Source: Streptomyces sp. MUM 203J
GTDB lineage: Bacteria > Actinomycetota > Actinomycetes > Streptomycetales > Streptomycetaceae
DNA length: 64,000 nucleotides
NCBI RefSeq assembly: GCF_022414595.1
Contig: NZ_JADWYO010000002.1
Coordinates: 1-64,000 of the forward strand
Direction: 5' to 3'
Under the pieces are notes generated by a model. That model ran no database searches, was not told the origin of the DNA, and was given only the letters and a program-made list of their open reading frames with translations. Positions 1 through 64,000 of the stretch are shown one piece after another; positions within the stretch are counted from its first letter, which is position 1; each line of letters starts with the position of its first letter. The position numbers and the translations under genes are program-made.

Positions 1-1760
1 CGCAGCCCCCGGCCCCAGGCCACCCGCAGGCCCCGGGCCAGCCGCCCGCCGCGCCCGCGCCCGGCTACGGCTACCCCGGCGCCCCCGCCCAGCAGCCCGG
101 GCCCTACGGGCATCCGGGCGCCCAGCACGGACAGCCGGGGCAGCCCAACCCGTACGCCCAGCACGGGGAGCAGCCCAACCCGTACTCCCAGCAGCCCGGG
201 CCCTACGGCGGGTACCCCACGCAGCCGCAGTACCCCGGGGCTCCCGTACCGCCCCCGCCCGGCCAGCCGGGCACCGGCTCCGGCGGCAAGAACGTCTTCA
301 AGGGCAGGACCGGCATCGTCATCGCCGCGGCCACCGCGGGCCTGCTCGCGGTCGGCGGCGTCACCTACTGGGCCGTCAGCGGCGGCGACGACGAGGGCAA
401 GCCCGTCGCCGAGCCCACCAGCTCCACGTCCGAGTCCACGCAGGACTCCGGCACCTCCGACGAGGTCGACAAGGGCGACGGCAGCGGCGGCGGCGACCGC
501 GCCGGGAACGACGACATCAACGCGGGCGTCCAGCCGGGCGAGGCCAAGGTGCAGTGGCTGGTCAAGAACGACGTGGACCTGCCCCGCAACGGCTCCACGG
601 TGCACGGCCCGTGGGTCGTGGGCGACACCGTCGTCAAGGCCATGTACCGGAGCGTCGAAGGCTTCTCCGTCGCCGACGGCAAGAAGAAGTGGAGCGTGGC
701 CTTCGACACCGACATCTGCGACACCACTCCCGCCCCGAGCGCGAACGGCGACCTCGTCCTCACCGTCAAGGACGGCACCGGCGAGCGGGCGAAATGCGAC
801 GTCCTGCAGCACGTCGACGCCAAGACCGGCAAGAAGGGCTGGAAGCGGGAGATCCCGAAGGCCGGTCTCTTCGGCAACATCTGGGACGTGACGCTCGCGA
901 CGGCCGACAACACCGTCACGGTCACCAACGGAAACAGGATCTTCGGATTCTCGCTTGCCGACGGCAAGGAACTCTGGGGCGCGCCGGACGGGAACTGCAA
1001 GCCCAAGGCGTTCGCCGGTGCGGGCAAGCGGCTGCTGGCCGCGGCCAACTGCCGGGTCGAGGACCTCGACAACCCGCAGCACGAGCTGTGGGGCGTCGAC
1101 CCGGCGACCGGCAAGGCCAAGTGGAAGTACCGGATCAAGCGCGGCTGGGAGGTGAGCAAGGTGTACTCGGTCGACCCCCTGGTCATCAACATCATCAACG
1201 AGAAGGAGAAGTCGCGGGCCATCCTCGCCCTGAAGGACGACGGCAGCCTTCGCTCCCAGCTCTCCAGCGACAAGGAGAAGGAGGGCTTCCAGACGAAATG
1301 CGGAGGCCGTCTCTTCTCCAGGGACAGCCTCCAGAACTGCACCGGCGTCGTCGCGGCCGGTGACACCTTCTACATGGCGACCGAGCCCGAGAGCACGAGC
1401 CTGGACGCCACCAACGAACTGGTGGCCTTCGACCTGAACTCCGGCAAGCCGAAGTGGCGCAGCCCGGCGGGTGACGGCAAGAGGCTGACCCCCGTGCAGA
1501 TGGAGGGCGGCGACGTGCTCGTCTACATCGAGCCCGGGTACCAGCAGGGCGGCGCCGTCGCCAAGGTCTCCGCGAGCGGCGGCGCGCCGAAGGTGCTCCT
1601 CCAGCACCCGGCGTCGGTGGCGGCCGTCGAGAAGAGCTTCTTCACACCGAAGTTCGCCTACACCGGCGGCCGGTTCGTCATCGTCGACGGCAGTGTCCGC
1701 GGCATGAGGAACGACAAGGAGGAGCTGGAGACGAAGACGATGATCGCGTACGGCAAGTAG
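1..1760 (+). CDS. Membrane-anchored PQQ-type beta-propeller protein (5' end outside window)
   Basis: The reading frame is already open at base 3, so the start lies before the window. The visible part begins with a Pro/Gln/Gly/Tyr-rich tail (repeated GYGYP and QPNPY units), then one membrane span (about 309-377), an acidic Ser/Thr linker, and about 400 residues of propeller blades. Blade motifs of the D-G/T-G-K-x-x-W type recur: ADGKKKWS, ADGKELWG, ATGKAKWK, NSGKPKWR. The family (BamB/PQQ-like repeats) usually serves as a binding or scaffold domain. The topology implied is N-terminus inside, propeller outside. The next gene is a clear paralogue, so this is a tandem duplication. There is no catalytic signature of a quinoprotein dehydrogenase. 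Function unknown. Confidence 0.85.
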   Translation, partial: QPPAPGHPQAPGQPPAAPAPGYGYPGAPAQQPGPYGHPGAQHGQPGQPNPYAQHGEQPNPYSQQPGPYGGYPTQPQYPGAPVPPPPGQPGTGSGGKNVFKGRTGIVIAAATAGLLAVGGVTYWAVSGGDDEGKPVAEPTSSTSESTQDSGTSDEVDKGDGSGGGDRAGNDDINAGVQPGEAKVQWLVKNDVDLPRNGSTVHGPWVVGDTVVKAMYRSVEGFSVADGKKKWSVAFDTDICDTTPAPSANGDLVLTVKDGTGERAKCDVLQHVDAKTGKKGWKREIPKAGLFGNIWDVTLATADNTVTVTNGNRIFGFSLADGKELWGAPDGNCKPKAFAGAGKRLLAAANCRVEDLDNPQHELWGVDPATGKAKWKYRIKRGWEVSKVYSVDPLVINIINEKEKSRAILALKDDGSLRSQLSSDKEKEGFQTKCGGRLFSRDSLQNCTGVVAAGDTFYMATEPESTSLDATNELVAFDLNSGKPKWRSPAGDGKRLTPVQMEGGDVLVYIEPGYQQGGAVAKVSASGGAPKVLLQHPASVAAVEKSFFTPKFAYTGGRFVIVDGSVRGMRNDKEELETKTMIAYGK

Positions 1761-1769
1761 CGCCCCGCA

Positions 1770-1797
1770 GGCGCCGCACCGGCACGGGTGCGGCGCC
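1770..1797 (+). terminator. Hairpin after first propeller gene
   Basis: Perfect 11-bp stem (1770-1780 with 1787-1797) and a 6-base loop, starting 9 bases after the stop codon. No T tract follows, as is usual in Streptomyces. It probably separates or attenuates the two paralogous genes. Confidence 0.65.
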
Positions 1798-1866
1798 TCA
1801 CCGCGCCCGCCCCGCTCCGGCTCCTCCGCCCCTCCCGACTCCCGTCCCACGAGGTACGACGACACC

Positions 1867-3738
1867 ATGACGCAACCGCCTCCGCCCCCGCCGAACGAGC
1901 CCCCGAACCAGCCCCCCGCGGGGCAGCCGCAGCAGCCCCCGCAGCCGCCGGCTCCGGCGGGCCCGCCCGTCGCACCGCCGCCGGCCGGTGGTTTCGGCGC
2001 GCCGACCCCGCCCCCCGCCGGTGGTTTCGGCGCCCCCACCCCGCCGCCCGAGGGCACCCCCGGCTACGGCTACCCGCAGGCCCCGGGCCAGCCTCCCGCT
2101 GCCCCGGCGGCCCAGCCCCAGCCCCCGGCCGCGCAGCCGCCCACCGCTCCCGGCTACGGCTATCCGCAGGCCCCCGGGGCCCCGGGCCAGCCGGGTGCCC
2201 CCGGCCCGTACGGCTACCCGACGGCGCCCATGCACCAGGCCGCGCCCGGCGGGCCCGGCGTCCCGGGCGCCGCGCCGTCCACCGGCGGGGGCAAGAAGCT
2301 CTCCACCAACCTGAAGATCATCATTGGCGCCGCCACCGCCTGCGCCGTCATCATCGGCGCCGGCGTCGTCTACTCCGCCACCAAGGGCGGAGGCGAGGGC
2401 AGGCCCGTCGCCCAGGACGGCACCAGCTCCACCGAGGGCGGCAAGGGCGGCGGCAACGGCCCGGCCGGCGGCGGGGGCAAGGAGAAGCCGGCCGCGAACG
2501 TCAACTCCCGGGTGGCCTTCCAGATCGTCGAGCCCGATGTCGAGGACCAGCAGATCGTCGGAGGCCACTGGGTCACCGACAAGCACTACGTCCAGCCGCA
2601 CCTCAGCTCCGTCATCGGATACGACCTCGACAAGGGCGAGCAGCGCTGGAAGCTCGACCTGCCCGGCCAGGTCTGCGGAGCGTCCCAGAAGGCCAAGGAC
2701 GGCAAGTCCGTGATCCTGTACGAGGCGGCCGAGCCGACCAAGGCGAAGAAGTACCTGCCCTGCACCGAGGTCGGTCTCTTCGACCTCGACACGGGCAAAC
2801 TGCTCTGGTCCAGGTCCATCGAAGGCGGTGGCCCGCTCGGTGACGGCAAGTTCTCGTTCGACGAGGTCACGATCGGCGGTGACGCGGTCGCCGCGGGCGG
2901 TGTCCACGGCGGCGCGGCCTGGGACCTGGCCACCGGCAAGGAGCGCTGGCGGCACCACGACAACACCGAACGCTGCCGTGACCTCGGCTACGGCGGCGGC
3001 GAGGGGCTGGTGGCGGTCCGTGCCTGCGGCGACCTCGACAACCCCACCGTCATGATCCAGAACCTCAAGCCGGGCGACGGTACCCCGCTGTCGTCGTACA
3101 AGATGCCGTCCGGTGTCGACGACGCGACCGTCGTGTCCACCAAACCCCTGGTCGTCGCGGCCGATGTCGCCGATTCCGCGGGTGACGGCAGCCGCGTCTC
3201 GGACTACTTCTCCATCGACGAGACGAACGGCAAGCTCAAGGCGAAGATCACGGCGGAGGGCGACAAGTACGACGGCCGCTGCCGCGAGGTGGACGGCTGC
3301 GAGAAGGTGGTCGTGGGCAACGGCCGCCTGTACCTGGCGACGGAGGAGCGCAGGGACGGCGACGTGGGCCGGACGAACGAGATCGTCTCGTTCGACCTGG
3401 AGACCGGCAAGCAGACCGGTGACAAGGCGGAGGCGGGCGAGAACCGGGCCCTGTTCCCGGTGCGGATGGACGGCGGCAACCTCATCGCGTACCGGTCGGG
3501 CAAGTACAACACCGGCGGTGAGATCGTCAGCGTCGACGGCGGTTCCTTCGAGCAGACCGTCCTGATGAAGAACCCGGACGACCGGAGCATCACGGAGGTT
3601 GAGTTCTCGCTCTGGGACGCGGTGCCGCTGATCTACCAGGACGGGAAGCTGTTCCTCTCGGCCAAGTACATCTCCAAGCCCTTGAGTTCCGAGGTCGGCA
3701 AGGCCCGTTACATGGCGCTGGCCTTCACCACGAAGTAG
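1867..3738 (+). CDS. Membrane-anchored PQQ-type beta-propeller protein, paralogue of the preceding gene
   Basis: 623 residues from ATG 1867. Residues 1-140 are Pro/Gln/Ala-rich with GYGYPQAPG repeats. One membrane span follows at about 150-172 (KIIIGAATACAVIIGAGVVY), then a Gly/Lys linker, then a propeller of about 420 residues with blades such as YDLDKGEQRWKL, FDLDTGKLLWSR and WDLATGKERWRH. Several Cys residues in the extracellular part could form disulphides. It shares the whole architecture with the upstream gene. Function unknown; a cell-surface scaffold or ligand-binding role is inferred from the fold only. Confidence 0.85.
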   Translation: MTQPPPPPPNEPPNQPPAGQPQQPPQPPAPAGPPVAPPPAGGFGAPTPPPAGGFGAPTPPPEGTPGYGYPQAPGQPPAAPAAQPQPPAAQPPTAPGYGYPQAPGAPGQPGAPGPYGYPTAPMHQAAPGGPGVPGAAPSTGGGKKLSTNLKIIIGAATACAVIIGAGVVYSATKGGGEGRPVAQDGTSSTEGGKGGGNGPAGGGGKEKPAANVNSRVAFQIVEPDVEDQQIVGGHWVTDKHYVQPHLSSVIGYDLDKGEQRWKLDLPGQVCGASQKAKDGKSVILYEAAEPTKAKKYLPCTEVGLFDLDTGKLLWSRSIEGGGPLGDGKFSFDEVTIGGDAVAAGGVHGGAAWDLATGKERWRHHDNTERCRDLGYGGGEGLVAVRACGDLDNPTVMIQNLKPGDGTPLSSYKMPSGVDDATVVSTKPLVVAADVADSAGDGSRVSDYFSIDETNGKLKAKITAEGDKYDGRCREVDGCEKVVVGNGRLYLATEERRDGDVGRTNEIVSFDLETGKQTGDKAEAGENRALFPVRMDGGNLIAYRSGKYNTGGEIVSVDGGSFEQTVLMKNPDDRSITEVEFSLWDAVPLIYQDGKLFLSAKYISKPLSSEVGKARYMALAFTTK

Positions 3739-3758
3739 CCCCCGGCGTCTCCACCGGC

Positions 3759-3790
3759 GGCCCGGTGCGTCCATCGCGACGCGCCGGGCC
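3759..3790 (+). terminator. Terminator hairpin after second propeller gene
   Basis: A 13-bp stem (3759-3771 with 3778-3790, one G-U pair) and a 6-base loop, 20 bases after the stop codon. The gap to 3968 also holds a small inverted repeat (TGACG at 3803, CGTCA at 3813) and AT-richer DNA that probably carries the promoter of the next gene. Confidence 0.7.
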
Positions 3791-3968
3791 GTCATCCTGT
3801 GTTGACGTCCCGCGTCACCCTGTGTCCTCTCAAGTAGCCCTGATTGGCGAAGATTTCGACATTGTGGGGGGCTTCTCGCCAGTAGGGGGCGCAGAGCGTC
3901 GAACAAGCGTGTAGCTTGCCGGGGCATGGAGGGCCGGGGGGCCGTCTCCAGTGGGGAGGGGGTTCTCG

Positions 3969-4661
3969 ATGGGCGTGCGGCTGATGGTCGTCGACGACCA
4001 CCGTCTGCTCGCGGAGGCGCTCGCCTCGGCTCTGAAGCTGCGCGGGCACCGGGTGCTCGCCGCCGCCGCACCGGCCGCCGGTGCCGCCGAACTGGTGGTG
4101 AACCGCGCCCCCGAGGTCTGCCTGCTGGGCACCGCCACCCCGGCCGAGCCGGGCGCCTTCGACCCGGTCGTACGGATCAAACGGGACCGTCCACAGGTGG
4201 CCGTCGTGGTCCTCGGGCCCGTGCCGAGCCCGCACGGCATCGCCGCCGCCTTCGCCGCCGGGGCCTCCGGGTACGTACGCCACGACGAGCGCATCGAGGG
4301 CGTCGAACGGGCCATGCTGAAGGCCCGCGCGGGAGAGGCCGCGGTGGCCCCGCAGCTGCTCCAGGGCGCCTTCACCGAGCTGCTCAACCCGGTCGCCCCG
4401 CCGGACGACGAGGGCAAGCGGCTGCTGCGGATGCTGACACCGCGTGAGGTGGAGGTCCTGGTGCGGGTCGCGGAGGGCGAGGACACCCGGCTGATCGCCG
4501 CCGGGATGGGCATCGCCACCAGCACCGCCCGCACCCATGTGCAGCGCGTCCTCATGAAACTGGGCGTCGGTTCCCGCCTGGAGGCCGCCGCGCTGGCCGC
4601 CCGCACCGGCCTTCTCGACCGCGCGGCGGAGGGCCTCCCGGGCATCCCGCGCCGGTTCTGA
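3969..4661 (+). CDS. LuxR/NarL-type regulator with an atypical receiver domain
   Basis: 230 residues if started at ATG 3969, which has a purine-rich GGGGAGGGGG stretch just upstream; an in-frame GTG at 3951 is possible. Receiver-like residues 1-115 open with VVDDHR, but the phosphate-accepting Asp of strand 3 is missing (CLLGTATP where LLDxxMP is normal). The C-terminal LuxR helix-turn-helix is intact (LTPREVEVLVRVAEGED, then TARTHVQRVLMKLGV). It probably binds DNA independently of phosphorylation. It sits 5' of galE and has a second LuxR-type regulator on the other side, at 6268. Confidence 0.85.
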   Translation: MGVRLMVVDDHRLLAEALASALKLRGHRVLAAAAPAAGAAELVVNRAPEVCLLGTATPAEPGAFDPVVRIKRDRPQVAVVVLGPVPSPHGIAAAFAAGASGYVRHDERIEGVERAMLKARAGEAAVAPQLLQGAFTELLNPVAPPDDEGKRLLRMLTPREVEVLVRVAEGEDTRLIAAGMGIATSTARTHVQRVLMKLGVGSRLEAAALAARTGLLDRAAEGLPGIPRRF

Positions 4662-5002
4662 CCGCCGCGCCCCCGCTCCTGCCCGGTGCCGTCGCGGGTG
4701 TTCCGGGGCGCAGGCACCTCCCGCACCCGGCGCGGGGGGCCGTACGGGGTCCGCCCCGCCCCTGAGGTCCTCGGCAGGCGCCCGCACAGGGTTCCCACAG
4801 GTCCGTCCGGAAGTCTTGAGGCGGCCCGACCGGGTCTTCGGGAAGGACCAGCCGTCCGCGCCGCCCGGCGCTTTTCGCCATTCGCCGGACATCCGGCAAG
4901 CTGAAGCACCTCGCCGGCTCCGCGTCCGGCATGAGTGTGTTCATCAACGACGTGCCGCCGGCTGATCGCGGCCCGGCGACTGAGAGAGGTGGCGACGACG
5001 TC
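4662..5002. other. 341-base intergenic region before galE
   Basis: No gene seen. It contains the perfect inverted repeat GCCGGA-CA-TCCGGC at 4884-4897, which could be an operator or weak terminator, and the galE ribosome binding site GAGAGGTGG just before 5003. An open extension of galE to GTG 4931 is less likely because the Rossmann motif starts at residue 5 of the 5003 form. Confidence 0.4.
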
Positions 5003-5953
5003 ATGAAGTATCTGGTGACCGGCGGGGCGGGCTATGTCGGCAGCGTGGTCGCCGCGCATCTGCTGGAGGCCGGGCACGAGGTCACCGTGCTCGACGACCT
5101 GTCGACCGGCTTCCGCGCGGCCGTCCCGGACGGCGCCGCCTTCGTCGAGGGCCGGGTCCAGGACGCCGCCCGCCACCTGGACCCGTCCTTCGCCGGGGTG
5201 CTGCACTTCGCGGCGTACTCGCAGGTCGGGGAGTCCGTGGCGAAGCCGGAGAAGTACTGGGACAACAACGTCGGCGGCACGATGGCGCTGCTGGCCGCGA
5301 TGCGGGAGCACGGGGTGCGGCGGCTCGTCTTCTCGTCCACGGCCGCCACGTACGGGGAGCCGGTGTCGACGCCGGTCACGGAGACCGACCCGACCGCCCC
5401 CACCAGTCCGTACGGCGCCTCCAAGCTCGCCGTGGACCACATGATCGGCGGCGAGGTCACCGCCCACGGGCTGGCCGCCGCCTCCCTGCGGTACTTCAAC
5501 GTGGCGGGCGCGTACGGCGTGTACGGCGAGCGGCACGACCCCGAGTCGCACCTCATCCCGCTGGTGCTCCAGGTGGCGCTGGGCGAGCGGGAGGCGATCT
5601 CCGTGTACGGGGACGACTACCCGACCCCGGACGGCACCTGCGTCCGCGACTACATCCACGTGGCGGACCTGGCCGAGGCGCATCTGCTCGCCATGGACGC
5701 CGTCACCCCGGGGGAGCACCTGATCTGCAACCTCGGCAACGGCAGCGGCTTCTCCGTGCGGGAGGTCGTCGAGACCGTCCGCGAGGTGACCGGCCACCCG
5801 GTCCCCGAGGTCATGGCGGCCCGGCGGCCCGGTGATCCGGCCGTCCTCGTCGCCTCGGCCGCCGCCGCCCACGAGCGGCTCGGCTGGAAGCCCTCCCGCC
5901 CGGATCTCGCCGGGATCGTGGCCGACGCCTGGGCCTTCGCGAAGGCGAGGTGA
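5003..5953 (+). CDS. galE: UDP-glucose 4-epimerase
   Basis: 316 residues from ATG 5003, chosen for its ribosome binding site and because the protein then begins [14 protein letters not shown], the NAD-binding Rossmann motif. The catalytic SDR residues are present: SST (about 110-112) and YGASK (Tyr and Lys of YxxxK). Family knowledge: it interconverts UDP-glucose and UDP-galactose in the cytoplasm for galactose use and cell-wall or exopolysaccharide precursors. It stands alone between two regulators rather than in a gal operon. Confidence 0.93.
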
Positions 5954-6267
5954 CGGTGCGTCGGATACGGCGATCTCCGGATCTTGTGCGGTCGGTTTCC
6001 GCCGTGGAACGACACAGAAAGACACACGCGTACCACGGGAAACACCCTGGTCGGTCAGTTCTGCAAATCGCCTTCCTGTGCGCGCGTACGGCCGTACGCT
6101 GAGGAGCGGCACCGGTGGGGGCCGGTGCTGATCAGGGGGCGAGACAGTCGGGTACGGCGCCCGGGGTGGGGTGGCAGTCACTGCACGGCGGCGGTCGTGC
6201 GCGCATGTGAACGCCTCACACCGGGCGCCGTATCCGCGGCTGCCGGTCGCTCCTCGACACTTTGGGG
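5954..6267. promoter_or_regulatory. Intergenic region with a 16-bp palindrome
   Basis: 314 bases without a gene. A perfect palindrome, GCGTACGGCCGTACGC, lies at 6084-6099 and overlaps a TACGCT hexamer (6095-6100) that could serve as a -10 box for the regulator at 6268. The rest shows nothing I can name. Confidence 0.4.
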
Positions 6268-7074
6268 GTGTCAGTGGTCCGTATCCGGGTTCTCGTGGTC
6301 GACGATCACCGGATTTTCGCCGAGTCGCTCGCCGCCGCGCTGGCGGCCGAGCCCGATGTGGACGTCTCCGCGGCGGGCAGCGGCCCGGCCGCGCTGCGCT
6401 GTGCGGACCGTGCGGCCACCGAGGGCCGCAGGTTCGACGTGCTGCTCGTCGACGCCGACCTGGGCGCGGCATCCGCGGGTCCCGGGGGCGTCGCCGTGCC
6501 CGGTGTGCCGCAGCCGGTCCCCCGGGTCGTCCCGGACGGCGGCGGGGCGGACGGTGTCGTGGACGGGATCTCGCTGGTGGCGGCCGTGCGCAGGGCCCAG
6601 CCGCACACGAGGGTCGTGGTGCTGGCCGAGCGGGACGACCCGCGGCGCGCCGCGCTGGCGCTCCAGGCGGGGGCGTCGGGCTGGGTGGCCAAGGACTGTT
6701 CGCTGCAGCGCCTGCTGGGCGTGATCCGGGGCGTCCTGCGGGACGAGACGCATCTGGCGCCCGCGCTGCTGACGGGGGTGCTGCGCGAGCTGACGGCCGC
6801 GCGCAGGCACCGTACGGAGAGCGAGCGGCTGGTGGAGTCGCTGACGCCGCGCGAGCAGGAGGTGCTGCGCTGCATGGTCGCCGGGCTGGGCCGGAAGGCG
6901 GTCGCGGAGCGGCTGTTCCTGTCGCCGCACACGGTCCGTACGCACATGCAGAACGTGCTGGGGAAGCTGGGTGTGCACTCCACGCTGGCCGCGGTCGCGC
7001 TGGCCCGGCGGGCGGGGGTGGGCCCGGCCGAGTCAGCCGGGAGTGTTGTCGAACGGGGCAGTCAGCTGGCGTAG
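6268..7074 (+). CDS. LuxR/NarL-type response regulator
   Basis: 268 residues from GTG 6268; GTG 6274 is an equal alternative because the GGGGG stretch lies closer to its normal distance. The receiver has VVDDHR, the phospho-acceptor Asp in VLLVDADL and the conserved Lys in WVAKD. A Gly/Pro/Val-rich insertion of about 30 residues follows the phospho-acceptor strand, so the receiver is longer than usual. The C-terminal helix-turn-helix (LTPREQEVLRCMVAGL, then HTVRTHMQNVLGKLGVHS) is intact. No sensor kinase is adjacent. The last 42 bases overlap the convergent marR gene. Confidence 0.87.
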   Translation: MSVVRIRVLVVDDHRIFAESLAAALAAEPDVDVSAAGSGPAALRCADRAATEGRRFDVLLVDADLGAASAGPGGVAVPGVPQPVPRVVPDGGGADGVVDGISLVAAVRRAQPHTRVVVLAERDDPRRAALALQAGASGWVAKDCSLQRLLGVIRGVLRDETHLAPALLTGVLRELTAARRHRTESERLVESLTPREQEVLRCMVAGLGRKAVAERLFLSPHTVRTHMQNVLGKLGVHSTLAAVALARRAGVGPAESAGSVVERGSQLA

Positions 7075-7530
7075 CAGGGCCGCGAGGTCGGCGCGCCGCT
7101 CACGGGACAGCCGGGCCAGGATCGCCCGCTCCTGGTCCAGCAGCCCGGCCAGGGCCTGGTCGGCGCGGTCGCGCCCCTCGGTGGTGAGGCGGACGAGGAC
7201 GCCTCGCCGGTCGGTCGGGTCGGGCAGCCGCTCGACCAGGCCCTTCTTGGCGAGCCGGTCGATGCGGTTGGTCATGGTGCCGGACGTGACGAGCGTCTGG
7301 GTGAGCAGCTGGCCGGGGGAGAGCTGGTACGGGGCTCCGGCCCGGCGCAGCGATGTCAGGACATCGAACTCCCAGGGCTCCAGCTGGTGCTCGGAGAAGG
7401 CGATACGGCGGGCCCGGTCGAGGTGGCGGGCCAGGCGGGAGACGCGGCTGAGGACCTCAAGCGGTTCCACGTCGAGGTCCGGGCGCTCTCGGCGCCATGC
7501 AGCGACCAACCGGTCGACCTCGTCCTCCAT
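7033..7530 (-). CDS. MarR-family transcriptional regulator
   Basis: 165 residues from ATG at 7530. The winged-helix core is recognisable: EHQLEPWEFDVLTSLRRAG, then QLLTQTLVTSGTMTNRIDRLAKKGLVERLPDPTDRRGVLVRLT, where the DxRxxxVxLT wing is typical of MarR. It is transcribed away from the methyltransferase at 7699, with a 168-base shared promoter region carrying a spaced direct repeat. By family habit it probably represses itself and the divergent gene. Its 3' end overlaps the convergent LuxR gene by 42 bases. Confidence 0.9.
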   Translation of the reverse strand: MEDEVDRLVAAWRRERPDLDVEPLEVLSRVSRLARHLDRARRIAFSEHQLEPWEFDVLTSLRRAGAPYQLSPGQLLTQTLVTSGTMTNRIDRLAKKGLVERLPDPTDRRGVLVRLTTEGRDRADQALAGLLDQERAILARLSRERRADLAALLRQLTAPFDNTPG

Positions 7531-7556
7531 GACTGATCAGTGTAGGCGATCTGTCG

Positions 7557-7628
7557 ACATGAAGTCTCTCGTTGTCAACTATCTTCACATCAAGTCTCTT
7601 GACATGGAGAAATCGCATGCCGGACGAT
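7557..7628. promoter_or_regulatory. Divergent marR/tam promoter with MarR-type operator candidates
   Basis: A 13-base direct repeat, ACATGAAGTCTCT (7557-7569) and ACATCAAGTCTCT (7587-7599), has one mismatch and exactly 30-bp spacing. The second copy continues into the inverted repeat TCAAG-TCT-CTTGA (7590-7602). Rightward promoter candidate: TTGACA (7599-7604), 18 bases, GACGAT (7623-7628). Leftward -35 candidate: TTGACA, complement of 7573-7578. Sites that overlap both -35 boxes fit a repressor. Confidence 0.5.
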
Positions 7629-7698
7629 TGAGTGTGCCCCAAGTGGAGCAGCGTTCCGTCTGAGAGATGGAAGGCCCACGTTCCGGCAAGGGGGAAGC

Positions 7699-8553
7699 AT
7701 GCACACCGCCCGATCCGTACCCGTCGCACCCGTCTGGGATCCCCAGCAGTACCTGCGGCACTCCGGCCACCGCACCCGCCCGTTCCACGACCTGCTCGCC
7801 CGCATCCCCGAACCGCCCGCCACCCGCGAGGGCCGGCCCGCCCGCATCGCGGACCTCGGCTGCGGCCCGGGCAATGTCACCGCGCTGCTCGCGGACCGCT
7901 GGCCCGAGGCCCACATCACCGGATTCGACCTGTCGCCGGAGATGCTGGAGCAGGCCGAGAAGGAGTACTCCGGCACCACCGCGCGCGGCGGCTGGCTCGA
8001 CTTCCGGGAGGCCGACGTCGCGCACTGGGTGCCCGACGAGCCGTACGACCTGATCGTCTCCAACGCGGCGCTCCAGTGGGTCCCCAACCACCCCGAGTCG
8101 TTCCCCGTCTGGCTGGACGGCCTCGCGCCCGGCGGCACCCTCGCCTTCCAGGTGCCCGCCAACTTCACCTCACCCAGCCACGCCCTGCTCGGGGAGCTGT
8201 GCGAGACCCCCCGCTGGCGGGACCGGCTCGGGGACCGGGGCCGCCGCTTCGTGCACATCCTGGACGCCGCCGCCTATCTGGACCGGCTCACCGATCTGGG
8301 CTGTGCGGCGGACGTCTGGGAGACGGTGTACCACCAGCTCCTCGCCGGCGAGGACCCGGTCCTCGACTGGGTGAAGGGCACCGCCCTGCGGCCCGTCCTC
8401 ACCGCTCTGGACGGCGACCCCGAGGCCACCGCCGAGTTCCTCGCCGAGTACCGCGACCTGCTGCGCCGGGCCTACCCTCCGGGTCCGCACGGCACGGCCT
8501 TCCCGTTCCGGCGGCTGTTCGCCGTCGCCCGGAAGACGGGGTCCGCCGGCTGA
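7699..8553 (+). CDS. tam: Trans-aconitate 2-methyltransferase family SAM methyltransferase
   Basis: 284 residues from ATG 7699, preceded by AAGGGGGAAG. The class I methyltransferase SAM site is clear: ADLGCGPGNVTALLADRWP (motif I), GFDLSPEMLEQA (acidic loop), then YDLIVSNAALQWVPNH, the NAALQW signature of the Tam family. Length and order match Tam, which methylates trans-aconitate to relieve aconitase inhibition. It is divergent from marR and faces the TetR gene convergently. Confidence 0.88.
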   Translation: MHTARSVPVAPVWDPQQYLRHSGHRTRPFHDLLARIPEPPATREGRPARIADLGCGPGNVTALLADRWPEAHITGFDLSPEMLEQAEKEYSGTTARGGWLDFREADVAHWVPDEPYDLIVSNAALQWVPNHPESFPVWLDGLAPGGTLAFQVPANFTSPSHALLGELCETPRWRDRLGDRGRRFVHILDAAAYLDRLTDLGCAADVWETVYHQLLAGEDPVLDWVKGTALRPVLTALDGDPEATAEFLAEYRDLLRRAYPPGPHGTAFPFRRLFAVARKTGSAG

Positions 8554-8590
8554 CCCGGCCGCCTGGGCACGGGCCGCCGCGACGAACCGC

Positions 8591-8606
8591 CCGGGCATGA
8601 GCCCGG
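8591..8606. terminator. Short hairpin between convergent tam and tetR genes
   Basis: CCGGGC-ATGA-GCCCGG: 6-bp stem with a 4-base loop, in the 72-base gap between two convergent genes. It is weak, but it is the only candidate there. Confidence 0.35.
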
Positions 8607-8625
8607 CCCCGTCGCCGTCCAGGGG

Positions 8626-9306
8626 TCAGTTCTTGCGGTGGCCTATCAGGCGGGGCTTCGGCTCCAGCCCGTCCAGGCCGTGCCAGGCCAGGTTGACCAG
8701 GTGCGCGGCCACCTCCGCCTTCTTCGGCTTGCGCACGTCCAGCCACCACTGCCCGGTCAGCGCGACCATCCCCACCAGCGCCTGCGCGTACAGCGGCGCC
8801 AGCTTCGGGTCGAAGCCCCGGGCCTTGAACTCCAGGCCCAGGATGTCCTCGACCTGCGTGGCGATGTCCGAGATCAGCGAGGCGAACGTACCCGTCGACT
8901 GGGCCACCGGGGAGTCCCGTACCAGGATCCGGAAGCCGTCCGTGTACGTCTCGATGTAGTCCAGCAGAGCGAACGCCGCCTGCTCCAGCAGCTCCCTCGG
9001 GTGCCCGGCCGTCAGCGCGCCCGTCACCATGTCCAGGAGCTGCCGCATCTCGCGGTCCACCACGACCGCGTACAGGCCCTCCTTGCCGCCGAAGTGCTCG
9101 TACACCACCGGCTTGGACACCCCGGCCTTCGCCGCGATCTCCTCCACCGACGTGCCCTCGAAGCCCTTCGCCGCGAAGAGCGTCCGGCCGATGTCGAGCA
9201 GTTGCTGGCGGCGTTCCGCGCCCGTCATCCGGACCCGGCGTCCCCGCCGGGGCTTGTCACTGCTGCTGATACTGCCACTGCCGTCGATCGCCACGCCGTC
9301 CATCAT
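8626..9306 (-). CDS. TetR-family regulator coupled to the desaturase gene
   Basis: 226 residues from ATG at 9306, whose first bases form the ATGA overlap with the desaturase stop codon (9303-9305); ATG 9303 is an alternative. The N-terminal helix-turn-helix is canonical TetR: RRQQLLDIGRTLFAAKGFEGTSVEEIAAKAGVSKPVVYEHFGGKEGLYAVVVDRE. The C-terminal ligand domain carries WWLDVRKPKKAEVAAHLVNLAWHGL. As second gene of a two-gene operon it likely senses a lipid-type ligand such as an acyl-CoA and represses the operon from the palindromes at 10465-10497. The ligand is an inference. Confidence 0.9.
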   Translation of the reverse strand: MMDGVAIDGSGSISSSDKPRRGRRVRMTGAERRQQLLDIGRTLFAAKGFEGTSVEEIAAKAGVSKPVVYEHFGGKEGLYAVVVDREMRQLLDMVTGALTAGHPRELLEQAAFALLDYIETYTDGFRILVRDSPVAQSTGTFASLISDIATQVEDILGLEFKARGFDPKLAPLYAQALVGMVALTGQWWLDVRKPKKAEVAAHLVNLAWHGLDGLEPKPRLIGHRKN

Positions 9307-10322
9307 GCCGCGTTCGCGGACGACTCCCGCCGCCGGGCCGCGATCCGGGCCTCGGTCGGCCAGCGCACGTCGTACGCCCAGCCCAGCTTCTCGAACCAGC
9401 GGATCAGCCGGGCGCTGGAGTCCAGCTGTCCCCGCAGCACGCCGTGGCGGGCGCTCGTCTGGTCCGCGTGGTGCAGGTTGTGCCAGGACTCGCCGCAGGA
9501 CAGGATCGCCAGCCACCACACGTTGCCCGACCGGTCACGCGACCGGAAGGGCTGCTTGCCGACCGCGTGGCAGATCGAGTTGATCGACCAGGTGACGTGG
9601 TGCAGCAGCGCCACCCGCACCAGGGAACCCCAGAAGAACGCCGTGAAGGCGCCCCACCACGACATCGTGACCAGCCCGCCGATCAGCGGCGGAAGCAGCA
9701 GCGACACCGCCGTCCACAGCACGAACTGGCGCGAGATCCGGCGGATCGCCGGGTCCTTGATCAGGTCCGGCGCGTACTTCTGCTGCGGCGTCTGTTCCTC
9801 GTCGAACATCCAGCCGACGTGTGCCCACCACAGGCCCTTCAGCAGGGCCGGCACGGTCTCGCCGTACCGCCAGGGCGAGTGCGGGTCGCCCTCCGCGTCG
9901 GAGAACTTGTGGTGCTTGCGGTGGTCCGCCACCCAGCGCACCAGCGGCCCCTCGACCGCGAGCGAGCCCATGATCGCCAATGCGATCCGCAGCGGGCGCT
10001 TCGCCTTGAAGGAGCCGTGCGTGAAGTAGCGGTGGAAGCCGATCGTGATGCCGTGGCAGCCGATGAAGTACATCGCCGTCATCAGGCCCAGATCCAGCCA
10101 GCTCACCCCCCAGCCCCAGGCCAGCGGCACCGCCGCCACCAGCGCGAGGAACGGGACCGCGATGAACAGCCCCAGGGTGATCTGCTCGACCGACCCCTTG
10201 CTGTCGCCGCCCAGCGTCGCGGACGGTGCCCCGGCGCGCGCCGGGGCGGTCTCGGTTTCGGTCTCGGTTTCGGTGGCGGAGTCCTGAGCGGTGCGCCGGA
10301 GCACCTCGGGGCTCGTGGTCAT
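9303..10322 (-). CDS. Membrane fatty acid (acyl) delta-9-type desaturase
   Basis: 339 residues from ATG at 10322, with AGGGAT about 6 bases ahead; longer forms would add an implausible Pro/Phe/Arg tail. Three His boxes bind the di-iron centre: HRYFTH, HRKHH and HNLHH, with hydrophobic spans before and between them. It introduces a double bond into acyl chains to adjust membrane fluidity. The N-terminus holds a Thr-Glu dipeptide run encoded by a GGTTTC/GGTCTC simple repeat (about 10247-10274). It overlaps the downstream tetR by 4 bases. Confidence 0.92.
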   Translation of the reverse strand: MTTSPEVLRRTAQDSATETETETETAPARAGAPSATLGGDSKGSVEQITLGLFIAVPFLALVAAVPLAWGWGVSWLDLGLMTAMYFIGCHGITIGFHRYFTHGSFKAKRPLRIALAIMGSLAVEGPLVRWVADHRKHHKFSDAEGDPHSPWRYGETVPALLKGLWWAHVGWMFDEEQTPQQKYAPDLIKDPAIRRISRQFVLWTAVSLLLPPLIGGLVTMSWWGAFTAFFWGSLVRVALLHHVTWSINSICHAVGKQPFRSRDRSGNVWWLAILSCGESWHNLHHADQTSARHGVLRGQLDSSARLIRWFEKLGWAYDVRWPTEARIAARRRESSANAA

Positions 10323-10380
10323 GAAAATCCCTGGGGGGTGAGGAAACGACGGGGAGAAGGGACTGAAGGAACGCGGCAAG

Positions 10381-10447
10381 GGCATGCGCGGAAAGGGCAT
10401 GCGCGTGAACACACGCGTGAACACATGCGTACGGACACATGCGCGTG
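10381..10447. repeat. Cluster of short direct repeats in the desaturase/ppc intergenic region
   Basis: GGCATGCGCG occurs at 10381 and 10396. GCGTGAACACA occurs at 10403 and 10415 with a 12-base period, followed by further CATGCG units up to 10447. It lies in the presumed 5' leader of the desaturase. It could be a regulatory leader or slipped-strand repeat; no function is assigned. Confidence 0.45.
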
Positions 10448-10464
10448 GAACACGGGGAGCGCAT

Positions 10465-10497
10465 CCCTACGGTCCCGTAACCTACGGCATCGTAAGT
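10465..10497. promoter_or_regulatory. Tandem palindromes, candidate TetR operators for the desaturase operon
   Basis: Two adjacent imperfect palindromes with CTACG/CGTA half-sites: CCCTACGG-TC-CCGTAAC (10465-10481) and ACCTACG-GCAT-CGTAAGT (10480-10497), with centres about 15 bp apart. They lie 140-175 bases upstream of the desaturase start. The rest of the 380-base gap up to ppc holds the repeat cluster above, a TTGACG box at 10531, a TATCCT hexamer at 10557 (inside the hairpin GACACC-N7-GGTGTC, 10551-10569) that may belong to the ppc promoter, and AAGGAG at 10689. Confidence 0.5.
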
Positions 10498-10702
10498 ATG
10501 GCAGCGCGCGGCCCGGCGGCAAGAGGGCTGTTGACGGCGTGGCCCGACCGGACACCTATCCTGGGTGTCGTCGGACAGCGCGGTCCGCAGGTCCCCGCAG
10601 GGAACTTCCCAGCGAAACCGGCCACGAGTTCGAAGGGGCATCCCCGGGGACACCACAGCAGTACCCCTCCAGACGTGCTCATCACTGCAAGGAGCCGCAC
10701 CT

Positions 10703-13447
<2,745 letters not shown>

Positions 13448-13469
13448 CGCCCGAGCGCGCAGCAGAAGA

Positions 13470-13506
13470 GGGCCCCCGCCCGAGCCGGACGCTCGGGCGG
13501 GGGCCC
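13470..13506. terminator. Bidirectional terminator between ppc and the surface protein gene
   Basis: Perfect 15-bp stem (13470-13484 with 13492-13506) and a 7-base loop, between two convergent genes. Confidence 0.85.
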
Positions 13507-13525
13507 TCCCTCTGACAGCGGTACG

Positions 13526-14308
13526 TCAGTGCTGCTGGGCGCTCTTGCGGCGGCGCAGCACCAGGAACGCGCCACCCGCGACCAGCGCGGCGGCGACACC
13601 GGCGAGGGCGCCGACGGGGGTGCTGCTGCCGGTCTCGGCCAGGTCACCGGTCGAGGCGCCCTCCGACTCCGACGCGGACGGCGCGGCCGAAGGGGTCGTC
13701 CCGCCCGGCATCGTCTCCGACGGCGAGGAGGACGGCTCGGTGCTCGGGGTCTCCGAACTCGTGGGCTCCGAGGCCGACGGGGTCGGCTCCGTGCTGGGCG
13801 TCTCCGTGCTCGTGGGCTCCGAGGACGAGGGGCTCGGCTCGGTGCTCGGGCTCTCCTCGTCGTCCGGGACGTCGCTCGCCGGGCAGGTGTGCGACAGGTT
13901 GAACCAGTCGGTCTTCTTGCCCTTCTTGTTGAGGCCCTTGACCACGGCCTCGGCGGACACCAGCGTGTCACCCGCGGTCGACGCCGCGAAGGCGTGCTTG
14001 GCGTCCGGCGGGCCGAAGGACGTGATGACCTTCTCGCCGTCCTTCTCGAACACGACCGTCAGCTCGACGAACTCGTAGCTGCGGCCCTTGAGCACGAAGT
14101 GCCAGCCGTCCTGGTCCGCCGGAATGTCCGCGCAGGTCTGCTCCTTGTCACCGGTCCACGAGGTGGCGGTCAGCGGGAGGTCCTTCGCCTGGTGCAGCGG
14201 AATGGTGTAGGTGTCCGGGGTTTCCGTGGCGTGCGCGGCAGGGGCGAGCAGCAGCGAGCAGGCCGCAGCCGCCGCCAGCGCGCCGGTGGTCTTGGAAAGG
14301 GTGCGCAT
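13526..14308 (-). CDS. Sortase-anchored surface protein (LAETG sorting signal)
   Basis: 260 residues from ATG at 14308. Signal peptide residues 1-27 end AHA-TE. A folded domain of about 120 residues follows, with two Cys (TCADIP and HTCPAS) that could pair. Next is a Ser/Thr/Pro/Glu stalk built from a 17-residue repeat. The end is a sorting signal: LAETG at 223-227, a hydrophobic stretch, then RRRKSAQQH. LAxTG is the signal I associate with class E sortases of Streptomyces, so attachment to peptidoglycan is expected. No sortase gene is adjacent. The ligand of the folded domain is unknown. Confidence 0.85.
   Translation of the reverse strand: MRTLSKTTGALAAAAACSLLLAPAAHATETPDTYTIPLHQAKDLPLTATSWTGDKEQTCADIPADQDGWHFVLKGRSYEFVELTVVFEKDGEKVITSFGPPDAKHAFAASTAGDTLVSAEAVVKGLNKKGKKTDWFNLSHTCPASDVPDDEESPSTEPSPSSSEPTSTETPSTEPTPSASEPTSSETPSTEPSSSPSETMPGGTTPSAAPSASESEGASTGDLAETGSSTPVGALAGVAAALVAGGAFLVLRRRKSAQQH
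13741..13850. repeat. 51-bp direct repeats encoding the surface-protein stalk
   Basis: Two units with 51-bp spacing (starting near 13741 and 13792) and a partial third near 13843. They are translated on the minus strand as 17-residue Ser/Thr/Pro/Glu units. They are internal to the LAETG protein gene and likely vary in copy number between strains. Confidence 0.7.
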
Positions 14309-14491
14309 GGGCAGTCCAACGTGTCAGAAGGGTGGGCCGTGGAGGGTGGCGGCTCAGCTTCCTTACGTCCCGGCCACACCGTCAAGCGAAAAGAACCCCA
14401 TGCGTCCCTAAAATGCCGGTCTGCCCGGATGATCCCGGATAACAGTTGAGTCAAACCTGAAATGGTTGTACGGAGTTCCGTAGAAGTTCCG

Positions 14492-14986
14492 TCACAACGC
14501 CAGGAACGACGCCACCAGAAGCACCCCGCCCGCGATCCCCGAGGCCCACGCCACCCGGGGCCACCGCAGCCCGCCGCCCACCACCAGCGAGGCCAGCAGC
14601 AACGCGCCCCCCAGGGGCAGCCACGCGTACAGGCCGCCCGCCCAGCCCGTGCGGACGACCTCCGTCGTGTCGGGCTTCACCACCACCGCGTACCGCTCGC
14701 CCTTCTCCACCGCCACCGATCGCGCGATCGTCATGTCCGTCCGCGACGGTCCCGCCCGGTCGTCCGGCGCGAACCGACCCGTGCACACGTCGGCACCGCA
14801 CCCGGTGACCGTCATGATGCCGTGCGTCCGCCCCTTGGACAGCAGCACATGCTGTGCCGTGCCCCAGGACGCCCACACACCCGCGACCACCAGCAACAGC
14901 GCCACCAGCACCATCGCGGCGTCACGGGCGTACAGGAGGGCGGGGGTCCGCTTCTTGGGGCTCATGGACACGCGATCCTTGGCCAT
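14492..14986 (-). CDS. Small membrane protein of unknown function
   Basis: 164 residues from ATG at 14986; ATG 14965 is an alternative. Three predicted membrane spans: about 22-42, 119-137 and 146-163. The loop between spans 1 and 2, of about 75 residues, carries a CGADVC pair and ends in an RTGWAGG turn. It lies 59 bases downstream of pth in the same direction, so it may be co-transcribed. I do not recognise the family. Confidence 0.7.
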   Translation of the reverse strand: MAKDRVSMSPKKRTPALLYARDAAMVLVALLLVVAGVWASWGTAQHVLLSKGRTHGIMTVTGCGADVCTGRFAPDDRAGPSRTDMTIARSVAVEKGERYAVVVKPDTTEVVRTGWAGGLYAWLPLGGALLLASLVVGGGLRWPRVAWASGIAGGVLLVASFLAL

Positions 14987-15045
14987 GGCACCGCGCTCCG
15001 TCAATTCCCATGGGAGCAGCCGGGCCGGACGCCAGGTGCCGGACC

Positions 15046-15645
15046 TCAGGAGTTGTAGGCGGACTGCGCCCGCTCCAGCCCCTCCGTCACCAGGCACTCG
15101 ACCGCGTCCGCCGCCCGGTCCACGAAGTAGTCCAGCTCCTTGCGCTCCGCCGACGAGAAGTCCTTCAGCACGAAGTCCGCCACCGGCATCCGCCCGGGCG
15201 GGCGCCCGATGCCGAACCGCACCCGGTGGTACTCCGCGCCCATCGCCTTCGTCATCGACTTCAGCCCGTTGTGCCCGTTGTCCCCGCCGCCGAGCTTCAG
15301 CCGCAGCGTCCCGTAGTCGATGTCCAGCTCGTCGTGGACGGCCACGATCCGCGCCACCGGCACCTTGTAGAAGTCCCGCAACGCCACCACCGGCCCGCCG
15401 GACAGGTTCATGTACGACATCGGCTTCGCCAGGATCACCCGGCACCCCGCCGGACCCGGAGGACCCACCCGGCCCTCCACGACCTGCGCCTGCGCCTTGC
15501 CGTGCCGCTTGAACGAACCGCCCATCCGCTCGGCCAGGAGGTCGGCCACCATGAAGCCGACATTGTGCCGGTTCCCGGCGTAACCGGGGCCCGGGTTGCC
15601 GAGCCCCGCGATCAGCCAGGGAGCACCGGCGCCGTCCGTCGTCAT
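15046..15645 (-). CDS. pth: Peptidyl-tRNA hydrolase
   Basis: 199 residues from ATG at 15645, with GGAGG upstream. The family signature is intact: [18 protein letters not shown] (catalytic His), [10 protein letters not shown], the HDELD loop with its catalytic Asp, and [12 protein letters not shown]. It releases peptides from prematurely dropped peptidyl-tRNA in the cytoplasm. It follows rplY, a pairing that is widespread in bacteria. Confidence 0.97.
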
Positions 15646-15667
15646 CCGCGTAAGCCTCCAGAGGAAA

Positions 15668-15695
15668 GTGGGGGGTGCTCGGCAGCACCCCCCAC
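15668..15695 (-). terminator. Hairpin between rplY and pth
   Basis: Perfect 12-bp stem (15668-15679 with 15684-15695) and a 4-base loop in the 79-base rplY-pth gap. Because pth follows closely on the same strand, partial termination or transcript processing is more likely than a full stop. Confidence 0.6.
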
Positions 15696-15724
15696 ATCAG
15701 ATCAAGAGCAGCTCAGGAGCAGGC

Positions 15725-16315
15725 TCAGGCCTCGGCGCCCGCCTCGGACTCGCCCTCGGCGGCCGGCTCCTCGGCCTGCGCGGCCAGCACCTGGAGGACC
15801 ACGGTGTCGCCGTCCACGGCCAGCGAGACGCCGGTCGGCAGCGCGATGTCCTTCGCCTGGACGGAGGCGCCGGCCTCCAGGCCCGCGACGGAGACCGTCA
15901 GGGACTCGGGGATGTGCGTGGCCTCGGCCTCGACCGGCAGCGCGTTCAGGACGTGGTCCAGCAGGTTGCCGCCCGGGGCCAGGTCGCCCTCGGTCTGGAC
16001 CGGGATCTCGACGGCGACGGTCTCGCCGCGCTTCACCAGCAGCAGGTCGACGTGCTCCAGGAAGCCCTTCAGCGGGTCGCGCTGCACGGCCTTCGCGATC
16101 GCCAGCTCCTGGCCCTTGCCCGCGATGTCCAGCGTCAGCAGGACGTTCGAGGTCTTGAGGGCCATCATCAGGTCGTGACCCGGAAGGGCCAGGTGGACCG
16201 GCTCGGTGCCGTGGCCGTACAGCACACCCGGGACCTTGCCCTCGCGGCGGGTACGGCGGGCGGCACCCTTGCCGAACTCGGTACGGGCCTCGGCGGAGAT
16301 CTTCACCTCGGACAT
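15725..16315 (-). CDS. rplY: 50S ribosomal protein L25 (general stress protein Ctc type)
   Basis: 196 residues from ATG at 16315, begins MSEVKISAEARTEFGKGAARRTRREGKVPGVLYG, the 5S rRNA-binding L25 domain. A C-terminal beta domain follows (about 95-180), as in the long TL5/CTC form, and the end is Glu/Ala-rich. It binds 5S rRNA in the large subunit. A long open frame one base out of phase (15702-16322) is its shadow. The 262-base gap before it holds the prs terminator and presumably the rplY promoter. Confidence 0.96.
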   Translation of the reverse strand: MSEVKISAEARTEFGKGAARRTRREGKVPGVLYGHGTEPVHLALPGHDLMMALKTSNVLLTLDIAGKGQELAIAKAVQRDPLKGFLEHVDLLLVKRGETVAVEIPVQTEGDLAPGGNLLDHVLNALPVEAEATHIPESLTVSVAGLEAGASVQAKDIALPTGVSLAVDGDTVVLQVLAAQAEEPAAEGESEAGAEA

Positions 16316-16521
16316 AGCACACTCCTCGTAACGCGTCAGACGGACATCACACTCGTGGTCACTCGGCCACGACTGGACGGCACGGGCCTGCTACGAAGAG
16401 CGCGTCGATAACGGACCGCCGCCACCACCGGATCCCTCCGGCGGCACGGCCTCCCTCGCCGAGCAACCCGACCAGTCTACGCGGCGCCCCGAGCTCACCC
16501 AACTCGATCACCCGCACACGA

Positions 16522-16555
16522 CGAGGGCCGCCCCCTCGGCAGGGGACGGCCCTCG
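16522..16555 (-). terminator. Terminator after prs
   Basis: Long hairpin: outer 9-bp stem (16522-16530 with 16547-16555), one mismatch, inner 5-bp stem and a 4-base loop, 23 bases after the prs stop codon. Confidence 0.75.
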
Positions 16556-16577
16556 CGAACGCCTCAGGTCAGGAACG

Positions 16578-17555
16578 TTACGCCTGCTCCTCGAAGAGGC
16601 TCGTCACCGAGCCGTCCTCGAACACCTCACGCACCGCACGCGCGATCGTCGGCGCGATCGACAGCACCGTGATCTTGTCCAGGTCCAGCTCGCCCGGCGT
16701 CGGCAGGGTGTTCGTCAGCACGAACTCGCTCACCTTCGAGTTCTTCAGCCGGTCGGCGGCCGGACCCGACAGGATGCCGTGCGTCGCCGTCACGATCACG
16801 TCCTCGGCGCCGTGCGCGAACAGCGCGTCGGCGGCGGCGCAGATCGTGCCGCCCGTGTCGATCATGTCGTCGACCAGGACGCACACCCGGCCCTCGACCT
16901 CGCCGACGACCTCGTGGACGGTCACCTGGTTCGCCACGTCCTTGTCGCGCCGCTTGTGCACGATCGCCAGCGGCGCGTCCAGCCGGTCGCACCAGCGGTC
17001 CGCGACCCGCACCCGGCCCGCGTCCGGGGACACGACGGTCAGCTTCGACCGGTCCACCTTCCGGCCCACGTAGTCCGTCAGCACCGGCAGCGCCGTCAGG
17101 TGGTCCACCGGACCGTCGAAGAAGCCCTGGATCTGGTCCGTGTGCAGATCCACGGTCAGGATCCGGTCCGCGCCGGCCGTCTTCAGCAGATCGGCCACGA
17201 GGCGGGCCGAGATCGGCTCACGGCCCTTGTGCTTCTTGTCCTGCCGGGCGTAGCCGTACGACGGGATGATCACGGTGATGCTCGCGGCCGAGGCACGCTT
17301 CAGCGCATCGATCATGATCAGCTGTTCCATGATCCACTTGTTGATCGGTGCCGTGTGGCTCTGGATCAGGAAGCAGTCCGCGCCGCGCGCCGACTCCTGG
17401 TACCGGACGTAGATCTCGCCGTTGGCGAAATCGAACACCTTCGTCGGCACCACACCGACACCCAGCTGCTGTGCGACCTCCTCCGCCAGCTCGGGGTGGG
17501 CGCGGCCGGAGAACAGCATCAACTTCTTCTCGCCGGACGTCTTGATCCCGGTCAC
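16578..17555 (-). CDS. prs: Ribose-phosphate pyrophosphokinase (PRPP synthetase)
   Basis: 325 residues from GTG at 17555, preceded by GAGGAG. Signature regions: FDFANGEIYVRYQES, the catalytic flexible loop with KKHKGREPISARL, DLHTDQIQGFF, and the PRPP-binding loop VLVDDMIDTGGTI. It makes PRPP for nucleotide, His and Trp synthesis in the cytoplasm. It lies 109 bases after glmU and is probably co-transcribed with it. Confidence 0.97.
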   Translation of the reverse strand: MTGIKTSGEKKLMLFSGRAHPELAEEVAQQLGVGVVPTKVFDFANGEIYVRYQESARGADCFLIQSHTAPINKWIMEQLIMIDALKRASAASITVIIPSYGYARQDKKHKGREPISARLVADLLKTAGADRILTVDLHTDQIQGFFDGPVDHLTALPVLTDYVGRKVDRSKLTVVSPDAGRVRVADRWCDRLDAPLAIVHKRRDKDVANQVTVHEVVGEVEGRVCVLVDDMIDTGGTICAAADALFAHGAEDVIVTATHGILSGPAADRLKNSKVSEFVLTNTLPTPGELDLDKITVLSIAPTIARAVREVFEDGSVTSLFEEQA

Positions 17556-17664
17556 AGCACTTGTCTCCTCAGACGTGTTCCCTGGCCGCGTGTCCCGATC
17601 CGCGAACCAGCCGAATTTGTGTGCACGTATCACGTTACGCCGAGTCCGGCGTACGCGTTTTCGG

Positions 17665-19110
17665 TCAGCCTTCGCCGCCCGCCTCCCCGGAGGCCGCTCC
17701 CGCGGCCCGCGCGGCGGCGCTCCCCGGGCGCTTGCGAGCCACCCAGCCCTCGATATTCCGCTGCTGACCACGGGCGACGGCCAGCGCACCGGCCGGCACG
17801 TCCTTGGTGATCACCGAGCCCGCAGCGGTGTAGGCCCCGTCCCCGACCGTGACAGGAGCCACAAACATGTTGTCCGACCCGGTCTTGCAGTGGGACCCGA
17901 TCGTCGTGTGGTGCTTCTTCTCCCCGTCGTAGTTCACGAAGACCGAGGCGGCGCCGATGTTGGTGTGGTCACCGATGGTCGCGTCACCGACGTAGGACAG
18001 GTGGGGCACCTTCGTCCCCTCTCCGACGTTCGCGTTCTTCGTCTCGACGTACGTCCCGATCTTGGCCTTGGCCCCGAGCCGGGTCCCCGGCCGCAGGTAG
18101 GCGTACGGCCCCACGGAGGCGCCCGCGCCGACGACGGCGGAGTCGGCGACGGTGTTGTCCACCCGGGCACCCGCGTGCACATGGGTGTCCCTGAGCCGCG
18201 TGTTGGGCCCCACCTCGGCGTCCTCGCCGACATGCGTGTCCCCGAGAAGCTGCGTGCCGGGGTGGATCACCGCGTCGGGCTCGAAGGTGACCGTGACATC
18301 CACCTGCACGGACGCCGGATCGACGACGGTGACCCCCGCCGTCATGGCTGCCTCCAGGAGCCGCCGGTTGAGCAGCGCCCGGGCCTCGGCGAGCTGGACG
18401 CGATTGTTGATCCCGAGGATCTCCCGGTGGTCGGCCGCGACGGAGGCCCCCACCCGGTGCCCGGCCTCGCGCAGGATGGACAGCACGTCCGTGAGGTACT
18501 CCTCGCCCTGGCTGTTGTCCGTCCGCACCCGGGTCAGCGCGTCCGCCAGCAGCCGCCCGTCGAAGGCGAACACCCCGGAGTTGATCTCCCGGATGGCCCG
18601 CTGCGCGTCGGAGGCGTCCTTGTGCTCGACGATCGCGGTGACGGCGCCGGTCTGCGCGTCCCGCACGATCCGCCCGTATCCGGTGGAGTCCGGCACCTCG
18701 GCGGTCAGCACGGTGACGGCGTTCCCGTCGGCGGAGTGGGTGGCGGCGAGGGCGCTCAGGGTCTCGCCGGACAGCAGCGGGGTGTCCCCGCACACCACGA
18801 CGACGGTCCCGTCGACGTCCCCCAGCTCCTCCAGCGCCATGCGCACGGCATGCCCGGTGCCGTTCTGCTCGTACTGCACGGCGGTCCGGGTCCCGGGGAA
18901 CCGCTCCTCCAGATGTGCGGTGACCCGCTCGCGGGCGTGCCCCACGACCACGCACAGATGCGTGGGGTCCAGTTCCCGTGCGGCGGACACCACATGCCCG
19001 ACGAGGGAACGCCCGCAGATCTCGTGCAGGACCTTCGGGGTCTTGGACTTCATGCGGGTGCCCTCACCCGCGGCGAGGACGACGACGGCAGCCGGGCGGA
19101 TGGCGCTCAC
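17665..19110 (-). CDS. glmU: Bifunctional N-acetylglucosamine-1-phosphate uridyltransferase / glucosamine-1-phosphate acetyltransferase
   Basis: 481 residues from ATG at 19110. The N-terminal pyrophosphorylase has LAAGEGTRMKSKTPKVLHEI and CGDTPLL. The C-terminal left-handed beta helix has hexapeptide repeats (about 255-440) and the catalytic stretch VETKNANVGEGTKVPHLSYVGDA. It supplies UDP-GlcNAc for peptidoglycan. A 20-residue Ala/Gly-rich tail at the end is typical of actinobacterial forms. Confidence 0.97.
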   Translation of the reverse strand: MSAIRPAAVVVLAAGEGTRMKSKTPKVLHEICGRSLVGHVVSAARELDPTHLCVVVGHARERVTAHLEERFPGTRTAVQYEQNGTGHAVRMALEELGDVDGTVVVVCGDTPLLSGETLSALAATHSADGNAVTVLTAEVPDSTGYGRIVRDAQTGAVTAIVEHKDASDAQRAIREINSGVFAFDGRLLADALTRVRTDNSQGEEYLTDVLSILREAGHRVGASVAADHREILGINNRVQLAEARALLNRRLLEAAMTAGVTVVDPASVQVDVTVTFEPDAVIHPGTQLLGDTHVGEDAEVGPNTRLRDTHVHAGARVDNTVADSAVVGAGASVGPYAYLRPGTRLGAKAKIGTYVETKNANVGEGTKVPHLSYVGDATIGDHTNIGAASVFVNYDGEKKHHTTIGSHCKTGSDNMFVAPVTVGDGAYTAAGSVITKDVPAGALAVARGQQRNIEGWVARKRPGSAAARAAGAASGEAGGEG

Positions 19111-19241
19111 GGATGGGCCCTTCGGCAGTCAGGTGACGGACACCTGGAGGATACCGGGGGGATGCGCAGTGACCTGCGGGGCTTCGCCCACACGCGAACG
19201 GGCCCCGACCCTCGGGGTCAGGACCCGGACCTGAGGAGGTG

Positions 19242-19312
19242 CTCCCGGGGGAGGACTCGAACCCCCATGATCAGAACCAAAATCTGACGTCTTGCCCTTA
19301 GACGACCCGGGA
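19242..19312 (-). tRNA. tRNA-Gln (anticodon TTG)
   Basis: Read on the minus strand, all arms fold: acceptor TCCCGGG/CCCGGGA (7 bp), D stem GTCT/AGAC, anticodon stem TCAGA/TCTGA with loop TTTTGGT giving anticodon TTG, T loop TTCGAGT, discriminator G. Length 71; CCA is not encoded. It lies upstream of glmU in the same direction. The 260 bases between it and the sensor kinase show nothing further. Confidence 0.93.
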
Positions 19313-19572
19313 TAGCCGCTTATGTCCGATTTCTGTGATCGGCAGCGGGTGCAGCCCCTACTATGCCGCACCATCAGCCCTCGGTGCGACGGTACGGCCA
19401 GGCGCCCTGGCGGACTTTGCTCACAGGACAACCTCGGTGTGTCCCGCCGACGTTCTCGCGGACCGTTCCCGGGTCGTGCTTCGTGAGCGTCGTCTCGCCC
19501 GATCCGCCGGGACCGCACCGGCGAGGTCACCTCCCACAGGCCCCCTCGCCGCTCGCCCGTAGGCTGGGAGGC

Positions 19573-20871
19573 ATGACCGCAACGGGGGCAGATCAGGACG
19601 CCACGGGCGCCCGCGGCGCGCCGGGCGCGCGGCGGGGGCCGTGGTGGTGGGAGCGGCGGCGGAGCGCCGTGCTGGACATCTCGCTCGGCTTCCTCTCGCT
19701 GCTGGAGTGCGCGGCGGAGGGCGTCGGGTTCGCGGACCAGGCTTCGGTGCCGGTGCCGCTGGGGGTGCTGTTCGGCGCCCTGGTGGGGGGCGTGCTGGTG
19801 CTGCGGCGGCGGTGGCCGGTGGTCGTGGTGCTGGTGTCGATCGCGGTGTCGCCGGCGGAGATGGGCTTCCTGCTCGGCGTGGTGGGGCTGTACACGCTGG
19901 CCGCCTCGGACGTGCCGCGGCGGATCACCGTCGTGCTGGCGGGGATGTCGGCGGTGGCGGCGGCGCTCGTGACGCTGGTGCAGGTACGCCAGGAGGCGGA
20001 GGCGGCGGAGCTGGGGCCGAACTCGTGGTTCGTGGTGGCGCTGGTGTCGTTCGTGGCGCTGGGCCTGACGGCTCCGCCGGTGCTGCTGGGACTGTACATA
20101 GGGGCGCGGCGGCGGCTGATGGAGAGCCTGCGGGAGCGGGCGGACAGCCTGGAGCAGGAGCTGTCGCTGCTCGCGGACCAGGCGGAGCAGCGGGCGCAGC
20201 TGGCGCGTACGGAGGAGCGGACCCGGATCGCTCGGGAGATGCACGACGTGGTGGCGCACCGGGTGAGCTTGATGGTGGTGCACGCGGCTGCGTTGCAGGC
20301 GGTCGTCGTGAAGGAACCGGACAAGGCGGTGAAGAACGCGGCGCTGGTGGGGGAGATGGGGCGCCAGGCGCTGACGGAGCTGCGGGAGATGCTGGGGGTG
20401 CTGCGGTCGGAGACGCCCGCGTCCGCGCCGAGAGCCGTCGCCGCGGCCCCCGCCGCGCCCGCTGCGGCTCCTGTGGACGAGGGGCCCGGACTGGACGGTG
20501 TGGCGGATCTGGTGGAGCAGTCGCGGGCCGCGGGGACCGCGGTCGAGCTGGCGGTGATGGGGGAGACGCGGTCGTACGCGCCGGACGTGGAGCAGACGGC
20601 GTACCGGGTGGTGCAGGAGGCGCTGACGAACGTCCACAAGCACGCGCCGGGTGCGGAGGTCGTCGTACGGCTGGCGCATCGGGAGGACGAGGTGGCGATG
20701 CAGGTGGAGAACGGGCCGTCGGACGCGGGCGCCGCGGACGCGGGGCTGCCGAGCGGGGGGAACGGCCTCGTCGGGATGCGGGAGCGGGTGGCCGGGCTGG
20801 GGGGTGTGTTCGTGGCGGGACCGACGGACGCGGGCGGGTTCCGGGTGTCGGCGGTGCTGCCGGCGGAGTAG
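19573..20871 (+). CDS. NarL-type sensor histidine kinase, orphan
   Basis: 432 residues from ATG 19573. Four to five membrane spans (about 30-165) come first, then a coiled linker (about 170-215), the HisKA_3 dimerisation helix with phospho-His (TRIAREMHDVVAHRVSLMVVHAAAL), and an ATPase domain with QEALTNVHKHAPGA (N box) and GNGLVGMRERV (G box). A TAGGCT hexamer (19560-19565) ends 7 bases before the ATG, so a leaderless transcript is possible. No response regulator is adjacent; LuxR-type regulators lie 12-15 kb away. Confidence 0.9.
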   Translation: MTATGADQDATGARGAPGARRGPWWWERRRSAVLDISLGFLSLLECAAEGVGFADQASVPVPLGVLFGALVGGVLVLRRRWPVVVVLVSIAVSPAEMGFLLGVVGLYTLAASDVPRRITVVLAGMSAVAAALVTLVQVRQEAEAAELGPNSWFVVALVSFVALGLTAPPVLLGLYIGARRRLMESLRERADSLEQELSLLADQAEQRAQLARTEERTRIAREMHDVVAHRVSLMVVHAAALQAVVVKEPDKAVKNAALVGEMGRQALTELREMLGVLRSETPASAPRAVAAAPAAPAAAPVDEGPGLDGVADLVEQSRAAGTAVELAVMGETRSYAPDVEQTAYRVVQEALTNVHKHAPGAEVVVRLAHREDEVAMQVENGPSDAGAADAGLPSGGNGLVGMRERVAGLGGVFVAGPTDAGGFRVSAVLPAE

Positions 20872-20877
20872 CGCCGC

Positions 20878-21366
20878 CTACGGGTTGGTGAGGCGGACGG
20901 GGTGGGTGCCGGTGATGAGTGCGGTGAGGGCGTGGTCGATGTCGGGCCCGAGGTACCAGTCGCCGGTGTGGTCGAGGCTGTAGACACGGCCTTCGGCGTC
21001 GATGGCGAGGAGGGCCTGCTGGTCGGCCTCGGTGCCGAGCGGGGCCAGCCGGGTCTCCAGGGCACGGCCGAGGTCGCCCAGGCTCCGGGTGAGGTGGAGT
21101 CCGGAGAGCGGGTCGATGGCCAGCGGGGTGGGGGCGATGTGGCGGCCGGGCCCGGGGGTGGTGATGTGCAGGCCGCCGAACTCGGCCCAGGCCTCGACGG
21201 CCGCGGGGAAGACGCTGTGCCGGTGGCCGGTGGGGGAGGTGTGGGCGCGGAGGGCGTCGGCCCAGTGCTCGGCCTGCTTGATGTCCCAGCGGCCGGGCTG
21301 CCAGCCGGCTTCCCTGAGGGCGGCGTCGACGGAGACGGGGAAGCGGGTGGTGTTCAGGTCGGGCAT
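20878..21366 (-). CDS. SUKH-3-type immunity protein
   Basis: 162 residues from ATG at 21366. The SUKH-3 pattern is visible: LREAGWQPGR, then WAEFGGLHI, a central PLGTEADQQALLAIDAEGRVYSL, and a final LGPDIDHALTALI. SUKH proteins are immunity factors that bind toxins of polymorphic toxin systems. It starts 11 bases after the stop of the deaminase-like gene, so the two form one operon, which fits a toxin-immunity pair. It ends 6 bases from the convergent kinase gene. No signal peptide; cytoplasmic. Confidence 0.75.
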   Translation of the reverse strand: MPDLNTTRFPVSVDAALREAGWQPGRWDIKQAEHWADALRAHTSPTGHRHSVFPAAVEAWAEFGGLHITTPGPGRHIAPTPLAIDPLSGLHLTRSLGDLGRALETRLAPLGTEADQQALLAIDAEGRVYSLDHTGDWYLGPDIDHALTALITGTHPVRLTNP

Positions 21367-21377
21367 GGTGGGGTGGT

Positions 21378-21980
21378 TCAGCCGTTCGGGTGTGCGAGGT
21401 CGACGGGGCGTACACCGAAGTGGGCGAGGAGCGCGGTGCACGTGCGGCAGGGCGGGGCGTAGCTGCCGTGGAGGGGGTCGCCGTCCTCACGGATGCGGCG
21501 AGCGGTGATCTTGGCGTGCTTGAGGGAGCGGCGGGCCTCGCCGGGGGTGAGGGGCTTGCGGCGGGCGCGCTTGGAGCGGTTGTCCTCGGCGGTGGTGAGG
21601 TGCCGGGAGAGCAGGATGGCCTCGGGGCAGCGCCCGGTGAAGCGTTCTCGCTGGTTGGTGGTGAGCGTGTCCAGGAAGTCCTGGACGAGCGGGTGCAGCG
21701 CGGGCGGGTGGTTGCCGCGGGCGGCGGTGCAGGTCAGGGTCTCGCCGCGGACGGAGAGGGCGGCGCCGACGGTGGGGAGTATGCCGTCGCGGCGGTGGCT
21801 GAGGGCGGGCGCCTGGTCGGGGGCCGTGGCGCTCCAGGTCAGCCGGGGGTCGTTCGTCGTGGTGACCTGCCGGGCGGGAGCCGGTGCGGGTACGGCGGAT
21901 GCCGCGGCGGCGCCCGACGGCGCGGGTACGGGCGGTGTGCCGGAGGCAGGGTGCGCGGTGCCTGGGTGCGCGGTGTGCAT
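21378..21980 (-). CDS. YwqJ-type putative nucleic-acid deaminase (toxin-like)
   Basis: 200 residues from ATG at 21980; ATG 22043 is possible. Residues 1-40 are Ala/Pro-rich. The deaminase-fold metal site shows as C-P-E at 118-120 (GRCPEAILLSRHL) and PCRTC with Cys178 and Cys181, which is the YwqJ family pattern. Family knowledge: YwqJ domains are toxin tips of polymorphic systems, paired with SUKH immunity proteins, exactly as here. No secretion signal, repeat filament or WXG/LXG leader is seen, so the route of export, if any, is unknown; an intracellular role is possible. Confidence 0.7.
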   Translation of the reverse strand: MHTAHPGTAHPASGTPPVPAPSGAAAASAVPAPAPARQVTTTNDPRLTWSATAPDQAPALSHRRDGILPTVGAALSVRGETLTCTAARGNHPPALHPLVQDFLDTLTTNQRERFTGRCPEAILLSRHLTTAEDNRSKRARRKPLTPGEARRSLKHAKITARRIREDGDPLHGSYAPPCRTCTALLAHFGVRPVDLAHPNG

Positions 21981-22104
21981 GGTGCGTGGTGTTTCCCCTC
22001 TGTGCAATCCCCCGAGTTGCGTGAACAGCCTGCCAAATGCCATGTGGAGTTGGGAAACGTGGTGACGAATTCGTGGCAGGGGTGTGTCGGAGGATCGTCT
22101 GTGG

Positions 22105-22130
22105 GTCACCCGAGGGTGACGGTTGGTCAC
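22105..22130. promoter_or_regulatory. Palindrome in the divergent toxin/immunity promoter
   Basis: Perfect inverted repeat GTCACCC-GA-GGGTGAC (22105-22120), with a third half-site GGTCAC at 22125-22130, in the 230-base gap between the divergent deaminase and WHH-SUKH genes. A shared operator is likely; the regulator is unknown. Confidence 0.45.
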
Positions 22131-22210
22131 GGTCCCGGAGGCGGGGTTGGCTGTCACGGCGCACCGCATAGGCTGTGCGGAACCAGCCAGAGCAGCAGGG
22201 GGCTACCGCC

Positions 22211-23224
22211 ATGACGACAGGTCGGCTCGGGAATCAGGCCGCGCCGCCGAACGCGGCCTATGCCGGGCAGGTCGTGCACTTCCCGGATCCGGTGCGGGCC
22301 GCTCGCCACCCGAGAGGGGTACGGGTGGACGCGAACGGCTACCCGGACTTCTCCTCGTACGCGCGCGCGGCGGCGGAGATCGCGGAGCCGCCGGAGGGCT
22401 TCGGCGTGGACGAGCTGCGGCTGACGGACTACGTGTCCGCGAACGCGGCGCTGCACGCCTCGGGCCACGAGCTGTGGGACACCGTCCCGGCGGTGGCGAC
22501 GCCGCACGGCTGGACGTGGCATCACGTCGCGGGCACGCGGCGGATGGAGCTGGTCCCGGTCGAGGTGAAGGCTCTGCTGCGGCACCACGGCGGGCTGGCG
22601 ACGGCCCGGGTGGACCACGCCAAGCGGGGCACGCGCCCGCTCGAGGAGACCCGGCCCGCGCACATCGCGCTGCCGAAGAGCGGACTCGCGGTGTCGGAGG
22701 CGCAGCTGCAGGGAGTCGAGGAGGACCTGGGCTACCGGCTGCCGGGCGCCTACCGCTCGTTCCTGAAGGCGGGCGGCGGCTGCGCCCCGGCGGGTGTGGC
22801 GCTGGACGCGGAGCTGGGGCTGCTGGTGGACCAGCCGTTCTTCACGGTCCGGGACGAGGCGGCGGTCAACGACCTGCTGTACGCGAACAAGTGCCTGCGC
22901 GACCATCTGACGAAGGACTACCTGGGGGTGGCGTTCGTGCAGGGAGGCCTGCTGGCCGTGAAGGTCCGGGGCGAGGGGGCGGGGTCGGTGTGGTTCTGTC
23001 CGTTCGACGACGCCCGGGACGGCGACGGTTCGGCGGTGCAGGAGCGGATGGAGCGGCTGCTGCTTCCGTGCGGTGCGGACTTCGACGCGTTCCTGGAGCG
23101 CTTGGCGGGAAGCCCGCCGGAGCTGGAGACGGTGGCGAACCTGATGGTGGACGGCGGTTTCGCGCGGATGGTGCCGATCGCGTCAGCCGCAGCGGGCTCC
23201 GCGGGTTCTGCGGGCGAGGGGTGA
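22211..23224 (+). CDS. WHH-motif nuclease domain fused to a SUKH (SMI1/KNR4) domain
   Basis: 337 residues from ATG 22211, with GGGGG 8 bases upstream. Residues about 35-130 match the WHH group of HNH/ENDO VII nuclease toxins: NGYPDFSSYA, then TWHHVAGTRRMELVPVEV with W103-H104-H105, then HHGG. After a short linker, residues about 153-275 are a SUKH domain (PKSGLAVSEAQLQGVEEDLGYRLP, then AYRSFLKAGGG). Toxin-type nuclease and immunity-type fold are thus in one polypeptide. No signal peptide or membrane span. It precedes the next gene by 7 bases, one operon. Confidence 0.75.
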   Translation: MTTGRLGNQAAPPNAAYAGQVVHFPDPVRAARHPRGVRVDANGYPDFSSYARAAAEIAEPPEGFGVDELRLTDYVSANAALHASGHELWDTVPAVATPHGWTWHHVAGTRRMELVPVEVKALLRHHGGLATARVDHAKRGTRPLEETRPAHIALPKSGLAVSEAQLQGVEEDLGYRLPGAYRSFLKAGGGCAPAGVALDAELGLLVDQPFFTVRDEAAVNDLLYANKCLRDHLTKDYLGVAFVQGGLLAVKVRGEGAGSVWFCPFDDARDGDGSAVQERMERLLLPCGADFDAFLERLAGSPPELETVANLMVDGGFARMVPIASAAAGSAGSAGEG

Positions 23225-23231
23225 CGGGCTG

Positions 23232-25541
23232 ATGGTGACGTTCGCGCAGGCGCAGGAGCGCGCCGAGGAGTGGATCAACGGCGATGTGCCGGCGTACCAG
23301 CACCGCGAGGTGCGGGTGCGGGAGTTCGGCCTGGGCTTCGTGGTGTGGGCGGAGGACCGCCCGGAGGGCCCGGTGTCGGACGGCGGCCGTCAGCGGCTGG
23401 TCATCGCCCGGGACAGCGGCGAGGTGACGCTGTGGCCGGGGCTGCCGGTGGGCGAGGTGATCCGCCGGTACGAGGAGGAGTACGGCTCCGCCGTGACCGA
23501 GGACCCGGCGGACGCGGGGGCGGCACGGCCGCCGGAGCGGATCGACCTGAACCAGACGTCGTTCCTGCTGACCCCGCCGGAGTGGTTGCAGGACGCGGCG
23601 GACCAGATGGGCATCCCGGACCGGCGGAGCGGGGAGCCGGAGCCCGCGCGGCCGACGGCCTCCGGCGGGGCGGCCGCGGAGCCCATGGCTTCCGATGCCG
23701 CGGGTGCCGGGGCGTCGCCGGGGCCGGAGCAGGAGCTCGCGCCGGAGCCGCGGCCGGAGTTCACGCCGGCGCCGGGGCAGGTGGAGTCGGCTGCCGACGT
23801 GCCGGTCCCCGCGCCCGCGCCGGACGACGAGGACGGAGCCGTACGCGAGGAACCCCCGGCGGCACCCGCCGTCGCCGTCGCGGACACCGCGGGCCCGGGC
23901 GCGGACTCGGGTGCGGTGTCGCCGTGGAGTGACGCGAACGCGCAGGCCCCCGCCGACGTCGAGGACGACGGCTCGGTCCCCCTCCCCGCGACGGTGTTCG
24001 CGCCCGCTCTGGCGGGTTCGGACGAGGACGACACCCCGCCGCCCTCGGTACCGGCGGACGCGCCGACGGCGCTGATGAAGGGCGGCAGCCAGCTGCCGCC
24101 CACAGCGGTGACCCCGGCAATGGACGTGGAGGAGGCGGTACGGACCGCGAACGCGACGCCGCCGCCGGGGGCCACGCCCCCGCCCGCGTCGGGCCCGGGC
24201 GCTCCCGGTGCCCCGGCCGGGGGATACGTGCCCACGCAGTTGGTGGCGGCGCTGGGCCCGGACGGACCGAAGCCGCCGGGTACGCCCGCGCCTGGGACTC
24301 CCGCCGCTGGTAGCCGCGCGCCGGGAACTCCCGTGCCTGGAACTCCCGCGCCCCCTGGGCCTCCTGGCCCGCCTCCGCCGCCGGGGCCGACACCCCCGCC
24401 CGGGTCGACGCCCCCGCCGGGTGCGGGCGTGCACCAGGCGGCGACGATGCTGGCACAGCCTCCGGCCGGTGGCCCGCCCGCGCCTCCCGGCCCCGCGCCG
24501 GCCGCCCCCGGAGCCGTACCGCCGCCGGGGGCACCCGCGTACGGCTATCCGCAGCAGCCCGGCGGGCTGCCGACGGTCGGTCCGGGCTATCAGGTGGTGG
24601 TCCGCTACCGGGCCCCCGACGGTTCGGAGGCACAGATCATCCGCAGGTCGGCGCCGGGTGTGCCGCACCCGGAGTGGCAGATCCTGCATGAGCTGCGGGC
24701 GATGAACGTGCCGCCGCAGCAGGTGCTGGAGCTGCACACGGAGCTGGCGTCCTGCGAGCTGCCGGGCGGTTACTGCGCGCGCATGATCCGCGAGACGTGG
24801 CCGCAGGCCCGGATCACGTCGATCGCCCCGTACGGCAGGGACCACGCGAGCCGCCAGCAGGGCATGCAGCAACTGATCGCGCACCAGGGTGAGCTGCACC
24901 AGGTGGCGGACGGTCCCGCGCGCCCGGCGCCGGTACGCGCTCCGCTGCCCCCGGTGCAGCCCGCGCCTCCGCTGCCCCCCGAGGGCGTGGCGCAGGAGCT
25001 GGCCGTCGCGTTCGGACCGCACGCGATCTGCCGGTTCGACCAGCGGGCGGTGTCGCGCCAGGGCGTGCCGGACCTGGTGGCGCGCACGCTGGTGTGGTCG
25101 GGCCTGCCCGCGGACTTCGGCCCCTTCTTCTGGGCGCAGCCCGCACAGCCGGTCGTGCCGACGCTGGCCGAACTGGCGGCCCAGCGCCAGGTGCAGCCCG
25201 CCTCGGACGCGGGGTCGTACCTGGTGGTCGGCTCGGACTTCGGCCGCGCGATCTGCGTGCAGTACGGGACGGCGCACATCGTGGCGGTCCCGGTGGAGGC
25301 GGGCCCGGGCGGCCAGCCGGTGGCCCCGCAGTTCGTGAACACCGGCCTCCCGGAGTTCACCCGCTGCCTGGCCCTCCTGGGCCGCATGTGGCACTTCCGC
25401 TACGGCCTGACTCCCGAACAGGCCGGCCGCTGGACCGTCGACTTCCAGGCCCAGCTCGCGATGCTGGACCCGGCGGCGCTGTCCTCCCCGGAGAGCTGGT
25501 GGTCGGTGCTGCTGGAACAGATGTGGGACGGCCTGCTGTAG
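23232..25541 (+). CDS. Multidomain protein: YrhB/Imm35-like, Pro-rich linker, deaminase-like, SUKH-4-like
   Basis: 769 residues from ATG 23232. Residues 1-85 resemble YrhB/Imm35 immunity domains (AQERAEEWING, then RQRLVIARDSGEVTLWPG). Residues about 130-450 are a low-complexity Pro/Ala/Gly linker. Residues about 453-560 look like a nucleic-acid deaminase domain of the toxin type (HPEWQILHELRAMNV, then LHTELASCELPGGYC with a Thr-Glu and spaced Cys pair, then ITSIAPYG). Residues about 590-769 resemble SUKH-4 (GSYLVVGSDFGRAICVQY, then FTRCLALLGRMWHF). Same operon as the WHH-SUKH gene. Domain names rest on motif memory; the order of domains is what I see. Confidence 0.65.
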   Translation: MVTFAQAQERAEEWINGDVPAYQHREVRVREFGLGFVVWAEDRPEGPVSDGGRQRLVIARDSGEVTLWPGLPVGEVIRRYEEEYGSAVTEDPADAGAARPPERIDLNQTSFLLTPPEWLQDAADQMGIPDRRSGEPEPARPTASGGAAAEPMASDAAGAGASPGPEQELAPEPRPEFTPAPGQVESAADVPVPAPAPDDEDGAVREEPPAAPAVAVADTAGPGADSGAVSPWSDANAQAPADVEDDGSVPLPATVFAPALAGSDEDDTPPPSVPADAPTALMKGGSQLPPTAVTPAMDVEEAVRTANATPPPGATPPPASGPGAPGAPAGGYVPTQLVAALGPDGPKPPGTPAPGTPAAGSRAPGTPVPGTPAPPGPPGPPPPPGPTPPPGSTPPPGAGVHQAATMLAQPPAGGPPAPPGPAPAAPGAVPPPGAPAYGYPQQPGGLPTVGPGYQVVVRYRAPDGSEAQIIRRSAPGVPHPEWQILHELRAMNVPPQQVLELHTELASCELPGGYCARMIRETWPQARITSIAPYGRDHASRQQGMQQLIAHQGELHQVADGPARPAPVRAPLPPVQPAPPLPPEGVAQELAVAFGPHAICRFDQRAVSRQGVPDLVARTLVWSGLPADFGPFFWAQPAQPVVPTLAELAAQRQVQPASDAGSYLVVGSDFGRAICVQYGTAHIVAVPVEAGPGGQPVAPQFVNTGLPEFTRCLALLGRMWHFRYGLTPEQAGRWTVDFQAQLAMLDPAALSSPESWWSVLLEQMWDGLL

Positions 25542-25549
25542 GACGCGGC

Positions 25550-25587
25550 CCGGGCCGGTCCGACGCATGTGCGTCGGACCGGCCCGG
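25550..25587 (+). terminator. Strong terminator closing the toxin/immunity operon
   Basis: Perfect 17-bp stem (25550-25566 with 25571-25587) and a 4-base loop, 8 bases after the stop codon. Confidence 0.88.
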
Positions 25588-25956
25588 GAACCGGGTCACT
25601 CCACCCATGAGTTGCTGACGAGCCCCCGCGTGTGTGCGGGGAGCACACTTCCTGACCTGCGACTCCACCCACGCCAAGCTCTGTTTCTCATGACTCTCAC
25701 CGAAACCGGCAGAGCACCTGGAAGGCGCGAATGGCCTGAACGGTGTCGCATGCTGTGTCGGTTCACAGACCTGCTGCGGTGCCGGCCGGGACGGTGGCCA
25801 TGTCGTGGTGGGCCAGGAACGGAGTCCCTGCGTGATCTGATGGGCGGACAGGAGCCGCTGAGCGGCGTCGACAGTGCTGGCGCTCTGTCCGCTGCCGTAT
25901 GTCTGAGCGCGGGGCTATGGTCGTGAGTTCTGGTTGGTTCGTGGTGAGGACACGGG
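25588..25956. other. Gene-free stretch with one CRISPR-repeat-like element
   Basis: No convincing gene; the open frame at 25567-25926 has poor codon bias. At 25620-25646 there is a type I-E-like repeat, GAGCCCCCGCG-TGTG-TGCGGGGAGCAC, with stem CCCCGC/GCGGGG (25624-25629 with 25636-25641). There is no second copy at normal spacing, so it is at most a remnant. The ribosome binding site of the next gene (GGTGAGGA) lies at 25942-25949. Confidence 0.35.
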
Positions 25957-26682
25957 GTGGCGTATGCGGGGGACGGTCGGCTGGTGGCGGCGCCGGAGGT
26001 GCGCGCCTATCTCGACGCGGTGTTCACGCCGGGCAGTCGGCTGGGGGTGCGGTCTGATGATCCGCTGACGTTCGTCGAGGTGGTCGAGGCGGCCCGGGTG
26101 GCGTCGGTCCGTGTGCCCAGCGGCCGACTCGTGGTGGACACCCCATGGCCGGGGGACGAAGGCGCGGAGCCGCGCGAGCTGATGGTTCGGATACCTGCTG
26201 GTTCGTACGGGGTGGACGCAGCGTGGACCGAGGCCCCGTACGAGTTCAGGGGCGAGCAGTTCTCCGGGCGCGAGGTGGCCGCGACGCGCCTTTGCGTGCG
26301 GGAGGGCGCGGTGGCCGTCTGGGAGATGGGCCTGGCCCGCGGCGATGATCCCGATCGGCTTCGTCAGGGCGACGAGCTCGGCTTCAACACGGACACCTCA
26401 ACGGGCAGCTTCGGCGACGCGACAGCCTGGCCCGCGCTCACAGCGCCGTTCCGCAGGTTCTGGGAGCAGCGCAGGACGCTGCCGGGCACGCTTGTGTCCC
26501 GTGACACCGAGAGCGTGGGAGGCGGCGAGTTCGAGGTAGTCCGTGATGAGGCCCAGGGCGCAGACCTCATCAGTTTCCCCGCCACCGAAGGACTGTCCGT
26601 GGCCTGGCTCGGCCGTACACAAGACGGCGAGCTCAGCTCCATCGTCGTCATGGGCCACACCGGCATGGAAGCGCTGGCCTGA
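25957..26682 (+). CDS. DUF4241-like protein of unknown function
   Basis: 241 residues from GTG 25957, with GGTGAGGA 7 bases ahead. The pattern VRVPSGRLVVDTPWP, then an arginine/valine-rich beta region (YGVDAAWTEAPYEF) and WEMGLARGDD, resembles DUF4241, a family often found near polymorphic toxin loci. No signal peptide or membrane span. It stands alone between a strong terminator and a convergent exporter gene, with CRISPR-repeat-like elements on both sides. Function unknown. Confidence 0.6.
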   Translation: MAYAGDGRLVAAPEVRAYLDAVFTPGSRLGVRSDDPLTFVEVVEAARVASVRVPSGRLVVDTPWPGDEGAEPRELMVRIPAGSYGVDAAWTEAPYEFRGEQFSGREVAATRLCVREGAVAVWEMGLARGDDPDRLRQGDELGFNTDTSTGSFGDATAWPALTAPFRRFWEQRRTLPGTLVSRDTESVGGGEFEVVRDEAQGADLISFPATEGLSVAWLGRTQDGELSSIVVMGHTGMEALA

Positions 26683-26702
26683 GGGGCATTCAGCGCGAAG
26701 TG

Positions 26703-26731
26703 GGGAACACCCCCGCCTGCGCGGGTACCGC
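26703..26731. repeat. Second CRISPR-repeat-like element
   Basis: 29 bases reading GGGAACACCCCCGC, then CTGC, then GCGGGTACCGC, with stem CCCGC/GCGGG and a 4-base loop, the shape of a type I-E repeat. It is solitary, about 1.08 kb from the other element, and touches the terminator at 26728. It may be chance hairpin DNA. Confidence 0.25.
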
Positions 26732-26755
26732 CCCGGGCTCAGGCGCCCGGGGCGG
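26728..26755. terminator. Bidirectional terminator between DUF4241-like gene and MFS exporter
   Basis: Perfect 11-bp stem (26728-26738 with 26745-26755) and a 6-base loop between convergent genes. Confidence 0.75.
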
Positions 26756-26777
26756 CTCGTCCTGGGATTCAGGTTGC

Positions 26778-28364
26778 TCAGGCCGAGTCGGTGGCCGTCC
26801 GGACCGGGAACCTTCTCGGCGCCACCACCAGCAGCGCCACCAGCGCCAGCGCCGCCGCCCCCGCCGCGCCCAGGTACACGTGGTCCACCGCCGCGTCCAC
26901 CGCCCGTCGGAGGTGGTCGGCCTCGGCCGCCGGGAGTGCGGCGGGGTCGTCCAGGGCCCGCGCCACCGTGTCCAGGTCGCCGCCCGACGGGCCGAGGCGG
27001 GAGGTGAGCGTCGTGTTGGCGACCGCGCCGAACAGCGCCGCACCCACGGACTGCCCGATCTGGCGGCAGAAGAGGACCGAGGCGGTCGTCGTGCCACGTT
27101 CGGGCCAGCCGACCGTCGACTGCACGCCCACGATCAGGGGCAGTTGGAACAGGCCCAGCGCCGCGCCCAGCGCCAGCATCAGCAGCGCCGGGTGCCACGC
27201 CGAGCCCGGGTACGGGAGCAGGGGGAACGCCAGCAGCACAAGCAGCGCCCCGCCCATGCCCAGCAGCGCCGACTGGCGGAAGCCCACTTTCCGGTACACG
27301 TGGTGCGACAGCGACGCGCTGATCGGCCAGCTCAGGGTCATGACCGACAGGACGAAGCCCGCCGCCACGGGCCCCAGGCCCAGTACCGCCTGCGCGTACG
27401 TGGGCAGGAACACCACCGGTGCCACCATCAGCAGGCCCAGCGCCCCCAGCGCCAGGTTCACCGCCGCGATGGTGCGGCGGCGCCACACCCAGCCCGGCAC
27501 GATCGGGGCCGGCGCGCGGCGCTCCACCACGACGGTCAGCCCCACCAGCGCGAGACCGCCCGCCAGCAGGGCCAGCGACGGGGCCGACAGCCACGGCCAC
27601 GCCACCCCGCCCTGCACCAGCACGGTCAGCAGCAGCGCCCCCGACGCGAAGACCAGCAGCGCGCCCCGCCAGTCCACCGGCGGGCGGTCGCCGCCCCTCG
27701 CCTGCGGTTCCCGCAGGTACCTGGCGGTCAGCCACAGTGCCAGACCACCGAGCGGCAGGTTCACCAGGAAGATCAGGCGCCAGTCCGCGTACGCCGTGAT
27801 CAGCCCGCCCACCGCCGGGCCGGTCACCGCCGCCACCGCCCACACCGTCGACAGCCGTGCCTGGATCCTCGGGCGCTCCTCCAGCGGATACAGGTCGGCC
27901 GCGATCGTCTGCACCGTGCCCTGGAGGGCGCCGCCGCCCAGGCCCTGCAGCACCCGGAACGCGATCAGAGAGGCCATGCTCCAGGCCGCGCCGCAGAGCA
28001 GGGAGCCGAGGACGAAGAGGGCGATGCCGGTCAGGAGGACCGGTTTCCGGCCGTAGGTGTCGGACAGGCGGCCGTAGACCGGGATCGTGACCGTGACGGC
28101 GAGGAGATAGCCGGCGAACAGCCATGAGAAGACCGAGAAGCCGCCCAGGTCGCCCACGATCTGGGGCACGGCGGTCGCGATCACCGTGCCGTCCAGTGCG
28201 GCCAGGGCCATCGCCAGCATGAGCGCCGCGACGACGGGGCCCCGGCGGGAGCCGGTGCCCGGGGGCGTCGGGTGGACCGCCTCGTCCGGCGGGGACTGGC
28301 CTGTTCCCGCCGGTCGGGAACCGTCCTCGTCGGCCCCGCCCTGTATGCCTTCCCCTGCCGTCAC
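26778..28364 (-). CDS. MFS drug exporter, DHA2 (14-span) family
   Basis: 528 residues from GTG at 28364, which has GGAGGGG about 8 bases upstream. Open upstream sequence to 28628 is Arg-rich and unlikely to be coding. Motif A (GRLSDTYGRKPVLLTG), the first-span LDGTVIATAVPQIVGDLGG and motif C (AVTGPAVGGLI) mark a 14-span drug:H+ antiporter. It probably exports a toxic compound. No TetR or MarR regulator is adjacent, and the substrate cannot be read. Confidence 0.9.
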   Translation of the reverse strand: MTAGEGIQGGADEDGSRPAGTGQSPPDEAVHPTPPGTGSRRGPVVAALMLAMALAALDGTVIATAVPQIVGDLGGFSVFSWLFAGYLLAVTVTIPVYGRLSDTYGRKPVLLTGIALFVLGSLLCGAAWSMASLIAFRVLQGLGGGALQGTVQTIAADLYPLEERPRIQARLSTVWAVAAVTGPAVGGLITAYADWRLIFLVNLPLGGLALWLTARYLREPQARGGDRPPVDWRGALLVFASGALLLTVLVQGGVAWPWLSAPSLALLAGGLALVGLTVVVERRAPAPIVPGWVWRRRTIAAVNLALGALGLLMVAPVVFLPTYAQAVLGLGPVAAGFVLSVMTLSWPISASLSHHVYRKVGFRQSALLGMGGALLVLLAFPLLPYPGSAWHPALLMLALGAALGLFQLPLIVGVQSTVGWPERGTTTASVLFCRQIGQSVGAALFGAVANTTLTSRLGPSGGDLDTVARALDDPAALPAAEADHLRRAVDAAVDHVYLGAAGAAALALVALLVVAPRRFPVRTATDSA

Positions 28365-28808
28365 GCGGCTCGCCCCTCCCGTGCCGTGGCCTGCTCGTCC
28401 GTGCCCGTGTCGCCTCGCACAGCCTCTCACCCGGCGTGTCGTGGCTGTGGGCCGTGCCGGCGGGTCCTCCGCCCGTCCCTTCCCGAGACCCGTGCACGGC
28501 CCCGGACCCCGTGATCGCGCCTGACCGGCGCCCGGCCCTGAACGCCGGACGGGCTGAAGCACCCGTCTCCCGGCGCACTCCGGGAACCACCACCCGCGTC
28601 GCCCCTCAGGGGCTGCCACCCGCCCCACCCCTAGGGGCTGTGCCCCGGGCCGAACCCGGGCGAGGTCGTTCCCCCGGAGGACGAGGCCGGGAATGGCCGG
28701 TCCTTATCTTGTCCATACGGAGCCGGGCCGCTCGCAGCGGTCCACGGCCCCGAGGGCTCACGTCCGACGCACGTTCCCCTTCCCTTTCTCGCCACCAGGA
28801 GGCGCACC
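28365..28808. other. 444-base divergent intergenic region
   Basis: No gene supported. It holds two small palindromes, GCCCC-TCA-GGGGC (28601-28613) and CCCC-TA-GGGG (28628-28637), a TATCTT hexamer at 28705 that may be part of the ABC operon promoter, and AGGAGG at 28797-28802 serving the next gene. Confidence 0.35.
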
Positions 28809-29597
28809 GTGACCACGGCTGTCACCACTCCCCAGCACGGGGGTACCGGAGGGCGTACGGCCGTCGCCGCGCGGGCACGACAGGTCGTCAAGGCGTACGG
28901 GGCGGGAGAGACCCGGGTCGTCGCCCTCGACCACGTCGACGTGGACATAGCCCGCGGGCGGTTCACGGCGATCATGGGGCCGTCCGGTTCCGGCAAGTCC
29001 ACGCTCATGCACTGCCTCGCCGGGCTCGACACCGTCACCGGTGGGGAGATCCGGCTCGGTGACGTCGACATCACCCGGCTCAACGACAGGAAGCTGACCC
29101 GACTGCGGCGGGACCGCATCGGTTTCGTCTTCCAGGCGTTCAATCTGCTCCCCACCCTCACCGCGGTCGAGAACATCACCCTGCCGATGGACATCGCGGG
29201 GCGGAAGCCCGACCAGGAGTGGCTGGAACGGGTCGTGGAGACCGTGGGGCTGGGCGAGCGGCTGCATCACCGGCCCGCCCAGTTGTCCGGTGGGCAGCAG
29301 CAGCGGGTCGCCGTCGCCCGGGCCCTCGCCGCCCAGCCGGAGATCATCTTCGGGGACGAGCCGACCGGCAACCTCGACTCGCGGGCCGGGGCCGAGGTGC
29401 TCGGTTTCCTGCGGACGTCCGTCGACGAGCTGGGGCAGACCATCGTCATGGTCACCCACGACCCCGTCGCCGCCTCCTACGCCGACCGGGTCCTGTACCT
29501 GGCGGACGGGCGGATCGTCGACGAGATGGCCGACCCGACCGCCGACGCCGTCCTCGACCGTATGAAGGCCTTCGACGGGCGGGGGCGGACGTCGTGA
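28809..29597 (+). CDS. ABC transporter ATP-binding protein, MacB/LolD type
   Basis: 262 residues from GTG 28809, with AGGAGG 6 bases ahead. Complete ATPase: GPSGSGKST (Walker A), Q loop in FVFQAFNLLPTLTA, LSGGQQQRVAVARAL (signature), IIFGDEPTGNLDS (Walker B) and VTHD (H loop). The partner is the permease that starts inside its stop codon (GTGA overlap), so the two are translated together. Confidence 0.95.
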   Translation: MTTAVTTPQHGGTGGRTAVAARARQVVKAYGAGETRVVALDHVDVDIARGRFTAIMGPSGSGKSTLMHCLAGLDTVTGGEIRLGDVDITRLNDRKLTRLRRDRIGFVFQAFNLLPTLTAVENITLPMDIAGRKPDQEWLERVVETVGLGERLHHRPAQLSGGQQQRVAVARALAAQPEIIFGDEPTGNLDSRAGAEVLGFLRTSVDELGQTIVMVTHDPVAASYADRVLYLADGRIVDEMADPTADAVLDRMKAFDGRGRTS

Positions 29598-32188
29598 CGG
29601 TGCTGAAGACCTCCCTGCGGAACTTCCTCGCGCACAAGGGGCGGATGGCGCTCTCGGCCGTCGCCGTCCTTCTGTCCGTCGCGTTCGTCAGCGGCACGCT
29701 GGTGTTCACCGACACCATGAACACCACGTTCGACAAGCTGTTCTCCGTCGCCGCGGCCGATGTCACCGTCAGTCCGGCGGACTCGGAGACCGACGACGCG
29801 ATGCCGGCGACCGGGCGGCCCGAGACGCTGCCCGCCTCCCTCGTGGAGCGGGTCGCGGCGGCGGACGGGGCCGCGGACGCCGAAGGCGCCGTCGTCTCCA
29901 CCGCCGTGACCGTCGTCGACGGCGAGAACAAGAACCTCGGTCCCACCAGCGGTGCTCCCACCATCGCCGCCAACTGGACCCGGAACGACCTCCGTTCCAT
30001 GGAGATCAGCTCCGGTCACGAGCCGCGCGGGCCCACCGAGGTCATGGTGGACTCCGGTACCGCCGGCAAGCACGGGATCGAGCTCGGTGACCGGGTCCGG
30101 ACGATCTCCGTCAACGGTGACTTCACCGGCACCGTGTCCGGGATCGCCACCTTCAGGATCACCAACCCGGGTGCCGCCGTCTTCTATTACGACACCGCCA
30201 CCGTGCAGCGTGAACTCCTCGGCGGTGAAGGGCTGTTCACGAACATCAACGTGGCTGCCGGAGACGGGGTCAGCGATGAGCGGCTGAAGCGGAACGTCGC
30301 CGCCGAGCTGGGCGGAGACTCCGGGGCGTACCGGCTCCAGACGCAGGAGGAGGCGGCGGACTCCATGAGCGAGGACGTCGGCGGCTTCCTCGACGTCATG
30401 AAGTACGCCATGCTCGGGTTCGCCGGGATCGCCCTGCTGGTGGGGGTGTTCCTGATCGTCAACACCTTCTCCATGCTCGTCGCGCAGCGCACCCGCGAGA
30501 TCGGGCTGATGCGGGCCATCGGGTCGAGCCGCGGGCAGGTCAACCGGTCCGTTCTCGTCGAGGCGCTGCTGCTCGGGCTGGTCGGCTCGGTGCTGGGGGT
30601 GGGCGCCGGGGTCGGGCTGGCCGTCGGGCTCATGGAGCTGATGGGCGCCATGGGCATGGAGCTGTCCACCGGCGACCTGACCGTGAGGTGGACGACGCCG
30701 GTGGTCGGTGTCGCGCTCGGGGTCCTCGTCACCCTTGTCGCCGCGTACGTCCCGGCGCGCCGCGCGGGGAAGGTGTCGCCCATGGCGGCGCTGCGTGACG
30801 CGGGCACGCCCGCCGACGGCAAGGCGGCCGGGCGGGTGCGTGCGGTCGCCGGGGTGCTGCTGACGGCGGTCGGCGCGGGTGCCCTGCTGCTGGCCACGCG
30901 GGCCGGCGAGGCGGCCGAGGGGTCGGTGTACCTCGGGCTGGGCGTGGTCCTGACCCTCGTCGGGTTCGTCGTGACCGGGCCGCTGCTGGTCGGCGGGGTC
31001 GTGCGGGCCCTGGGCGCGGTCGTCCTGCGGGTGTTCGGCCCGGTCGGGCGGATGGCCGAGCGCAATGCGCTGCGCAATCCGCGCCGTACGGGGGCGACCG
31101 GCGCCGCGCTGATGATCGGGCTTGCGCTGGTGGCGGGCATGTCGGTGGTGGGCTCGTCGATGGTGGCCTCGGCCACCGACGAGCTGGACCGGTCGGTCGG
31201 CGCGGACTTCCTGGTCCAGGCCGCGAACCCGGGTCAGCCCACGCCGATCGTGCCGCAGGCGCGCGCCGCCGTGGAGAAGGCGCCGGGCCTGACCCACGTC
31301 ACCCGGTACCGTCTGACGGAGGGCACGGTGAAGGCGCCGGGCGGGGCGGAGGAGGACGCCCGGTTCGCGGTGACCGACCCCACGTACGTGGACGACATCC
31401 GGCGCGAGACCCTCGCGGGCGAGCTGTCGGCCGCGTACGGGAAGGACGCGGTGTCGGTCGGCAGCGAGTACGCCGAGAAGCACGGTGTCGAGGTCGGTGA
31501 CCGGGTCGTCGTCGCCTTCGCCGGCGGCAGCGAGGCGACGCTCACCGTCCGGGCCGTGACCTCGGACGACACCGGCATCGACAAGGGCATGATGTACACG
31601 TCCCTCGCCACGCTGGAGCGGTACGTCCCCGCCGACCGGCTGCCGCAGCCCTGGCTGCTGCTCGCCCAGGCCGAGGAGGGCCGGGAGACGGCGGCGTACG
31701 CGGCGCTGAAGGAGGCGCTGGCGGAGTACCCGCAGTACGCGGTCCGGGACCAGACCGACTACAAGGAGCAGATCCAGAGCCAGGTCGGGCAGCTGCTCAA
31801 CATCGTGTACGGGCTGCTCGCCCTGGCGATCATCGTGGCCGTCCTGGGGGTGGTGAACACTCTGGCGCTGTCCGTGGTCGAGCGGACCCGGGAGATCGGG
31901 CTGCTGCGGGCGGTCGGGCTGTCCCGCCGCCAGCTGCGTCGCATGATCCGCCTGGAGTCGGTGGTGATCGCCCTGTTCGGCGCCCTGCTGGGGCTCGGCC
32001 TCGGCATGGGCTGGGGTGCGGCGGCCCAGAAGCTGCTGGCCCTCGAGGGGCTCGGGGTGCTGGACATCCCGTGGCCCACGATCCTCACGGTGTTCGTCGG
32101 CTCGGCCTTCGTGGGTCTCTTCGCGGCGCTGGTCCCGGCGTTCCGCGCGGGGCGGATGAACGTGCTGAACGCGATCGCGGCGGAGTAG
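29594..32188 (+). CDS. FtsX/MacB-like ABC transporter permease
   Basis: 864 residues from GTG 29594, overlapping the ATPase stop by 4 bases. Two FtsX-like halves: an N-terminal span plus a large periplasmic-type domain, three spans at about 270-410 (ending with VAAYVPARRAGKVSPMAALRD), spans in the middle, a second extracellular domain, and three final spans ending VPAFRAGRMNVLNAIAAE. Such pairs act as mechanotransmitters or export lipoproteins, peptides or drugs. The substrate is not visible. Confidence 0.93.
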   Translation: MTVLKTSLRNFLAHKGRMALSAVAVLLSVAFVSGTLVFTDTMNTTFDKLFSVAAADVTVSPADSETDDAMPATGRPETLPASLVERVAAADGAADAEGAVVSTAVTVVDGENKNLGPTSGAPTIAANWTRNDLRSMEISSGHEPRGPTEVMVDSGTAGKHGIELGDRVRTISVNGDFTGTVSGIATFRITNPGAAVFYYDTATVQRELLGGEGLFTNINVAAGDGVSDERLKRNVAAELGGDSGAYRLQTQEEAADSMSEDVGGFLDVMKYAMLGFAGIALLVGVFLIVNTFSMLVAQRTREIGLMRAIGSSRGQVNRSVLVEALLLGLVGSVLGVGAGVGLAVGLMELMGAMGMELSTGDLTVRWTTPVVGVALGVLVTLVAAYVPARRAGKVSPMAALRDAGTPADGKAAGRVRAVAGVLLTAVGAGALLLATRAGEAAEGSVYLGLGVVLTLVGFVVTGPLLVGGVVRALGAVVLRVFGPVGRMAERNALRNPRRTGATGAALMIGLALVAGMSVVGSSMVASATDELDRSVGADFLVQAANPGQPTPIVPQARAAVEKAPGLTHVTRYRLTEGTVKAPGGAEEDARFAVTDPTYVDDIRRETLAGELSAAYGKDAVSVGSEYAEKHGVEVGDRVVVAFAGGSEATLTVRAVTSDDTGIDKGMMYTSLATLERYVPADRLPQPWLLLAQAEEGRETAAYAALKEALAEYPQYAVRDQTDYKEQIQSQVGQLLNIVYGLLALAIIVAVLGVVNTLALSVVERTREIGLLRAVGLSRRQLRRMIRLESVVIALFGALLGLGLGMGWGAAAQKLLALEGLGVLDIPWPTILTVFVGSAFVGLFAALVPAFRAGRMNVLNAIAAE

Positions 32189-32208
32189 CCCGGCGGGGCG
32201 GGATCGTC

Positions 32209-32265
32209 GCGGGGCCCGGAGTGCGCATGTGCCGACGCAGTTGGCATGTGCCTTCCGGGCCCCGC
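32209..32265. terminator. Terminator between ABC permease and the PIN toxin gene
   Basis: A 12-bp stem (32209-32220 with 32254-32265) closes a 33-base loop that contains the direct repeat GCATGTGCC at 32224 and 32244. It sits between convergent genes. Confidence 0.6.
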
Positions 32266-32288
32266 TCGTTCGGCCCGGCCCGGCCCGG

Positions 32289-32663
32289 TCAGGCTCGCAG
32301 GACCTGGACGTCGTACTTCGGGATCCAGCTGTCGCGGGTGATGAGCGTCAGCCCTTCGAGCTGGGCCTGGGCGACGAGCATGCGGTCGAAGGGGTCGCGG
32401 TGATGCGGGGGCAGCCGCCCCGCCCGCATGGCGTGCTCAGCTGTGATCGGCAGAAGCTTCAACTGGCAGTCCGCCGTGCGCTCGGGCAGGTCGGCGGGGG
32501 CGTCCAGCTTGCCGAGCGCCTGCTTGACGCAGAGCTCCCACGGGGTGACGGCACTGACGTAGGCGTGCTGTTCCGTGTCGAGCAGCCCCTTGACCTCGTC
32601 GGAGAGTTCCGGAGAGTCGAGCAGCCACCAGACGACGATGTGGGTGTCGGCCAGGAGCTTCAC
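32289..32663 (-). CDS. PIN-domain toxin (VapC-like ribonuclease)
   Basis: 124 residues from GTG at 32663. The PIN acidic residues are present: MKLLADTH (Asp6), VTPWEL (Glu), HRDPFDRMLVAQA (Asp pair) and LITRD near the end. It is expected to cleave RNA when freed from its antitoxin. Its GTG overlaps the antitoxin stop codon (GTGA), the usual coupling in type II systems. Confidence 0.9.
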   Translation of the reverse strand: MKLLADTHIVVWWLLDSPELSDEVKGLLDTEQHAYVSAVTPWELCVKQALGKLDAPADLPERTADCQLKLLPITAEHAMRAGRLPPHHRDPFDRMLVAQAQLEGLTLITRDSWIPKYDVQVLRA

Positions 32664-32926
32664 GCGGGCTCCTCGTGCCGCAGCCCGAATGCTTCAGAGA
32701 AGCCTTCGTCGTCGGACAGGTCGTCGAAGTCGGCGTGGAAGACCACCGGCTCCTGCAGAGAACCCCGCGCCGTCCGCTGTGCCCGCAGCGGCACCACCTT
32801 CGCCACCGGTTCGCCCGCCCGGCTGATGATCACCTCTTCCCCGGTCTCCACGAGCTGCAGTATCCGGGAGAAATTGGTCTTGGCGTCGTGGACGTTGTAC
32901 TGCCGCTGGGGGTGAGTCGTGCTCAT
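32660..32926 (-). CDS. Phd/YefM-type antitoxin
   Basis: 88 residues from ATG at 32926. The DNA-binding N-terminal half is typical: QYNVHDAKTNFSRILQLVETGEEVIISRAGEPVAKVVPL. The C-terminal half is acidic (FDDLSDDEGF), for toxin binding. First gene of the pair. It probably autorepresses with the PIN partner from a site upstream. Confidence 0.88.
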   Translation of the reverse strand: MSTTHPQRQYNVHDAKTNFSRILQLVETGEEVIISRAGEPVAKVVPLRAQRTARGSLQEPVVFHADFDDLSDDEGFSEAFGLRHEEPA

Positions 32927-32977
32927 GAGGCCCTCCCGGGCTGATGGAAGGAACGGACCAGGTGGACTAATGCCAGG

Positions 32978-32999
32978 GCTAGCCTCGATCCAGCCTAGC
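32978..32999. promoter_or_regulatory. Inverted repeat upstream of the antitoxin gene
   Basis: GCTAG (32978-32982) and CTAGC (32995-32999), about 52 bases upstream of the antitoxin start: a possible autoregulatory operator. Arms are short, so it is tentative. Confidence 0.3.
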
Positions 33000-33133
33000 G
33001 CCCGATCGCCCTCCCGGCCCATCACGTTCACTCCGCCGGGTGGGACGGGCCCGGGCGTCGTACGCTGGGAGCCCCCGGCCCGTGAGACGTGTCGGGTCGT
33101 TTGCGTTGCCGACACCCGGGATGGACACCCCCC

Positions 33134-36688
<3,555 letters not shown>

Positions 36689-36691
36689 GAG

Positions 36692-36712
36692 CCGGTCGCG
36701 GGAGCCGACCGG
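36692..36712. terminator. Small hairpin between mfd and the convergent membrane protein gene
   Basis: CCGGTCG (36692-36698) and CGACCGG (36706-36712) with a 7-base loop. Confidence 0.5.
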
Positions 36713-36739
36713 TACGGGGGCGGCGGCCGGGCCCGTGGC

Positions 36740-37381
36740 TCAGTCGTCGAACACGGGGCGCCGGCCCGCGCGGCGGCGTGTGAAGCCGCGCAGGCCGGCC
36801 AGCAGGGTGAGGGCGGTCCAGCCGGTGCCGCCCAGGAGGAGGCCGGTGAGCCGGCCGCCCGGGTCGACGTCGGTGGCCGCCTCCAGAGGGACGACGCCCT
36901 CCGGGTCGCGGACGATCTCGATCCGGTCCCCGACCCGCCAGTCGGGGAATGACCCGTTCCAGTCCAGGGTCTCGTCGAGTTCGCCCGCCTCCCCGACGAG
37001 GGTGAAGCGGTGGTTCCCGCCGCCGTGGTCCTCGGCACTGTCGGCCGTGATCCGGACGGTCTCCCGAACGCCCCGGCTGTCGAGTGCGGCCTCGGGGGCG
37101 TACTGCACCGAGCCGACGAGGACGAAGAGCGCGGGCGCGGCGGAGAGCACGGCGAGCCACCACGCGCAGTGGAGGAGCCGGAGCAGGGTCACGACGGCCA
37201 GGCATCCGATGAGACCCGTGACGATCGGGATCGCCACCAGGCCCAACGCCAGGTAGGAGATGCCGGTGTTGACCGCGGCGATGATCCAGCCGGCCGCCAC
37301 GACGGCGAGCGTGTACAGCGCGTACGTCCTGCGGTCCGGGGTGTCGGCGCCCTGCGGCGCTCTGGTGCCTGTTTCCGCCAT
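36740..37381 (-). CDS. DUF3592-like membrane protein
   Basis: 213 residues from ATG at 37381. Three to four spans at about 20-95, an extracellular beta domain with GDRIEIVRDPEGVVPLEA (a pattern seen in DUF3592), and a last span (LTGLLLGGTGWTALTLLAGL) before an Arg-rich tail. Function unknown. It shares a 66-base divergent promoter gap with the acetyltransferase. Confidence 0.7.
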   Translation of the reverse strand: MAETGTRAPQGADTPDRRTYALYTLAVVAAGWIIAAVNTGISYLALGLVAIPIVTGLIGCLAVVTLLRLLHCAWWLAVLSAAPALFVLVGSVQYAPEAALDSRGVRETVRITADSAEDHGGGNHRFTLVGEAGELDETLDWNGSFPDWRVGDRIEIVRDPEGVVPLEAATDVDPGGRLTGLLLGGTGWTALTLLAGLRGFTRRRAGRRPVFDD

Positions 37382-37447
37382 CGGGGCAGCATAGGCCCCG
37401 TGGAAAACCGGTTGGGCGGCCGGAGTGACGCTCGTTAGCCTGCGCTC

Positions 37448-38224
37448 ATGGACGAGTCGCCCCGCCCCCAGCTGTCCCTGACCGTCACCAGCCTCGCCGA
37501 GCGCCCCGGGCTGGAGGAGGCGATGTGGCAGATGGCCGGACTCTGGCCGCAGTTCATGCTTCAGGACCCGGTCTCCGCTGTGACGTACGAGTGGATGGCC
37601 CGTGAACTGCCCGAGTTCGTGCTGGTCGCCACCGACGACGCCGACGGGCGGCTCGTGGCACGCGCCTTCAGCGTGCCGTTCCTGCTGCACTCGGAGCGGC
37701 GCGGGGGCCGGCTGCCCGCGCGGGGCTGGGACGAGGTCATGCTCTGGGCGTTCGCGGACAAGAGGGACGGGCGGGAGCCGGACACGGTCAGCGCCGTCGA
37801 GATCGCCGTCCTGCCGGAGCTGCGGGGGGCCGGCCTGTCGGGGCGGATGGTCGCGGCGCTGCGGGACAACGCCGGGAAGCTCGGCTTCGCCGAGGTCGTG
37901 GCGCCGGTGCGGCCGAACGCCAAGCACCTGGAGCCGCGTACGCCCATGGAGGAGTACGCCTTCCGGACCCGGCCCGAGGACGGGCTGCCGCACGACCCGT
38001 GGCTGCGGGTGCACGTCCGGGCGGGCGGGGTGGTCGACTCGGTCGCCCCGGTCTCGATGACGATCGCCGGGTCCCTGGAGGAGTGGCGCTCCTGGACGGG
38101 GCTGCCGTTCGACGAGGACGGTCCGGTGGAGGTGCCGGGCGCGCTGGCGCCGGTGCGGTGCGATGTGCCGGGCGGGCACGCGGTGTACGTCGAGCCGAAC
38201 GTCTGGGTGCGGCACAGGCTCTGA
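37448..38224 (+). CDS. GNAT-family N-acetyltransferase-like protein
   Basis: 258 residues from ATG 37448. The GNAT core is seen in FVLVATDDADGRLVARAFSV, then VSAVEIAVLPELRGAGLSGRMVAALRDNAGKLGF, where RGAGLSG is the acetyl-CoA loop. Residues 180-258 form an extra C-terminal domain of unknown role. The substrate is unknown. Stand-alone gene with a very strong terminator. Confidence 0.82.
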   Translation: MDESPRPQLSLTVTSLAERPGLEEAMWQMAGLWPQFMLQDPVSAVTYEWMARELPEFVLVATDDADGRLVARAFSVPFLLHSERRGGRLPARGWDEVMLWAFADKRDGREPDTVSAVEIAVLPELRGAGLSGRMVAALRDNAGKLGFAEVVAPVRPNAKHLEPRTPMEEYAFRTRPEDGLPHDPWLRVHVRAGGVVDSVAPVSMTIAGSLEEWRSWTGLPFDEDGPVEVPGALAPVRCDVPGGHAVYVEPNVWVRHRL

Positions 38225-38244
38225 CGTCCGGCTGGTGAGGCGTG

Positions 38245-38296
38245 GGAACGGGCCTGGGCGGCCTCCCGAGATCGGGAGGCCGCCCAGGCCCGTTCC
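38245..38296. terminator. Very strong bidirectional terminator
   Basis: Perfect inverted repeat of 24-25 bp (38245-38268/9 with 38272/3-38296) with a tiny loop, between the convergent GNAT and DUF4190-type genes. One of the two strongest hairpins in the window. Confidence 0.92.
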
Positions 38297-38328
38297 GTGT
38301 GCCGGTCGCCCCGGTCGCCCCGGTCGCG

Positions 38329-39144
38329 TCAGAGGTCCAGCTCCCACTGCTTGGAGCCGTGCTCGAAGTCCAGCATCGACACCTCCACCGTGAGCGTCTT
38401 CGCGTCCGCCGGGGCGTCGAAGGCGTACACCGCAGTGGCCTTCTTGCCGGGCAGGACCGTGCCGTCCAGCCCGTCCAGCCCCTCGTCGTAGATCTGCGGG
38501 GCCTCCACGCCGTTTGCCCCGGCGCGGCCCTCCAGGGTCACGCTGTCGGCCAGGAACTCCGCCGAGCCGCCGTTCTCGACGGTGACCGTGACCTTGTAGG
38601 CCTTGTTTCCCTCGGTGTGGTCGAGTGCGTCGGCGCCGGGCGTGTACGCCGTGGGCGCGGAGACGGTGACCTTCAGGCCGTCCGAGTAGGCGTGGGTGGC
38701 GCCGGGCTTCAGGGCGCCCGCGTCCTTCTCGGGCTCCGAGGGGGTGCCCTCGTCCGTGCCTTCGCCCTTGCCCTCGGGGGCCGTCGAGACCGTCGGCGCC
38801 GCGCTGTTCAGCGCCTTGTCGATCTCGTCCACCGCGTCGCTCACCGCCGTGAAGGTGATGTACGCGCCCCAGCAGGCCAGCACCAGGGACAGCAGGCCCA
38901 GTGCCGCGCCCACGGTGGTCGCGCCCTTGTTGGTCGCCTCCCCGCGCTTGACGCGGCCCCGCCCGGACAGGCCCAGGACCAGGGCGATGAGGCCGAGGAC
39001 GCCGGCCAGCCAGAACAGCAGTGGGATGAGGCCGGAGACGGCGCCGATGATGCCGAGCACCAGGGCGGCGATCCCCAGGCCGTTGCGGGCGACCCGTGCC
39101 GACGGGGCGCCGTGCTGGTGCTGCTGGTGCGTGGAACGGGACAT
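38329..39144 (-). CDS. DUF4190/DUF4352-type membrane protein
   Basis: 271 residues from ATG at 39144, with GGGAGGG upstream. Residues 20-105 are the DUF4190-like membrane part (NGLGIAALVLGIIGAVSGLIP, then LALVLGLSGRGRVKRGEATN). An acidic linker follows, then a DUF4352-like beta sandwich (about 145-271: DGLKVTVSAPTAYTPG, then KVTVTVENGGSAEFLADSV). Probably a surface-exposed immunoglobulin-like domain on a membrane anchor. It has the same architecture as the gene at 43721. Function unknown. Confidence 0.8.
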   Translation of the reverse strand: MSRSTHQQHQHGAPSARVARNGLGIAALVLGIIGAVSGLIPLLFWLAGVLGLIALVLGLSGRGRVKRGEATNKGATTVGAALGLLSLVLACWGAYITFTAVSDAVDEIDKALNSAAPTVSTAPEGKGEGTDEGTPSEPEKDAGALKPGATHAYSDGLKVTVSAPTAYTPGADALDHTEGNKAYKVTVTVENGGSAEFLADSVTLEGRAGANGVEAPQIYDEGLDGLDGTVLPGKKATAVYAFDAPADAKTLTVEVSMLDFEHGSKQWELDL

Positions 39145-39230
39145 GAATGCCCTCCCGGACACAGAGAGATGACGGGTGGTCGGGGCTTGCCGCCGCCCCG
39201 GGTGACGATGCGTCAATCAGAGCATGAGGC

Positions 39231-39332
39231 TGTGAACCGAGTCAACCGCGTTCACATCTTTCGGGTTCGCTCACGCTGTGAAACGCTTCCGGTGGATGTC
39301 CCCGTAGGATCGACGACACGCTGGATGTGAAC
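39231..39332. promoter_or_regulatory. Divergent promoter region with repeated TGTGAA boxes
   Basis: TGTGAAC (39231-39237) and its inverse GTTCACA (39250-39256) form a 26-base dyad. Further TGTGAA boxes lie at 39277 and 39326. A good -10 hexamer, TAGGAT, is at 39305-39310. It lies between the DUF4190 gene and the methylase gene and is probably an operator region. Confidence 0.45.
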
Positions 39333-39353
39333 CGTGTGGAGGGAGTCGGGCCA

Positions 39354-41441
39354 GTGCCAGAGAAGCCGTCGGTGGAGGCCGCCGCCGAAGTGACCGCCGC
39401 CGGGATCGCGCGGCTCGCCGGGGTCGGCCGGGCCGCCGTCAGCAACTGGCGGCGCCGCCATGCCGACTTCCCCAAGCCGGTCGGCGGGACGGAGACCAGC
39501 CCCTCCTTCGCCCTCGCGGACGTCGAGCGCTGGCTGCGCGCCCAGGGCAAGCTCGCGGAGGTGCCCCTGCGGGAGCGCGTCTGGCAGTACGTCGCGGGGC
39601 ACCCCGCGGGCCCCACGACCGCGCTCGTGCACGCCGGATGCGTGCTGCTCCTCGTACGGGACCGGTCGCCCCGCTGGCCGGAGCTGGCCGCCCGGCCGGA
39701 CGCCCTGCTGGCCGAGGAGCTGCCCGGCGCGCTGGACGAGGTGCTCACCGCCCGGCTCGGCGCGCCCCGCCGCGTCACCGCGCCGTCGCCCGAGGCGCTC
39801 ACGCCCTCCCTCCCGCTGCTGCGGGCCGCCGCCGCACTGGCCGCCGAGCCGGGGGGTGCCCGGCAGGCCTTCGAGTTCCTGCTCGGGCGGCATCTGGACG
39901 CCAACCCGCGCCAGTACACGCTCACCCCGGGCGGGCCCGCCGGGCTGATGGCCGAACTGGCCGTGCCGGCCGGGGCCGACGGGGCCTCCGCTCGGGCGTG
40001 TACCGTGCTCGACCCGGCGTCAGGAACCGGCGCCCTGCTGCGGGCCGTCCCCGGCGCGGCCGTCCTGTACGCCCAGGAGGCCGACCCGGACCTGGCCGCC
40101 CTCACCGCCCTGCGGCTCGCCCTGCACAGCGGCGCCGAGGTGCACGCCCAGGCCGGGGACTCCCTGCGCGCCGACGCGTACCCGGGGCTCACCGCCGACG
40201 CGGTGCTGTGCCACCCGCCGTTCAACGAGCGCAACTGGGGACACGAGGAACTGGCGTACGACCCGCGCTGGGAGTACGGGTTCCCCGCACGCACCGAGTC
40301 GGAGCTGGCCTGGGTGCAGCACGCGCTGGCGCGGCTGCGGCCCGGGGGCACCGCCGTGCTGCTCATGCCGCCTGCCGCCGCGTCCCGCCGGTCCGGCCGC
40401 CGGATCCGGGCCGACCTGCTGCGGCGGGGAGCGCTGCGCGCGGTCGTCGCGCTGCCCGCGGGCGCGGCGCCCCCGTACCACCTGGCGCTGCACCTGTGGG
40501 TGCTGCGGAAGCCCGCGCCGGGCGCCGCCGCCGCCTCGCCCGCGCTACTGGTCGTCGACACGTCCGGGTACGCCGCGGGCGGGCGCACCGGGCTGGACTG
40601 GCAGGCGGTGCGGGGGGCCGTGCTGGACGCCTGGGTGCCGTTCGGCCGGGACGGGACGGTGGCGGCGCGGCCCGGGGTCAGCCGTGCCGTGCCCGTCATC
40701 GAGCTGCTGGACGACGACGTGGACCTGGCGCCCGCCCGGCATCTGCCGCCGGTGGCGGCGGGCGGCGGGGCCGCAGAACTGGCCGATGTCCGCGACCGGC
40801 TGGCGGCGGAGCTTCGGCGGACGGGAGAACTGGCGCCGCCGGTGGCCGAGCCGGACGGGCCCGCGGGGCCCGCGGGGCGCCCGCCGGGTGTGACGGTCGG
40901 GGAGCTGGCGCGGGGCGGGGCGCTGACGCTGCACGCCGGTACGGCGACGCACACGGGCGATGCCGCGGGGCGGGTGCTCACCGAGCAGGACGTCCTGGCC
41001 GGGCAGGCACCCGGCGGCCGACTGCCGGACGGCGCCGCCGAGGAGCATGTGCTGGTCCGGGCGGGAGACGTCGTCGTGCCGGTCCTCGGCGGCGGGGCGG
41101 TCGCGCGCGTGGTCGACGCGACCGCCGAGGGTGCCGCGCTCGGCCGGAACCTGCATCTGCTGCGCCCCGACCCGGCGGCCCTCGACTCCTGGTTCCTCGC
41201 CGGTTTCCTGCGGGGCACGGCCAACCAGCGGCAGGCCAGCAGTTACGCCTCCACGGCCACCCGGCTCGACGTGCGCCGCCTCCAGCTGCCCAGACTGCCG
41301 CTGGCCGAACAGCAGCGGTACGGCGAACGCTTCCGCGCGCTCGCGGAGTTCGAGCAGGCCCTGCGGGAGGCCGGGCGGCTCGGTGAGCGGCTGGTGCAGG
41401 GCATGTACGACGGGCTCACCGACGGGACGCTGCGTGCCTGA
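39354..41441 (+). CDS. N6-adenine DNA methylase-like protein with N-terminal HTH and HsdS-like C-terminus
   Basis: 695 residues from GTG 39354, with GGAGGGAG 8 bases ahead; GTG 39327 is possible. Residues 10-60 are a helix-turn-helix (AGIARLAGVGRAAVSNWRRRHADFPKPVG). Residues about 180-420 are an HsdM-like methylase: LDPASGTGALLRA (motif I) and CHPPFNERNWG at the motif IV position, where NPPF is usual. Residues about 520-690 resemble a target-recognition half (SSYASTATRLDVRRLQLPRLPLAEQQRYGERF, then LVQGMYDGLTDG). No nuclease or separate specificity subunit is nearby. It may be a regulator rather than a modification enzyme. Confidence 0.75.
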   Translation: MPEKPSVEAAAEVTAAGIARLAGVGRAAVSNWRRRHADFPKPVGGTETSPSFALADVERWLRAQGKLAEVPLRERVWQYVAGHPAGPTTALVHAGCVLLLVRDRSPRWPELAARPDALLAEELPGALDEVLTARLGAPRRVTAPSPEALTPSLPLLRAAAALAAEPGGARQAFEFLLGRHLDANPRQYTLTPGGPAGLMAELAVPAGADGASARACTVLDPASGTGALLRAVPGAAVLYAQEADPDLAALTALRLALHSGAEVHAQAGDSLRADAYPGLTADAVLCHPPFNERNWGHEELAYDPRWEYGFPARTESELAWVQHALARLRPGGTAVLLMPPAAASRRSGRRIRADLLRRGALRAVVALPAGAAPPYHLALHLWVLRKPAPGAAAASPALLVVDTSGYAAGGRTGLDWQAVRGAVLDAWVPFGRDGTVAARPGVSRAVPVIELLDDDVDLAPARHLPPVAAGGGAAELADVRDRLAAELRRTGELAPPVAEPDGPAGPAGRPPGVTVGELARGGALTLHAGTATHTGDAAGRVLTEQDVLAGQAPGGRLPDGAAEEHVLVRAGDVVVPVLGGGAVARVVDATAEGAALGRNLHLLRPDPAALDSWFLAGFLRGTANQRQASSYASTATRLDVRRLQLPRLPLAEQQRYGERFRALAEFEQALREAGRLGERLVQGMYDGLTDGTLRA

Positions 41442-41478
41442 GATCACAGGGCCTGAGATCACAGGTTGATATCTCAGG
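41436..41478. repeat. Tandem 15-bp repeat across the methylase stop codon plus hairpin
   Basis: GCCTGAGATCACAGG occurs twice head to tail (41436-41450 and 41451-41465); the first copy contains the last Ala codon and the TGA stop. The second copy pairs with ATCTCAGG (41471-41478) through CCTGAGAT (41452-41459), an 8-bp stem. It could be a terminator or an operator for the following operon. Confidence 0.55.
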
Positions 41479-41542
41479 AGCTGTTGTCGGTATCGCTGTA
41501 TACGCTCTGTCTTGAAACCAGCACATCATCGGGAGAGTTCGC

Positions 41543-42142
41543 ATGTACGGCTATGGCCCCGGCGCCGGGCCCGGACCCGGTACAGGTCCTGGCCCGGGTG
41601 TTCCGCCGCCGAGGCGTACGCCCGCGCGCATCGTCGTGGTGCGGGTGCTGTTCGCCGTGCTGCCGCTGCTGAGCCTGGGTTTCCTGACCGGCGCGAGCAT
41701 GCTGCGGCTGGCCGTGGTGACCCGGCGGACGCTCGACTGGTGGCTGTTCGGCGTGTCCGTGGCGGCCACCCTCGGCTTCCTGCTGCTCACGGGACCCGAC
41801 CCGGAGGCCCTCCGCTCCAGCCTGGGGGCGGGCGGGGTGCTGCTGAACGCGGCGCTCTTCACGGGGTACTTCCTGTACGCGGACATCCGGCACCACGAGC
41901 GCGCCGCCCGGTCCGCGGTGCCGACGCCCGCTCCCTACCACCAGCCGCGGCCTCAAAGCGGGTACGGCTACCCGCAGCCCAACCCGTACCAGCAGCAGCC
42001 GCAGCAGGCCGCCCGCCAGCCCACGCCCCCACCGGCGTCCCCGCCCGCATCACCGTTCCCCGCCCCGCGCATCGACCAGGTCCGAGCCGAGCTGGACGAA
42101 CTCAGCGACCTGCTGCGCAAGGACGAGGGCGGCACGAGGTGA
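41543..42142 (+). CDS. Small membrane protein coupled to a Ser/Thr kinase
   Basis: 199 residues from ATG 41543, with GGGAGAG upstream. A Gly/Pro-rich N-terminus (GPGAGPGPGTGPGPG), three spans at about 32-55, 66-86 and 95-112, then a Pro/Gln tail and a final amphipathic helix (IDQVRAELDELSDLLRKDEGG). Its stop overlaps the kinase start (GTGA), so the two are made together. It may anchor or regulate the kinase, which has no span of its own. Function unknown. Confidence 0.75.
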   Translation: MYGYGPGAGPGPGTGPGPGVPPPRRTPARIVVVRVLFAVLPLLSLGFLTGASMLRLAVVTRRTLDWWLFGVSVAATLGFLLLTGPDPEALRSSLGAGGVLLNAALFTGYFLYADIRHHERAARSAVPTPAPYHQPRPQSGYGYPQPNPYQQQPQQAARQPTPPPASPPASPFPAPRIDQVRAELDELSDLLRKDEGGTR

Positions 42143-43686
42143 ACGGCAGAGTCATCGCGGACCGCTACGAGCTGTCGACCCTGATCGGCCAGGGCGGCAT
42201 GGGCCAGGTCTGGACGGCGTACGACCGGCGGCTCGACCGCCGTGTGGCGGTGAAGCTGCTGCGCCTGGACCACATGGCGGAGGCGAGCGCCGTCGAGGAG
42301 ATGCGCCGCCGGTTCGTCCGCGAGTGCCGGGTCACCGCGCAGGTGACCCACCCCGGCCTGGTCACGGTCCACGACGCGGGCAGCGACGGCGACGACCTCT
42401 ACCTGGTCATGCAGTACGTCGAAGGTGCCGACCTGGCCGACCACCTGGCCGAGCACGAGCCCTACCCGTGGCGCTGGGCGGTGGCGGTGGCCGCGCAGGT
42501 GTGCGCGGTGCTGGCGGCCGTGCACGCCGTGCCGATCGTCCACCGGGACCTCAAGCCACGGAACCTGATGGTGAAGCCGGACGGCACGGTGACCGTGCTC
42601 GACCTGGGCGTCGCCTCCGTCCTGGACACCGACACGACGCGCCTCACCCACACCGGATCACCCATCGGCAGCCCCGCCTACATGGCGCCTGAACAGGCCA
42701 TGGGCGGGGCGGTGGGACCGTACACGGACCTCTACGCGCTGGGGGTCCTGCTTCACGAACTGCTCAGCGGCGACGTGCCGTTCGCCGCCTCCACCGCGCT
42801 CGGCGTGCTGCACCGGCACCTGTACGAGGCGCCGCCGCCGGTCCGGCAGCTACGCCCCGAGGTGCCCGAGCCGCTGGAGGCGCTGGTGCTGCGGCTGCTG
42901 GCGAAGGACCCGCGGCACCGCCCGTCCGGGGCACACGAGGTGTACGAGGCGCTGGCCCCGCTCCTGCCGGGCCCGGGCACCGGCATGCCGCCGGGGCCCA
43001 TGGACCCGACGCGCCCGCTGCTGCGCCCGCTGGCGCCGTGGCCGGACAGACCCGCCTCGCAGACCTCCGCGCAGCCGGTCACCACCACACCTCCGGCCGC
43101 CGTCCCGGCGCAGCGCCCCGATGTGGCCTCGGCGGTCGACGAGGTGAAGCGCCTGCTGGGGGAGGGGCGGATCACGCAGGCCGTGGACATGCTGGGCGCG
43201 ATCCTCCCGGCCGCCGCCGCAGAGCACGGCGAACGCTCCACGGTGGTACGGATCCTGCGCCGGCAGTACGCCACGACCCTGATGGACGACGGCCAGTACC
43301 GGCGGGCCCTGCCCGAGCTGCGCCACCTGGCCGACGACCGCGCCGCCGAGGCGGGCCCGGGGGACCCGCAGGCCCTGCAGTACCGCCACGACGCGGCGCT
43401 GTGCCTGGAGCAGCTGGGCGAGGCGGCTGCGGCGCTCGCGGAGTACCGCGCGATCCTCCCGTACTACGAGAACGCCCCGCACCAGCCGGGCTCGGCCCCC
43501 ACCCCGGCCTTCGACATCCGCCGCCGCATCGCCCACCTGCTTCTCACCACGGGCGACCACACCGCGGCCCATCAGCAGCTCCAGAACCTTCTGTACGACA
43601 CGGAGCGCAGGTACGGCCCGTACCACCCGCTCGCGGCGGAACTGCGCCGCGCGCTGCAGCACCAACACAATCTCCGCTCAGTCTGA
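42139..43686 (+). CDS. Serine/threonine protein kinase (Hanks type), soluble, with helical-repeat C-terminus
   Basis: 515 residues from GTG 42139. Kinase motifs: GQGGMGQVW (Gly loop), VAVKLL (Lys), VHRDLKPRNLMV (catalytic loop), LDLGVAS (DLG in place of DFG), GSPAYMAPEQA (P+1). The domain ends near residue 275. A Pro-rich linker and a TPR-like helical part (about 330-510: VKRLLGEGRITQAVDMLG, then YRRALPELRHLADD) follow. Unlike PknB it lacks a membrane span and PASTA repeats. The coupled upstream protein could provide the membrane link. Confidence 0.92.
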   Translation: MNGRVIADRYELSTLIGQGGMGQVWTAYDRRLDRRVAVKLLRLDHMAEASAVEEMRRRFVRECRVTAQVTHPGLVTVHDAGSDGDDLYLVMQYVEGADLADHLAEHEPYPWRWAVAVAAQVCAVLAAVHAVPIVHRDLKPRNLMVKPDGTVTVLDLGVASVLDTDTTRLTHTGSPIGSPAYMAPEQAMGGAVGPYTDLYALGVLLHELLSGDVPFAASTALGVLHRHLYEAPPPVRQLRPEVPEPLEALVLRLLAKDPRHRPSGAHEVYEALAPLLPGPGTGMPPGPMDPTRPLLRPLAPWPDRPASQTSAQPVTTTPPAAVPAQRPDVASAVDEVKRLLGEGRITQAVDMLGAILPAAAAEHGERSTVVRILRRQYATTLMDDGQYRRALPELRHLADDRAAEAGPGDPQALQYRHDAALCLEQLGEAAAALAEYRAILPYYENAPHQPGSAPTPAFDIRRRIAHLLLTTGDHTAAHQQLQNLLYDTERRYGPYHPLAAELRRALQHQHNLRSV

Positions 43687-43720
43687 GTCAGCTGAGCACC
43701 TACACCACGAGACAGGAATC

Positions 43721-44419
43721 ATGAGTCACCTTCAGACGCCCCCGCCCCCGCCTGCGCCCGAGCCGGTTCAGCCCAAGGGCAACGGCCTCGCTGTCGCCGG
43801 TCTGGTCCTGGGCATCCTCGCCCTGGTCTTCAGCTTCATACCGATCGTCAACGTGATCGTGTGGCCGCTGGCGATCCTGGGCGTGATCTTCGGCGCCATC
43901 GGCCTGGCCAAGTCCGGCAAGGCGGGCAAGGGCAAGGGCGCTTCGATCACGGCCCTGATCACCTCGGCCCTCGCGGTCGTGCTGTTCTTCGTCATGAACG
44001 CGCTGCTGTTCGCGGCGGTCGACGAGGCGGTCAAGGAGACCCAGAAGGAGCTGGACAAGTCCTACGACTCCGCCGAGATCGACAAGGACGGCAAGGCGAA
44101 GGGCTCCGGCGACAACGCGGTCCTGAAGGACTTCACCGTCGCCAAGTGCGAGGTCATGAAGGACGAGTTCGACCTCAAGGAACTCGCCCTGCACGTCGAT
44201 TACACCAACAACGGCGACCGCCGGTACTCCTACCTCCTGGAGGGTGAGGTCCTGGTCGACGGCAAGAAGGTCAGCGACTTCCTGTCCACCGCCGAGAACC
44301 TGGAACCGAAGCAGAAGTACACCGACGAGGACGCCGGTGTCCTGGTGGACGCGGACAAGATCGCGGACGGCAAGACGCCGGAGTGCAAGGTCGTGAAGGC
44401 CAGCCGCAACGACTTCTGA
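43721..44419 (+). CDS. DUF4190-type membrane protein with extracellular beta domain
   Basis: 232 residues from ATG 43721. A Pro-rich head, then two to three spans at 20-95 in the DUF4190 pattern (NGLAVAGLVLGILALVFSFIP, then VNVIVWPLAILGVIFGAIGLAKSGK). A charged linker and a DUF4352/DUF5067-like domain with a Cys pair (AKCEVMKDEFDLKELALHVDYTNNGDRRYSY, then ECKVVKA) follow. It starts 34 bases after the kinase gene, so it is likely in the same operon and could be a kinase substrate (inference). Confidence 0.8.
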   Translation: MSHLQTPPPPPAPEPVQPKGNGLAVAGLVLGILALVFSFIPIVNVIVWPLAILGVIFGAIGLAKSGKAGKGKGASITALITSALAVVLFFVMNALLFAAVDEAVKETQKELDKSYDSAEIDKDGKAKGSGDNAVLKDFTVAKCEVMKDEFDLKELALHVDYTNNGDRRYSYLLEGEVLVDGKKVSDFLSTAENLEPKQKYTDEDAGVLVDADKIADGKTPECKVVKASRNDF

Positions 44420-44439
44420 CCGGCTCCCTCATCTGAGGC

Positions 44440-44468
44440 CCCCCGCCCGCGCACCCCGCGGGCGGGGG
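44440..44468 (+). terminator. Terminator of the kinase operon
   Basis: Perfect 12-bp stem (44440-44451 with 44457-44468) and a 5-base loop, about 20 bases after the stop codon. Confidence 0.8.
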
Positions 44469-44672
44469 CTTCCCCTTTCCCGCTCCGGCCCGGACCCCGC
44501 GCGCACGGCCGGCCGGACACCGCGGCACCCCCGGCAGCCTGCGCGAACGGCCTCGTACACCCGGTGATCGCGCGGCGGCGGGCTGCGCGATCGGGTGGAC
44601 CGGCCGGACGCACCGAGTGACGAGGCCACGCCCCCGGGCTGGGACCTCGTCGCCTCGTGCGTGTCGCCGCTC

Positions 44673-45284
44673 CTAGCCGGCCTCGGCCCGCTTGTAGAGC
44701 GCGGACGGGTCCGCTGCCTCGTCGGCCTCCGAGGGCAGGAGGTTCTCCTGTGCCTCGGGGTTCCTGACGGCGGACTCCCAGCGGCTGACGACGCCGTCGC
44801 CGGCCGCCGCGGAGGCCTGTGCCCTGCCCCCGGTCCCCGGTATCTCGACCGGGGTGAAGTTCGACGGCGAGAGGTGCCACCCGTCGGAGGACACCCGGGT
44901 GGCCAGCACGTAGGTCTTGCCGGGTTCCAGCGGGGGAGCGTCCCCGACGACGGTCCTCTCCCGGGTGAGCGGGTCGTCCCCGCCCTCCTGCGCGACCCTG
45001 ACGGTGCCGCTGACCTGGCCCTTGAGTGTGCTCTCGACCTCGACGTCGAAGGTGGTCCAGAGCAGCTCGTCCTCGGTGCGCTCGGTCGAGGACTGCTTCT
45101 TCACGGTGGCGACGAAGACGTCGTCCGCCCAGGCCGAAGCCTTCCCGGCCGTCTCCAGGGTGACGGCGTACGTCGGGTGGACGTGCGTCGTCCCGTACGG
45201 GACGGTGAACCAGGCCGCCGCACCGGCGAGCAGCGCCCCCGCTGCCGCGACGGCCACTGCGGCCCTACGGTTGATCACTGCCAT
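44673..45284 (-). CDS. Exported or membrane-anchored protein of unknown function
   Basis: 203 residues from ATG at 45284. N-terminal signal or anchor (RRAAVAVAAAGALLAGAAAWFTV), then a beta-rich domain (ADDVFVATVKKQSSTERTEDELLWTTFDVEVESTLKG, then LEPGKTYVLATRVSSDGWHLS) and a polar C-terminal tail. It begins 7 bases after the stop of the matrixin-like gene, so it is the second gene of that pair. Not recognised; the fold suggests an immunoglobulin-like or OB-type extracellular domain. Confidence 0.7.
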   Translation of the reverse strand: MAVINRRAAVAVAAAGALLAGAAAWFTVPYGTTHVHPTYAVTLETAGKASAWADDVFVATVKKQSSTERTEDELLWTTFDVEVESTLKGQVSGTVRVAQEGGDDPLTRERTVVGDAPPLEPGKTYVLATRVSSDGWHLSPSNFTPVEIPGTGGRAQASAAAGDGVVSRWESAVRNPEAQENLLPSEADEAADPSALYKRAEAG

Positions 45285-45291
45285 GTCCGGC

Positions 45292-45600
45292 TCACCGCCA
45301 GATCTCCTTGTACTTCTTCTTGTCCTTCGACTGCGGCGTGTGGACGGTGCGGTTGTCGCTGCAGTGCATCAGCGCGCGGCGGTCGTCGAAGTGCCCCATC
45401 TTCAGGGCATGGCCGATCTCGTCCCGCGCCGCGCCGAACTGGGTCCCGCAGGACGTGCTGGAGTCGTAGACCAGCTCCCTGCCGTCCACTGAACCGGATG
45501 TCTTCTTCTCGTTCTTGCAGCCGTCGGCGGCCAAGGCGACGCCGGGCGCGCCCACCACGGAGCCGCCGAGCAGCGCCAGGATCACGACTGCGGAACGCAT
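45292..45600 (-). pseudogene. Shortened matrixin-like (M10) peptidase with a mutated zinc site
   Basis: 102 residues from ATG at 45600 (GTG 45624 adds eight). A signal peptide (RSAVVILALLGGSVVGAPGVALA) runs straight into what should be the catalytic helix: ARDEIGHALKMGHFDDRRALMHC. Matrixins have HEIGHALGLGH here, so the first zinc ligand His is Asp, and Lys replaces the following Gly. The tail TPQSKDKKKYKEIW fits the end of the M10 domain. The normal N-terminal two-thirds is missing. Probably a decayed peptidase or one reused for binding; the frame itself is intact. Confidence 0.6.
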
Positions 45601-45618
45601 GGAGCCCCGTGGGGCTCC
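45601..45618 (-). promoter_or_regulatory. Hairpin directly against the start codon of the matrixin-like gene
   Basis: GGAGCCCC-GT-GGGGCTCC, a perfect inverted repeat that ends one base before the ATG (45600) and contains the only purine-rich stretches that could bind ribosomes. If formed in mRNA it would hide the start. Confidence 0.45.
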
Positions 45619-45794
45619 GATCACCTTGCCCGCGGAAGTGGTTCCCTCTCAACTGGATCGCGCACAGGGGGACTTGGTCGGACCTCCCCCCGGCGTGCGC
45701 CACACAGTGAACAAGGGAAGCGCAGGCACCACAGACACTTTCTCGAACATGTGCTTGATATCCGGAATGGCGCCCACCTCTTGTTCTCCTCCCG

Positions 45795-48404
45795 TCAGGG
45801 CGCACCTTTGACGTGGGGAGGCGCGGAGGGGTTCCCGGCGGCGGGGCGGATGACCGGTCCGGCTGGAACCGTCTGCCGCGGGAGCGGAGCGGTGGCCGGC
45901 CCGTGGCCGCCGGAGCGGCGGGCGAGGCCCAGCAGCCCCCAGGCCAGCAGCGCCACCGCCCCGGCCGCCAGCCCCGCCCGCAGGCCCGGCGGGCGGAACA
46001 CGCAGGTCACCGTGGACCCACCGGACACCTCCGCCGCCACCAGGCCCAGGTAGTCCTCCGCCGGGGCGTCCCCGCAGCTCCAGCCCGGAACGCGGGGAGT
46101 GGACAGGACCGCCAGGCCCCGGGTGCCGGGCGGGAGCCCGGCCCGCACCTCCGTGCCGCTGACATGAACCTCCCTCGCGGCGGTGGCCCGCAGCGCTGCG
46201 ACGGCCGCCGCCAGCCGCGTCCGGTCCAGGCAGCCCACGCTGCCCTGCGGGACCGGACCCCTGCCGGTCCAGGTCACCTTGGTGCCCGCCTCCCGCTGGG
46301 TGCCCAGGAGCGTCATGGCCGCGCGGCGTCTGGGCGCGCCGCCGCGCAGCTCGGCCTCGCGGCCCTCCGCGCCCAGGCGGGCCGTGCCCAGAAAGTCCGG
46401 CGCCCAGGCGTACACCTCGGTGCCGACGCGGCACGTGCCGTTCGCCGGGATGTCGTACACCCGTGCGCCCAGAAGGAGTTCCTGGTTGCGGAAGGCCGAC
46501 CGGCCCCACTGCGGAGAGCGCTCCGGGCGCACCGTCACCAGGGGGAGCGCCTCCCGGTTCCGCACGATCCGGTCGTCACGCCAGCGTGCGCCGATGCCGA
46601 ACAGCGCGTCCGTCACCGGGTTGTCCAGGCTCTGGAGGTTGCGGCCCCGGGAGGTCCAGCCGCCGCCGAGCGCGGTCAGGGTGCGCGTCCAGACCGCCGG
46701 AGTGTGACTGCTGTAGTACGAGGCGCCCTGGCCGCCCACCAGCAGCGGATCGTTGCCGGTCAGCTCCGGCCGCCCGGGGTCGGTCCGGTGGCGCGGCCAC
46801 CCGTCGGCCGCCGCCACGGCCGCCGCGCGTGCCGAGTGCGCCGCACCCCACGCGGGGTAGTCGTCCAGCGCGCCCAGCCGCTTCCGGTCCGCGTACGCCG
46901 TCGTCCCCGCGGCCTGCACCACGAGGGCCCCCGCCAGCAGCGCCAGACCCAGCACCCGCGCCCGTCGCCCGCCCGCCGGTTCCGGGGGGCCCGTGCCCGC
47001 CGCCCCGGCCGGTGCGTCGGCCTCGGCCGCAGGGCCGCCCCCCGGGGCCCGTGCCGCCTCGCGTCCCGCGGTTCCCGCCCCGCGCTCGGGCCCCCCGCCC
47101 GTCCGGTCCGGGGCGCCTCCGCCCGCCGGTTCCGGGGCGCCCGCGCCTCCGCCGCGCCTCAGCAGCGTCAGCCCGCCCGCCGTGACAGCGGCCCCCGCCC
47201 CGTACAGAGCGAAGCTCGCCCCGGTCGGATAGCGGCTGAAGGCCGCGCCCAGGGCCAGGGCCGCCAGCAGTCCCGAGGCGCCGAGCAGGGCCCGACGTCC
47301 CGGCCAGCCGTATGCCACCGCACGCCAGGCCGCCAGCACCGCCAGGCCGGCCAGGACGAACGTCTGGCGGTACGGGCTGCCGTTCGGCGTCGCGAAGACG
47401 TGCCACACCAGGTGTGTCGGCTCCCACTGCAGCGACACGAGCACCGCCGCCACCAGGCCGCCCCACAGCCACCGTTCCCGCACCGGCACCGCCCGGTGGA
47501 ACGGCAGCGCCGCCAGCAGCAGCAGCGCGCCCGCGCCCAGGAACAGAGCCGGGGTGTAGAAGCTGTACGTCGCCGGCATCACCCGCGCCGCGAGGTCCGT
47601 CCAGTCGGCCGCCGCGAACGGGCGCGCCCAGCCCGGGTGGGCGTGCCGCGACCCCAGGAACACCGGCACCAGCACCGGCGCGGCCAGCCCCACGCCCACC
47701 AGCACCGTCCCGGCGGCCCGGCCCCAGAGCCGTATCCGCAGACCGCCCCGCGCCAGCAGCACCAGCGCCGCGCCGAGCGTCGCCATGTAGGCCGTGTAGA
47801 AGTTGGCCGTCCACACCAGTGCCACCAGCAGTGGCCCCAGCGCCGGCCGCCGTCCCTCCCGTACCCACTCCACGACCAGGCACAGCAGCGGGAAACCGAT
47901 CAGGCCGTCCAGCCACATCGGGTTGTACGTGGCCTCCATGGCCGACCAGCCGCACAGCCCGTACGACGCACCCAGCACCGCCGCCGCCCACCGGCCGCCC
48001 GGCGCCTTCCCGTCCGCGTGCCGCAGCAGGAGCAGTGTCATCAGCGCGGCGGCCGTTCCCGTCTTGAGCACGGTGATCACGTACACGGCCAGGTCGATCC
48101 GGTCTCTGGGGAAGAGCCCGACCAGCAGCGCGAACGGGCTCGTCAGGTACGTTCCCAGGTCCGGCAGCAGGCTCGTGCCGAACCCTGACCGCCAGTTCAG
48201 CAGCAGCCCGTCCCCGGCCCGGCCGTGCAGCAGGTCCCAGAGGTAGGCGTGGTACGGGACGAACTGGTTGCCCAGGTCGTTGACGGCCCGGTTGCGCGGG
48301 CCGAACGGGAACACCCGGGCGATCGCGTCACCGGCACACAACGCGAAGACGTTGAGAAGCCCGGCCAGGCCGCAGACCCGCCCACGAGTGGGAGAAGAGA
48401 ACAC
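45795..48404 (-). CDS. YfhO-family polytopic membrane protein
   Basis: 869 residues from GTG at 48404, the longest start; ribosome binding site weak. About 12 spans in residues 10-420, beginning with the YfhO-like FPFGPRNRAVNDLGNQFVPYHAYLWD and GTSLLPDLGTYLTSPFALLVGLFP. A Gly/Ala/Pro-rich linker is at about 425-485, then one span, then a C-terminal extracellular domain and a last span at about 820-845. YfhO proteins are linked to glycosylation of lipoteichoic acid or similar polymers as GT-C-like enzymes. It is the last ordinary gene before the NRPS cluster. Confidence 0.85.
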   Translation of the reverse strand: MFSSPTRGRVCGLAGLLNVFALCAGDAIARVFPFGPRNRAVNDLGNQFVPYHAYLWDLLHGRAGDGLLLNWRSGFGTSLLPDLGTYLTSPFALLVGLFPRDRIDLAVYVITVLKTGTAAALMTLLLLRHADGKAPGGRWAAAVLGASYGLCGWSAMEATYNPMWLDGLIGFPLLCLVVEWVREGRRPALGPLLVALVWTANFYTAYMATLGAALVLLARGGLRIRLWGRAAGTVLVGVGLAAPVLVPVFLGSRHAHPGWARPFAAADWTDLAARVMPATYSFYTPALFLGAGALLLLAALPFHRAVPVRERWLWGGLVAAVLVSLQWEPTHLVWHVFATPNGSPYRQTFVLAGLAVLAAWRAVAYGWPGRRALLGASGLLAALALGAAFSRYPTGASFALYGAGAAVTAGGLTLLRRGGGAGAPEPAGGGAPDRTGGGPERGAGTAGREAARAPGGGPAAEADAPAGAAGTGPPEPAGGRRARVLGLALLAGALVVQAAGTTAYADRKRLGALDDYPAWGAAHSARAAAVAAADGWPRHRTDPGRPELTGNDPLLVGGQGASYYSSHTPAVWTRTLTALGGGWTSRGRNLQSLDNPVTDALFGIGARWRDDRIVRNREALPLVTVRPERSPQWGRSAFRNQELLLGARVYDIPANGTCRVGTEVYAWAPDFLGTARLGAEGREAELRGGAPRRRAAMTLLGTQREAGTKVTWTGRGPVPQGSVGCLDRTRLAAAVAALRATAAREVHVSGTEVRAGLPPGTRGLAVLSTPRVPGWSCGDAPAEDYLGLVAAEVSGGSTVTCVFRPPGLRAGLAAGAVALLAWGLLGLARRSGGHGPATAPLPRQTVPAGPVIRPAAGNPSAPPHVKGAP

Positions 48405-48458
48405 GGGCCCGAATATGCCATTCGATCACCGCAAAACGGATATGAAGGAGGGGAGTTC

Positions 48459-48509
48459 ATGTGGCGGTCACCCTTCCGTCATGCAAGGGGCCGGCGGGCG
48501 GTGTCATAA
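48459..48509 (+). CDS. Possible 16-residue ORF with a strong ribosome binding site
   Basis: ATG 48459 to TAA 48509, peptide MWRSPFRHARGRRAVS, preceded by AAGGAGGGG at normal spacing. It lies between the YfhO start and the regulator stop, on the opposite strand to both. It is basic, with no recognisable family. The Shine-Dalgarno match is the only evidence; chance is quite possible. Confidence 0.25.
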   Translation: MWRSPFRHARGRRAVS

Positions 48510-48525
48510 GTGCAGGTTTCTCTGG

Positions 48526-49551
48526 TCATAGGCCTGCCTTATGGTCGAGCAGGTTTTTCGCGCGCGTGAGATAGCCCGCCTGGAACCGGCTCTCCGCGCC
48601 GAGCAGTTCGAAGAGGTCCGCGATGTACTTGCGACAGGTGCGCAGGGATACGCCGAGCCGGCGGGCGATGGTCTCGTCCCGCATGCCCTCGCTGAGCATG
48701 GCCAGGATGGCCAGTTTGATGTCCTCGCGCACCTCGCCGTCGGGGAGTGCCGGGCTGTACGGGGTGCCCGACTGCCAGCTCCGGTCGAAGGCGGTGCAGA
48801 GGAAGGCCACGGTGGATGGGTCGCGGATCACCGCCGCACCGCCCTTGGCCTGTGTGTGCGGCAGAAAGACCAGGCGGCGGTCGAAGGCGATCATCCGGCC
48901 GAACAGCTCTGCCAGTGTGCGGACCTGGGCGCCCGCGGCGGTGGCCCGCTCGACATAGACCTGGGTGGGGGCGTGGTGGCGGGCCGTGTGCTGGTAGAGC
49001 GTGCGCATCTGGATGCCCCGCTCGATCATTGCCAGGTCCCGGACGATGGACTGCTCCAGCTCGGCGGCGGGGCGGCCGCCGCCGGGCTGGGAGGTCATCA
49101 CCTCCAGTCGGCAGGCGTTGCTGGCCTCCTCCAGCATCCCGACCACGTCGTCCAGGGACTCGACGAGTTCCAGCGGCACTGTCCTGGCGTGGTCCTGGGC
49201 GGAGTCCCCGTACAGGGCGCTGAGTGTCTCCACGGTGTCCCAGATCGAGAAGATGCCGGACAGGCGTCTTCGGAGACGGGACTCGGCCGCCGCGACCTCG
49301 GCCCCGGCCGGCTGGGGGTCGAGCGGCTTCCAGGCCCCCGGCAGTCCGGCGTCCGTGGACCTGCCGGCGGGGCCGACGGGCTGGATCAGCGGAACGGCGG
49401 CCAGCAGCTCCACGGCGCGGTCGACCCGGGCCGGAGGGAGTCCGAGGCCCAGCGCGGCCTCCTCGGCCACGAGCGTGCCGTGAGTGACGGCCCACCCGTA
49501 AACCTGGATGTCATCGGCCTGAAGGTTTTCCAGCCGAGCCATGATGTCCAT
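48526..49551 (-). CDS. LuxR-type cluster regulator (TrmB-like N-terminus, no receiver)
   Basis: 341 residues from ATG at 49551; ATG 49542 is possible. Residues 1-70 resemble a winged helix of the TrmB type (LQADDIQVYGWAVTHGTLVAEEAALGLGLPPARVDRAVELL). The middle (about 90-260) is helical, TrmB-like, with RHHAPTQVYVE. Residues about 275-335 are a LuxR helix-turn-helix (LAMLSEGMRDETIARRLGVSLRTCRKYIADLFELLGAESRFQAGYLA-like). Such regulators are common in Streptomyces metabolite clusters. Divergent from the secreted-peptide gene, 199 bases apart, so probably the switch of this NRPS cluster. Confidence 0.85.
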   Translation of the reverse strand: MDIMARLENLQADDIQVYGWAVTHGTLVAEEAALGLGLPPARVDRAVELLAAVPLIQPVGPAGRSTDAGLPGAWKPLDPQPAGAEVAAAESRLRRRLSGIFSIWDTVETLSALYGDSAQDHARTVPLELVESLDDVVGMLEEASNACRLEVMTSQPGGGRPAAELEQSIVRDLAMIERGIQMRTLYQHTARHHAPTQVYVERATAAGAQVRTLAELFGRMIAFDRRLVFLPHTQAKGGAAVIRDPSTVAFLCTAFDRSWQSGTPYSPALPDGEVREDIKLAILAMLSEGMRDETIARRLGVSLRTCRKYIADLFELLGAESRFQAGYLTRAKNLLDHKAGL

Positions 49552-49750
49552 TTTGTGGATTTTGTACACCTTTGCCTTCCCTGCATCTTCCTGTAGAGCA
49601 CCATCATGCGGGCTTGCGGGCTGGACCGCGACCCTTTCAATTCGCAATGCTTGAGGCGTGACCGAGCGGGGGAGGCGGACGTCACCCCCCGGGTCTCTTT
49701 AAGTAAGTTCATTGGATTTCGCAGAAATTCATGGAATCACGGGGGGAAAC
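49552..49750. promoter_or_regulatory. AT-rich divergent control region of the NRPS cluster
   Basis: Two AT-rich pockets (49552-49575 and 49700-49740) stand out from the GC-rich surroundings. The right one has the near direct repeat TTCATTGGAT (49708) and TTCATGGAAT (49728), exactly 20 bp apart, and the dyad ATTTC-GCA-GAAAT (49716-49728) between them. The left one has TTTTGTGGATTTTGTACA. These are candidate regulator sites and promoters for both directions. Confidence 0.5.
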
Positions 49751-49906
49751 ATGCGCGGTATGCGCAAGAGAATCGCGGCAATCGTCTCCGGGGCTGTGGC
49801 GGCGCTCGCCTTCACCATGGTCGCCGTCACTGTCGAGCAGAACCTGGACGCCACGGTGACCAGTGCCTCGGCCGACCTGGTGGTCAGAGACACCGGCTGG
49901 AGCTAG
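49751..49906 (+). CDS. Small secreted peptide precursor at the head of the NRPS cluster
   Basis: 51 residues from ATG 49751, with GGGGGGAAAC as ribosome binding site. A basic head (MRGMRKR), a hydrophobic signal-like segment (IAAIVSGAVAALAFTMVAVTV), then a 23-residue tail, EQNLDATVTSASAD followed by LVVRDTGWS at the end. No lipobox and no Cys, so neither a lipoprotein nor a disulphide peptide. It is divergent from the LuxR-type regulator and upstream of the NRPS genes. A signalling or accessory peptide is the inference; I cannot name a family. Confidence 0.7.
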   Translation: MRGMRKRIAAIVSGAVAALAFTMVAVTVEQNLDATVTSASADLVVRDTGWS

Positions 49907-50036
49907 GCCTTCTCCATTCCTGCGGAGGGTATCCCGCGGTAGTCGCGACATACGCGCGACAAGAGGATTCACGGCGGCGTCCGCCGTCCGCACGCCGAGA
50001 ATTCGCACGGCCCCGGTGGCCGCTTCACGCCGATGA

Positions 50037-50061
50037 CATGCCTGTCGTCAGGACAGGCATG
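50037..50061 (+). terminator. Hairpin between the peptide gene and the NRPS operon
   Basis: CATGCCTGTC (50037-50046) pairs with GACAGGCATG (50052-50061): perfect 10-bp stem, 5-base loop. A smaller hairpin, GTCGCG/CGCGAC, is at 49942-49960. Either could end the peptide transcript or attenuate reading into the NRPS genes, which start 50 bases later. Confidence 0.5.
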
Positions 50062-50110
50062 CCATCGGTGTGCCTTCATCACCTTCACCAAAACCCCAGG
50101 AGTTGATCAG

Positions 50111-50371
50111 GTGTCAGTGCTGGACGCATTCACGGAAAAGGTCGGTGTGGCTGAAATCCGCGCCCTGGTGTCGGAGGCCCTCGGCGCAGACGTCCCGGGC
50201 GACGGCTCGTTCCTCGGCCACGGAGGCGACTCCTTCCACGCGGTCCTGGTCGTCTCCCGCATCGAGGAGCGGTGGGGCGTCGAGGTCGACTTCCTCGACG
50301 TGCTCGAGTCCACGCCCGACACGCTCACCGAGACGGTGAACGCCGCACGCGCCGACCGGGAGCAGGGCTAG
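50111..50371 (+). CDS. Free-standing peptidyl/acyl carrier protein
   Basis: 86 residues from GTG 50111, with AGGAG 7 bases ahead. The phosphopantetheine site is GHGGDSFHAV, Ser in the GGDS motif near residue 40. The fold is normal: AFTEKVGVAEIRALVSEALG first, then DFLDVLESTPDTLTETV. It lies 25 bases before the first NRPS gene. It may carry a building block that is modified or delivered in trans, for example to the C-terminal condensation domain of the next protein (inference). Confidence 0.88.
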   Translation: MSVLDAFTEKVGVAEIRALVSEALGADVPGDGSFLGHGGDSFHAVLVVSRIEERWGVEVDFLDVLESTPDTLTETVNAARADREQG

Positions 50372-50396
50372 GCACCGGCTGCCCGCCGCCGACATC

Positions 50397-53300
50397 ATGG
50401 ACAGATCACTCTCGTACGGGCCGAGCACGCCCGTCCCGGACGATGCCACCGCCCATCACACCCTGCTGGCAGTGGCCGCGCGCACGCCGGACGCGCCCGC
50501 CCTGGGGGTCGGCGGCCGGACCGTCAGCTACCGCGAACTGGTTGCCCGAGCAAGGGCGGTGCAGGTACTGCTCCAGCGGCAGGGCGTGCGGCCCGGCACC
50601 TTCGTCCCGGTGCTGGCTCGGCCCGGCGCGGCGTTCACCGTGGCCGCACTGGGTGTGCTGCTGGCCGGTGCGGCGTACGCCGCCGTGGACCCCCGCTGGC
50701 CGGCCGAGCGGCTCGGCGGAGTGCTCGGGGACCTGCGCGCGGAACTGGTGCTCGACGCGGCCGGGGTGGGGGCGGCCTCGTACGCCGTGCCCGGCGGGGC
50801 GCGGGCCGGGGCGGGTCCGTCCGCTGTGCCGGTCGTTCGGCCGACCGACGGCGCGGTGGAACCCGACGCCCTCGGCGCGGCCACACCGCCGGGACCGGCC
50901 ACGCCCTCGGGACCGGCCGGCGCGGACGAGGTCCCGGTCCCTGTCGAGGTCGGGGCCGACTCGCCTGCCTGCGTCTTCTTCACCTCTGGTTCGACCGGTC
51001 GCCCCAAGGGCGTGGCCATCCCGCACCGCGCGATGATCCGTACCTTCCTGGACTGCGGATACGCCGAGTTCGGCCCGGACACCGTGATGCCCATGGTGGC
51101 CGCGCCCTACTGGGACGCCGGGACGCTGGAGGTCTTCGGGCCGCTGCTCAACGGCGGCTGCGCCGTCGAGGTGCCGGACGGTCTGCTCACCCCCGCGGCG
51201 CTGCGCCGGCTCATCCGGGAGGACGGGGTGAACACCATGTTCCTGACCAGCTCGCTGGTCAACCTGTTCCTGGATGAGGAGCCCGAGGCCTTCACCGGCA
51301 TCCGCCTGCTGATGACCGGCGGCGAGCGCGTCTCGCCCGCGCACGCGGCCAAGTTCCTGGCCGCGCACCCCGACGCTCGGCTCGTCAACGGCTACGGCCC
51401 GGTCGAGTCCATGGTCTTCGTCTCCTCTCACGAGGTGTCCGCGGTCGACCTCGACGCGGCCGACGGCATCCCGGTCGGCACCGCGATCCGCAACACCGTG
51501 CTGGCCGTGGCCGACCGCGAGGGCACCCTCGTTCCGGCCGGGGAGACCGGTGAACTGCTCGTCGGGGGAGACGGGCTGGCGCTCGGCTACGTCAACCGCC
51601 CCGAGGAGGACGCCAAGCGGTTCGGCACGCTGGAACTGCCGGGCCGAGGCCGCGTCCGGACGTACCGGACGGGCGACCTGGTCCGCATGACATCCGAGGG
51701 CCGTGTCTCGTACATCGGACGCGCCGACCGCCAGTTCAAGGTGCGGGGTTTCCGGATCGAGCCGGGCGAGGTCGAGCGTGTGCTGGGCCGCGTCGAGGGA
51801 GTCAAGGAGTGCTTCCTGATCCCGCTGCGCACGGAGGGCGGCACCGTGACCGGTACGGTCTGCGCCTACACCGCCGAGGCGGGGCACGCCCTTCCCGCCT
51901 GCGAGCTGCGACATGTCAGCGAGGGGCTGCTGCCCTCCCACCTGCGGCCCGACCGGTTCGTCCGCCTGGACGCGCTGCCGCTCGGGCCGACCGGCAAGGC
52001 CGATCTGCGGGCCGTCGAACGGCTCGTCCGCCCGGCCGCCGAGCGGAATCCGTCGGTCGGCGACGACGGAAGCCCGGTGCTGCGGGCGGTACGGGCGATC
52101 CTCGGCGTGCCCGCACTGAGCGAGGACGACGATCTGCTCGCCCACGGCGCCAACTCGCTCCAGGTGCTGCGGATCGCGGCCCGGCTCTCCGCCCTGCTGG
52201 ACGTCGAGTTCTCGGCGCGTGACGTGTACCGGCACAGCAGTGTCCGGGGCCTGGAGCGTCTCGCCCGGACCCGTCCTGGGCGCACGGCCCCGGCGGCCCC
52301 GGCGGACAGCGGGCAGCTCTCCCCGGGCGAGCGCAGGTTCTGGATCGCTGAGCGGCTCGCTCCCGGCGCGCCCGGCCATGTGGCGATGAGCCGCGTCGAG
52401 ATCTCCGGGAGGGTCGACCCGGAACGGCTTCACCGGGCGCTGTCGGCGGTCGTCGCCGCACACCCGGCGCTGCGCACGACCTTTCCCCTCCACCGGGGGC
52501 GACCGCGCCGCGCCGAGTCCGCCGACGCCACCCTGCCGCTCCTCGTCCGCCGCTCGGCCGCGGGCTGGAGCGGCTGCGCCGAACTGACGGACGAGCTGGC
52601 GGCGGTCGTACACGATCTGGAGGGCGGGCCACTGCTCGCGGCGGGTCTGCTCTCGGAGTCCGACGACCGGCACACCCTGCTGATCGCCGCCCACCACGCG
52701 GTGTACGACGCGCATTCGGAGCGGGTGCTGCTCACCGACCTGGCGGCGGCCTGGGCGGGTGAGGCGCTCGCGCCCGCCCCCGCACCACCGGCCGCCCCGC
52801 CCGCGAGCGCCGCGCGCGACCGGGCGTTCTGGCAGGCCGAACTCGCCGGCGTCGAACCGCTGGCGTTGCCCGCACCCGCCCCGTCCATGCGCGCGCTGTG
52901 GACCAGTCCCGTGGACGAGCGGCCGTTCCCGCTGCCCGCCGACACGGGTGTACGACTCCGAGCGGCGGCCCTGCACCATCGCACTCCCGCACTGACGCTG
53001 CTGGTCGCCGCCTGGTGGCGGGCGCTGTCCGCCTGGACCGGGCAACTCGACGTCACCATAGGCACGGTGGTCGCGGGCCGCGACCCCGCGTACGAACGGA
53101 CGATCGGCTATCTGGCCAACGGTGTCCCGGTACGGGTCTCGGGACACCCCGGAGCCGAAGGCACCGAACTGGTCGGCCTGGTCGGGGAGCGGCTGCTGCG
53201 GGCCTTCGACCATGCCGCGCTGCCCACGGACGAGATCGCCGCCCTGGCGCCCCGCCCGAAGGACGGCCGGATGCCGCTCTACCAGACCGTGCTCGCCCTC

Positions 53301-53528
53301 CAGCGAGTCGGCGCGCCGGTACGTCTCGGGGAGGCCGTCCTGCGGCCCCGGCCCGCGCCGCCGCTCGGCCCGCAGGCGGAACTCGTCTGCGAGCTGTGGG
53401 AGGACGGCGACGAGCTGACAGGGGCCCTGCACACGCCCGCCGGGCTGCTGCCGCCCGGGACCGGCGCCCTGCTCACCGAACTCTTCACATCCGAGCTGCA
53501 CACCCTGCTCACCAAGGACCAGACATGA
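50397..53528 (+). CDS. NRPS, domains A-T-C
   Basis: 1043 residues from ATG 50397, ribosome binding site weak. Adenylation domain 1-545: TSGSTGRPKG (A3), YWDAGTLEVFGPLLNGG (A4), NGYGPVES (A5), YRTGDLVR (A7), FKVRGFRIEPGEVE (A8), LPLGPTGKADLRA (A10). Pocket residues by my manual alignment: D-A-L-F-M-G-G-V-F-K, hydrophobic, not assignable. Carrier domain with Ser587 (HGANSLQVL). Condensation domain about 640-1035 with HHAVYDA at 766-772, the usual final Gly of HHxxxDG being Ala. No N-terminal condensation domain, so it looks like the loading protein. It overlaps the next gene by ATGA. Confidence 0.92.
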   Translation: MDRSLSYGPSTPVPDDATAHHTLLAVAARTPDAPALGVGGRTVSYRELVARARAVQVLLQRQGVRPGTFVPVLARPGAAFTVAALGVLLAGAAYAAVDPRWPAERLGGVLGDLRAELVLDAAGVGAASYAVPGGARAGAGPSAVPVVRPTDGAVEPDALGAATPPGPATPSGPAGADEVPVPVEVGADSPACVFFTSGSTGRPKGVAIPHRAMIRTFLDCGYAEFGPDTVMPMVAAPYWDAGTLEVFGPLLNGGCAVEVPDGLLTPAALRRLIREDGVNTMFLTSSLVNLFLDEEPEAFTGIRLLMTGGERVSPAHAAKFLAAHPDARLVNGYGPVESMVFVSSHEVSAVDLDAADGIPVGTAIRNTVLAVADREGTLVPAGETGELLVGGDGLALGYVNRPEEDAKRFGTLELPGRGRVRTYRTGDLVRMTSEGRVSYIGRADRQFKVRGFRIEPGEVERVLGRVEGVKECFLIPLRTEGGTVTGTVCAYTAEAGHALPACELRHVSEGLLPSHLRPDRFVRLDALPLGPTGKADLRAVERLVRPAAERNPSVGDDGSPVLRAVRAILGVPALSEDDDLLAHGANSLQVLRIAARLSALLDVEFSARDVYRHSSVRGLERLARTRPGRTAPAAPADSGQLSPGERRFWIAERLAPGAPGHVAMSRVEISGRVDPERLHRALSAVVAAHPALRTTFPLHRGRPRRAESADATLPLLVRRSAAGWSGCAELTDELAAVVHDLEGGPLLAAGLLSESDDRHTLLIAAHHAVYDAHSERVLLTDLAAAWAGEALAPAPAPPAAPPASAARDRAFWQAELAGVEPLALPAPAPSMRALWTSPVDERPFPLPADTGVRLRAAALHHRTPALTLLVAAWWRALSAWTGQLDVTIGTVVAGRDPAYERTIGYLANGVPVRVSGHPGAEGTELVGLVGERLLRAFDHAALPTDEIAALAPRPKDGRMPLYQTVLALQRVGAPVRLGEAVLRPRPAPPLGPQAELVCELWEDGDELTGALHTPAGLLPPGTGALLTELFTSELHTLLTKDQT

Positions 53529-56500
53529 CCGAGACGTTCGTCGACGGCGCCACCGCCACAGGTGACGCTGAGACCTTCCCGCTCTCCTTCACCCAGGAGC
53601 GGATGTGGGTCGAGGAACAGCTGCGGCCGGGCGGCACGGCGTACCACATGCCGGTGATCTCCCGGGTCGCAGGACCACTCGACCCGGACGCCCTGCGGCG
53701 CGCGGTCGGCATCCTGGCCGGCCGGCACTCCGCTCTGCGCACGGTGTTCAGCGACGTGGACGGGGCGCCCGTGCAGCGGGTCCTGCCCGCCGTCGAGATC
53801 CCGGTGGCCACGCGGGACGTGCGGGCCCTGCCGGATGCCGAGGCGGCCGGGAGGGCCGCCGTACTGGAGGAGGCCCGGCGGCCGTTCGACCTGGGCCGGG
53901 GTCCGCTGCTGCGGCTGCTGGCCGTCCGCGTCGGCGACAACGAGCATCTCCTTGTCGTGACGGCCCACCATCTCGTCTTCGACGGGGCCTCCTTCGGGCT
54001 GTTCTTCGTCGAGCTGGCAGAGGTCTACGAGGCCGTTCTGTCCGGTGCCGACACCGAACCTGCCCCGGCAGCCAGGCAGTTTCCGGACGCGGTACGCGAT
54101 GAGGAGGCGCAGCTCACCGACGAGGCGGTGGAGGGGCTGCTCGACTGGTGGCGTACCTACCTGGACGGGGCGCCCCGCACGCTCGACCTGCCGGCCGACC
54201 GTCCCCGGAGCACGGACGCCGGGAGCCGGACCGGCGCCCAGCGGCGCCGTCTGCTCGGTGCCGGGATCAGTGCCGGAGTGCGCGCGCTGGGGCGCGAGCA
54301 CGAGGCCACCCTGTTCATGACCATGCTGACCGCCTTCGGTGTCGTGCTCTCGCGGCAGGCCGGGCAACGGGATCTGCTGATCGGTACGCCGGTCTCCAGC
54401 CGCCGGGCCGGGGAGCGGCGGGCCCTCGGCTGCTTCCTCAACTCCCTTCCTGTGCGCCTCGACCTCACGGAGGGGCCGTCCTTCGCGCAGCTCCTCGACC
54501 GCGTCAAGCGCAGCGCGCTGGAGGCCTTCGCACACCAGCGGGCGCCCCTCCAGCGGCTGGGCGCCGACCGTGCCCCGGGCTTGGGCGGTGGCGGCCTGGT
54601 CCAGGTCTTCTTCAACGTGCTGCCGCCGGTGGCCCCGCTCGACCTTCCGGGCTGCGCGGTCGAACAACTGCCGTTCCCCGAGATCGACAGCAAGTTCGAT
54701 CTGACGCTGTACGTCTCCGTGGAGGGCGGACGGCTGGGGCTCGAAGCGGTGTACGACGCCGAGCTGTTCCTGCCGGAGCGGATCGACGACCTGCTGGAGC
54801 AGATCGAACTGGTGCTGGCCCAGGCGGTCGACGACCCCGGCCGGCCGGTCGGTGAGCTGGCGCTCGCCACCGGGCGGACCGCCGCGCTCATGCCCGGTCT
54901 CGGTACCGAACTGCCTGCCGGGTACCCCGGCTCGGTCCTTGAACGCCTGGCCGCGCACGCGCACCTCCGGCCCGAGCGGGCCGCGCTGGTCGGGGCGGGG
55001 CGCGTGTGGACGTACGGGGACCTTGTCGCCCGGGCCGAGCTGGTCGCGGAGCGTCTGGTCGCCGAGGGGGTGCGCCCCGGGGACGTGGTGGCGGTGCTGG
55101 CCGCACGGCATCCGGCGGCGGTGGTGGCGGTGCTGGCGGCGATGCGGGCGGGGGCGGCGTTCGCGTTGCTGGACGCGGAGTATCCGGCGCCGGAGCTCGC
55201 GCGGCGCGCGGCCGAACTGCGGCCCGCCGCGTGGATCGGCGCCGCGCCGGGGCGGGGCGTGGCCCCGTTCATGACAGGTCCGTTCGTCTCCGGCCTGGAC
55301 GAGGCGGATCCGGCCCCTGGCCCGTCCCTTCCCGCCCGCACCGAAGTGCTCGGGACGCCGGACGGGCTCGGCGCGCGTCCCCGGCCCTCTGCCGACGACC
55401 TCGCCTACGTCGCCTTCACCTCCGGCACCACCGGCCGCCCCCAGCGCGTTCTGGGCGGCCACGGGCCGCTCGCCCACTTCCTGCACTGGTACACCGAGAC
55501 GTTCGGCGTCACTGCCGAGGACCGGTTCTCGGTGCTGTCGGGGATCGGCCACGACCCCTTCCTGCGGGATGTGCTGGCGCCGCTGTGGGCCGGGGCCGCG
55601 GCGGTGTTCCCCGACGTGGACCCCCGCGACACCGAAGGGCTCGCGGAGGCGCTGCGGCGGGACGGGATCACCGTCACCCACCTGACCCCGGCTCTCGGCG
55701 CGGCGCTGGCCGCCGCCGACGGGGTGGGCTGGCCCTCCCTGCGCCTGGCCGGTTTCGGGGGAGACACGCTCACATACCGCACCGTCCGGGAGTGGGCCGC
55801 CCTCGCGCCAGGCGCGGACCTGCTCAACCTGTACGGCGCGACCGAGACGCCCCAGGCGGTCTCGGTCCACGTGGTCAGGCGGGGCGGCGACAGCGCCCCG
55901 GACGGCCAGGGGCGGGTGCCGCTCGGGGCCGGGATCGACCAGGTGCAGCTGCTGGTGGCGACCGGTGACCAGCCCGCCGCCATCGGGGAGCCGGGTGAAC
56001 TCGTCGTCCGGACACCCCACCTCGCGCGCCGCGCCGAGGGGGCTGACCGCAGCGGTTTCGCCACGCTCGGCTTCGCGGCGGGACCCGTCTACCGAACCGG
56101 CGATCTCGCGCGGCTGCGCCCGGACGGGCTCTTCGACCTCCTCGGGCGGGCCGACGACCAGGTCAAGGTACGCGGCTTCCGGGTCGAGCCGGCCGAGATC
56201 GAGGCGCTGCTGGCTGCCCGGCCCGAGGTGCGCCAGGCCGTCGTGCTCGCCGTGCCAGATCGGCACGGCGGCGCCCGCCTGGTCGGCTACCTCGCCACCG
56301 GAGGCGTGCGCCCCGACCTGGCACTGCTGCGCGAGGAGCTGGCCGCGCGGCTGCCGGAGTACAAGGTGCCGTCCTCGTTCGTGGTGGTCGACGAGCTGCC
56401 GCTGACCGCGAACCGCAAGCCCGACCGGGCCGCCCTGCGCTCCCTCGGCAGGGAGGAGGAGTCGGCGGTCGGCGGGTACGTCGCCCCGTCCGGCCCGGTG

Positions 56501-59500
56501 GAGGAGCGGCTGGCCGCGATCTGGCGGGAGGTGCTCGGGCGGGAGCGGATCGGCGCGCTGGACGACTTCTTCGCCCTCGGCGGGCACTCGCTGCTGCTCG
56601 GCCAGGTGCTGGTACGCGTCCGCCGCTCCCTGGGCGCCGAACTGGCCCTGCGCGACCTCTTCCAGCACCCCACGGTCGCCGCGCTCGCCGCGCTGATCCA
56701 ACGGTCGGGACCGGCCGCGGGAGCCGTTGAGGCCGAGGAGCCCGTACCACTGGGTGAGGAAGGAGCTCCGGCGCCGCTGTCCTGGACGCAGGAGCGGCTG
56801 TGGCTGGAGGAGCAGCTCCGGCCCGGCGACGCCGCGTACAACATGCCGATGGTGCTCCGGGTGCGCGGGCCTCTGGACCTCGCGGCCCTGCAGGGCGCGG
56901 TCGACGCCGTGGTGCAGCGGCATGCCGTCCTTCGTACGGGCTTCGCCCTGGCCGACGGCGGGCCCGTGCAGCGGGTCACCCCCGGAGCCCGGGTCACCGT
57001 GCGCGAGGCGGATCTTCGCCGTGCCCAGGACCCGGGTTCGGCCGCGCTGGCCGAGGCGATGGCGGAGACCAAGCGGCCCTTCGACCTCTCCGCCGGTCCG
57101 CTGATGCGGGTGCTGGTGGTGCGCGACGGGGAGGGTGAGTGCCTGCTCGTTCTGACGCTGCATCACATCGTTTTCGACGGGTGGTCCTTCGGTGTTCTCC
57201 TCGACGATCTCTCGCTGGCATACGCTGCCTGCCGCGCCGCCGCCGGCGACGGCCCCGCCCTGCCCGCCTCCAACCCCGGGCTGCAGTTCTCCGACGTCGC
57301 ACGCTGGCAGCGGGCCCGGCTCGACGGGGAGCCGCTGGACGAGCTGGTCGCCTGGTGGGTCCGGCAGCTCGCCGGTGTGCCGACCGTGCTCGAACTCCCG
57401 ACCGACCGGCCCCGCCCGGCCGTCCAGACCCACCGCGGCGCCCGTCACCGGATCGTGATCGAAGCGGACCTGGCGCAGCGGCTGCGCGCACTGTCCCGGC
57501 GGCGGGGCGGCACGCTGTACATGACCCTGCTGTCCGCCTTCGGCGTCGTACTCTCGCGCTACACCGGCCAGGAACGGCTGCTGGTCGGCACTCCGGTCGC
57601 CAATCGGGAGCGTGCCGAGTTCGAGGACCTGGTGGGCTGCTTCCTCAACACCGTGCCCATCGCCCTCGACCTGCGAGGGGAGCCGGCGTTCGGGGAACTC
57701 CTCCAGCGGGTGACCGACAGCTCCCTGGCCGCCTTCGCCCACCAGAACGTGCCGTTCGGCCGGCTGGTGGCCGAACTGGCCCCGGAGCGCGACCTGTCCC
57801 GCAGCCCACTCGTCCAGGTGTTGTTCGCCCTGCAGAACGTCCGGCTGGGCGCCTTCGAGGGGCAGGGCGTGTCCAGCGAGCTGGTCGAGGTCTCCGAGGC
57901 GAACAGTCAGTTCGACCTGAACCTGCGGATGATGGACACCGGCGACGAGATCCTCGGCTGGCTGGACTACGACACCGATCTCTTCGACGCCGCGACCGTC
58001 GCCCGGCTGGCCGGACACCTCACCCATGTGCTCGGCGCCGTGGCCGACGACCCGGCCACGCCGGTGAGCGGGGTCGACCTGCTCGGCCCGGCCGAGCGGC
58101 AGCAGGTGGTGCACGCGTGGAACAGCACCGCCGCGGGGTGGGGGCTGGAGCGCACGCTCACCGCTCTGCTGGAGGAGCAGGCCGCGCGCGCCCCGGGGCG
58201 GACCGCCGTGAACTGCGGCGGGCGGCAGCTGAGCTACGCCGGGCTGCACCGGCGGGCCAACCGGCTGGCCTGGCGGCTGCGCGAGCTGGGGGTGGGCCCC
58301 GACGTGGTCGTCGGCGTGCATCTTGAACGTTCGGTCGAGCTGATGGTGGCCCTGCTCGCCGTACTCAAGGCGGGCGGCGCCTATCTGCCGCTCGATCCCG
58401 GTTACCCAGCCGAGCGGCTGAAGTTCATGCTGGCCGACGCCCGGGTGCCGGTGCTGCTTGCCGGGGCGGGGGCGGAGGCATCCTCGCTCGCGAGCGACGG
58501 GATGACCGTCCTCGTGGTGGACGCCGACGAGCCCGCGGACGACGAGCGTGCCGCGCACCCGCCGACCCCTTCGGCCGGGCCCGCCCATCTCGCCTACGTG
58601 ATCTACACCTCGGGCTCCACCGGCCGTCCCAAGGGCGTCCAGGTGCCGCACCGGGGCATCGTCAACCGGCTGCTGTGGATGCAGGACGCCTACCGGCTCG
58701 ACCGCGGCGACACGGTACTCCAGAAGACGCCGATCAGCTTCGACGTGTCGGTCTGGGAGCTGTTCTGGCCGCTGCTGGCGGGGGCCCGCATGGTTCTCGC
58801 GGAGCCTGGCGGGCACCGCGACCCCGGCTACCTCGCAGAGCTGATCCGGGACGAAGGGGTGACCGTCTGCCACTTCGTACCGCCGATGCTGGACACCTTC
58901 CTGTCCGCCGCGCCCGCCGAGCGGTGTACGTCGCTGCGGCTGGTGGTGTGCAGCGGCGAGGCCCTGCCGGCCGACCTGGCCCGGCGCTTCCACCGGGTCC
59001 TCCCGGCAGCCTCACTGGAGAACCTGTACGGCCCCACCGAGGCGTCCGTCGACGTGACCCGCTGGTCCAGCCGTCCGGACTGGGACCGGCCGAGCGTGCC
59101 GATCGGCGGGCCGATCGCCAACACGCGGGTGTATGTGCTGGACCGCCGCATGGCACCCCTGCCCATCGGGGTTCCCGGCGAACTGTATCTGGGAGGCGTC
59201 CAGTTGGCCCGCGCCTACGGGGGCAGGGCCGATCTGACCGCCGACCGGTTCGTGCCGGACCCGTTCTCCGCGTCCGGCGCCCGCCTCTACCGCACCGGCG
59301 ACCTCGCCCGCTGGCGGGCGGACGGCACGGTGGAGTACCTGGGCCGTATCGACCACCAGGTGAAGGTACGCGGCTTCCGCATCGAACTCGGGGAAATCGA
59401 GGCGGCGTTGGCGGAGCAGCCAGGCGTCGGTCAGGCCGTGGTGATCGTCCGGGAGGACGAGCCGGGCGAGCGCAGGATCGTCGCCTACCTCACGCCTGAG

Positions 59501-60058
59501 GGCGGTGCCGCGCCCGGGCCCGCGGCCGACTGCGCTTCCGGTGCCGTGGCCGGTACGGACCCCGCGTGCCGTCCCACCGCCGTACCCGGCCGTGCAGCCC
59601 TGCGCGCCGGTCTCGGGCGACTGCTGCCCGAGCACATGGTGCCGAGTGCCTTCGTCACCCTGGAGCGGCTGCCGCTGAGCCCCAACGGCAAGGTGGACCG
59701 CCGGGCCCTGCCCGCACCCGAGCGGGAACGCCCTTCGGACACCGACTGGACCCCACCCCGCACCGGAACCGAGCGGCGGCTGGCCGCCATCTGGCAGCGC
59801 GTGCTGCGCCTGGACCAGGTCGGCGCCACCGACAACTTCTTCGAGATCGGCGGCGATTCCATGCATGCCGTCCGGGTCGTCGGGCTCGCCCGCGAGGAGG
59901 GGCTCGACATCCCGCTGACCGAACTCTTCGCCCACCAGACGGTGGAAGCGGTGGCCGCCTGGCTGGCCTCCCGCACCGAAGCGGTGTGGGAGCGGCGCCG
60001 GGTCTCCGCCTTCGGGCTGCTGTCCCCGGAGGACCTGGCCAAGCTCCGCGCCAAGTAA
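53525..60058 (+). CDS. NRPS, domains C-A-T-C-A-T
   Basis: 2177 residues from ATG 53525, overlapping the previous stop by 4 bases. C1 active site HHLVFDG (148-154). A1 (about 455-940) is divergent: its P-loop reads SGTTGRPQRV where TGxPKG is usual, and A4 reads GHDPFLRD; pocket D-P-R-H-G-G-L-Q-A-K, unassigned. T1 Ser1022 (GGHSLLLG). C2 HHIVFDG (1213-1219). A2 is normal, A4 FDVSVWELF (Asp1740); pocket D-V-W-H-V-S-L-V-D-K, close to known Ser codes (EntF type). T2 Ser2112 (GGDSMHAV). No epimerase, methylase or thioesterase domain. Confidence 0.95.
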   Translation: MTETFVDGATATGDAETFPLSFTQERMWVEEQLRPGGTAYHMPVISRVAGPLDPDALRRAVGILAGRHSALRTVFSDVDGAPVQRVLPAVEIPVATRDVRALPDAEAAGRAAVLEEARRPFDLGRGPLLRLLAVRVGDNEHLLVVTAHHLVFDGASFGLFFVELAEVYEAVLSGADTEPAPAARQFPDAVRDEEAQLTDEAVEGLLDWWRTYLDGAPRTLDLPADRPRSTDAGSRTGAQRRRLLGAGISAGVRALGREHEATLFMTMLTAFGVVLSRQAGQRDLLIGTPVSSRRAGERRALGCFLNSLPVRLDLTEGPSFAQLLDRVKRSALEAFAHQRAPLQRLGADRAPGLGGGGLVQVFFNVLPPVAPLDLPGCAVEQLPFPEIDSKFDLTLYVSVEGGRLGLEAVYDAELFLPERIDDLLEQIELVLAQAVDDPGRPVGELALATGRTAALMPGLGTELPAGYPGSVLERLAAHAHLRPERAALVGAGRVWTYGDLVARAELVAERLVAEGVRPGDVVAVLAARHPAAVVAVLAAMRAGAAFALLDAEYPAPELARRAAELRPAAWIGAAPGRGVAPFMTGPFVSGLDEADPAPGPSLPARTEVLGTPDGLGARPRPSADDLAYVAFTSGTTGRPQRVLGGHGPLAHFLHWYTETFGVTAEDRFSVLSGIGHDPFLRDVLAPLWAGAAAVFPDVDPRDTEGLAEALRRDGITVTHLTPALGAALAAADGVGWPSLRLAGFGGDTLTYRTVREWAALAPGADLLNLYGATETPQAVSVHVVRRGGDSAPDGQGRVPLGAGIDQVQLLVATGDQPAAIGEPGELVVRTPHLARRAEGADRSGFATLGFAAGPVYRTGDLARLRPDGLFDLLGRADDQVKVRGFRVEPAEIEALLAARPEVRQAVVLAVPDRHGGARLVGYLATGGVRPDLALLREELAARLPEYKVPSSFVVVDELPLTANRKPDRAALRSLGREEESAVGGYVAPSGPVEERLAAIWREVLGRERIGALDDFFALGGHSLLLGQVLVRVRRSLGAELALRDLFQHPTVAALAALIQRSGPAAGAVEAEEPVPLGEEGAPAPLSWTQERLWLEEQLRPGDAAYNMPMVLRVRGPLDLAALQGAVDAVVQRHAVLRTGFALADGGPVQRVTPGARVTVREADLRRAQDPGSAALAEAMAETKRPFDLSAGPLMRVLVVRDGEGECLLVLTLHHIVFDGWSFGVLLDDLSLAYAACRAAAGDGPALPASNPGLQFSDVARWQRARLDGEPLDELVAWWVRQLAGVPTVLELPTDRPRPAVQTHRGARHRIVIEADLAQRLRALSRRRGGTLYMTLLSAFGVVLSRYTGQERLLVGTPVANRERAEFEDLVGCFLNTVPIALDLRGEPAFGELLQRVTDSSLAAFAHQNVPFGRLVAELAPERDLSRSPLVQVLFALQNVRLGAFEGQGVSSELVEVSEANSQFDLNLRMMDTGDEILGWLDYDTDLFDAATVARLAGHLTHVLGAVADDPATPVSGVDLLGPAERQQVVHAWNSTAAGWGLERTLTALLEEQAARAPGRTAVNCGGRQLSYAGLHRRANRLAWRLRELGVGPDVVVGVHLERSVELMVALLAVLKAGGAYLPLDPGYPAERLKFMLADARVPVLLAGAGAEASSLASDGMTVLVVDADEPADDERAAHPPTPSAGPAHLAYVIYTSGSTGRPKGVQVPHRGIVNRLLWMQDAYRLDRGDTVLQKTPISFDVSVWELFWPLLAGARMVLAEPGGHRDPGYLAELIRDEGVTVCHFVPPMLDTFLSAAPAERCTSLRLVVCSGEALPADLARRFHRVLPAASLENLYGPTEASVDVTRWSSRPDWDRPSVPIGGPIANTRVYVLDRRMAPLPIGVPGELYLGGVQLARAYGGRADLTADRFVPDPFSASGARLYRTGDLARWRADGTVEYLGRIDHQVKVRGFRIELGEIEAALAEQPGVGQAVVIVREDEPGERRIVAYLTPEGGAAPGPAADCASGAVAGTDPACRPTAVPGRAALRAGLGRLLPEHMVPSAFVTLERLPLSPNGKVDRRALPAPERERPSDTDWTPPRTGTERRLAAIWQRVLRLDQVGATDNFFEIGGDSMHAVRVVGLAREEGLDIPLTELFAHQTVEAVAAWLASRTEAVWERRRVSAFGLLSPEDLAKLRAK

Positions 60059-60095
60059 GCACCCGCCCCACCGAACCGTCCCCGAGAGGACCACC

Positions 60096-63000
60096 ATGAC
60101 CCACGGCGACATCGTCGACGCCTATCCGCTGACCAGGCTCCAGTCCGGCATGCTGTTTCACAGCCTGCTCGACGGGGACACCCCGACGTACCACGACATC
60201 TCCACCATCCGGCTGTCCGGCCGCTTCGACGAGGCCCTGCTGCGCGAGGTGCTGGCAGGCGTCATCGCACGCTCCGACATGCTGCGCAGCAGCATCGACC
60301 TGACGGGCTTCAGCCGGCCGATGCAGCTGGTGCACGAGGCCGTGCCTACCCCGCTGACCGTCGAGGACCTGCGCGGACTGCCGGACGACGAGCAGCGGCG
60401 CCGGGCCACCCGGTGGACTGCAGCCGAGAAGGCCACTCCCTTCGACCTCGCCGTCGCCCCGCTGCTCAAGCTGCACGTCCAGGTCTTCGCGGACGACGAC
60501 TTCCAGCTGAACCTGAGCTTCCACCACGCGATCCTGGACGGCTGGAGCCTGTCCCTGGTGACCTCGCAGCTTCTCACCGGCTACGACGCGCAGCTGGCCG
60601 GCCGTCCGGACCCGGCCGCCGCGCCCGTCACCCGCTTCCGCGACTACCTCGCACTGGAGCAGGAGGCCCTGGACTGCCCGGAGTCCAAGGACTTCTGGGC
60701 CCGTACCCTGGCCGGCACCGAGTTCACCGGTCTGCCGCGCTTCGAGGAACCCGGCCTCGCCCCCGAGCGCAGCGCCCGCGTGTACGAGGTGCCGCTGCCC
60801 GACGGTCTGACGGACGGGCTGCGCGCGGCAGCCGCCCAGGCGAAGGTGCCGGTCAAGGCGGTGATGTTCGCCGCGCACGCCCGGGTCCTCGCGCTGCTGT
60901 CCGGCTCCACGCGCGTGGTGACCGGCCGGGTCAGCAACGGCCGTCCGGAGACCGCCGACGGGGACCAGGTCGTCGGCCTGTTCCTCAACACCCTCCCGCT
61001 GACCGCGGATGTGGCCGGGGTGAGCTGGATCGAGCTGGCCCGGCAGATCCACCGCCAGGAGAGCGACGCGCTGGCGCACCGCCGCTACCCGATGGCCCAG
61101 CTCCTTCAGGACCTGGAGCGTCCCGAACTCTTCGAGACGGTGGTGGACCACCGCAGCTTCCGCAGCTACGACATGGCGCTCGACGGGATCGCCGTCAGCG
61201 GGGGCGAGTTCTTCGAGCAGACCAACTTCCCCTTCACCGCCAATTTCGCCACCGATCCGGCCACCGGAGAGGTGAAGCTTCGCTTCAACTACGACGCGGC
61301 GCAGTTCTCCGCCGGGCGGATCACCGAGATCGGCGGCCACTACACGGCCGCGCTGTCGGCCCTGGTGACCGACCCGGCCGCCCCGGCGCAGGCCGCCGGG
61401 CTGCTGGGCGAGGACCAGGTCGCCCGGCTGGAGGCCGCGTGGCGGGACAGCTTCGTGGAGCGCGCACCGGGCCGGACGCTGCCCCAACTGCTCGCCCGGC
61501 GCGCCGCCGAGACGCCCGAGGCCGTCGCGCTGCGCAGCGGAGACACTGCGCTGACCTTCGCGGAGCTGCACACTCGGTCGAACCGGCTGGCCTGGCACCT
61601 GCGCGACCTGGGCGTCGGGCCGGACACCCTCGTCGGGGTGCACCAGGCCCGCTCGTCCGAGCTGATCGTCAGCCTGCTCGCGGTACTCAAGGCCGGTGGC
61701 GCGTATGTGCCGCTGGACCCCGGTTACCCCGCCGAGCGGCTGGAGTTCATGCTGGCCGACGCCGAGGTGGCGGTGCTGCTGTGCGACTCGGGGCTCGCCG
61801 GGACGCTGGACGCGGCGGGAGCCGTCGTCCTGGCCGTGGACGCGGACACCGCGGCGGACCGCCCGGCGGAGGCGCCGCCGCTGGAGGTGACACCGGACCA
61901 CCTGGCGTACGTGATCTACACCTCCGGCTCCACCGGCCGTCCAAAGGGCGTGCAGATCCCGCACGGCGCGTTGCTCAACCTGCTGGAGTCCTTCGCGCGC
62001 GACCTGGAGATCACCGACCGGGACCGGCTGCTCGCCGTCACCTCGCTGTCCTTCGACATCGCGGGCCTTGAGGTGTACCTGCCGCTGCTGGCCGGGGCCG
62101 AGCTGATCCTGGCGCCCGACATCGCCGTCGACGGACCGCGCCTGCGCGCGTACCTGGAGGGCAGCGGCGCCACCCTCATGCAGGCCACGCCGTCGAGCTG
62201 GCGGCTGCTCGTGGAGGCCGGACTGAAGGCCGACCCGGAGCTGCGGGTGATCTCCGGCGGCGAGGCGCTGCCGGGCGACCTCGCGGCGGAGCTGACCGCA
62301 CGCTTCCCGGTGGTGTGGAACGCGTACGGCCCGACCGAGACCACCATCTGGTCCTGCCTCCAGCGCGTGCTGCCCGAAGCGCCCGTCACGCTGGGCGGCC
62401 CGATCGACAACACACGGGTGTACGTCCTCGATGAGGGCTACGGACTGGTGCCCGACGGCGTCCCCGGCGACCTCTACATCGCCGGCGACGGACTGGCGCG
62501 CGGCTACCTCGGCCGGGCCGACCTGACCGCCGACCGCTTCCTGCCGGACCCGTTCGCCGCCCCGTCCGGCGCGCGCATGTACCGCACCGGTGACGTGGTG
62601 CGCCGACTGCCGTCCGGCGAGCTGGAGTTCCTCGGCCGCTCCGACCACCAGGTCAAGGTCCGCGGCTTCCGGATCGAGCTGGGCGAGATCGAGTCCGTGC
62701 TGGCCCGGCACCCCGGCGTCGGCCGGGTCGTGGTCGTCGCCCGCGAGGACCGGCCCGGTGACAAGCGGCTGGCCGCCTATCTGACTCCCGAGGGCGAGGC
62801 CGCCCCGGACGCGGCCGACCTGCGCGCGGCGGTCGCCGCCGGGCTGCCGGACTACATGGTGCCGAGTGCGTTCGTGGTGCTGGACGCCTTCCCGCTCACG
62901 CCGAACGGCAAGGTCGACCGCAACAGGCTGCCCGCGCCGGGCCGTGAGGAGACGAGCGCGCGGGAGTACGTGGAGCCGCGCACCGCGACCGAGCGGGCGC

Positions 63001-64000
63001 TCGTGGAGATCTACCGGGACGTGCTCGGGGTGGAGCGGGTCGGCGTCACCGACGCGTTCCTGGAGCTCGGCGGTAACTCGATCTCCGCGCTGCGGGTGAT
63101 CATGCGGCTGCCGGAGATCACCGACACCGAAGTGCCCGTGGCGGCCCTGTTCGAAGGCGGCACTGTCGAGCGGATCGCCCGGATCATCGACGGCGAGCAG
63201 CAGATGGACGGCGGTGTGGTGGTGCCGCTGCGCACCTCGGGCAGCAGGCCGCCGGTGTTCTTCGTCCACCCGCTCGGCGGCAGCGTGTTCAGCTATGCCG
63301 AGCTGGTCGAGGCGCTCGACCCGGAACAGCCCTTCTACGCGGTCCAGGCTCCCGAGTACGCGGGCCCGGACGTGCCGCGTCCGGGCAGCGTCGAGGAGAT
63401 CGCCGCGCTGTACCTCGCCGAGATCCGGAAGATCCAGCCCGAGGGGCCGTACTACCTCGGCGGCTGGTGCATGGGCGGCATGGTCTCGTACGAGATGGCC
63501 CGCCAGCTCCAGGCCGCGGGCGAGCAGGTCGGGATGCTGACCATCGTCAGCGCGAGCATCGACGACCCGGTGCCGCCCCGGTACGTGACCTCCGAATCCG
63601 CCGCGATCCTCGGCGCGTTCGGTCACAAGCTGCCGACCACCGAGGAGGAGCTGGAGGCGCTCGACGAGGAGAGCCGCCTCCGGCACGTCATCCGGCTCAC
63701 CCGGGGGACCGACGACGAGCGCGCCGACGCCGCAACCGTCGAGGACCTGCGGCGGCTCGTCAGGCTGTACCAGCGGCACGCCCGTGCGCTGATCACCTAC
63801 CGGGACACTCCGCGCGAGCCGTTCCGCGGTGACGTCCTGCTGATCCGCGCGGAGACCGAGCTGTTCACCGGCTGGGACTTCGGCTGGAAGCAGCGGGTGG
63901 ACGGCCGCCTGCTGATCGACGAGTCGCCCGGCAACCACTTCTCGATGCTGGAACAGCCGAACGTCCCCAAGGTCGCGTCCCGCATCGAGGCGGCCGCCGC
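60096..64000 (+). CDS. NRPS, domains C-A-T-TE (3' end outside window)
   Basis: ATG 60096 with GAGAGGA upstream; open to the window edge, about 1301 residues seen. C domain with LQSGMLFHSLLDGD near the start and HHAILDG (143-149). A domain with TSGSTGRPKG (about 609) and FDIAGLEVY (Asp654); pocket D-I-L-Q-I-G-A-I-W-K, Gly-like. T domain Ser995 (LGGNSISAL). Thioesterase from about 1045, with FFVHPLGGSVFSY, then LGGWCMGGMVSYE where Cys1125 takes the nucleophile position (GxCxG, not GxSxG), and a candidate catalytic His1281 (GNHFSML). It ends the assembly line and releases the peptide, perhaps by cyclisation. Confidence 0.94.
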   Translation, partial: MTHGDIVDAYPLTRLQSGMLFHSLLDGDTPTYHDISTIRLSGRFDEALLREVLAGVIARSDMLRSSIDLTGFSRPMQLVHEAVPTPLTVEDLRGLPDDEQRRRATRWTAAEKATPFDLAVAPLLKLHVQVFADDDFQLNLSFHHAILDGWSLSLVTSQLLTGYDAQLAGRPDPAAAPVTRFRDYLALEQEALDCPESKDFWARTLAGTEFTGLPRFEEPGLAPERSARVYEVPLPDGLTDGLRAAAAQAKVPVKAVMFAAHARVLALLSGSTRVVTGRVSNGRPETADGDQVVGLFLNTLPLTADVAGVSWIELARQIHRQESDALAHRRYPMAQLLQDLERPELFETVVDHRSFRSYDMALDGIAVSGGEFFEQTNFPFTANFATDPATGEVKLRFNYDAAQFSAGRITEIGGHYTAALSALVTDPAAPAQAAGLLGEDQVARLEAAWRDSFVERAPGRTLPQLLARRAAETPEAVALRSGDTALTFAELHTRSNRLAWHLRDLGVGPDTLVGVHQARSSELIVSLLAVLKAGGAYVPLDPGYPAERLEFMLADAEVAVLLCDSGLAGTLDAAGAVVLAVDADTAADRPAEAPPLEVTPDHLAYVIYTSGSTGRPKGVQIPHGALLNLLESFARDLEITDRDRLLAVTSLSFDIAGLEVYLPLLAGAELILAPDIAVDGPRLRAYLEGSGATLMQATPSSWRLLVEAGLKADPELRVISGGEALPGDLAAELTARFPVVWNAYGPTETTIWSCLQRVLPEAPVTLGGPIDNTRVYVLDEGYGLVPDGVPGDLYIAGDGLARGYLGRADLTADRFLPDPFAAPSGARMYRTGDVVRRLPSGELEFLGRSDHQVKVRGFRIELGEIESVLARHPGVGRVVVVAREDRPGDKRLAAYLTPEGEAAPDAADLRAAVAAGLPDYMVPSAFVVLDAFPLTPNGKVDRNRLPAPGREETSAREYVEPRTATERALVEIYRDVLGVERVGVTDAFLELGGNSISALRVIMRLPEITDTEVPVAALFEGGTVERIARIIDGEQQMDGGVVVPLRTSGSRPPVFFVHPLGGSVFSYAELVEALDPEQPFYAVQAPEYAGPDVPRPGSVEEIAALYLAEIRKIQPEGPYYLGGWCMGGMVSYEMARQLQAAGEQVGMLTIVSASIDDPVPPRYVTSESAAILGAFGHKLPTTEEELEALDEESRLRHVIRLTRGTDDERADAATVEDLRRLVRLYQRHARALITYRDTPREPFRGDVLLIRAETELFTGWDFGWKQRVDGRLLIDESPGNHFSMLEQPNVPKVASRIEAAA

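Follow-up and report, generated by a model that had tools for sequence, protein, structure and literature searches.

The nonribosomal peptide synthetase (NRPS) gene that closes the window, by which we mean the whole 64,000-nucleotide stretch of Streptomyces sp. MUM 203J DNA analysed here, encodes a thioesterase (TE) that is a true cysteine thioesterase with a relocated catalytic acid, which is probably a glutamate. The reading that we favor, and hold to be fairly likely, is that of a type I NRPS release domain resembling AB3403, in which the acid of the triad would have moved to Glu1255 and from which a chain ending in -Ser-Gly would leave by ordinary release. The main interest of this TE family lies in the apparent separation of the acid shift from strained-ring chemistry.

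The thioesterase domain and its nucleophile

The synthetase, NRPS-C, is a 1311-residue protein of C-A-T-TE layout whose A domain carries a Gly code. Its full open reading frame occupies 60096..64031 on the forward strand (60096..64000 in the window) and ends 31 bases beyond the window, in the next stretch of the contig. Pfam recognizes Condensation, AMP-binding, PP-binding, and Thioesterase domains in that order. PP-binding covers residues 968–1030 and the PF00975 match residues 1053–1299 (6e-35, 121.9 bits against a cut-off of 26.4); in other words, the TE is C-terminal and fused behind a carrier protein. In a search of the organism's own genome the same type I domain lies at 63252..63992 on the forward strand (124.1 bits, cut-off 26.4), and the TE runs on to 64028, beyond the window. 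Its AF2 model has a mean pLDDT of 82.4 and a pTM of 0.83.

The nucleophile is Cys1125, encoded by TGC at 63468..63470 of the forward strand and in frame within the reading frame. The first-pass annotation had read this codon as the center of a G-W-C-M-G elbow, and it is indeed the elbow residue of the PF00975 domain (GGW-C-MGG, motif GWCMGG). The alignment places the cysteine in the elbow column, and no serine was found elsewhere in the role of nucleophile. The histidine that the annotation saw in GNHFS is His1281 (CAC, 63936..63938, forward strand), invariant as H243 in an eight-row alignment (A2). Its remark that the acid is away from the usual place is also borne out: acid position I holds Ser1152 (AGC, 63549..63551, forward strand), 27 residues after Cys1125 within IVSASIDD and invariant in A2 (S114). 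The spacing from Cys1125 to Ser1152 is that of Cys1146 and Gly1173 in ObiF1, and is also as in AB3403. Asp at position I is usual for type I TEs, not universal, since ObiF1 and SulM do without it, and the present domain belongs with type I TEs by both fold and clade despite its Ser.

Cysteine thioesterases had been called rare. They are uncommon, but not very rare, as a Cys elbow occurs in 4/56 non-family TEs from seven Streptomyces genomes, a hand count with one further ambiguous row, made in genomes chosen as family carriers and covering about half of their 115 non-family PF00975 matches. The organism's own genome holds another TE with a Cys elbow, a type II-like one with FGHCLGAQ (L074, C26:48800-50100).

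Position of the catalytic acid

A candidate acid, which the first-pass annotation had left unnamed, is Glu1255 (GAG, 63858..63860, forward strand), in RAETE after strand beta7. In the alignment it falls in the column for position II, where type II TEs have their Asp; it is invariant in A2 (E217) and follows strand 209–214 of the AF2 model by three residues. The predicted triad is Cys1125-His1281-Glu1255 with its acid at position II, the place that the acid takes in type II TEs, ObiF, and SulM. Glu1255 would take the role of acid because position I is Ser1152.

TEs from the same genomes provide a context for this assignment. Most type I TEs there have Asp at position I, and the type II TEs have mostly Ser at position I and Asp at position II. 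Of 66 TEs that do not belong to the family, those without Asp at position I have an acid at position II in 27/29 cases and those with it in 6/37 (Fisher 2.6e-10, uncorrected for descent), a contrast confounded by descent because most position II acids fall in one type II clade. When one column of slack is allowed, the figures become 28/29 and 20/37. The two positions behave as if they could substitute for each other. Glu at position II without Asp at position I occurs, among the 80 rows used for this count and for the tree below (14 family rows and the 66 others), in this family only. Fourteen duplicate stretches were left out of the alignment of same-genome TEs, and the 80 rows leave out L098, L100, and L085, which are poorly aligned or odd, and L118, which equals L070. 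Two rows (L116 and L018) show no His in the His column, perhaps through local misalignment.

An alternative is an acid in the loop after position I, the triad then being that of a slipped position I. Asp1157, five residues after position I, is a candidate for it in that it too is invariant in A2 (D119), and the neighboring Asp1156 is another. However, Asp1156 is replaced by Glu in the most distant family member (L028, 52% identical), and the residue of ObiF1 in its place, Asp1177 (31 after the Cys), could be changed to Ala with product kept at wild-type levels (PMC6668435). Glu1255, moreover, is just as invariant as Asp1157 and shares its column with the Asp that type II TEs have at position II. 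We therefore regard an acid in the loop as unlikely and retain Glu1255. The Asp of a GWD motif was also considered as the acid and ruled out, as several relatives have His there (GWH).

Conservation and distribution of the family

The TE family comprises 12 distinct loci, our own and 11 relatives, with TE identities of 52–91%, and the relatives are found in Streptomyces and Kitasatospora. The nucleophilic Cys, the Ser at position I, the Glu at position II, and the His are identical in 14/14 family rows, which represent 12 distinct places by coordinates since two are repeats (L119 equals L011, L120 equals L014); one further locus (L022 in G244, 77% identity) stands outside these residue counts. 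Because the four residues are the same in every row, the layout is due neither to chance nor to a sequencing error, and an error at the TGC codon in particular is ruled out by the Cys in all 14 rows. A full-length NRPS-C and its cluster are kept in several genomes.

The genome searches scored only the best few candidates in each sampled genome, such that absence there is not proof. Matches, our own genome included in each case, occur in 6/293 genomes of an order-level sample (best 8 candidates per genome), in 7/392 of a genus-level sample (best 6), in 4/200 of a sample of the taxonomic family (best 12), and, at 1e-35, in 5/396 of a phylum sample (best 6). One of the four matches in the taxonomic family is a distant domain with a Ser nucleophile and Asp (L121). 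The best 6 candidates from each of the 396 phylum-sample genomes yielded no further family member. Five other domains listed from that sample all have Asp at position I; four of them carry Ser, including one encoded by our own genome, and the fifth, L116, has Cys elbows. A search for relatives returned six loci at 76–90% and two more at 33–35%, and tblastn of the TE against plasmids returned 421 records, all below 60% identity.

The gene cluster and the chain that reaches the thioesterase

The cluster consists of a regulator, a free carrier protein, NRPS-A, NRPS-B, NRPS-C, and an MFS exporter, together with a luciferase-like monooxygenase, a solute-binding protein, a stand-alone A domain, and an ATP-grasp protein, the gene for which occurs, among the regions compared, in our own, G342, and L011 only. 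The regulator, of LuxR/GerE type, lies at the cluster edge (48526..49647, reverse strand; Pfam GerE 5.8e-06) and has counterparts at 46–51% in G260, G478, and G149. The carrier protein (50033..50371, forward strand, start uncertain; PP-binding 1.1e-07) precedes the NRPS genes in 6/7 relatives with upstream DNA (G342, G260, G478, G149, G504, and L015, not G322). The monooxygenase at L009:5759-6892 belongs to the MupA/Atu3671 family of flavin monooxygenases (TIGR04020, 5.5e-144) and is kept with the NRPS genes; it was not found in the G322 region examined. Our literature search found no paper that pairs a luciferase-like monooxygenase with ATP-grasp, none on Atu3671, and none on a cysteine thioesterase together with a nonribosomal peptide. 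One copy of the cluster (L015:5958-10804, Streptomyces sp. JH14) is decayed or misassembled: its NRPS-A has shrunk, everything between an interior point of the Ser A domain and the final residues of the last carrier protein is deleted, and most of the genes farther downstream have been lost.

Pfam domains and specificity codes, the latter extracted with GrsA numbering, describe the assembly line. NRPS-A (50397..53528, forward strand) is A(DALFMGGVFK)-T-C, and NRPS-B (53516..60058, forward strand, start approximate) is C-A(DPRHGGLQAK)-T-C-A(DVWHVSLVDK)-T. The C domain ending NRPS-A meets the C domain starting NRPS-B (53400–53600), and this junction, the free carrier protein at 50033–50371, and the stand-alone A domain (L009:9106-10641) suggest that a residue is inserted in trans. 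The peptide would then have five residues in all, because the free carrier and the stand-alone A domain would fill the C-C gap. Linear gramicidin synthase heads the PDB matches of the stand-alone A domain, among which are also 8k4r and 6akd, the last of which we take to be IdnL7. That enzyme activates Gly, Ala, or Ser (PMC11253843).

The code of NRPS-A reads DALWMGGVFK in three relatives and DALWLGGVFK in two, and DALWMGGVFK is reported to be common to A domains for L-allo-Ile (PMC13122637). The first A domain of NRPS-B (about 55500–56300), which loads the residue that we call X, has an unusual code, DPRHGG[LM]QAK, together with GHDPFLRD at the A4 site, and the relatives read retain these. The literature search on codes found neither DPRHGGLQAK nor DPRHGGL, and tblastn of this domain against plasmids gave relatives of about 40–44% with no named product listed. 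The G322 cluster has EPRHGGYQAK at the X position; its upstream modules are different, but in its Ser and Gly codes and in its TE residues it agrees with our own cluster. This divergent cluster (L028, G322:C16:690000-725999), whose first gene is C-A-methyltransferase-T by eye, likewise ends in Ser, Gly, and a Cys TE.

The last A domain, that of NRPS-C, has the code DILQIGAIWK, which we take to be a Gly code, just as we take DVWHVSLVDK to be one for Ser, and DILQ[IV]GAIWK is found in 11/11 regions in which this domain was read (our own and 10 relatives), L015 having lost it. An A. baumannii synthetase of AB3403 type has the Gly-type code DILQLGVVWK; no A domain was found ahead of the TE of L018. 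In DhbF a Trp, itself bonded to Gln, closes the pocket for Gly (PMC11253843); the two residues would correspond to Trp331 and Gln278 of the NRPS-C code. By these codes the last A domain is predicted to load Gly, and Cys1125 would carry a chain ending -X-Ser-Gly. The first-pass annotation was right about a Ser-incorporating module upstream of the TE, but this module is the penultimate one, the last carrying the Gly code.

Kinship and probable independent origin of the acid shift

The nearest solved protein by sequence is AB3403 (2.1e-35 in a single search, 6.3e-44 in a profile search), which is also nearest by fold, being the first Foldseek match and, in a further fold comparison, reaching Z 28.2 (rmsd 2.5, 252 aligned, 32% identity). 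In the latter ObiF1 ranks 41 (Z 22.0, rmsd 2.9, 227 aligned, 17% identity). Sequence searches with the TE domain gave no ObiF or SulM row at E<=0.001 (single) or E<=0.01 (profile). SulM is absent by name from the best 50 fold matches listed, which is no evidence of a different fold.

A FastTree phylogeny of the 80 rows (250 columns, midpoint-rooted, computed without an ObiF or SulM sequence) recovers the family with support of 1.0. Its neighbors in the type I clade are AB3403, several further Cys TEs, and a single Ser TE (L108), and the type II TEs lie far away; the sister relation to AB3403 itself has support of 0.28 only. Section 9 of PMC11298585 places ObiF and SulM among the type II TEs. 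Given these two placements, the acid shift in our family looks independent of that in ObiF and SulM. AB3403 has Asp at position I plus Glu at position II, and since loss of the Asp from such a protein would give the layout of this family, it is a plausible intermediate on the path to a relocated acid.

Release of the chain

We propose that the peptidyl chain would pass from the last carrier protein to Cys1125, and that Glu1255, at position II in the loop that follows strand beta7, would orient His1281. The chain would then leave either through hydrolysis, which gives an acid ending in -Ser-Gly, or through ring closure when an amine attacks, and no four-membered ring would be formed on the way. 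We give hydrolysis about an even chance; macrocyclization is doubtful, transfer to an external amine unlikely, and a small strained or otherwise unusual ring improbable.

AB3403 was crystallized with Gly, its preferred substrate (PMC5376624). Production of Ac-505 requires A1S_0114, a neighbor gene in the AB3403 operon, and this product is described with C-terminal glycines, which fits plain release; against this count the non-standard linkage and the Cys-Gly part that are also reported for it (PMC5376624).

Compared with an oxoester, a thioester to Cys is more favorable to amines and to strained rings, and the C1146S variant of ObiF1 yielded only hydrolysed acid (PMC6668435); one would not at once expect a cysteine at this site to serve hydrolysis. 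The first-pass annotation thought an unusual release conceivable (lactone, lactam, or another), with reference to the Cys TE of obafluorin synthesis and its strained beta-lactone. The predicted layout resembles that of ObiF1 and SulM, with Cys, a position I that lacks Asp, and a position II acid, here a candidate Glu; PMC11298585 reports such a layout for ObiF1 and SulTE alone of the NRPS TE structures that it compares. There is also a Ser in the chain, by its code. Glycine, however, has no side chain and no beta-nucleophile; if the Gly code found in 11/11 regions is right, the last residue offers no way to a beta-lactone or beta-lactam. Sequence searches returned neither ObiF nor SulM by name at the thresholds given above, the motif is Trp-Cys-Met instead of Gln-Cys-Asn with Glu as the acid, and no sulfotransferase occurs among 20 neighbor proteins scanned, a set that does not include every reading frame. 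On the grounds of the Gly code and the kinship with AB3403 we set the beta-lactone or beta-lactam reading aside, and a strained-ring TE of the ObiF or SulM kind seems to us very improbable.

Macrocyclization is a special case of ordinary release, in which the N-terminus or the side chain of X or Ser would attack the Gly thioester. The N-terminus is probably free, because NRPS-A begins with an A domain, and thioesters favor attack by amines. A similar X-Ser-Gly tail recurs in the divergent G322 cluster, so the TE may recognize the tail. On the other hand AB3403, the nearest characterized relative, appears to be tied to an acyl-glycine product, which leaves ring closure doubtful, as graded above. 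We think it unlikely that the family is a third independent NRPS TE lineage with a position II acid whose Cys-His-Glu triad carries out, in place of hydrolysis, an unusual closure of the X-Ser-Gly chain, be it to an oxazolone through the preceding amide oxygen or to a ring through X. Finally, a TE altered in both nucleophile and acid might be degenerate, or retained for proofreading with product release lost, and one relative (L015) does have an internally deleted cluster. Against this, the elbow, His, and Glu are kept in 14/14 family rows, the genes are full-length and the cluster is kept in several genomes, and no other thioesterase occurs among 23 cluster and neighbor proteins scanned; we consider loss of release most improbable and keep to an AB3403-like Cys TE with ordinary release of a -Ser-Gly chain.

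Comparison with known systems

Section 4 of PMC11298585 proposes, from the two enzymes ObiF and SulM, that an acid moved to position II aids the closure of four-membered rings. This family appears to have moved its acid separately, and behind a predicted Gly module, where a terminal four-membered ring is impossible. Should both the triad and the glycine be as predicted, the acid shift accompanies something other than beta-lactone or beta-lactam chemistry, and genome mining that takes "Cys plus position II acid" as a mark of strained rings must also consult the terminal A domain. AB3403, acidic at both sites, offers a testable path for the move of a triad acid.

AB3403 (Acinetobacter baumannii, PDB 4zxh/4zxi) shares with NRPS-C the C-A-T-TE layout, a Gly-type A domain, a Cys elbow (GWCFGG), and Glu at position II, but it keeps Asp at position I where Ser1152 stands here, is 32% identical, and belongs to another gene cluster. 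The ObiF1 TE, which makes the beta-lactone of obafluorin, is alike in using Cys, in having a position I without Asp, and in placing its acid at position II (PMC6668435), whereas that acid is Asp rather than Glu, its substrate a beta-hydroxy amino acid where a Gly code is found here, and its fused MbtH-like domain is absent from NRPS-C. The SulM TE of the beta-lactam sulfazecin likewise has a Cys nucleophile and a position II acid (PMC11298585). It differs in its Gln-Cys-Asn motif (here Trp-Cys-Met, or Trp-Cys-Leu in L028) and in a Dap code where we read one for Gly, and none of the 20 neighbor proteins scanned here is a sulfotransferase. Type II TEs such as RifR and RedJ also lack Asp at position I and have an acid at position II; unlike our family, they have Ser as a rule, are free-standing, form a separate clade, and use Asp, not Glu. 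The cyanobacterial Cys TEs L112 and L017 belong to the same broad clade and have a GWCYGG elbow, but retain Asp at position I. They sit behind A domains with the code [VG]DWIIS[LF]ANK, which we take to be close to that for beta-alanine. This family, AB3403, and the two cyanobacterial domains together hint that type I Cys TEs often stand behind residues without a side chain.
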